Virus record (IMG/VR): IMGVR_UViG_3300025645_000248
Coordinates: 1-33,296 of that record
Source: a virus
Direction: 5' to 3' (one strand)
Length of the DNA stretch: 33,296 nt
A program made the translations under genes and the position numbers. The notes beneath the pieces were generated by a model. That model saw only the letters and a list, made by a program, of their open reading frames with translations, was not told the origin of the DNA and did no database searches. Shown here piece by piece: positions 1-33,296 of the stretch. How positions within the stretch are numbered: position 1 is the first letter of the stretch; every line of letters begins with the position of its first letter.

Positions 1-523
1 TCCCAATGCCCAACGACTCCGCACCCGCATCCCAGAATAACTTTGGCGTGGTGCCTGTGTCCTCGTAGAAGCTGACGTCGCCTGTGGAGTGGTTAATAAA
101 CATCCGCTCCGCTCCGCCCAGCTTAATACTTAAAGACTTGTTGGATGAGATGCCCCCCGAACTTATGTCTGAAATTGATACACGAGAACCATTATACCCA
201 AAACTTGCCCGTTCACCCTGCGCAAAGTAATATGAAGCCTCAGAAAATGAGCCAGCGCCCCCGCTAAGAAAAGCGCCTTCTCCATCCGCAGTATCCACAG
301 TCAGCCCATCGCTGGTGATAGTGCCAGTGACCGTCACGGAGCCGAATGTTGGGCTGTCATTGGGTTGCACTGCGCTGCCTGCTAGTGCGCCTTGAGCGGC
401 AGTTGCGATACCTGTATCGAGTGTACTTGTTCTCCAATAACCTTTTACTGCGTCATAGGTATATGTTATACCGTCCGCTGTATAGATTGTGAATACCCCG
501 GGATCGGGAAAGTTTAACGCCAT
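1..523 (-). CDS. Tail-fibre-like protein, N-terminal part (runs off left edge)
   Basis: An open frame starts at the ATG at 523-521 and stays open to base 1 (174 codons seen), so the C-terminus lies outside the window. Its ATG overlaps the stop of the upstream fibre gene by one base (TAATG), which suggests coupled translation. The N-terminus reads MALNFPDPGVFTIYTADG, followed by a Gly/Ser/Thr-rich beta-type sequence. A later stretch (GGAERMFINHSTGDVSF, then FWDAGAESLGIG) resembles the 'ERMRI...GNVGIGT' pattern common in phage fibres that end in S74 chaperone domains; the family match is from memory. GC is about 52 % by hand count over 1-480, clearly above the neighbouring genes, and codons such as GGG and CGG appear. 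It is probably a distal fibre or receptor-binding subunit; a structural protein of unknown function is the alternative. Confidence 0.75.
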   Translation of the reverse strand, partial: MALNFPDPGVFTIYTADGITYTYDAVKGYWRTSTLDTGIATAAQGALAGSAVQPNDSPTFGSVTVTGTITSDGLTVDTADGEGAFLSGGAGSFSEASYYFAQGERASFGYNGSRVSISDISSGGISSNKSLSIKLGGAERMFINHSTGDVSFYEDTGTTPKLFWDAGAESLGIG

Positions 524-3500
524 TACTTCTTCTCCAATTCTTCTACTTTAGCAGAAAGTTCCTTGACAGCCTCGATTAGAACTGCTACAATGTTCGCGTA
601 TTGAACAGACTTTATGCCATCTTGCTCATTTACAAGTTCTGGTAAAATCTCTTCAACCTCTTGCGCAATCAAACCTATAGACGATTTGCCACTTTCTTTC
701 CAGTCATAGCGAACACCTCTCATGGCGTTTATTGCATCTAGACCATTCTCAAATGTATTTATATTATCTTTTAGTGCAATGTCAGAATTACTTCCGATAT
801 CACCTGAGACTGTCAAGTTGCCAGAAAGCGAGTAAGTGTCAGTATTCTCATCATATGTAAACGGATTAGGATTAGGACTAGCTTCGACCCAAGCCGATGT
901 ATCTGCATCAACATAATAGATGAATAGATTGCCTACGTCTTCGTCCCACCATAGATCGCCTTCAGAAGGTGACGTAGGCGCTGTCGCAGACACTGTAGTA
1001 GTAACAGGTACGTTCGTAAAGTTGTTATAGTCAAGATAGTATGTACCATTCTCACCGTCTAATAGATCGGCGTCACTGGCTTTCGCTGTTATACCAAGAA
1101 AGCGCGTATCAAGATCAGTTGATGCGATTGCAGTGATATGACCATATTCATCAAGAGTGATATCTTGAATTACATTGCCTAGACTATTATTTACACTTGC
1201 CTGAGAACTTGTATCAGCGTGACTGATTGTTCTATTAGCACCAATACTACCACCACCAGTCAATCCTGCACCTGCAGTTATTGTTGTAGTATCATCAGCC
1301 TTAGCGTCAAGTGCAGTCTGTAAGCCATCTACATTTCCTATGATGTGATTATGGCTATCATCTGCGATTGTCAAAGTAAGTGTCGCACTACCGAGATCAG
1401 TAAACGTTGCAGTACCAGCAGCATCACCGTTGATTGTGAGTATTGGATCTGGCTTATTTGTTACATTTGTCCAATCAAGATAGTATGTACCGTTCTGACC
1501 ATCAAGAGTATCAGCGTCAATATTTAGATTGTCAACGAATATCTTTGTGACACGAGCATCGATGGCAGTGTTTGCTCTTGCTTGTGTATAATAAAGTCTT
1601 GTACCTTCAGTCAAATCATCGGTGTCATGATTTGCGATGCTGCTAACTTGACCCGTTATAATCTGTGTCGATGATAGGTGTTCAACAGAAACGTTTGCGA
1701 ATGATACGTCTGTGTCCAAAGTCGCCTTTGTCGCAAGCGAGTTTGTAACCGTAGTCGCAAAGTTAGGATCGTCACCAAGTGCAGCCGCGAGTTCATTCAA
1801 CGTATCAAGCGTGCCTGGAGAGGAATCAATCAACGCATCAATCGCGTTAGAAACCGAAGTTGTTACATATGATTGCGTTGCAACAGTAGCAGCACCTAAT
1901 GAAATTGCAGTCGAGTTTGCGGTTAACGCAATACCAGGAACACGGAAAGTTGCTATGTTCGCATTACCCAGAGTGATTTCATTGGATGCTGTATCAGAAG
2001 TCGCTTGCGCTGATCTACCGATAACGATATTGTTAAATCCACTTGTGATATTGTCGCCTGCGTTTGCACCGACACCAACGTTTCCACTACCAGTTGATAC
2101 TAGTCCAAGTGATTGATATCCAAACGCGGTGTTATAGTTGACCGTATCGTCATCGTTTTCAAGCGCACCTGCACCGACACCGATTGATACACCGTTATCA
2201 TATGTAACTGCGTCTGTCAATCCATTGATACCAAGTACAACTGCATCTTGTGCAATTTCAATATTTGTTTCACCTGAAGCTCCAGTAGTCACATTCACGC
2301 TAATATTATTTGCGCCGAAGAAGTTGACATTTTCGCCTGTTGATATCGTGTCGCCAGTTGTTGCGTTTGCAGTTCCGCTAATTTTCCAACCTTGCAATAC
2401 GAATTCAAACTGACCTGAAGATGCAAGATATGTAAGCGCTTCTCCATTTGCAACGCCTGTGGTATCAACATCACCTAGGTCGTTCAAGTCCAGTGCAATA
2501 ACGTTAGACGGTGTACCGAATTCAAAGCCGCCTGTTGTATTTGCAAATAATACTTGACCTGAAACTGCAGTTGAATTAACATCGCTGAGTAGACCTAGCT
2601 CAAGGTCTTTCGCTTCCCATGAACCTGAAGTATTTGCAACGATAACATATCCAGCAGCAAAACCTTGCGTGTCCACATCTACTATATCATCGAGGTTTAA
2701 CGCAAAGCCTTCTGATAGGAATAGTGGTGATACGAATTCGAAGCCACCTGAATCTGCGATATATGCTAATACTTCTGCGTTTGCAGGATTAGTTTCAACA
2801 ACATCAACGAGGTCTACAAGGCTGTTGATATATGCTCTAAACTCTAGTCCACCTGAAGTATTACCTACAAGTACGTTATCGTTCACTATTGTTGCAGGTG
2901 TGTCAAGTAGGTCTGTAAATTCATCTACACGCGGAATAAAATCAAATCCACCTGTCGTGTTTGCTACCAATATATCATTCGCGTTTGCGCTGTTCGGAAC
3001 ATCACTAAGTGCTTTTAGATTGAAACCTTCTGATACAAAGTTGTCTGCATAAACTGTTGCAAACCTATTAGCAGATGACCCTAAGTCATATGTACTATCT
3101 ACAGAAGGCGCCAGAGTGCCTGTAATAGTTGCGTTAGCGTTTAATGTAGTTTCGCCAGTAACAATCAACTCTTGCGTAACGTTGACAGATGCTAAAATGT
3201 CAGCATTTGCTGATACTGTTAAGTCTGAGATGAGTGTTGTAGCAAGATCAGTATCTCCAGTGACAGTAAACTTACCAGACACGTCAGTGTTAGATGATAC
3301 GTTTACCTGTGTACCGCTTACTGTCAAAGTCGCAGAGTCAATTCGTGTCTCAGTAGAAGTAATGAAAGTATTTGACGCAAAATATGCTTTTTCAAATTTA
3401 CTCGTTAGTGAACCTAGAGAAATTGTCGCCGTTTGTGGTAGAATGCTTGTTGTGGTGAACGAAACAACATTCGAAGAGTTGCCGTTATTAGCGTCTAATG

Positions 3501-5490
3501 ATACTGTAAGCGCTGGATAACCTACACCTGAATTCTTTGCAACAAGCGTTGGGGTTGTGTTTCGAATGATTGCAGTTTGTGTAGTCGTATTCGCAGTTGC
3601 TGTAATATCATCAACAAATAGATTGTCCCATCTCGCGTCTGTGCGTCCAAGACTATGTGTAGAATTTGCTGTAGGCACAACATTCGAGTTAATGTCTGCG
3701 TTTATGACAACATTATCTGCATCTGAATTACCGAGTGTGACGTTATGATTAAACACTGCTTCTGCTGGAACTGTTACAGTGTCAGTTGAAGATGCGCCGA
3801 GTGTGACGTTATTGCCTACCGATAATTCACCGTCGATATTCACATTCGCATTGTAATCAGCAGTCGCGTTAACCACTAACGTGTCTGTACCGTCGGTACC
3901 TATTGTGGCATCATTTGTTGCCGTGAAAGTACCGTCAACATTTACATTTGCGTTGAAATCTGCGGTCGCGTTAACAATCGCTGTGTCTGTACCGTCTGTA
4001 CCTATTGTAACATCATTTACGAAACCAGTGTTCGAGTTTACTGTAAATTGATCAGTCGCGTCTGTTCCAAGCGTCACGTTATCTGTTGCTGTGAACGCAC
4101 CGTCAACATTTACATTCGCATTGAAGTCGGAATCTGCATTCACAATTAAAGTATCTGTTCCATCAGAACCGATTGTAACATCATTTACGAAGTCTGTGTT
4201 CGAGTTTACTGTAAATTGATCAGTCGTATCTGATCCTACGGTGACTCCATTCTGGAAAGTTGAAGTCGATACAACTGTAAATACATCTGCTTCAGCGTTA
4301 CCAATTGTAGTGTTTGCATTCATAACAACACGCGATTCGAATGTACTAATGTTAGTACCGTCAGTACCTACTGTAGCATCGCTTGTCGCTGTGAATGTTC
4401 CATCAACATTTACATTCGCATTGAAATCTGAGGTCGCATTGACTGTTACAATGTCAGTACCGTCAGAACCTAGAGTTGCATTATTTGTTGTTGTAAGAAC
4501 ACCGTCAACATTTACATTTGCGTTGAAATCTGAGGTCGCATTGACTGTTACAATGTCAGTACCGTCAGAACCGAGTGTAACATTGTTAGTGGTCGTAAGA
4601 ACACCGTCAACATTTACATTTGCGTTGAAATCTGCGTCAGCATTTACATTAAAAGTATCTGTCGAGTCCACACCGACTGTAACATCGTTCTCAAAAGTCG
4701 ATGTTGACTTTACATTTAGAGTGTCAGTGCCATCGCTACCAACATACATGTCGTTGTTAATGACGGTGTTCGAATTGATTGATAGGAGATCAGTTTCGTC
4801 TACACCAACATATACATCATTGTTGAATGCAGTGTTAGAATTCACTTCAAGGGTAGTTGTATTGTCATTTCCGACAAGAACATCAGAGTTAAATGTCGTG
4901 TCTGAGTTTACATTCAATGCATCTAATGCATCAGATCCAATTGTTACCGTACCCGAATTTACTGTAACTGTCGCATTTGTTATATCCACATTTGCTGTGA
5001 CATTTACATCTTGTGTAAACACTTCGACAATCGCAGCAGCGCCATCAAAGACAGTGTTTCCAGACACACGCAATTCACCCTGTGTGAAGTGAGTATTTCC
5101 GAAGTCAACTGTAAAATGTTTCGTGAAGTTATTTGCTGTATCACTTGATAGCGTAACGTTTGCACCAAAGTCAGATATTGTGGTGTCACTTGTGTATATT
5201 CTATCAGCAGTAAATGTTGCATTTGATGATATTGTCAGTAAGCCTGATGTATCAATGCTGCCACCTCTAAGTTGATCAGAAGCAATTAGAGTGTTAGCAG
5301 AAAAGAATCCTTGAACGTGGGCATTACCAGCAGTCAATGCACCGTTTGTTGTATTCGCCTGAGTAACAGGTGCGGTTGTTATTATGATCGTTCCCAGATC
5401 ATACGCAACTTCGTTTGATCTTTCAATAAGCGATGAGAATGTATCTTGTAGTGTAAGATTTGCGCCTAAATAGTTGCTTGGTCTTGCCAT
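523..5490 (-). CDS. Giant tail fibre with C-terminal S74 intramolecular chaperone
   Basis: A 1655-residue protein, probably the long host-recognition fibre. Residues ~196-597 are a run of 22- and 34-residue beta repeats (typical unit FNNDVYVGSDGTDTLNVN). Residues ~820-1035 carry a second set with the pattern LxDV...VLVANTTGGFEF. Near residue 1290 is a module, NHDTDDLTEGTRLYYT, that is also found in the gp12-like gene. Residues ~1569-1655 form a peptidase S74 (endosialidase-type) chaperone: SDIALKDNI holds the expected Ser1569 and Lys1574 dyad, followed by GLIAQEVEEILPELV and a C-terminal coiled coil. In this family the chaperone helps the fibre trimerise and then cuts itself off just before that Ser; cleavage here is inferred. 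The gene begins 5 bases after the 67-residue gene, with only a weak RBS (GGGT). Its stop overlaps the next fibre-like ATG. Confidence 0.92.
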   Translation of the reverse strand: MARPSNYLGANLTLQDTFSSLIERSNEVAYDLGTIIITTAPVTQANTTNGALTAGNAHVQGFFSANTLIASDQLRGGSIDTSGLLTISSNATFTADRIYTSDTTISDFGANVTLSSDTANNFTKHFTVDFGNTHFTQGELRVSGNTVFDGAAAIVEVFTQDVNVTANVDITNATVTVNSGTVTIGSDALDALNVNSDTTFNSDVLVGNDNTTTLEVNSNTAFNNDVYVGVDETDLLSINSNTVINNDMYVGSDGTDTLNVKSTSTFENDVTVGVDSTDTFNVNADADFNANVNVDGVLTTTNNVTLGSDGTDIVTVNATSDFNANVNVDGVLTTTNNATLGSDGTDIVTVNATSDFNANVNVDGTFTATSDATVGTDGTNISTFESRVVMNANTTIGNAEADVFTVVSTSTFQNGVTVGSDTTDQFTVNSNTDFVNDVTIGSDGTDTLIVNADSDFNANVNVDGAFTATDNVTLGTDATDQFTVNSNTGFVNDVTIGTDGTDTAIVNATADFNANVNVDGTFTATNDATIGTDGTDTLVVNATADYNANVNIDGELSVGNNVTLGASSTDTVTVPAEAVFNHNVTLGNSDADNVVINADINSNVVPTANSTHSLGRTDARWDNLFVDDITATANTTTQTAIIRNTTPTLVAKNSGVGYPALTVSLDANNGNSSNVVSFTTTSILPQTATISLGSLTSKFEKAYFASNTFITSTETRIDSATLTVSGTQVNVSSNTDVSGKFTVTGDTDLATTLISDLTVSANADILASVNVTQELIVTGETTLNANATITGTLAPSVDSTYDLGSSANRFATVYADNFVSEGFNLKALSDVPNSANANDILVANTTGGFDFIPRVDEFTDLLDTPATIVNDNVLVGNTSGGLEFRAYINSLVDLVDVVETNPANAEVLAYIADSGGFEFVSPLFLSEGFALNLDDIVDVDTQGFAAGYVIVANTSGSWEAKDLELGLLSDVNSTAVSGQVLFANTTGGFEFGTPSNVIALDLNDLGDVDTTGVANGEALTYLASSGQFEFVLQGWKISGTANATTGDTISTGENVNFFGANNISVNVTTGASGETNIEIAQDAVVLGINGLTDAVTYDNGVSIGVGAGALENDDDTVNYNTAFGYQSLGLVSTGSGNVGVGANAGDNITSGFNNIVIGRSAQATSDTASNEITLGNANIATFRVPGIALTANSTAISLGAATVATQSYVTTSVSNAIDALIDSSPGTLDTLNELAAALGDDPNFATTVTNSLATKATLDTDVSFANVSVEHLSSTQIITGQVSSIANHDTDDLTEGTRLYYTQARANTAIDARVTKIFVDNLNIDADTLDGQNGTYYLDWTNVTNKPDPILTINGDAAGTATFTDLGSATLTLTIADDSHNHIIGNVDGLQTALDAKADDTTTITAGAGLTGGGSIGANRTISHADTSSQASVNNSLGNVIQDITLDEYGHITAIASTDLDTRFLGITAKASDADLLDGENGTYYLDYNNFTNVPVTTTVSATAPTSPSEGDLWWDEDVGNLFIYYVDADTSAWVEASPNPNPFTYDENTDTYSLSGNLTVSGDIGSNSDIALKDNINTFENGLDAINAMRGVRYDWKESGKSSIGLIAQEVEEILPELVNEQDGIKSVQYANIVAVLIEAVKELSAKVEELEKK
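756..763 (-). promoter_or_regulatory. Possible T4-type late promoter box (TATAAATA)
   Basis: An exact TATAAATA on the minus strand lies inside the S74 region of the fibre gene, about 230 bases upstream of the start at 523. The distance is long and one or two chance matches are expected in AT-rich DNA of this length, so this is weak. Confidence 0.25.
2391..3030 (-). repeat. Second set of fibre repeats (LxDV / VLVANTTGGFEF)
   Basis: Inside the large fibre gene, about six imperfect units of roughly 30-40 residues repeat the pattern L-x-D-V ... V-L-V-A-N-T-(T/S)-G-G-F-E-F. Examples are LSDVPNSANANDILVANTTG, LLSDVNSTAVSGQVLFANTT and LGDVDTTGVANGEALTYLAS. They are clearly diverged at the DNA level, so they look older than the 22/34 repeats. 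They are likely a stack of beta modules in the fibre shaft; that structural reading is an inference. Confidence 0.8.
3694..4905 (-). repeat. 22/34-residue modular repeat array in the tail fibre
   Basis: About 15 tandem units cover residues ~196-597. Nine are 22 residues long (for example TDFVNDVTIGSDGTDTLIVN) and six are 34 residues long. The long form equals the short form with 12 residues (VNVDGVLTTTNN type) inserted after FNAN. In DNA the period is 66 or 102 bases. The copies around 4403, 4505 and 4607 are exactly 102 bases apart and nearly identical, which suggests recent duplication or gene conversion. The regular spacing fits a beta-helix or beta-prism shaft. Confidence 0.88.
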
Positions 5491-5495
5491 TTTTG

Positions 5496-5699
5496 CTACC
5501 CGTTCTTTTCTAATAATTGCATCAGCAATGCTTTTATTTCTTTAATATCTGACTTAGTTTCTACAACATCATTTTCAAGCTGCTTAATCTTATTAATCTG
5601 TTCACGTTTGCTCAAATACTCTTGAAGACCTTTTCTATCGACCTTCAAGAGCGCTTTTGATTTTTCATCTCTCACATAATCGCTTACTTCGTTATGCAT
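5496..5699 (-). CDS. Small coiled-coil protein between DUF4815 and fibre genes
   Basis: A 67-residue, charged, helical protein. The second half (KREQINKIKQLENDVVETKS and onward) shows heptad spacing of Ile, Leu and Val, as expected for a coiled coil. A good ribosome-binding site (AAGGA) precedes its ATG, and the gene sits in a tight slot: 9 bases after the DUF4815 gene and 5 bases before the fibre gene. An exact late promoter box lies about 95 bases upstream. I do not recognise a family. Position and coiled coil suggest a fibre-attachment or oligomerisation helper, but this is only inference; a small unknown protein is equally possible. Confidence 0.7.
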   Translation of the reverse strand: MHNEVSDYVRDEKSKALLKVDRKGLQEYLSKREQINKIKQLENDVVETKSDIKEIKALLMQLLEKNG

Positions 5700-5708
5700 G
5701 ATCTATCC

Positions 5709-8700
5709 TTATGCTAGAGCAATTGCTCTAATGTCACGAACACGAGGTATGTTTGTATGCGATGTTGCTGTCAAAACTACCTTTATTGAAAAGTATTTAT
5801 ATGTATTGAATACGTTTCCTTCAGGTGTTTCATATGATATGCTATCCGAAATATCACTACCAGAAATGAGTTTTACGATGTCACCGCCAGCAACTGTTGC
5901 TGCTGCAGTTCCAAATTGGAATTCGAATTCTTTGAAATCGTTTCTATTTGAAGATGATGAGAATAGATTTGTAGCATCTTTCAATTCAAGTTCAGTCCAA
6001 TTGATACTATTAAATGATCTAGAATCTGCAAAGTTCTGTGCTTTGACATATACACGAATATTTGAACCCACTGGTCTGTAACCAGTCAAGTAGAATCTCA
6101 TATCCGAGGCATCCATACCCGAAGCCAATTCGATTGTTTTCGAAATATATTTGCTCTTAGCGTCACCGAAGTTGCCATCTTCAGTCGTATCGTCAATCGC
6201 AAGATCGTTGAAGATATACTCGTTAGCCATAACAGTTGAGATGCTATAATCGACAAACGGAGAAGAATCTGCTGTTGATGCAGTGGTCAATGTTTCCAAA
6301 TTGAGAACTAGTTCGAATGAATTGCTGCCAGCATCTTCAGTAATCTCGTTACTTCTACTCTTGATAAACTTGTTAGCATTTTTGATATAGTTCGTCTTTG
6401 AAAGTTCTATCGCTGTACCGTCAAATGTAGAAGTGACTCTTGTTTGCGTCGATGTTGTTTTGTAAATATTGGCATTAAAATATGTTACAGGAATATTATC
6501 TATCGAACCAATGGTACATGTTGCAAGACTATCAGCTCCACGTAGATTGTCACTTACTGTGAATACGTTTCCAGTAGATGCACTTGAATTGTATAGAGTC
6601 AACACAACCTCATCGTCTAATTGGCTTGTGTGAACGCTTGTTAGTCTACCAGTAACTGTCTTAAATACTTCAATCGCAGTGTTAGTGAATAGTAGACCTT
6701 CATTAACAGTCAATTGATTATCACCAGTGTTCTGTAGAACTTTCAATACTTGACGACTATCGTTGCTCTTGGCTACGATATAATCGCCTGCTTCAAAACC
6801 AGTGAATGTTCCAGCGTCTGCAGTAAGAATGCTTGATGCTTGTGTTGCAGAAACATTGTTTGCTGTTTCGATGAAATCTGGGTCACCAGATGTTTTATCT
6901 ACGAATACGAATTCATCACCATTAAACTCTCCAGCCCTAGATGTGATGCTAAAGAATTCGTGGTTCTTGTTCGTAAGTGTCGCACTACCTTGTACGCTTG
7001 TGTTATATGCTGCTTTACGCAATGTGAATTTCAGATTCTCATTTTGATAAGGCGTCCAAGCGCGCTTGTTTGATGATGTAAATAGAACACCTGCATTCGT
7101 ATCTGTAGCAAGAGCGATATCTGTTGTCACATCACGATCACCTGTTCTTGCAATCCAGACTTGATAGTTAGGATCGTTGCCTTCAGGTTGAACAATAAGC
7201 GCATATTCTTTATCTGTTTGTAGTGTAACAGGTGATTCGAATGTGAATGTTGTAGGTGTGATCGCAAGATCAAGATCGACAGACACTTCATCGACTGATT
7301 TTCTTACGCTACTAAAAGGTATAATTCTATCACCTGGGAAGCCGTTCACTGCTTCAACAATCTCTACCTTGACGCCTCTATTCTCTGTTGATTTAGATGC
7401 AAAGTATACGTCAATCGATGTAAGCTGAACAACATTATCTGTTGACATATCACTGCTAATGAAGAATGTCTGTGCGATAGGATCACGTCCACCACGTGGA
7501 GGATTACCTGTTCGAATAGTTTGAGTTTGAACATCAACATCAACGCTAATCGTCTGAGTTGATCCAAATTCAGGCATTCTCGTTGTAGACAGTAGACGAC
7601 TTTTTTCAACATTGAAGTTAAAGCCGTGATACATTTTCTTTGCATATGTAATAGAATCTTTAATACTACCGTATGTGGATGCGCTTGCAATCTCAAGTAG
7701 TCTATCACCGACATAGAAGGTCTCTGAAGGAATTCTAAAGATAGCTCTTGCAACACCATTTGCGTCTGTTGTAATTGTTGCTACACCATATTCTGAAGTT
7801 CTGTTTAGAATCTTCTGATCACCTGGCTCACGGCTAGTAAGTGCTGATTCTGATAGAAGATCAGCAGATGCGACATGATCATCGACCGATACACCGTCAA
7901 AGTAGAAGTAAAGTGTCTTATTTGGCAGCATACCAAACACTTCAATTTCCATTTCAATCGAACGCATGAATGGATTGAAGCGGGCGTCTGTTACAAAATC
8001 ACCTACGATTTGAGATGTTTCTTGACCAGCAAGTACCTCAAAGTCTTCTCTTGTTGTAGTCGTAGTCGTTGTTGTTTGTCTAGTGGCTGTTCTACCGCCC
8101 CAACCCCACCAACGTCTATTACGAGAAACAGTAGTCGTGCTTTGTGTATCAACGTCAATTGTTTCACCTTGAATAGGCACAAACTCACCAAGAGCTTCAG
8201 TGAAATCGCTGAAAGCGCCTACTAAATCGATTTGAGGAAATTCGATGTCGGGTGCTCTAGTAGTATCAGCACCGCCATCGTACTCTGGAGAAATTCTAAT
8301 ATCACCCGTGAACTTATAGAAGTCATTTGTGCATGATCGCGTGATCGATGCGTATGGTTGATCGATAAGATTAGATTCGGAGTATGTTAGTGTGAGCGCG
8401 TTATTATCAACATTCAAGTTCGTTGAAGAATCTACACGCAAGTCAAGGAACCACTGTCTATGACGCGGTGCAATCTCGCCAATGTTAGGCATAATAGAAG
8501 TCGAGAACGCTGGATTTTTTACATCAGCGGCAGAGTATGATGTGAAGTTATCAACAAAGATACCGTTCTTGAAACGATCTTGACCATTGCTATCTAGAAT
8601 TGCAAGGTTATCAGTTTTCTGCTCAAGACTATTCAAAGCAGTGTAGTATTCAATTTGCTTCACGCGTCTATCAAGTTTACCGATATCTTCCATCGTGTAT

Positions 8701-11387
8701 CTACGGTTCTGCGGTGTGATATACGACACTGCATATTCCGGATGACCTGATCTATTTGCAACACTTGCTGGAAGTGATGGGAATGGTGCAACAAGCAGTG
8801 TTGCAAGTTCCATTGCATTAGAAGGTAGTTTAGGTGCAGAAGGTCTCTCTGAAGATATACCCTCGACAACTCTAATCAATCCTTGTGCGTCCAAGAATAA
8901 TCTATCTACACGCGCAAGATAATAGTCGTAGTCAAGTTCAACAAACTTGTTAGGTGTAGGGAAGTTAAGTGCAACTGAACCGAAGTCAATGTTCTGTGTT
9001 AGCGTGTCAATGGAATCGTTGACTGTACCGACAGGCGAAGTAGAATCTGTGACATATGCAATAGTATTTGCAGCGTATGGTCTAAAATCGAGAACATCGC
9101 GAAGATTGTATTCTGAACCGTCTTCGCTCGTGTAAACTGGTACCTCTTCAATCTCAATTGTCTGAGGAGAAGGAGTACCTGAACCATCTAATGGGTAGCT
9201 ATCGATACTAAAGAATGATTGACCAAAGTTATCACCAGAAGACGTGTTCTTCGTAAACGCTCTAAATTTTACAAGCAAAGAATCGTCGTTAGCGAATGCT
9301 GCAGTCGATCTCTTTTGAATGTACGAAAGATCATACATCGAATCTTTCTGGTTGTCAAAGAGCGTAAATTGGTTTGTTACATCTACGATAGAAACGTTTG
9401 CAATTGCTTCAGCTTCAGTGAAACCGCTATCATCACTTGACTTCCAAATGTTTACGATTTCGAATGCATCTGGTGCACCCAAAGAGTATTTTCCTGAGGC
9501 GAGATCAGTATGCGTGTTAGCTGAAATTCTAGCGTAATATGTGTCCAACTCTTTGCCAATTGGCTTGACATTGATCTTTTTAACATTATGATATAGAATG
9601 ATAGTGTCACTAGAAACGCCTGCAGACAACGTAATAGATGCTTGTGTGGTGCTGTTTATCGTGACTTCGTTTATAGTCAACACTTCACCAGTCGAAGATT
9701 TGATTGCAATAAATTCGTTGATCAGATCACTTGCCGTAAATGTGCCAGAGTAAGGCCATTCTTCGTCTGTTCCAAGCGTGACAGTGAATGATGTTACAGG
9801 AGTTCCACCGATAACAGTTGTGGTTCTCTTTCTTGCAGTGTAATCACAATTCGTAGATGATACTGATTTGATGTACTCTCTGCTAAGGCTGAAAATAACT
9901 TTTTTGTAGTTTGCATCAATAAGATTAGCGTTATTATTTGCATCAAGTATAATGTCGGCAATACCAGCTTGACCTGCTCCGTCAAAGCGAACAGATTTTA
10001 CTGCGCTAAAGTCGCCACTTGTCACGTTGATATCGAAAAGATATAGTCTATATCGACCATCGATTTCTTTAGTAAACGAACGAACACGCGCTGTACCTAG
10101 AAGTGATCCAGCTTCTACTGGGTTTTCTGTCGTCGCATCAAGCGTTGCTTGGCCGTGTACAGCACTTCGCAATTCAACAGTTGGGAATGTTGTGAAATCG
10201 AAGTCACCAAGAACGTTATCTACTACAACATAATTACCGTAAGTAGTTGTAATGTTTTGTTGCTCTTCTGTCAAGAAGTCTGTTGATTTGTTGAATGTTG
10301 TTTTGTATTCACTTAGAATTTCGACACGGTTACCATCGACATAAGAGATGCCTGGGCTTACATATGCAGCGAGTAACTCGTCTGATATTTCACCAGTTGT
10401 CGTATTCGCAACAAACTCGCCAATGCGAACATTTATTTTACCTAGACTATAGTTACCAGATTCTTCCGAAGTGCGTCTTGCAATCTCGTCTCCAATAATA
10501 CTATATTGTGTGCGAGTATGCTTTCTTACGATACGTCCGAGTTGATACTCTTGAATTGCAAAGTAGTTATCAATGTCCTTTGCTTCAGTGACAGTACGAA
10601 CTTCTAGAACTGGAATCAATTGCAAGCGGTCTGCGCCAGGCGCGTTCTCATTTGGGAAACCTGCTGCGTTATCAAGCAATGATTCGTCTGTGAATGAATC
10701 GACGAACGATTCTTCAATTCTAAAGCCAACGACAACATCATTAGGTGCTGTTGTATATTTCGACAATACCACAATCTGATCTTCGAAAGTGATGAAGTGA
10801 CCCTTTTGATATACGATACCATCACCACAGCGAACACCGTATCCGTTGCCAATAGAGTTATTGTCGCGTGTACCAGCAGCGGTTACAGTATCAACAATTT
10901 CACCAATTGAGTTGATGATATTGATGTTTTCATCTTCACGAAAAGTGTCTTGACCCGAATATGATGTAGATGTGCTCGCACTTGTATACTTCACATATAG
11001 CGTGTTAAGATTAGGCGACTGTGATTGAAAACCAGTTGCGAATGTGATTACTTGCGCCTGAACACCAGTTGTAGCACCAACTGCTTTGAGACCAACGTAG
11101 TTCTCAAGAACAACTGGTTGGTTGTTGGTGTTGTTATCAAGGATTTTAACAAAAGGAAGAGGATTCACTTCGACGAAGTTACCACCCTTAACGATTGTAC
11201 CTTCAATAAGAATATTGTCGCCGAATCTTTCAATCTGATCTTGCATGATTGATTGAATTTGCGTCAATTCTCTGGCTTGAACCGCTACTGACGGCTTGAA
11301 GAGAACGCGATGATAATTTTTGTCAACTGCTACGTCTTCAAAATCATCAAAATACGGCTCGACATTTAAATCTCTTGTGATACCCAT
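5709..11387 (-). CDS. DUF4815 giant baseplate/tail structural protein (gp9/gp10 position)
   Basis: A 1892-residue protein. The N-terminus (ITRDLNVEPYFDDFED, then HRVLFKPSVAVQARELTQIQ) is the hallmark of DUF4815 proteins, which in marine T4-like phages follow gp8 and are thought to be wedge or fibre-attachment proteins taking the place of T4 gp9/gp10. Around residue ~1090 is an odd tract rich in Trp, Gly and Arg (NRRWWGWGGRTATRQ) followed by eight Thr. Further on, GGRDPIAQTFFISS and a segment with DVYFASK and FPGDRIIPF look like a jelly-roll-type domain. The ATG at 11387 has an AGAGG site 8 to 9 bases upstream, and a CATAAATA box about 45 bases upstream. It follows gp8 by 12 bases. The family call is firm; the exact place in the baseplate is inferred. 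Confidence 0.88.
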   Translation of the reverse strand: MGITRDLNVEPYFDDFEDVAVDKNYHRVLFKPSVAVQARELTQIQSIMQDQIERFGDNILIEGTIVKGGNFVEVNPLPFVKILDNNTNNQPVVLENYVGLKAVGATTGVQAQVITFATGFQSQSPNLNTLYVKYTSASTSTSYSGQDTFREDENINIINSIGEIVDTVTAAGTRDNNSIGNGYGVRCGDGIVYQKGHFITFEDQIVVLSKYTTAPNDVVVGFRIEESFVDSFTDESLLDNAAGFPNENAPGADRLQLIPVLEVRTVTEAKDIDNYFAIQEYQLGRIVRKHTRTQYSIIGDEIARRTSEESGNYSLGKINVRIGEFVANTTTGEISDELLAAYVSPGISYVDGNRVEILSEYKTTFNKSTDFLTEEQQNITTTYGNYVVVDNVLGDFDFTTFPTVELRSAVHGQATLDATTENPVEAGSLLGTARVRSFTKEIDGRYRLYLFDINVTSGDFSAVKSVRFDGAGQAGIADIILDANNNANLIDANYKKVIFSLSREYIKSVSSTNCDYTARKRTTTVIGGTPVTSFTVTLGTDEEWPYSGTFTASDLINEFIAIKSSTGEVLTINEVTINSTTQASITLSAGVSSDTIILYHNVKKINVKPIGKELDTYYARISANTHTDLASGKYSLGAPDAFEIVNIWKSSDDSGFTEAEAIANVSIVDVTNQFTLFDNQKDSMYDLSYIQKRSTAAFANDDSLLVKFRAFTKNTSSGDNFGQSFFSIDSYPLDGSGTPSPQTIEIEEVPVYTSEDGSEYNLRDVLDFRPYAANTIAYVTDSTSPVGTVNDSIDTLTQNIDFGSVALNFPTPNKFVELDYDYYLARVDRLFLDAQGLIRVVEGISSERPSAPKLPSNAMELATLLVAPFPSLPASVANRSGHPEYAVSYITPQNRRYTMEDIGKLDRRVKQIEYYTALNSLEQKTDNLAILDSNGQDRFKNGIFVDNFTSYSAADVKNPAFSTSIMPNIGEIAPRHRQWFLDLRVDSSTNLNVDNNALTLTYSESNLIDQPYASITRSCTNDFYKFTGDIRISPEYDGGADTTRAPDIEFPQIDLVGAFSDFTEALGEFVPIQGETIDVDTQSTTTVSRNRRWWGWGGRTATRQTTTTTTTTREDFEVLAGQETSQIVGDFVTDARFNPFMRSIEMEIEVFGMLPNKTLYFYFDGVSVDDHVASADLLSESALTSREPGDQKILNRTSEYGVATITTDANGVARAIFRIPSETFYVGDRLLEIASASTYGSIKDSITYAKKMYHGFNFNVEKSRLLSTTRMPEFGSTQTISVDVDVQTQTIRTGNPPRGGRDPIAQTFFISSDMSTDNVVQLTSIDVYFASKSTENRGVKVEIVEAVNGFPGDRIIPFSSVRKSVDEVSVDLDLAITPTTFTFESPVTLQTDKEYALIVQPEGNDPNYQVWIARTGDRDVTTDIALATDTNAGVLFTSSNKRAWTPYQNENLKFTLRKAAYNTSVQGSATLTNKNHEFFSITSRAGEFNGDEFVFVDKTSGDPDFIETANNVSATQASSILTADAGTFTGFEAGDYIVAKSNDSRQVLKVLQNTGDNQLTVNEGLLFTNTAIEVFKTVTGRLTSVHTSQLDDEVVLTLYNSSASTGNVFTVSDNLRGADSLATCTIGSIDNIPVTYFNANIYKTTSTQTRVTSTFDGTAIELSKTNYIKNANKFIKSRSNEITEDAGSNSFELVLNLETLTTASTADSSPFVDYSISTVMANEYIFNDLAIDDTTEDGNFGDAKSKYISKTIELASGMDASDMRFYLTGYRPVGSNIRVYVKAQNFADSRSFNSINWTELELKDATNLFSSSSNRNDFKEFEFQFGTAAATVAGGDIVKLISGSDISDSISYETPEGNVFNTYKYFSIKVVLTATSHTNIPRVRDIRAIALA
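5794..5801 (-). promoter_or_regulatory. Candidate T4-type late promoter (TATAAATA)
   Basis: An exact TATAAATA on the minus strand, inside the 3' end of the DUF4815 gene, about 95 bases before the 67-residue gene at 5699 and the fibre gene behind it. It would give the fibre genes their own late transcript. Confidence 0.5.
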
Positions 11388-11399
11388 GGGTTAAACCTC

Positions 11400-14033
11400 T
11401 TAGAATTCCATTAATAGTTTAAGTCTTTCAATATTTATGTCAGTTCTGGAAACTGGCTTGAAAGTCTCAATATACATTACTTCGCCTTCGCCATATACGA
11501 GCGAAGGCAATTTTCGGGCAATAAGTCGCGCTTTTTTGACACCTGATGTTGTTTGTATGTAGAAATTGGTACCTGAAACGTCATCTGATATATTAAATGT
11601 TCCTTTGACATGTACAAGTGCAATTTCAACAATATTGTTTTCTGTATCTCTATTTATGCTATGTACGATACCTGTACCATCGGTCTCAGGCTGAAACACT
11701 ACATCATCTTGAGCAAAGTCGTCTACAGACTCCATCTCAACAGTGAAGACTGTTCTCTGATCAAACGTATTATTATTTCTATTTGAAGATACAATTCTAG
11801 CTTTAACACCGCTTCTCAAACCGTTGATGAAATCTCCTGTATTGAAGTCACCTCTTACATTTGTGAGTCGCAGTATGGTATTAGTTCTATTTGAAACGTT
11901 TGCCGTCGCACCTGTTTCAAGTTCGTTTACATTATAAGTTTCAGCAGTAGATTTTACATAAGCATATACGATATCTGTATTAGCATCAAGCGTAGTTCCT
12001 GTCAAATCTAACGAATTTGTATTCGCAGTAATGTTAGAAGTGATATCAACATTATTCAGAATAATCTGCAATTCTAATGGAAGGTCTGAATTGCTTTCAA
12101 TCCAGCTAAAATCTAAATCAAAGTCATCTGCATTTTCTATGATAGCTGCGTTGCCATCATACGTGAACGCCGCTGAAGCGATTGTTATTTCAGTGTTAGC
12201 GTCAAAGTTTGTTTCAAAATCACCTAGCGCTAATAGTGATAGGTATTCAGCGTCACCAAAACTGATTCCAGTGTCGTTGATATCCTTCAACACACGAAGC
12301 TCTGATCCAGATTTAAATGTTACAACACCAGACGTGATTTGTTCAACTGCGTTACTATTCAACTCGTCAACAGTATATGCATATACGGTGTCACCAACTG
12401 TCAATGACGTACTATCAGAAATTTGTACAGTCTCATATCTATTCAATGTATAAACGAATGATTGAAGCACCACTTGCTCGGAAGATGGTGTGAATGTAAT
12501 GATTGGCTCATCATCGAAGAAACTTGTAGGATTCACATCAGAGCCGTCTGTAGATTCAATTTGCAATTCAAGATTTGCAAACAATGGATTCTTGATGATA
12601 CCGACTTTTCTGAAATCGTTCTGCGTAGGAATTGTTCCACCCTCGCTTCCAGAAAACTCTACTGAAATTCCAATACGATTTGAGTATAGTTCATTAATCG
12701 CATCTGATCCGTGACCACCAGGTGGTGAGACAAGAGGTGTCAATCTTGCACTTGCCGTTATAATCGTCTCGCTGATATCTTCTGGATTAAGAAAACCCGT
12801 ATTCGCCGTAATTGAAACATTAGCGTATGTGTAGTTTACACCCTTTTCAATAACTTCAATTCTCTTTACAGAGGATTGTCTCGTTGGATCGATAATCGCA
12901 ATCGCTTTAGCGCCTACGCCATCACCTTCGATTTTAACAGTAGGTGCGATTTCAAATTCTGATGTAGTGTCAAGGTTCGTTGTAAATGCCTCGTCAATTA
13001 GAATTCTTCTTTCATCACCGGTAACGATATATTCGTTTACAGTTCGCAGTTGACCTTCACCTGCACCAGAGCGAATGTAGATTGACGATCCTTCGTAGAA
13101 ACCTGCGTTTGATGATAGACTATCAACTTCGTATTGAACATCTCTAATCACACTTGAAAATGTGTTAGCTGAATTGTAGAGTGTATCGCCGATAGAGAAT
13201 GTTCCAGAGATACCTGCAAGCTGAACAGTGTCCTGCTCTAAATCCTTTAGGACAATGACACCACCTGCGTCAGTATCTGACGTGACACTCTCAATATTGA
13301 AACCAATTACATCATCGACTGTCAAAGTGACATTCTTTCCACCTGCAAGCGAAATGATTTGATTGTTACCGGCAACTGAACCTCTACGAACAAATCCTTT
13401 TGCGTAGCTATTATAATCGCGACCGGGATCTTCGACAATGTATGATTCAATTGTACCAAATACTGCATTCGCAACAACATCAGCATTTTCAACAACAGGA
13501 ACATATTTGTTAGTGTTGAATCTATTCCATGTCGTTGCAGGAATGGTGAACACGTATTTCCATTCATAACCATCAGAAGTTCTGTAATACTCGTCTTCTG
13601 GTGTAACCTCAGACTGCCTAGGCTTTGCTGTTGACGCAATACCACCATTGTTATTCAAGCACTTGAACACCGAGTAGTTGATTGCCTCAGACTGGTTATC
13701 ATTCTCTTCTGAGATCGCATAGAAGTCTAAGCTTTCTAGATTTTCGGTTAGAATGTTTGCTGGCTCATATACTTTACCGCTTTCCCACATGATCTTGCGA
13801 ATCATAAAGTTCACGTCTTGAGGTGTTACTTTCTTACCAAAGATAAGATCGTCAAAAATATCGTAGTAATATTCTTGCGTTGAATTACCGTTTACAGGTG
13901 GATTCAGATCGTCATCAAATGGCGTTGATTTTGCAGCAAACGCGTAATAAATCGTATTAGCTGCCTCAGTCACAGATTCATGAAACTGCTTTGCAATATG
14001 TGTTCGTAAGTTTGGTGTGATTAACTTGGGCAT
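11400..14033 (-). CDS. 8: Baseplate wedge protein gp8, strongly enlarged
   Basis: An 877-residue protein matching T4 gp8 (334 residues) in scattered blocks: YSVFKCLNN and DGYEWKYVFTIP at ~155 (T4 DGYVWEYLFEIP), FRKVGIIKNPL at ~475 (T4 FRQISIITNPL) and GEVMYIETFKPV near 850 with the C-terminal LLMEF (T4 GEMIYMENRPPI ... LFTF). The T4 strings are from memory. Between these blocks lie long beta-rich insertions absent from T4, full of phrases such as VGDTVYAYTVDE. gp8 forms part of the wedge that links the baseplate to fibres. The ATG has AAAGG upstream, and a GATAAATA box lies in the short gap before it. The order gp8 then DUF4815 fits marine T4-likes. Confidence 0.85.
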   Translation of the reverse strand: MPKLITPNLRTHIAKQFHESVTEAANTIYYAFAAKSTPFDDDLNPPVNGNSTQEYYYDIFDDLIFGKKVTPQDVNFMIRKIMWESGKVYEPANILTENLESLDFYAISEENDNQSEAINYSVFKCLNNNGGIASTAKPRQSEVTPEDEYYRTSDGYEWKYVFTIPATTWNRFNTNKYVPVVENADVVANAVFGTIESYIVEDPGRDYNSYAKGFVRRGSVAGNNQIISLAGGKNVTLTVDDVIGFNIESVTSDTDAGGVIVLKDLEQDTVQLAGISGTFSIGDTLYNSANTFSSVIRDVQYEVDSLSSNAGFYEGSSIYIRSGAGEGQLRTVNEYIVTGDERRILIDEAFTTNLDTTSEFEIAPTVKIEGDGVGAKAIAIIDPTRQSSVKRIEVIEKGVNYTYANVSITANTGFLNPEDISETIITASARLTPLVSPPGGHGSDAINELYSNRIGISVEFSGSEGGTIPTQNDFRKVGIIKNPLFANLELQIESTDGSDVNPTSFFDDEPIITFTPSSEQVVLQSFVYTLNRYETVQISDSTSLTVGDTVYAYTVDELNSNAVEQITSGVVTFKSGSELRVLKDINDTGISFGDAEYLSLLALGDFETNFDANTEITIASAAFTYDGNAAIIENADDFDLDFSWIESNSDLPLELQIILNNVDITSNITANTNSLDLTGTTLDANTDIVYAYVKSTAETYNVNELETGATANVSNRTNTILRLTNVRGDFNTGDFINGLRSGVKARIVSSNRNNNTFDQRTVFTVEMESVDDFAQDDVVFQPETDGTGIVHSINRDTENNIVEIALVHVKGTFNISDDVSGTNFYIQTTSGVKKARLIARKLPSLVYGEGEVMYIETFKPVSRTDINIERLKLLMEF
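11432..11439 (-). promoter_or_regulatory. Candidate late promoter (CATAAATA) for the DUF4815 gene
   Basis: CATAAATA on the minus strand lies about 45 bases upstream of the start at 11387, inside the end of gp8. It matches the relaxed NATAAATA form reported for T4-like cyanophages. The spacing resembles that of the gp6 box. Confidence 0.45.
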
Positions 14034-14061
14034 TTATTAACCTTTGCGTATTTCTTTTATG

Positions 14062-14069
14062 TATTTATC
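14062..14069 (-). promoter_or_regulatory. Candidate late promoter (GATAAATA) before gp8
   Basis: GATAAATA on the minus strand sits inside the 41-base gap between the 153-residue gene and gp8, about 28 bases before the gp8 start. It is one of the few boxes here that is truly intergenic. It fits NATAAATA, not the strict TATAAATA. Confidence 0.5.
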
Positions 14070-14074
14070 ATTAT

Positions 14075-14536
14075 TCACTCGAAGCACATTAGACATGCCC
14101 AATTATGATCGATATTTGACGAAATTATTTCATGGGGTATTTTGAGCGAAAACTTTATACCTTGACCTCTTTTTAGCGTGTACTTTACATCGTCTAATAA
14201 TATGTGTGCATCATCGTTCAATGCGTATGCGTATACTGTTCCAGCCATCTCTGCATCGACCCAGCTATCGTTGTATGGCAAGTTTCCAACATTCGCTGGA
14301 ATGTTGAGATACCATCCGATGACACTCTTTTTCATCACGTCTGAATCGAAGCAAGACATAAACATATCGCGCTTCTCATAAGACCACTCATTCCAATTAC
14401 TGTGAAGATATGCACCTGATTTACAATTCACTACGCGTATCTTGTTCGTATGCAATTCAATCTGATTTCTTATCGAATCTAGCATTTTTGTCTTGACAGG
14501 GTCTAGGATATCATGTATAATCATATTATCACTCAT
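14075..14536 (-). CDS. Unknown 153-residue protein, possibly a cupin-like fold
   Basis: I do not recognise this gene with certainty. After a helical N-terminus comes a beta-rich part: GWYLNIPANVGNLPYNDSW, then TVYAYALNDDAHILLDDV, then LKRGQGIKFSLKIPHEI. The pattern 'short strands, Gly turn, PHEI' resembles double-stranded beta-helix (cupin or hydroxylase-like) proteins, but the usual metal-binding histidine set is not clear. Its start overlaps the end of the 2OG-Fe(II) oxygenase gene by 8 bases and no good RBS is seen, so translation is probably coupled. It sits with two other small genes between gp12 and gp8. It may act with the oxygenase; that is a guess. Confidence 0.65.
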   Translation of the reverse strand: MSDNMIIHDILDPVKTKMLDSIRNQIELHTNKIRVVNCKSGAYLHSNWNEWSYEKRDMFMSCFDSDVMKKSVIGWYLNIPANVGNLPYNDSWVDAEMAGTVYAYALNDDAHILLDDVKYTLKRGQGIKFSLKIPHEIISSNIDHNWACLMCFE

Positions 14537-15014
14537 AAAGATATATCAATACATGTCTTAATGCTTTTGCTGCTGGTACAGAATGAACAGGTCCAGCACC
14601 GAACAAAGTCACAGATTGACCTTTGATATCTTCAATAAACAACTCATCATCATCGATATAGATGCCGTCACCGTCTTGTTGCAAAGCGATAACTGAATTC
14701 ATTCTATACCATGCTCTATCACGGTGCTTGCCAATGTAGTCACCTGGTTGATATCTATTGATAACAATATCACTTATTATGTAGCCTTCTGGTCTTGGTG
14801 CAATCTCTCTAACATATTCTTTTAATTTGTCAGGCATTGCAGGATATGTCATTGTGTCATATCTACAAGTGTGACCTTCAATACCACGATTTGAATCAAG
14901 ATCGTCTCTGCGAATCCAACAAAGGGGGTGCGTTGCTTTAACCATATCAAGTAGTTTATCAATCGCGTGATCTTCGATATCTTTAGAGACCTCGTATTTC
15001 ATTTGTGTATCCAC
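14529..15014 (-). CDS. 2-oxoglutarate/Fe(II)-dependent oxygenase
   Basis: A 161-residue protein with the full set of 2OG-Fe(II) oxygenase residues. NRYQPGDYIGKHRDR contains the HxD pair (His97, Asp99), GAGPVHSVPAAKALRHVLIY has the distal iron ligand His144 and the 2-oxoglutarate-binding Arg153. These enzymes hydroxylate proteins, nucleic acids or small molecules using O2 and 2-oxoglutarate. The substrate here is unknown. Related genes are common in marine T4-like phages, often near tail genes, so a virion protein or a host component could be the target. I keep the GTG start at 15014 because a GAGGG site lies 8 bases upstream; an ATG at 15002 is an alternative. It overlaps the upstream gene by 32 bases. 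Confidence 0.85.
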   Translation of the reverse strand: MDTQMKYEVSKDIEDHAIDKLLDMVKATHPLCWIRRDDLDSNRGIEGHTCRYDTMTYPAMPDKLKEYVREIAPRPEGYIISDIVINRYQPGDYIGKHRDRAWYRMNSVIALQQDGDGIYIDDDELFIEDIKGQSVTLFGAGPVHSVPAAKALRHVLIYLYE

Positions 15015-15486
15015 TTATCGCACCCTCATATTTTTTGTTACGACGCCTTTCAGCCTCTTCATCTGATATATATTCAAATTCTTCAGACTTGTTAAAGAAC
15101 TCTTTTCTCACATTGTTCACGCGTCTAACTTCATCTATGTATGCGGTCATCTCTTTCAATTCATCATTATTAATACCCATTCTGTCAGATATAGCTTGCA
15201 AAGTATTAGATAGCACATTCAATTGCTTTTCAATAGGATACTTGCCTATGATTTTCTCACGGGCAAGTATATCCATTTCATTTTCACTTATCTCTTTAGG
15301 TAAATCGATAATCTTTTTAACTTCAAAGTTATCTGCATTACCTACAATCTTTTCATGTTCAGGATCAATTTCAACTTCTGCATATAGATAGTTATCATGA
15401 TTTAGCCATGACATGTCAACTTTTTGCATTAACGTGATGAACTCTTTATTCATCTTGTTAAATTGTGCAATCATAATATCACTCAT
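14983..15486 (-). CDS. Unknown helical protein next to the short tail fibre
   Basis: A protein of about 167 residues, acidic and mostly helical. The middle part (KYPIEKQLNVLSNTLQAI) resembles the 'YP...QLD.L' motif seen in small phage proteins linked to tail fibres and their assembly, but this is a weak memory-based hint. The end is highly charged (ISDEEAERRRNKKYEG). I choose the ATG at 15486 because AAGGA lies 6 bases upstream; a TTG at 15492 would add two residues. It follows the gp12-like gene by 9 bases and overlaps the oxygenase gene. It might be a fibre chaperone or attachment protein, by position only. Confidence 0.7.
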   Translation of the reverse strand: MSDIMIAQFNKMNKEFITLMQKVDMSWLNHDNYLYAEVEIDPEHEKIVGNADNFEVKKIIDLPKEISENEMDILAREKIIGKYPIEKQLNVLSNTLQAISDRMGINNDELKEMTAYIDEVRRVNNVRKEFFNKSEEFEYISDEEAERRRNKKYEGAISGYTNEIRGL

Positions 15487-15495
15487 TTTCAATCC

Positions 15496-17256
15496 TTAAA
15501 TGTTGATCCAGTCGTTATAGTTTGTTCCAGTTTTCTTGACAACAAATCTGCGCTGATCATTAATTGTAACTTGACCACCGTTCGAGTTAGAAGGTCTACG
15601 ATACACTCTATCTTCAAAATATGAAATCTTCGTACCGACTGGTGAATTCTGATATGTAGATTTGACCGCATTCAAGTTACTTACGCCAGCCCAAATAGGA
15701 TCGGGATTGATACCTTCTAGTGCAATATCAACAGCAGAATCAATAGCTGCTTTTGTTGTAAGAGGTGTCATAACCTTATCGTTGATCGTACCAGCGATTG
15801 CTTCTTGTGTTGATGCAATTGTTGAGAATAGGTTTTGAATCTCAGCAACACCTGCGATATTCACTGTACCAAATGCTTTGATGCAAGGTAGTAGTGCAAT
15901 GTTTTTCATTCGTGTTTCACTGCCACCTACTGACGCTGTTGAGCCAGTGAGTGTGTGATTGTGATCAGGTACACCTAGAATTGAATTCGCATCTTCTGCA
16001 TTCGTTTCTGCGTCATCTCTGAAAAGACCTGGCGCTGTCAATTGACCAGATATCGTTCCTCTATTATTACCTCTAAGCGTGTGAGTGTGCCCACCTGCCT
16101 CAGAAGTCTGTAGTGTTCCTCTACCGTGCAAGTGCGATTTTAAATCGTCTGCTTGATATGATCCAAACGCACGATCAACGTCTAGTCCACGACCGTTATC
16201 CCAGCCTCGAACTGCAACTCCGCGAAGATCAGGTATGCGAGGATTTCCGTTTGTGTCTGTCCCATAAGGGCTTCCTGCGTCTACGAGAAGTGTGTATAGT
16301 GCTGGATATCCAACTAAAACACCGGGCTCTGAACCATCTACTGATACGCCTTGACCGTTACATTCAATAAATCCACCAGGAGGTGTCGTAGTTGCAAACC
16401 AAGAAACCGCTCCAATTGGCACTGAGCCTACTGGACCAGGTACCCACTTCTGCTTAGTAGTGTCCCAGATTAGTGATGAATATAGCGATGGCTCTTCTTC
16501 AACTTCAACATTGCTCAAGTCTTCTAGGTTCTTGCCTGCAAATACAGCATCGACTCTTGCTGTCGTATGGTATAGATTGCTACCCTCGTCAACATCAGAT
16601 GTTGTTATATCAGTTAGAACTGCATCTTTAGCTCTTTGATCTGTGAAGTAAAGATTCGTTGAACCTTCTAATAGCGTATCAGTATCATGATTTGAAATAT
16701 CTGAGCATGTTCCAGTCACGATGCCTGTAAGATTACCTTCGATAGTACCTTGAACGTTCAATCTATCTGTGACAGACACGCTATAGAATGTTACGTTTGC
16801 AGTAGTTCTAATGTCTTGAACCGTTTGCATGGTACCTGTAGCGGAATCGTAAGAAATAGTATTCGAACTGTTAAGTGATGCTCTTGCTCTCCCTACTGTA
16901 TGATATAAGTTAGTAGAACCTTCAGTAACATTATCAGTATTTAAATTTGTAACATCGGCAACATCAACGTTAAGTAATCCACCTGAATCTGCGAGTTGTG
17001 CGATATCGGAAGGAATAAATGGTGGTGTGTAGTTGAATACACCAGTGTTTTGATCGTATGTTATATCACCAGTTCCACTAGCAGTATTCACTGTAATAGA
17101 AATGTCGTCGTATTGAATGTATCCTGAATCTGCAAGGAAATTCTCTTTAGTGATCTGTAGCGTTACATTGTTCGCGACATCGACATATGTGATAACATCG
17201 TTTGCGGATGCAGATGTTCCAACATCCAGATTCGTGATTTTAATTCCGTCAGCCAT
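15496..17256 (-). CDS. 12: Short tail fibre, gp12-like, with tail collar domain
   Basis: A 586-residue protein. Residues ~1-280 are shaft modules, including the unit NHDTDTLLEGSTNLYFTDQR that recurs in the 1655-residue fibre. Residues ~283-340 form a phage tail collar domain (PIGAVSWFATTTPPGGFIEC, then NGNPRIPDLRGVAVRGW). It is followed by three His-x-His sites (SHLHG ~375, GHTHT ~390, DHNHT ~432). In T4 gp12 such HxH residues bind a metal ion inside the trimer, so the same is likely here. The family anchors the baseplate irreversibly to the cell surface. The C-terminal ~100 residues, after RMKNIALLPCIKAFG, are not recognised. The ATG has AGAGG 7 bases upstream, inside the end of the gp7-like gene. 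Confidence 0.88.
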   Translation of the reverse strand: MADGIKITNLDVGTSASANDVITYVDVANNVTLQITKENFLADSGYIQYDDISITVNTASGTGDITYDQNTGVFNYTPPFIPSDIAQLADSGGLLNVDVADVTNLNTDNVTEGSTNLYHTVGRARASLNSSNTISYDSATGTMQTVQDIRTTANVTFYSVSVTDRLNVQGTIEGNLTGIVTGTCSDISNHDTDTLLEGSTNLYFTDQRAKDAVLTDITTSDVDEGSNLYHTTARVDAVFAGKNLEDLSNVEVEEEPSLYSSLIWDTTKQKWVPGPVGSVPIGAVSWFATTTPPGGFIECNGQGVSVDGSEPGVLVGYPALYTLLVDAGSPYGTDTNGNPRIPDLRGVAVRGWDNGRGLDVDRAFGSYQADDLKSHLHGRGTLQTSEAGGHTHTLRGNNRGTISGQLTAPGLFRDDAETNAEDANSILGVPDHNHTLTGSTASVGGSETRMKNIALLPCIKAFGTVNIAGVAEIQNLFSTIASTQEAIAGTINDKVMTPLTTKAAIDSAVDIALEGINPDPIWAGVSNLNAVKSTYQNSPVGTKISYFEDRVYRRPSNSNGGQVTINDQRRFVVKKTGTNYNDWINI

Positions 17257-17257
17257 T

Positions 17258-20200
17258 TTATACCTCTGCCCTTATGCGTTTTTCGAAGCTTGACAATGCA
17301 AGTCCACCTTCTGTGTCTAAATTTTCTTGTTGCTGCGTATCCAGCGGTATCAATACTTCAATAATCTCATCTACTTCAAACGTTGTCTGCGTTTTAAGAT
17401 CAATCTCTGACTCAATTGATACAGAACCAAATAGTCGAGTACCTGCAACGTGTAAAGTCTTTTTAAGTATATCTTCGTATTTATCAAGCGATTGACCTGA
17501 GATAACATCATACGAAAACTCTTGATAGTAAACACTATCTCGTATCTTTTTATTAGAGTTTAGGTGTGAATTAAACGTCTTCCAGAATCCACTTCCTATG
17601 CCTTGATTTTCAAGATTTGCCACACCAGTAGCAACAAAAGAGTTAGAATTGTTAGCTGGTATCATAGTCACACTCTCGTTCTCTAAGTAACCGAAACCGG
17701 AGTCGATAACTTCAACACCTGTCGCAACACCAGCAGCCACAATAACATCTCCCGTCACAATCGCATTCGTACCCCAAATCTCGATATTTCTATCTTCAAT
17801 TCCCACGATGTTGGCTCTTGTGCCTGATTCGACTCCTACCAATTCAACACCTTCTGCGAAAGCGACATTGAAGTTTAGACGCTCAATTTCTAATGTTGTA
17901 TCATTGATTGATTTTATAGTACCCTTTATACTCGTCACATTCGATACTGTCTGTGTAACAGTTTCGCCAATATCAAACTGACCTGTGCCAGGAATTAGTT
18001 GTACATCAATAGCAAAGTCGCCACGTTTAAATCCTGCAACGTATCTATTGTAGATGTTGATAAACGGATTCGCATTATAATCAGAACCTGGGTTGATACT
18101 CGTCAATGATGTTATCGTACCGATAGTGAAGTCGCCTGTTGTCAACATATCTTCAATAGGTGTTTGACTATCACCCTGAGGCTGCTTTGGAAATCCGTAT
18201 CCAAAGTTAGTATAGACATTTAGAAGAGGTTGATTCAGTGCGGTGTCTGGACCAGGATATGTATCAATTGTGTATGCAAATGTGTCGTCCACTGTCGGAG
18301 ATTCGTAATAACCTAATCCCGGTTGAATGACAGTCAAATCTGTTACAGTAGAACTCGCGTCTGTTGTAACACTGATTATACCTGAAATGATCGGCTCACC
18401 GCCAGCGAAGCCGCCACCTTCAAGCACGGAACTTTCGTTATTCGAATACCCATCCGCTGTCACAATAGTGCAGTTAGCGGTACCTAATCTAATAAAGCGT
18501 TTCTCACTTGGAGACGGTTGCTGCAATACGTAAATGGCTTCATTATCATCGAAGTCTGAAACTGTACCTGCAGTCACATCTTTTAGATATAGTTTTGTGA
18601 ATGAATCACTTTCTCTCCAGTCAGACAGTTTTGCTGATACTAAAGCTGCATCTGTATTTGCCGTTTCTGCGTTTGCAAAACTACCTTGATATACGAAAAT
18701 ATCTTTTGCAAGTGATGGTGCCAGTTTCTGAACTCTATAGACAACAGAAGAATTGCTTGTAGTATCACCAGTGATAGTATCACCAATAGTGAATGGTTCA
18801 GCACCCGTGAATGATGATACTTGCACCACAATTTTATTATTAGATGTTACAATAGCAGTATTGGAATCGTATATCTCCCATGTGTTATCTACGATTATAC
18901 CAGCAGCATTTTCGGATGTGAATGTTTCGTCTAGCTGTAGTGTGCTTGGCTCTACAGTTTCAACAACATATATCGCACTCGTTTCAGCATATGTGTGTAT
19001 CACATCAATGCTATCGATGAAACCGATACTTGAATTCGAGCCTTCGATTGTTACATCAAGATAAGGTATAAGTGCAGCGTTGTTTCCACCCAGCAAATCA
19101 GTGTTTAGGAAAACTGTTTCTTCGTTTTCAATTGAGCCGATATCGAATCCAGCGTTGATACCTGATGAAATCGCTGAAAGCTGTAGATTTTCAATTTGAA
19201 GTATCTGACCATTTTCATCGCGTGGAGGTGAGACAAGCTCTTCACGAACTGTAGATATATAGAATTTAGGTGCAATGAATTCATCAAATCTTCCGCCATC
19301 ATTTCCTTTTAGTATCTGTAAAGCATCAAACGCTGTAACATCACCGTTATCGTCTATGTCTGCCAAAGCGTTGTTATTCGCAGTCAAAGCATCGAATAGT
19401 GCCTGATATTTTGATTCCGATGGCGTGTCAAGACCGACAGCGATTCTTAGGACTTGTAGTGCAATTTCTTCGCGAGAAATGTTATTACTAACATCACCCG
19501 CACGAAATGTTCCTGTTACACCATGAATACCTAGCGTCTTTGTATCTTGTCCAGTGACAAAACCTGTTGCAGATGTATTAGCAGTGTCTGTAATAACACC
19601 GTTTGATGTTGATAATCCATTGAGATACACATCAACCGCGCCTTGTTGAATATCAACTGCACCGATTGAATTTTGAATTCTCGAAACAATATTACTTCTA
19701 GAAGTCTTGATGAATTTGTCTTGCGTGAACGCACCTGAAATATCATCTACAACAATTGTTGTTGGGTCTATTATCTGTGAAAGTCTACCTGTTGCACCAG
19801 CTTCAACAATATCAACACCGCCAACTGGTATGACCACGCTAGTCTCAGGATTACCATCGTTTCTAAGTGTCGTTAAAGGCGCATCATTGCTTGCTACGAA
19901 TTCGCCGTATGCAGGATCTATTGTCAATGTAGTATTTGTACCGTTTGTACCCACATTTGAAATCGTACCTGTTGCATATGAAGCTAGTGCAGTATTCGAT
20001 GTACCTTCAACGTATACAAGCTGTAAAACAATGTCACCTACGATGAATGGCCCATCTGCGATATTTGCTGTTGCGAATGTTAAATCTACTACACTTGCTT
20101 CTTCTATAATATCGCCAATATCACCAGAAGTCATACTTGTGCTTGCAGCCAGTTCAATCTTTGCTTGTTGACCAAACGTTCCTGAGTACGGTTGAACAAT

Positions 20201-21580
20201 TATGTCACCGCGTGTAGAATCGTTAGCGTCTACTTGAATTTCTATGATTACTGAGTTTGCAACTTCAGCACCAGTGCCGTCTATACCTACGAGCTTTACT
20301 CCGATTGTCGCATCTGTGAACACATCACTTGCCGATATTAAACTAATCGTCTCTTGATGCTGTACGACTTTTTCGAAGTTTATGAAACCTACATCAGCAC
20401 GAAAGTTGTCATATTCTTTTATACCAAAATTACCACTTACAGCAAGTGCAACATCGTCTTCATCAATTGTACCATCGCCATTAATATCTGCATAAAACTT
20501 GCTTGTACCATCATTGTAGAAGCTTGTCAAGAATGAATATAGTTCTTGAGTTTCTCCACCTAGTCCAGTTGACGGCGGTTCTTTTGCAAGCAGATTCCAT
20601 TGATTGTCAATTGAAAGAGATGGATTGTTTTTTGATATGATGTATGAAATTTCATCAGCAATCTGCTGATCTGTAAATCTTTGTCTATCGAACTCCAACA
20701 CATTATCTGATACGAAAATGTCTGTAGGGCTTTCGATAATATTGCTGTGACCAGCTTCTTGTGCAACAATACCATTTAGAGCATATCCTGCCCCACCATC
20801 AACAAGTTGAAAATCAACTCGACCAGTTTCGCTTACTGTAGAAGTTACTCGTACTTTACCCTGTCTACCAGAATTCGACACGATGTTTAGAATGTCACCA
20901 ATCTTATTATCTTGTCCACCGTTGGCAATTTCAATATTCGTTAGTGATCCTAATACTCTTGGCGAACCTTCTATTGTAAGATTGTCTGTGATGAATTCGC
21001 CAAATCTAAAATTGCCTTTTAGATTGCTAATGTATAGAATGTCAATAAGACGACCGTTAATTCTTTTTGTCGTTATAGATTCTACAATTGCTGTTGCATT
21101 TGAAACTGAACCACGAACTTGCTTGTTCACAAAATCTAATGTTCTTTCACTATAAGAAAGTTCTAAGTAAATTGGCTGTGACCATTTCGAGTCTGAAGGC
21201 TTTAGAATATCTTGACCAGGCAAATATACTTCAACATCTTCTTGAAATAGCAATCTCATAAGCAACTTGATAGAAGCTTCTGATCCTTTAGCTGAATAGA
21301 AATCTAAGATATTCTTTACAAGGAATCTTTTATCTGTTGTTGCGACGAATGGAAACTCGTCCAAATACTTTGCTTTGAAATGGGACAGAAACTGTTCAAG
21401 TGTCCTATCGATATCGTTTGCATTAAACATCTCGCGTGTGAGATATATCGATTGATCGGTTTGTTCCATGTATTCATAGTACGCTTCCATCATTTGGATT
21501 AGCGTAGGAGCATCTTCACGATATATCTGAGGAAACTGGCTTTCAACCAGTTGCGATATTGTTTTTACGATATCAGTCAT
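17258..21580 (-). CDS. 7: Baseplate wedge protein, gp7-like, with dockerin-like loops
   Basis: A 1440-residue protein. Residues ~25-125 match the C-terminal part of T4 gp7 as I recall it: FYSAKGSEASIKLLMRLLF at 94-112 against T4 FYSTKGIEASYKFLFKVLY, followed by an acidic 'EDVEVYLPG'. The T4 N-terminal beta domains seem absent; instead a very long beta-rich tail follows. Two canonical calcium-loop motifs lie in it: DINGDGTIDEDD (~365-376) and DIDDNGDVTAFD (~741-752, followed by ALQILKG), as in dockerin or EF-hand repeats. T4 gp7 starts wedge assembly. Gene order (gp25, gp6, then this) supports the role. The start overlaps the gp6 stop (TAATG). The C-terminus returns to helical sequence (YYQEFSYDVISGQSLDKYED). 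Confidence 0.8.
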   Translation of the reverse strand: MTDIVKTISQLVESQFPQIYREDAPTLIQMMEAYYEYMEQTDQSIYLTREMFNANDIDRTLEQFLSHFKAKYLDEFPFVATTDKRFLVKNILDFYSAKGSEASIKLLMRLLFQEDVEVYLPGQDILKPSDSKWSQPIYLELSYSERTLDFVNKQVRGSVSNATAIVESITTKRINGRLIDILYISNLKGNFRFGEFITDNLTIEGSPRVLGSLTNIEIANGGQDNKIGDILNIVSNSGRQGKVRVTSTVSETGRVDFQLVDGGAGYALNGIVAQEAGHSNIIESPTDIFVSDNVLEFDRQRFTDQQIADEISYIISKNNPSLSIDNQWNLLAKEPPSTGLGGETQELYSFLTSFYNDGTSKFYADINGDGTIDEDDVALAVSGNFGIKEYDNFRADVGFINFEKVVQHQETISLISASDVFTDATIGVKLVGIDGTGAEVANSVIIEIQVDANDSTRGDIIVQPYSGTFGQQAKIELAASTSMTSGDIGDIIEEASVVDLTFATANIADGPFIVGDIVLQLVYVEGTSNTALASYATGTISNVGTNGTNTTLTIDPAYGEFVASNDAPLTTLRNDGNPETSVVIPVGGVDIVEAGATGRLSQIIDPTTIVVDDISGAFTQDKFIKTSRSNIVSRIQNSIGAVDIQQGAVDVYLNGLSTSNGVITDTANTSATGFVTGQDTKTLGIHGVTGTFRAGDVSNNISREEIALQVLRIAVGLDTPSESKYQALFDALTANNNALADIDDNGDVTAFDALQILKGNDGGRFDEFIAPKFYISTVREELVSPPRDENGQILQIENLQLSAISSGINAGFDIGSIENEETVFLNTDLLGGNNAALIPYLDVTIEGSNSSIGFIDSIDVIHTYAETSAIYVVETVEPSTLQLDETFTSENAAGIIVDNTWEIYDSNTAIVTSNNKIVVQVSSFTGAEPFTIGDTITGDTTSNSSVVYRVQKLAPSLAKDIFVYQGSFANAETANTDAALVSAKLSDWRESDSFTKLYLKDVTAGTVSDFDDNEAIYVLQQPSPSEKRFIRLGTANCTIVTADGYSNNESSVLEGGGFAGGEPIISGIISVTTDASSTVTDLTVIQPGLGYYESPTVDDTFAYTIDTYPGPDTALNQPLLNVYTNFGYGFPKQPQGDSQTPIEDMLTTGDFTIGTITSLTSINPGSDYNANPFINIYNRYVAGFKRGDFAIDVQLIPGTGQFDIGETVTQTVSNVTSIKGTIKSINDTTLEIERLNFNVAFAEGVELVGVESGTRANIVGIEDRNIEIWGTNAIVTGDVIVAAGVATGVEVIDSGFGYLENESVTMIPANNSNSFVATGVANLENQGIGSGFWKTFNSHLNSNKKIRDSVYYQEFSYDVISGQSLDKYEDILKKTLHVAGTRLFGSVSIESEIDLKTQTTFEVDEIIEVLIPLDTQQQENLDTEGGLALSSFEKRIRAEV

Positions 21581-23397
21581 TAATCTCTAGTTCCTATGAC
21601 ATTGACTGTTAAATCAGCGGGTCTAATTGCAAGAATTCTCTCTTTAGGTGAAGCGATATCGCTGCTTGTTGTGTGTGCATAAACTTTAATGGCTGATCCT
21701 ACGAAATCATTTACGACGATGTTGTCGATTCTAATTTCACCAGTATCATAGTTTACAGTTCCGACATTTCTATTTATGACTGTAAATGTACCCGCGTTTG
21801 TAGCGGTGACGAATTGTAATACACCGCGACCATTATCTTGAATGAAGCCGCTGTCAGTATTCAGCGTAAATAATGACGTTTTTATCGCAGGCTCATAATC
21901 CGAAATTTGTGATAACTGCTCAGACAACTGATCTTTCTGTAATTTATTTTTGAAATTGATCGCGTAACTTGTTGATGTTGCAATTTCTGGTGTGAAGTCG
22001 ATGATAGCTCTAATAGTTGTATCATTTGACATAATATTATTATCAGCAGAATCAATTGCATTTAGCAACTTTGAAAAGCGTAGAGTTTTACCAAACTCAT
22101 TCAAAGAATTGTCAGAGTAATTCTGAATTGCATCAATGATTAGACCCTTAATGCTAGAAGCAGGAGTGTCTGTTGTTTTTGTATTATAATACAATGTGCA
22201 ATTGACTTGGATGTTCATGAATTGCGCTGATACTACAATTGGTTCAATTGATATCGGGCTTCTATCGCGCAGAAATCTTGCATATATCTGTGATAGATTA
22301 TCAGACACGCCTTGCGCATTTTGTGTGTCAACTGATACGACAACTTTACCGTATCTAGGTGGTGATAGAGATTCTCCACCATAAACAGATACCGCTTGAA
22401 TTTCTGGGAAGTTCGTTTTAAGAAGAACTTCGTAGTCGCTCTCAGTGATCGCTCTATCTTGAACTTGAATAGCTTTTGGGGCAAAGCGACGAATGGAGTT
22501 ATTGGACTCTTGTGGCGCTCCGCCTTCAGATTGTGCCATAGTTGTTACTGTCACACTATAAGCATTACCACCTATGTCAATAGCATCTGCTGTGAATGTT
22601 AAAATTCCGTTCGCTTCTTCGCCGCGAGTTGTGCGATATGTTACTACAACCACTTCACCCGCTTTAGGTTCATATCCGAACACGTCTGAACCGAAAGCAA
22701 CTTCATACTTGGAATCGAGTCCTGGTTGTATGTAGAACACTTTGTCAGAAGTTTTAACGCCGAATATACCGTCTTTATAAAGATACTCAGTTGCGTTTGA
22801 ATTTGAATCTACATTCTCACGGACAGAAACTTTGATGCTATCTGTGTCAATGTTTTCATTCGATAGTGTAAATCTCTGGGAGTCATTGTTTGTAACAGTG
22901 AACTCTTCAGTCAGAATCTTACCTTGATAAATGTCTAGACCTGTGAAGCAATACAAGTTATTGCTATCTGGTGTCACTGTAACAGAGTGATCGTTTGTGA
23001 AAGAGAATGTTTGACCTGATTTTCTACCGACAAACTTTGTGTATGCTGGTATGGTTAAATAACTAGGTAGAGTTTCAGAAACTTGAGCCACGTTTGTGAA
23101 GTCAACTTGCACACGCGCACGACTTGCGCGAATTGATCTAGGTAGATAGTTCAACTCTTTAGCGTGTGATATAATAGAGTTTCTTAACTGTGCAGAGTCG
23201 AGAAACATCTCTGACATAGCCATGTTTGTGTAATAGTTGTTCTGAAACGTGTTGTACGCAAGAATATCTAGAAGAACACTCATGTTTGAGCCTTCAAAGT
23301 CATAGTCCAAGAATTGCGACTGACCTTTGAGATACTCTTTAAGTTGATTCTTTACTGCGAAGAAATCTAATTCTGTGATCGGGTTTGAATTGCTCAT
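21580..23397 (-). CDS. 6: Baseplate wedge protein gp6 (baseplate J family)
   Basis: A 605-residue protein, close to T4 gp6 in length (660). The N-terminus is the typical one: LDFFAVKNQLKEYLKGQ, then DYDFEGSNMSVLLDILAYNT and AMSEMFLDSAQLRNSIISHA, ending in the 'LNYLPRSIRASRARV' region. The middle carries the baseplate J-like core (RAITESDYEVLLKTNFPEI). gp6 forms the continuous ring that holds the wedges together and moves during sheath contraction. It lies right after gp25, with the ATG touching the gp25 stop, and without a clear RBS, so coupling is likely. An exact late promoter box lies about 50 bases upstream. Confidence 0.95.
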   Translation of the reverse strand: MSNSNPITELDFFAVKNQLKEYLKGQSQFLDYDFEGSNMSVLLDILAYNTFQNNYYTNMAMSEMFLDSAQLRNSIISHAKELNYLPRSIRASRARVQVDFTNVAQVSETLPSYLTIPAYTKFVGRKSGQTFSFTNDHSVTVTPDSNNLYCFTGLDIYQGKILTEEFTVTNNDSQRFTLSNENIDTDSIKVSVRENVDSNSNATEYLYKDGIFGVKTSDKVFYIQPGLDSKYEVAFGSDVFGYEPKAGEVVVVTYRTTRGEEANGILTFTADAIDIGGNAYSVTVTTMAQSEGGAPQESNNSIRRFAPKAIQVQDRAITESDYEVLLKTNFPEIQAVSVYGGESLSPPRYGKVVVSVDTQNAQGVSDNLSQIYARFLRDRSPISIEPIVVSAQFMNIQVNCTLYYNTKTTDTPASSIKGLIIDAIQNYSDNSLNEFGKTLRFSKLLNAIDSADNNIMSNDTTIRAIIDFTPEIATSTSYAINFKNKLQKDQLSEQLSQISDYEPAIKTSLFTLNTDSGFIQDNGRGVLQFVTATNAGTFTVINRNVGTVNYDTGEIRIDNIVVNDFVGSAIKVYAHTTSSDIASPKERILAIRPADLTVNVIGTRD

Positions 23398-23793
23398 TTA
23401 TCTGACTCTATCTAATACTACGTCTATTGACACTGGCTCTTGTCTATTTATAACATTAAACAATATGCCTATGCTAACTGCGTTGTCATCTTCATTACCT
23501 GACACAACAACTTCAATAACGTTTGCGCGAGGTTCATATACATCTAATGTATCGCGAATCATCTGTTCGATAATTGTTATCGTCTGAGGTGTTATGTTTT
23601 CGAATAGCATTTTTCGAATGTTCGAACCCAAGTTTGGTTGAAACAGTCTTTCTCCTTTGTCAGTCAATAATAAATTGCGTATTGATTGCTTCACTGAATT
23701 TTCATTTGTCCTGACTGCAACATCATCTGAAATGGGATGTTTATCAAGATTGTTGAAAATGTCTGCGTAAACTTTTCTATTAGGTAAACTCAT
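23398..23793 (-). CDS. 25: Baseplate wedge protein gp25 (GPW/gp25 family)
   Basis: A 131-residue protein, the same size as T4 gp25 (132). It shows the expected layout: NENSVKQSIRNLLLTDKGER, then LFQPNLGSNIRKMLFE, and DVYEPRANVIEV, which holds the conserved EPR turn of the GPW/gp25 family. gp25 binds gp6 in the wedge core and helps start sheath assembly. It lies directly before gp6, the order found in most contractile tails. A 44-base gap separates it from the M15 gene upstream; nothing clear is seen in that gap beyond a purine-rich RBS-like stretch. Confidence 0.95.
   Translation of the reverse strand: MSLPNRKVYADIFNNLDKHPISDDVAVRTNENSVKQSIRNLLLTDKGERLFQPNLGSNIRKMLFENITPQTITIIEQMIRDTLDVYEPRANVIEVVVSGNEDDNAVSIGILFNVINRQEPVSIDVVLDRVR
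23445..23452 (-). promoter_or_regulatory. Candidate T4-type late promoter (TATAAATA) for gp6
   Basis: An exact TATAAATA on the minus strand lies inside the end of gp25, 48 bases before the gp6 start. The match is coding as well, so chance cannot be excluded, but the spacing agrees with the other boxes here. Confidence 0.5.
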
Positions 23794-23837
23794 ATCTCTA
23801 CCATTCCTTCTTATGTTCTGTTAAATGCGTCACTACT

Positions 23838-25715
23838 CTAACTACCCCAGCGAATAGGACCAGGTCTTAGGTCAATATGTACAAAAGTGTTATATGATCC
23901 TATTGCACCAAATCCATGCGCTGTCGCGAGTTGTTTGAATGCATCTCTGAATTTACCGCGCCCCATAACAAAATCAAGTGCCTTTCCATTCATGTGCTGA
24001 CTATTTTTTGCGACGCCACTCATAGTATTTCTTAGATATTGATTGTATATCGGATGTCTAAAGCCACTCGTGCATAACAACTTACCGTTTCGTCTCATCG
24101 TGTCTGGTGCACCAGAGAAAGATTCAGCTCCTATGTCAACAAGCGCCTTTCCTAATGCTTCAGCCCTTTCAAGCGCTTCTAAAGTAATACCGTAATATCC
24201 TATTGCATTATCAATACCGCTTTCACCAGGTATGATTGATCCACCACCATAGTCTACCATGTTGACTGAGAATGTTGCGTCCCAAAACTTTTGACCTCGT
24301 TGCACTGGATCGAGGACTTGACCTCCGAATGATAAGCGAGACCAACCGTTCGCGGGATCTGGATGTGTCGTTAATGTAAGTTCCACATCAAAGTGTAAGT
24401 TGGGTGGAACATATCCACCTTGTTGCTCTACGCTATTGATAGCAGACGCTCTTCTCTGTTCGTTAAATTCACGGGTTCTTCTTGCAATCTCTTCTGCTGG
24501 TGCAGATGGTCGACCAGAAGCAACAGAGCTTTGTAAATTTTGACCAGAGAACAATGTTAACTCGTCAATCTCGCCTTGTGACTTCGATAGCAATCCCTTC
24601 AAAGAATCTATCGGCGCATTCAAAAAGTCATTGATACCACCTATCATCTTACAACCGTTGAATAGAATAAAGTCTGCTATGTCAACAGTCATATCTTTGA
24701 ATTGCCCTGCAAATCTTCCAATAACATCTTTAGTCTTCTGCACAAGTGTTTCCATGTTATTCTTTGATAGAAAATTTCGAACTTGGTTCATTCGTTGCTG
24801 TATCACGTTACTAATTTGTTTTAGTACATTGCCCTGCAATAATCCAGAAACTCTGCCTGCGAAATCATTAAACTTACCTGTCAAGTTTTCGAACTGTGAT
24901 TTAACAGAATCGACAATGGATTCAATCATCTTAGGTATACCTTCAATGAAACCACTAATTTTAGAGAATGCTTTATCGCGAAGAGCTTTGAGCGCATCGA
25001 ATCCACCTTCAAGTATGGATAGAATAGAATCCCTTATGTCTTGGATTTTCTTTAATTTATCTAGTGATGATTCTATGATGCCAGTAAGACCTGCAAATGG
25101 ATTCGATAGAAGTTCACACACTCCACCAAGCGCACCAAATAATGACGATGCAGCAAGTGCTGCGTTCAATAGATTCAAAAACGAGAATGGATTACTTCTT
25201 GACTTATCTACAACAGCGTTCATATCACTAAATCCAGCATCACGAGCAAACTCAGCGAATTCGACTGGTGACAGTGGACCCAATTTTAATCTTTCATGTA
25301 CTGCAGGTAGAACATTTTGAAAATACGCTGAATCTGCTGTCGCTGATATTAGCGTCAATTCAGGAACAGCAACTGGTTGCTCTGTCACAGGTATCGATAT
25401 TATTCTGTTGAAACCAAGTGAAGGATCTGTTATATTATTCTCAAGTATAGTTCTGTTATATGCATTTACACGATTTGGCGCTAGCCATTCTGTGACAACT
25501 GTTGCTAAAGCTTCAGCAGTTTCAGCACGACCATATTCATCAAGTGCAGTTGTTGTAGGATAACTATTGACTGAAAATGGTTCAACAATCTTCAAGTAAT
25601 CCTGTGATAAATCTGGAAATGATGTTGCAGTCGATAGCTGTATAGTTCGTAAAAAACCTTGACCCCTGACATCAGATGTTACTAAGTCAGGTTTGTTATT
25701 ACAATCGATTATCAT
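23838..25715 (-). CDS. Tail-associated peptidoglycan peptidase (M15 domain) with long helical region
   Basis: A 625-residue protein. Residues ~1-150 are unknown. Residues ~170-400 are amphipathic helices (LDKLKKIQDIRDSILSILEG and similar), perhaps tube- or hub-associated. Residues ~545-625 are a zinc peptidase M15 domain: TSGFRHPIYNQYLR, then SQHMNGKALDF (His574, Asp581) and FVHIDLRPG (His613), the usual SxHxxGxAxD and HxD metal sites. Such enzymes cut peptide cross-links of peptidoglycan. The gene overlaps the gp5-like spike gene (ATGA junction), and that spike lacks a lysozyme domain, so this protein probably supplies the local cell-wall cutting at injection. A virion-assembly role for the helical part is possible. 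The enzyme call is firm; its place in the tail is inferred. Confidence 0.85.
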   Translation of the reverse strand: MIIDCNNKPDLVTSDVRGQGFLRTIQLSTATSFPDLSQDYLKIVEPFSVNSYPTTTALDEYGRAETAEALATVVTEWLAPNRVNAYNRTILENNITDPSLGFNRIISIPVTEQPVAVPELTLISATADSAYFQNVLPAVHERLKLGPLSPVEFAEFARDAGFSDMNAVVDKSRSNPFSFLNLLNAALAASSLFGALGGVCELLSNPFAGLTGIIESSLDKLKKIQDIRDSILSILEGGFDALKALRDKAFSKISGFIEGIPKMIESIVDSVKSQFENLTGKFNDFAGRVSGLLQGNVLKQISNVIQQRMNQVRNFLSKNNMETLVQKTKDVIGRFAGQFKDMTVDIADFILFNGCKMIGGINDFLNAPIDSLKGLLSKSQGEIDELTLFSGQNLQSSVASGRPSAPAEEIARRTREFNEQRRASAINSVEQQGGYVPPNLHFDVELTLTTHPDPANGWSRLSFGGQVLDPVQRGQKFWDATFSVNMVDYGGGSIIPGESGIDNAIGYYGITLEALERAEALGKALVDIGAESFSGAPDTMRRNGKLLCTSGFRHPIYNQYLRNTMSGVAKNSQHMNGKALDFVMGRGKFRDAFKQLATAHGFGAIGSYNTFVHIDLRPGPIRWGS

Positions 25716-27136
25716 GTTACGGTTCCACTTTCGCTAGATTGCTCGGCTGTATCATCTATTGATGAATAACCAAAGTCTTGTCGTGACGCTGTTGATTTAG
25801 TGACGACATTCTTTCTTTCAGGTGTAGCAGGAAGCTCTGTCGCACTTGCGTCTAGACCCTGAAGTGAATCTTCAGCAGGACCTGCTGTTTCAGCGCTGCC
25901 GAATCCAGGTGAATTGAGATGTACTTGCGAACCATCGACTGCGAATACTCCAGAAGATTGTGCGTTTATGTTACTACCTGAATTGATATTCGTAGATGCG
26001 CCGGATGTTAGATTGATATTCGTCCCTGTTTTAGCCTGCATGTTCGCAGAAGATTCTACAAATAGATCACCACCAGATGCCTTCAAGTGCATTGTTGAAG
26101 CTGCAGTTTGATATAGATTGTCCCCAGATAGAATGTGCATGTTTGCGCCAGAATTGATATATGTGTCAAGACCTGATTTGATGCTATAGTTGCTTTCAGT
26201 GCTATTGATGATATCTACTGCAGATTTGATTTCCACGTTTTCTGCTAGTGATTCAATATACACATTCGAAGCTCTTAGCTTTATACCTTCAGATATATTG
26301 AGTGCATATTTACCAGCTACATTAAGCGTATAGTCGCCGTGTGTCGTTGTTGTTAAATTACCATCGACTTTGAGATCGCAGTTTCCTTTTACGTATAGTG
26401 TATCGCTACCTTCTACCGTGACATTTCTATTGGACCTGATGTACACATTAGCATCACCGTTTGTCACTTCTGTCTTTGTGCCACCTGAATTAATCATCAT
26501 ATTTCCATGTGAGTCGATTTCGATCCATGATCCAGCAGAGTGGTATATGTTCACTCTCTCATTACCAGGAGTGTCGTCGAATTCCATAACATGACCTGCT
26601 GCAGATTCGTACACTCTATTGTGAGGATATTGTGCATTATATGGCGATCTAGGAATAGTCCAACCATTTTCGCCAGCAGTTGGTATAGCTTCATCTGCTG
26701 CAATATTTTTCGCAACAACACTTGTCTGTTCGATGTTTTCACCACGAGCTAGACGAGAAAAATCAGGTTGATACATATCTGGTATATCATCGTCACTTCG
26801 AATTCCACCAGGAGATGAAATTTCTCCACCAGCACCAATGCTTGGTAACTGCGTTGGCATACCGTTCAATGCTCCAATGATCATTGGATGTTGACAGTCA
26901 CGACCGTCTATGAAGAATCCGAATACCCAAGTGTTTAGTTTAGGTGGCTTCACATCAGCGGTAAATGTGCCGCTTATCAAATAAGCCCACGGTAAATCAT
27001 CCGTTGGAACTTCATTTTTGTCTTGCGGATGAACGTTGAAACATCTAACCTTAACCCGACCAAGCTTCTGTGGATCATGTCTATCTTCAACAACACCCAT
27101 AAACCATAGTAAGTTATCATATCCTATTTGACTCAT
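25712..27136 (-). CDS. 5: Baseplate central spike, gp5-like, without lysozyme domain
   Basis: A 474-residue protein. Residues ~1-95 look like the OB-fold of gp5/VgrG proteins (FMGVVEDRHDPQKLGRVKVR, then LPWAYLISG and HPMIIGALNG). Residues ~185-410 are a repetitive beta prism (IYHSAGSWIEIDSHGNMMIN, then units like NVTVEGSDTLYVKGN), the trimeric needle. T4 gp5 (575 residues) has a lysozyme domain between these two parts; here only a short linker (~95-185) is present. The last ~60 residues are Ser/Thr/Glu-rich and probably disordered. The protein would bind the gp27-like hub encoded just before it and pierce the outer membrane. Overlaps of 4 bases (ATGA) with both neighbours suggest coupled translation. 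Confidence 0.88.
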   Translation of the reverse strand: MSQIGYDNLLWFMGVVEDRHDPQKLGRVKVRCFNVHPQDKNEVPTDDLPWAYLISGTFTADVKPPKLNTWVFGFFIDGRDCQHPMIIGALNGMPTQLPSIGAGGEISSPGGIRSDDDIPDMYQPDFSRLARGENIEQTSVVAKNIAADEAIPTAGENGWTIPRSPYNAQYPHNRVYESAAGHVMEFDDTPGNERVNIYHSAGSWIEIDSHGNMMINSGGTKTEVTNGDANVYIRSNRNVTVEGSDTLYVKGNCDLKVDGNLTTTTHGDYTLNVAGKYALNISEGIKLRASNVYIESLAENVEIKSAVDIINSTESNYSIKSGLDTYINSGANMHILSGDNLYQTAASTMHLKASGGDLFVESSANMQAKTGTNINLTSGASTNINSGSNINAQSSGVFAVDGSQVHLNSPGFGSAETAGPAEDSLQGLDASATELPATPERKNVVTKSTASRQDFGYSSIDDTAEQSSESGTVT

Positions 27137-28389
27137 GATCCTGCACCTTTCAACGAGTCTTTAATCAAATTCATATTCATAATCCATTGACCCCCTCTAT
27201 CATACTGATGATTTATTGATTCGACAATAAAGAAACCTGAATACGTTTCATGCTCTTCTACGTTACCTGTCGCAACGTTAGGATTAGGTAAATCGATTTT
27301 TATCATATCGCCAACACGTATTTTGAATGATCCGTAAGCCTGTGCGTATACGTTAATCATATCAAAGTAATAATTTGAAGATACACGCTTTGGCAAAATT
27401 TCGTTGTAATAGCTTTCTGGCTTTGTCGTGTCATTGAACACAATAAAACTTTGTAGAACATTATCATCACCAAAAAACTCTCTTGTGAAGTTAGTTGTGT
27501 GTAATGATCTCTGTGTATCGTCTACCGATTCCTGCTCGTCACGACCTTCATAGTGCTTATACACATTCTCTTCTATCGTCTTTTTAGAAAGGTCTAACAC
27601 CAGTGTTTTGTTAATCATACCACCGCGACGCATTTCACTTAGTAGATTGAAGCGTTTTGTTACTTTGTAGTCGATCAAGTTTTTCATAGACTCCTTTGGC
27701 GTAGATATGCCAACTTTGGGATCGATATATGTGAAGATTAGGTCTTCTGGGAAATTGTTCTTGTCTACACGTGCAATCAACTCGTCATATGTAATAAACT
27801 TGAAATCATCACGCGTCTCAAAAAACTTGAATGTTGATGATGGGCTTCTATCGGTGTATGCTTTTCGGGCAAGAAACATCATCGTTTCATATGGAGTCAA
27901 TGCTGGAATAACTAGTGTTTGAATTCCGTCTGTGCTTTCAATATCAATATTCTTTGTTTGTGTGAAGTATTCGAGATATACCTGATAAACTGACGTATCA
28001 ATGTTATTTGTAAACGATCTTCTTATCTCACGAGATTCTGTAAAAATGAAGTCCTTTGAATACAGTGACAGCGTATATGTTAGCTTCTTCGAAGCATAGT
28101 CCTGATTGACTTGACCTATATTATACACTTGAAATTCATAAGTTTTCTCTACACCATAAAAATCTTCTATGACAAAAGTAATAGTCTCTTCTCCCTGTAT
28201 GGGAAACTCGTCAATCAAATTTGTCGTATCAAGTATAGTTACGCTTGCAGATACCATGACCTGATTTATGCCTTCGCTAATCGAAAAGGACAATATAAGA
28301 TCGTATATATCGGTCGCCTTTGTCTTGTCATAGTTTTCTATGATGCACGATTTTACATAGAAAAAACCAGGTCCAATTTCTTTAGACAT
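27133..28389 (-). CDS. 27: Baseplate hub protein, gp27-like
   Basis: A 418-residue protein, similar in length to T4 gp27 (391). It shows the usual hub features: ASVTILDTTNLIDEFPIQGE near residue 47 and GSFKIRVGDMIKIDLPN near the end, followed by YSGFFIVESINHQYDRGG and a basic C-terminus. These phrases are typical of gp27/gpD-like hub proteins, which form a trimeric ring joining tail tube and spike. It sits between gp53 (8-base overlap) and the gp5-like gene (4-base overlap), exactly where a gp27 partner of gp5 would be expected. Sequence similarity to T4 itself is low, so the call leans on pattern and position. Confidence 0.78.
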   Translation of the reverse strand: MSKEIGPGFFYVKSCIIENYDKTKATDIYDLILSFSISEGINQVMVSASVTILDTTNLIDEFPIQGEETITFVIEDFYGVEKTYEFQVYNIGQVNQDYASKKLTYTLSLYSKDFIFTESREIRRSFTNNIDTSVYQVYLEYFTQTKNIDIESTDGIQTLVIPALTPYETMMFLARKAYTDRSPSSTFKFFETRDDFKFITYDELIARVDKNNFPEDLIFTYIDPKVGISTPKESMKNLIDYKVTKRFNLLSEMRRGGMINKTLVLDLSKKTIEENVYKHYEGRDEQESVDDTQRSLHTTNFTREFFGDDNVLQSFIVFNDTTKPESYYNEILPKRVSSNYYFDMINVYAQAYGSFKIRVGDMIKIDLPNPNVATGNVEEHETYSGFFIVESINHQYDRGGQWIMNMNLIKDSLKGAGS

Positions 28390-28972
28390 TCAATACTCTC
28401 TTCAAGTTTTTGGTTGCCACATTCAAATATTGATTGTTAAGCAATCTTATGTTTCGCTTGTCTTCATTCAATTGTAGTTCTTCGTCGTATATACGCATTG
28501 CGGTCCAGTCAGAGGATACGATAGTAGAATTGGTACTACCATTCTTGAATGTGTCAACTGAAATCTTTGTTCCTTCAGCATCGTAGTAGTATACAACATT
28601 ATCAAACATGCTTTCGGTCGATTGCTGTGTCCACTGTAGAACGCTCTGATCAGACATTTCAGTTTCTGTTGACTGTTCTGCCAAAGCTCTGTATTTTCTA
28701 ATCATAGTTTCTTCTAGTGCTTTATTTGACAGAGGCCATTGGAAATATGGATCAACAATTGCGTTTGATTGATACACTATCCACACATGATCAACAGATT
28801 CGTAATAGTATTGTGCAATTTCTTCTGGAGATTCGCCGTCATTCACAGTATAAGGCATGAATGCGTAGGGATCATTCTCAATATCATCGAACACGCGAAC
28901 ATTCTTGGTGATATCTCGCATCACCTTTTCACCATACTTTATCTTTGGAAAATAATCGAAGTATTTTGACAT
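28382..28972 (-). CDS. 53: Baseplate wedge protein gp53
   Basis: A 196-residue protein, the same length as T4 gp53. The signature block is SPEEIAQYYYESVDHVWIVY followed by SNAIVDPYFQWPLSNKALEE, matching T4 'RPEELANAIYGNPQLYWVLL ... DPYYGWITSQ' (from memory). The N-terminus (YFDYFPKIKYGEK) is also typical. The domain is LysM-like. gp53 joins neighbouring wedges around the hub. The gene begins 8 bases after the gp48/54-like gene and overlaps the hub gene by 8 bases. Confidence 0.92.
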   Translation of the reverse strand: MSKYFDYFPKIKYGEKVMRDITKNVRVFDDIENDPYAFMPYTVNDGESPEEIAQYYYESVDHVWIVYQSNAIVDPYFQWPLSNKALEETMIRKYRALAEQSTETEMSDQSVLQWTQQSTESMFDNVVYYYDAEGTKISVDTFKNGSTNSTIVSSDWTAMRIYDEELQLNEDKRNIRLLNNQYLNVATKNLKRVLNV

Positions 28973-28980
28973 ATCAGTTC

Positions 28981-29823
28981 CTACTCGTTCTCGTAATCTT
29001 CGGCAGTGTGAATATCCATCTCAGTCAATGACATTGATAGTCCAACAACAGCAGGTCTACCTCCTTCGACGAATGCTACGCTACCACCTGCGGCATAGTT
29101 CACTTCAAATGTGTTTACAAGACATCTTTTGAAGTAGTATAGATATCCTGGTTCTGTACCCACGAAGAAAATATCGACTACGTTAGGATACTCAAACATA
29201 TTGATACCCAAAGATGAGAATTTTGGCAATGAGTTCTGCTTTATCTTTGTGATTATATTTTTCAATGTTTCAGATTCTTGTGAGTTTCTTGGTGCAAGTT
29301 GCCACTGAAACTGATGTTGTTTTAGATCAACGCCGTCGAATGATAGTGCAAGGTGTGGGTTAGTCGCTTTACCGAAACCTGCTTCAAATCCCTTTCTATC
29401 TTCAGCACTTGCCGTCTCCAACGCAATAACTGCGCCTATACCGCTTATGTCGCCTGCCAGATCCTTGAATTCTGCAAGTGTCGCCGCTAATACGCCTCCA
29501 GCAGAAAAAGATTCTGATGTTGTTCGTGATCCAGTTCTTGCCGCGGCTGATCCAGAAAGACCTAACTCTGCTTGATTGATTCTTACGTTAAATGAGTCTG
29601 TCAAGTTCTCGGGTACAGGTAGCATGATGCTTGATCCAACAGTTTTATTTTGCAAATCAGCATTTTTGTCGTATGTATATTTGCTAAAGTTGAACACGAT
29701 TCCGTGACCACCAATTCTGTCTTTTGGAAAAGCAAGCATATCAACAGGAGTCTGCAGTATGCTATTTCGATTTCTTGCGATAACGCTCGCAGGGGGTTTT
29801 ATTAGTCCTTGAGTGTATCTCAT
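28981..29823 (-). CDS. Tail tube cap / baseplate-tube junction protein, gp48/gp54-like
   Basis: A 280-residue protein. The C-terminal half is distinctive: HQFQWQLAPRNSQESETLKN, then MFEYPNVVDIFF, YYFKRCLVNTFEVNY and AFVEGGRPAVVGLSMSLTEM. This is the pattern of gp48-type proteins in marine T4-likes, which sit on the hub and start tail-tube assembly; they share a fold with tube subunits. The middle (residues ~100-160) is Ala/Gly-rich and probably flexible. It overlaps gp4 by 4 bases (ATGA). gp48 and gp54 are paralogues and I cannot separate them by eye; with a gp54-like gene on the other strand, gp48 is the better guess. Confidence 0.75.
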   Translation of the reverse strand: MRYTQGLIKPPASVIARNRNSILQTPVDMLAFPKDRIGGHGIVFNFSKYTYDKNADLQNKTVGSSIMLPVPENLTDSFNVRINQAELGLSGSAAARTGSRTTSESFSAGGVLAATLAEFKDLAGDISGIGAVIALETASAEDRKGFEAGFGKATNPHLALSFDGVDLKQHQFQWQLAPRNSQESETLKNIITKIKQNSLPKFSSLGINMFEYPNVVDIFFVGTEPGYLYYFKRCLVNTFEVNYAAGGSVAFVEGGRPAVVGLSMSLTEMDIHTAEDYENE

Positions 29824-30263
29824 TTGTTTTTAATTCCTAATTCGTTCTCAGTCATGATCTGAAAGGACCAACCTCGGTCTGCGCAGTATTCTCTTGCTGC
29901 TTGCCACTTAGCTTGGTTCTTACCCCATTCCTGCACTTCGTTGATGTATGCCTTTTTAATCTTACCGTTCGGCGTTCGCATTTTCGATCTATCTGGTGGT
30001 ACGGTTTGATATTTTGGCTTCACTTCAATCAAGATCACTTTACCGTCTATTCTTTTCAATGTTACATCAGGAAAATATCTATGATATCTACCTGTAATAG
30101 GACTCTTATATGGTATAACGACTTCTTCACTTTGCCACCATTTCACTTGAGGATGTGTGTCAAGATATCTAAACAATTTCAACTCGTAGCTTGATCTATA
30201 AATAATATTGGTTGGATCACCCTTATATTTAGCAGGATTTTTTGCTTTGAATTTACCTTTCAT
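29820..30263 (-). CDS. 4: Head completion nuclease, gp4-like (TnsA-like fold)
   Basis: A 147-residue protein (T4 gp4 is 150). It has the layout of a PD-(D/E)xK nuclease: Glu27 in YRSSYELKLFRYLD, Asp66 in RYFPDVTL and Glu80/Lys82 in VILIEVKPK. The basic N-terminus (MKGKFKAKNPAKYKG) is typical of T4-type head completion proteins. In T4, gp4 acts late in head maturation before tail joining. It is the first gene of the leftward unit, about 28 bases behind a late promoter box. The RBS is weak (AGG at about 12 bases). Confidence 0.9.
   Translation of the reverse strand: MKGKFKAKNPAKYKGDPTNIIYRSSYELKLFRYLDTHPQVKWWQSEEVVIPYKSPITGRYHRYFPDVTLKRIDGKVILIEVKPKYQTVPPDRSKMRTPNGKIKKAYINEVQEWGKNQAKWQAAREYCADRGWSFQIMTENELGIKNK
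30197..30204 (+). promoter_or_regulatory. Possible second plus-strand late promoter (TATAAATA)
   Basis: An exact TATAAATA on the plus strand, inside gp4 (antisense to its Ile-Ile-Tyr codons), 124 bases before the start at 30328. It may be a chance result of codon use or an extra promoter for the rightward unit. Confidence 0.3.
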
Positions 30264-30288
30264 GGTGAGATACCTATACTATTTCTTA

Positions 30289-30296
30289 TATAAATA
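30289..30296 (+). promoter_or_regulatory. T4-type late promoter of the rightward unit
   Basis: An exact TATAAATA in the gap between divergent genes. T4 late transcripts start about 6 bases past this box, so near 30302. That leaves a leader of about 26 bases before the ATG at 30328. Confidence 0.8.
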
Positions 30297-30304
30297 TATT
30301 TATA
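30297..30304 (-). promoter_or_regulatory. T4-type late promoter of the leftward unit
   Basis: An exact TATAAATA on the minus strand (TATTTATA as written), directly abutting the plus-strand box. The transcript would start near 30291, about 28 bases before gp4. Together the two boxes form a 16-base perfect palindrome at 30289-30304. Confidence 0.8.
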
Positions 30305-30327
30305 AAAATATGACCAAAGGATTACAG

Positions 30328-30996
30328 ATGGTTACTCCAGCAGTTGCACGTGCAGCTAGATTAGCAAGTACACTATTATCAGAAGATTCGCCGAGTAACA
30401 ATGTTTCGTTATTCGACGACCTTTTAACGAAAGGTGTACGCGCCGGTCAAATCCCTGCAAGGGAGAAATCTGCGCGTGAATGGTTCCGCGAACGCGCAGG
30501 TGAACAAACTCGAATCAATGAAAGAAGTTTGTTGCGTCAGGACCCTGATCGTTTAACGTCTCGACCACTTGTGGGTCAAATGTACATGTTCTATTATGAT
30601 GCAAAGCACAAAGAGTCGTTGCCTTACTGGGACAGATTTCCACTCATTTTTCCATACAAAAAAGTTAATGGTGGATTTATGGGAATTAACTTGCACTATC
30701 TTCCTTTGAATTATCGTGCAATTCTTATGGATGCTATGTATACGACATCCAATAATAAAAAATATGATGAGACTACACGATTAAAACTCAATTATCAAAC
30801 ACTGAATAACGCGTCTAAGTTTAGATACTTCAAGCCTACTGTCAAGCATTACCTGACCGATCACGTTAGAAGTAAGTTCATGTACGTATACCCAAGCGAA
30901 TGGGATATTGCATTGTTCTTACCAACCGAGAGATTTGTCGGAGCAAGAAAGACGAAAGTGTTCGCGGATTCAAGAAAGATCATCAAGGATAGCTAA
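30328..30996 (+). CDS. Conserved T4-type virion protein, possibly gp2-like DNA end protector
   Basis: A protein of 222 residues with a basic, helical N-terminus (TPAVARAARLASTLLSED, later EKSAREWFRERAGEQTR). The middle has the striking block QMYMFYYDAKHKESLPYWDR, FPLIFPYKKVNGGFMGINLH and YLPLNYRAILMD, which I associate with conserved proteins of marine T4-like phages, sometimes annotated as gp2-like DNA end protector; this naming is tentative. T4 genes 2, 4, 53 and 5 are clustered, which fits this place. I choose the ATG at 30328 because AAAGGA lies 6 to 7 bases upstream; the ATG at 30310 would have almost no leader behind the late promoter, and no RBS. Confidence 0.6.
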   Translation: MVTPAVARAARLASTLLSEDSPSNNVSLFDDLLTKGVRAGQIPAREKSAREWFRERAGEQTRINERSLLRQDPDRLTSRPLVGQMYMFYYDAKHKESLPYWDRFPLIFPYKKVNGGFMGINLHYLPLNYRAILMDAMYTTSNNKKYDETTRLKLNYQTLNNASKFRYFKPTVKHYLTDHVRSKFMYVYPSEWDIALFLPTERFVGARKTKVFADSRKIIKDS

Positions 30997-31802
30997 TGGC
31001 ATTTAATGTATCAGAATTCAAATCCACAATTTCAAAACATGGTCTTAAAGGAACAAACAAGTTCGTCGTGAACATGTCCCTACCGCCTGCAATGAGTGCA
31101 AACTTTGATGATCCGTTGTTCAGACAGGAGAGCGATTCATCTAGAACTGCAGCCCCAGAAGTCGCAGATCCTCGTCTACTGCAGATGCTTTGTGACACAG
31201 CAAACATCCCAGGCAAAAATCTTGAGACAATAGATTATAAGCCCATGGGATACGGTGGCATATCAAAAATGCCAACAGGTGTTTCTATGGATAGCTTAAA
31301 TCTTACGTTCATGTTAGACAGTGATCATCGTGTCGAGTATTTCTTTCAGTATTGGTTGCAGGAGATTATCAACACAGGTAGTATATTAAGTGGTCCTGCG
31401 GCAACATTCAAAAACAGAACTGCGTTTGAGATGGCATATAAAGATAACTATGTGTGCGAACTTTCATTACGCTTCTTTGCCGATGAGGGTAAATTCATCG
31501 AATATAGATTTATGGATGTTTATCCAGTACAAATAGGATCAGTGCAACTTGGATGGGAACAGAATGACCAAATCGCAAGATTGCCAGTTGAATTCACTTA
31601 TTATTCGTATGACGTATTTCAAGGCAAGCTTGATTATCCAGTCAATGATACACGAGGTAACAACCTGTTTCAGACGATTGCTGTACTCGGTTCGGTTGCA
31701 GGTGTTATAAATAACATTAGAAGACCCAGAAGTGTACAAGACGCGATTAACCAATTTACACGTATCGATAACTTGTCAAAGAACTTGGATAGAATATTTT
31801 AA
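30996..31802 (+). CDS. Tail tube initiator-like protein (gp54/gp19-type fold)
   Basis: A 268-residue protein. Key stretches are KHGLKGTNKFVVNMSLPP, LLQMLCDTANIPGKNLET and DSLNLTFMLDSDHRVEYFFQ followed by YWLQEIIN. This 'NIPG ... LTFM.D....E..FF.YW' pattern is that of T4-type tail tube proteins and their relatives. It is longer than gp19 (163 residues) and lies in a hub and tape-measure operon, so a gp54-like tube initiator fits better than the main tube subunit, but the two cannot be separated firmly by eye. The start overlaps the upstream stop (TAATG). The C-terminal ~50 residues are basic and helical. Confidence 0.68.
   Translation: MAFNVSEFKSTISKHGLKGTNKFVVNMSLPPAMSANFDDPLFRQESDSSRTAAPEVADPRLLQMLCDTANIPGKNLETIDYKPMGYGGISKMPTGVSMDSLNLTFMLDSDHRVEYFFQYWLQEIINTGSILSGPAATFKNRTAFEMAYKDNYVCELSLRFFADEGKFIEYRFMDVYPVQIGSVQLGWEQNDQIARLPVEFTYYSYDVFQGKLDYPVNDTRGNNLFQTIAVLGSVAGVINNIRRPRSVQDAINQFTRIDNLSKNLDRIF
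31706..31713 (+). promoter_or_regulatory. Possible late promoter (TATAAATA) for gp26/gp51/tape measure
   Basis: An exact TATAAATA on the plus strand inside the end of the gp54-like gene, about 110 bases before the gp26-like start. It could give the chaperone and tape-measure genes a separate transcript. A chance match is possible. Confidence 0.4.
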
Positions 31803-31822
31803 TAACGTGAGGTAAAAATATA

Positions 31823-32521
31823 ATGGCATTACCAAAGATTACATCTCCTACATTTAGTGTAGAGCTACCGTCGAATAAACGCAAGATCAAGTTCCATCCT
31901 TTCACAGTGAAAGAAGAGAAGATGCTACTTATGGCTGTAGAATCTAATGATACTGATTCGGTATCAAGTACGATTAAACAAGTCATGAATAACTGTCTTG
32001 TAGACGAGTTAGATATCGATGAACTTGCAACATTTGATTTGGAATATCTCTTTCTACAACTTCGCGCAAAATCAGTTGATAACATCATTGAATTGAAAAT
32101 AAAAGATGATGATGACGAAAATATGTATGAAGCCACTGTTAATCTTGATGACGCATTTGTAGATTTCTCTAAGAGTCATACAAATAAGATTCAGTTGAAT
32201 GATACAGTATGCATCACTATGAAGTATCCAACATTCAATACGATATCAAAAATGTCAGATGATAATATCAAGAACGATCTAGTTGAAATTGTATCAACGA
32301 GTATAGATAAAGTTGTTGATGGTGATGAGTTGTATGAGTTGACCGATTTTTCTAAGGAAGAGATTGCTTCTTTCATCGAATCATTCACTTCAAAAAATAT
32401 GCGCGAAATTGAAAAGTTCTTTCAAACGATGCCTAAATTGAAACTAGATGTAAAGTATAACGCCAATGGCAAAGAAAAAACAAAGGAGGTTGTCGGTCTA
32501 CAAAGTTTTTTTACCTCTTAA
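31823..32521 (+). CDS. 26: Baseplate hub assembly protein, gp26-like (T4_baseplate family)
   Basis: A 232-residue protein (T4 gp26 is 208). The N-terminus KRKIKFHPFTVKEEKMLLMA and the following TFDLEYLFLQLRAKSV are hallmarks of the T4_baseplate family (gp26). An acidic middle (KIKDDDDENMYEA) and a helical C-terminus (FIESFTSKNMREIEKFFQ) follow. In T4 these proteins help hub assembly and are not all found in the finished tail. The gene ends one base into the ATG of the next frame. Its last codons hold a T TTT TTT slippery site in the zero frame, so a 292-residue fusion with the next frame is possible (see separate entry). A GAGG site lies upstream of the ATG. Confidence 0.85.
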   Translation: MALPKITSPTFSVELPSNKRKIKFHPFTVKEEKMLLMAVESNDTDSVSSTIKQVMNNCLVDELDIDELATFDLEYLFLQLRAKSVDNIIELKIKDDDDENMYEATVNLDDAFVDFSKSHTNKIQLNDTVCITMKYPTFNTISKMSDDNIKNDLVEIVSTSIDKVVDGDELYELTDFSKEEIASFIESFTSKNMREIEKFFQTMPKLKLDVKYNANGKEKTKEVVGLQSFFTS

Positions 32522-32557
32522 TGAGTCACAATAGTCTTTCGAACTATTATAAACTCA
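32484..32557 (+). promoter_or_regulatory. Candidate programmed -1 frameshift signal
   Basis: Three elements line up. AGGAGGT at 32484-32490 is a full Shine-Dalgarno-like match with no start codon at a usable distance. Fifteen bases later the heptamer T TTT TTT (32506-32512) lies in the gp26-like frame as X XXY YYZ. Nine bases after it begins a two-part hairpin: TGAGT (32522-32526) pairs with ACTCA (32553-32557), and AATAGT (32530-32535) with ACTATT (32543-32548) around a 7-base loop. After a -1 slip, the frame reads Tyr-Leu-Leu and then enters the next gene at its ATG without a stop. The hairpin is AT-rich and not strong. Confidence 0.7.
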
Positions 32558-32700
32558 CTTTTCAGCTAATGCAACATCACAACTATTCGCTGACAGAACT
32601 TGAAAATCTTATACCATTCGAGCGTGACATTTACGTAGGCTTATTGCAGACGCATCTTGAGGAAGAGAAAGAAAGACTTCGTAACAGGAACAACAAGTAA
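32521..32700 (+). CDS. 51: Small gp51-like protein, likely the frameshift extension of gp26
   Basis: A 59-codon frame: SNYYKLTFQLMQHHNYSLTE, then LENLIPFERDIYVGLLQTHL and a charged tail. It resembles the small protein after gp26 in marine T4-likes, sometimes called gp51; T4 gp51 is much longer, so the name is tentative. No RBS lies at normal distance from its ATG (the bases before it are a T-rich run), so independent initiation would depend on coupling or on frameshifting from the gp26-like frame, with which it is in -1 register. The 'PFERD' plus helical tail is like the second part of tail-assembly chaperones. The tape-measure gene begins 3 bases later. Confidence 0.75.
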   Translation: MSHNSLSNYYKLTFQLMQHHNYSLTELENLIPFERDIYVGLLQTHLEEEKERLRNRNNK

Positions 32701-32703
32701 CGA

Positions 32704-33296
32704 ATGGCAGATAACGCATTACCAAGAATTGCAGATAATACTGAATTGAGCGCATCCATTGCGTTAGATTCGTCAAAAATATTGTCAAGCATTCAATACA
32801 GTATCGATGAAATGGCTCTATCGATGATGGAGTTTGTGGAGTTTCAGAGGTCTGAAGCTATTAGATCAAAACTTGCTGCTGATAATCTGGCAGATTCTCT
32901 AAAGGGATCTGATAAGAGTGATAGCATGTCCGATAAAGAGGGTGGTAGTGATAATACATTTATCTTCGCTGAACTTGGTATTCTCGGTGCTGCAGCCGCA
33001 GCCCTTATAGGAACGACAATAGGCGTCATTCGAGGTCAGATAGGCGTCATTAAATCGTTTGCGAATGCGGCTAAAGCATTTACACCCAAATTTATTATGA
33101 ATATCGTAGCAGGCGTGAAGACGAAACTATCAAATGTGATAGGCATCTTCACTAAATCTATAGACTCTATTGTTGATTTTTTGAGAACTGGTATCGACGT
33201 AGGTGTGCAAAGAATTGCATCATTGTTTAATTTTGCTGACGATTCCGCGTTGGGAAGATTGGCGTCCGCATTTAAAGCATCCTTTGACGCGCTTGC
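32704..33296 (+). CDS. Tape-measure / hub protein, gp29-like, N-terminal part (runs off right edge)
   Basis: An open frame from the ATG at 32704 stays open to the right edge (197 codons seen). Features are a helical start (SASIALDSSKILSSIQYSID), a Ser/Asp/Lys-rich linker (DSLKGSDKSDSMSDKEGGSD), a hydrophobic segment at ~88-107 (AELGILGAAAAALIGTTIGV) and long amphipathic helices after it. That combination, directly after tail-assembly chaperone genes, is typical of tape-measure proteins, which set tail length and sit in the tube with the hub. In T4 the equivalent is gp29. Direct sequence similarity to T4 is not visible to me, so the call rests on layout and position. Confidence 0.7.
   Translation, partial: MADNALPRIADNTELSASIALDSSKILSSIQYSIDEMALSMMEFVEFQRSEAIRSKLAADNLADSLKGSDKSDSMSDKEGGSDNTFIFAELGILGAAAAALIGTTIGVIRGQIGVIKSFANAAKAFTPKFIMNIVAGVKTKLSNVIGIFTKSIDSIVDFLRTGIDVGVQRIASLFNFADDSALGRLASAFKASFDAL

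Follow-up and report, generated by a model that had tools for sequence, protein, structure and literature searches.

A candidate −1 frameshifted tail-assembly chaperone gene of the T4-like TAC-N/TAC-NC type in an uncultivated virus

Gene content of the locus

The window, that is, the whole stretch of DNA analysed, comprises 33,296 nucleotides of the IMG/VR virus record IMGVR_UViG_3300025645_000248. On its plus strand, an open reading frame of 232 codons (31823–32521) encodes a gp26-like protein of 232 aa, assigned as the short form of a tail-assembly chaperone (TAC-N) and matching PF12322 (T4_baseplate, E 1.5e-53) and phrog_150 (E 1.6e-61); no useful match was obtained from NCBIfam. The virus is uncultivated, and its TAC-N is closest to that of Sinorhizobium phage phiM12 (about 50% identity). 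The AlphaFold model of the protein had a pLDDT of 90.5.

The reading frame ends in ...GTC GGT CTA CAA AGT TTT TTT ACC TCT TAA. The slippery heptamer T TTT TTT is located at 32506–32512, in zero-frame codons 228–230 (AGT TTT TTT), at the position and in the frame given by a preliminary description of this DNA. The two flanking elements reported there were also recovered: a Shine–Dalgarno-like AGGAGGT within the coding sequence, 15 nt ahead of the heptamer (32484–32490), whose best duplex with the 3' end of 16S rRNA has an energy of −12.2 kcal/mol, and a two-part hairpin starting 9 nt 3' of it (32522–32557; −8.2 kcal/mol, z −1.8), the stability of which is modest when taken alone. Both are likely frameshift stimulators. 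The zero-frame stop TAA (32519–32521) lies two sense codons past the heptamer and overlaps, as TAATG, the ATG (32521–32523) of a 59-codon open reading frame.

Read in the −1 frame from 32512, the sequence continues to 32700 and specifies a gp51-like extension, TAC-C, of 62 residues (YLLMSHN...NNK). The reading Tyr-Leu-Leu followed by the 59-codon frame, as first proposed, is thus correct, and the predicted fusion, TAC-NC, has 230 + 62 = 292 residues. The extension matches phrog_634 (E 3e-25, profile positions 60–117 of 121) and, weakly, the C-terminus of phrog_150 (positions 241–280 of 282), and it has a motif in common with the C-terminus of T4 gp51. The alignment of the −1 product to the end of the phrog_150 profile suggests that some members of this family may carry both parts in one chain.

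Directly upstream of the TAC-N gene, a tail tube protein gene was found on the plus strand (30996–31802; phrog_45, E 1.5e-33). The gene that follows on the same strand (32704–33296) is cut by the end of the window; it is present entire in an overlapping contig (L001) that is identical over the gp26-like protein. Its product of 615 aa (L001:1019–2866) matches the tape-measure families phrog_4200 (E 1.1e-10) and phrog_1272 (E 8e-7), as well as a gene of phiM12 (E 7e-24) whose annotation states similarity to tape measure, in agreement with the tape-measure gene assumed in the preliminary description. A single-stranded DNA-binding protein gene on the opposite strand comes after it in L001. The putative chaperone pair is therefore placed between the tail tube gene and the tape-measure gene, as membership of the T4-like TAC-N/TAC-NC type requires.

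Taken by itself, the sequence of the window is only suggestive of frameshifting. Its genes contain 20 in-frame X XXY YYZ heptamers, only two of which have a −1 frame that outruns the stop of the gene. A second in-frame T TTT TTC, on the minus strand at 28360–28366, falls in codon 8 of a gp27-like gene, is followed by 10 open −1 codons and looks incidental. Away from the candidate slip site, the phage seems to avoid slippery T runs: TTTTTTY occurs 4 times in the window against 23 expected from dinucleotide shuffles.

Slip site and flanking signals in related phages

A total of 138 frameshift-type loci was gathered from IMG/VR and from annotated phage records and reduced to 105 at 90% identity. 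They comprise loci of Kyanoviridae and of Sinorhizobium, Pelagibacter, Methylophilales, Vibrio, Aeromonas, Pseudomonas and Stenotrophomonas phages, together with IMG/VR contigs. An in-frame T TTT TTY, located 0–2 codons ahead of the stop, was kept in 102 of these 105 non-redundant relatives (partly inspected by hand), as T TTT TTC in 92 and as T TTT TTT in 10. The gp51-like domain was open in the −1 frame in every heptamer-bearing relative, two being cut by contig ends. At the level of sequence, this conservation is far beyond chance, and the comparison supports the −1 slip and the fusion that had been postulated from the window.

Codon usage at the site is equally constrained. The first Phe codon is TTT in 102/102 relatives, compared with 71% in the remainder of these genes (p 1.5e-15), and the second is TTC in 92/102, compared with 29% elsewhere (p 1.5e-35), although these p-values overstate the strength of the result because the loci are related and not phylogenetically independent. 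The codon before the Phe-Phe (FF) pair ends in T in each of the 102.

Neither a lost heptamer, nor another register of the second frame, nor an independent start, named beforehand as patterns contrary to frameshifting, was general among the relatives, and the second frame was always in −1 where the heptamer was present. The heptamer is missing in two distant relatives, Vibrio phage K475 (L071:3700–3730) and Pseudomonas phage Cygsa01 (L086:4285–4315), both with the second open reading frame in −1 and a TAATG overlap; these phages may have switched to coupled re-initiation. In Stenotrophomonas phage IME-SM1 (NC_054952; L069:3730–3745) the second domain lies in +1/−2 and the annotated reading frame is shifted. 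Its slip site is one T shorter than that of phage Moby, which is 97.5% identical and has a proper heptamer and the −1 frame. A different type of frameshift was rejected for IME-SM1, the shift being traced to the T that Moby, its near twin, has and IME-SM1 lacks; the missing base is probably a sequencing error or a fresh indel.

With respect to the upstream element, the commonest form in the relatives consists of conserved Glu-Gly codons, GAG GGN, which place GAGG 7–9 nt before the heptamer. This Glu codon is GAG in 74 cases and another codon in 12, against 529 and 1292, respectively, elsewhere in the genes (p 1e-26). A Shine–Dalgarno-like duplex (≤ −5) was found within 36 nt upstream in 92% of relatives and in 26% of control stretches of the same genes. 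The element 15–16 nt upstream, present in the window and in phiM12, is farther from the heptamer than in most relatives. Thus, the comparison of the junction suggested at the outset showed the heptamer and the −1 frame to be kept, while AGGAGGT at 15 nt proved to be the version of a subgroup.

Folding of the downstream region was stronger in relatives (mean z −1.9 against shuffles) than in controls (−0.24). Covariation was analysed in 50 loci of the cyanophage class whose stem includes an ATG. In this class, a stem of 10 bp located where the window has its hairpin was 82.9% paired, in contrast to 30–46% for slid stems, and its 31 double-change cells exceeded all 500 shuffles. Judged by composition and arrangement, the Shine–Dalgarno-like site, the heptamer and the hairpin are the classic three-part bacterial −1 frameshift signal, and a stimulatory action of the site and the hairpin is likely.

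Relation to T4 genes 26, 51 and 28

Of the T4 proteins, gp26 (208 aa) matches the N-terminal part of phrog_150 only. The match of gp51 (249 aa) covers almost the whole of phrog_150, and gp51 matches the gp51 family as well. Profile comparison with the frameshift-type family gave values of 99.8% for gp26 and 98.4% for gp51, and of 99.4% for gp26 and gp51 with each other. The slippery heptamer was absent from all 14 T4-type gp26/gp51 genes examined; T4 gp26 retains the FF pair, encoded as TTC TTT. In T4, then, gp26 corresponds to the short form and gp51 to the short form plus the −1 domain, encoded by two separately started and divergently transcribed genes. A T4-type gp51, which is naturally fused, was modelled by AlphaFold with a pLDDT of 82.9; the order of secondary structures is similar in this model and in that of the window TAC-N, and gp51 has additional C-terminal helices. 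On these comparisons, T4 would carry as two genes what the window virus makes from one. One T4-type contig has a gp51 match (L058:5001–5746) that is interrupted by 16 stops in the frame given for it, which suggests an indel, either in the record or in the gene itself.

Additionally, a comparison of profiles showed T4 gp28 to be similar to gp26 (hhalign 90%, E 1.8e-6, 116 columns), and T4 gp26 also matches the gp28 family phrog_1140 (E 9e-4). T4 gene 28 (L048:8349–8882) directly precedes the tape-measure gene 29, and homologues were found in five further sequences (L073, L078, L080, L081 and L087). A third chaperone paralogue may thus be represented by gp28. In RefSeq, Acinetobacter phage AM101 already has gp26, gp51 and gp28 alike named 'tape measure protein assembly chaperone'. 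In the literature, T4 gp26 and gp51 are listed as hub assembly chaperones, gp51 being missing from the final particle, and genetic evidence that the T4 hub contains gp26 is cited (PMC3004832).

Proposed chaperone synthesis and relation to known systems

The heptamer, the −1 frame, the flanking signals, the neighbouring tape-measure gene and the match to T4 gp26 and gp51 together indicate, with a probability of roughly 0.93, that the gp26-like gene of the window encodes a tail-assembly chaperone produced as TAC-N and TAC-NC by programmed −1 frameshifting and working like lambda G/GT. Most ribosomes would terminate at 32519–32521 and release the short form of 232 aa. A minority, probably paused by pairing of AGGAGGT with 16S rRNA behind and by the hairpin ahead, would slip on T TTT TTT, both Phe-tRNAs moving back one base, and would continue in the −1 frame to the 292-aa TAC-NC. 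On the model of lambda gpG/gpGT, short and long forms alike would coat the tape-measure protein encoded next to them, and the C-terminal domain that only the long form has would recruit tail-tube subunits, the slip rate fixing the ratio of short to long form. The T4 lineage would obtain these two forms from the separate genes 26 (short) and 51 (long).

Coupled re-initiation would instead yield a free gp51-like protein of 59 aa, by termination at the TAA at 32519–32521 and restart at the ATG at 32521–32523. The TAATG overlap of the window would permit it, an ATG occupies the same place of the −1 frame in 56 of the 102 heptamer-bearing relatives, a separate gp51 is annotated in GenBank records of relatives, and K475 and Cygsa01 have TAATG without the heptamer. 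However, an ATG is lacking close to the junction in about 44/102 relatives, and about 24/102 do not contain ATG, GTG or TTG among the first 12 codons in −1; all of these relatives nevertheless preserve both the −1 frame and the heptamer. Because so many relatives have no start codon at the junction, independent initiation cannot be the general explanation, and the view that the annotated separate genes are the rule was rejected. Moreover, the annotated gp51 of phages HTVC008M and Melnitz starts late, so that the start of the domain is lost; the upstream Shine–Dalgarno-like site lies about 30 nt from the ATG, too distant to serve it; and T4 has the same domain inside a fusion. Re-initiation is consequently considered improbable for the window.

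The invariance of FF in frameshift-type proteins might also mean that the pair is kept for protein reasons alone, with an incidental heptamer and a gp51-like frame that is a decaying remnant. This is hardly credible, as the choice of FF codons departs sharply from that in the rest of the genes, T4-type gp26 can keep the pair without a heptamer, and wherever the heptamer is found the −1 domain is conserved and intact, apart from the contig-end cuts mentioned above. Transcriptional slippage, by which the T run would gain or lose bases in the mRNA and join the frames without ribosomal frameshifting, draws on the pure run of seven Ts at the window site and is very improbable. In 92/102 relatives just six Ts are present, followed by C, and a run of six is shorter than those known to cause slippage of bacterial RNA polymerase. 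It was rejected because the run is short and ends in C; besides, the strict codon register, together with the Shine–Dalgarno-like site and the stem downstream, is characteristic of ribosomal slippage.

Programmed −1 frameshifting, the preferred reading, agrees with earlier work on this gene family. Tail-assembly chaperone genes of T4-like phages, including the two-gene solution of T4, were identified by Vladimirov, Gautam and Davidson (2022, Virology 566:9–15), as reported in PMC12846349 and PMC10274946. According to these later papers, both citing that study, T4-like TAC-N genes bear poly-T slippery sequences (PMC12846349) and some T4-like phages rely not on frameshifting but on two genes, a short one and a long fused one (PMC10274946). 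As far as these accounts of it extend, the T4-like TAC-N/TAC-NC system and the window locus belong to the same gene family, both having a poly-T site for slippage close to the 3' end of TAC-N and a C-terminal domain in −1, and nothing in the window is different in kind. The abstract of the 2022 study reportedly names T4 genes 26 and 51. The correspondence of T4 gp26/gp51 with G/GT, described as worth testing when the window was first read, can thus be considered answered, by an answer already in print: on the same accounts, both the frameshift mechanism and the link to T4 genes 26 and 51 were published in 2022, and the discovery was largely made before.

Regarding lambda gpG/gpGT, the likeness lies in two products made from one start by −1 slippage and in the adjoining tape-measure gene; the slippery sequence of lambda differs from that of the window. 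The lambda pair arises by programmed −1 frameshifting (Xu, Hendrix and Duda 2004, as summarised in PMC5009743). Sequence and fold searches returned no solved-structure match for the window TAC-N or the T4-type gp51 model, lambda G lying outside the direct comparison, and the search of predicted viral structures returned gp26-/gp51-type baseplate hub proteins and many unnamed phage proteins. Of the lambda link first proposed, the layout and a functional likeness are therefore supported, and membership by homology is not. The TAC locus of Vandenendeviridae and Andersonviridae, which are other phage families, is similar to the window locus in arrangement: it lies ahead of the tape-measure gene, and a conserved GTTTTT motif close to the 3' end of TAC-N serves for a −1 frameshift (phage Adele paper, PMC12846349).

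A wider reading is put forward tentatively and is on balance doubtful. According to it, outside the T4 group the three-part signal of GAGG, T TTT TTY and covarying hairpin would set the ratio of short to long form, and the T4 lineage would have resolved the recoded gene into the paralogues gp26 (short) and gp51 (fused long), probably with gp28 as a diverged third copy ahead of gene 29.

In public records, gp26 and gp51 of many marine T4-like phages are annotated as two separate baseplate hub genes. For most such phages this annotation is probably wrong, and one gene with two products would be present. Such a reading would explain why cyanophage gp51 has only about a fifth (~20%) of the length of T4 gp51 (Sullivan et al. 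2010, PMC3037559), and it provides a model, open to testing, of T4 genes 26 and 51, whose part in hub assembly has long been obscure. The window would add a further, uncultivated member to the known T4-like TAC-N/TAC-NC chaperones.
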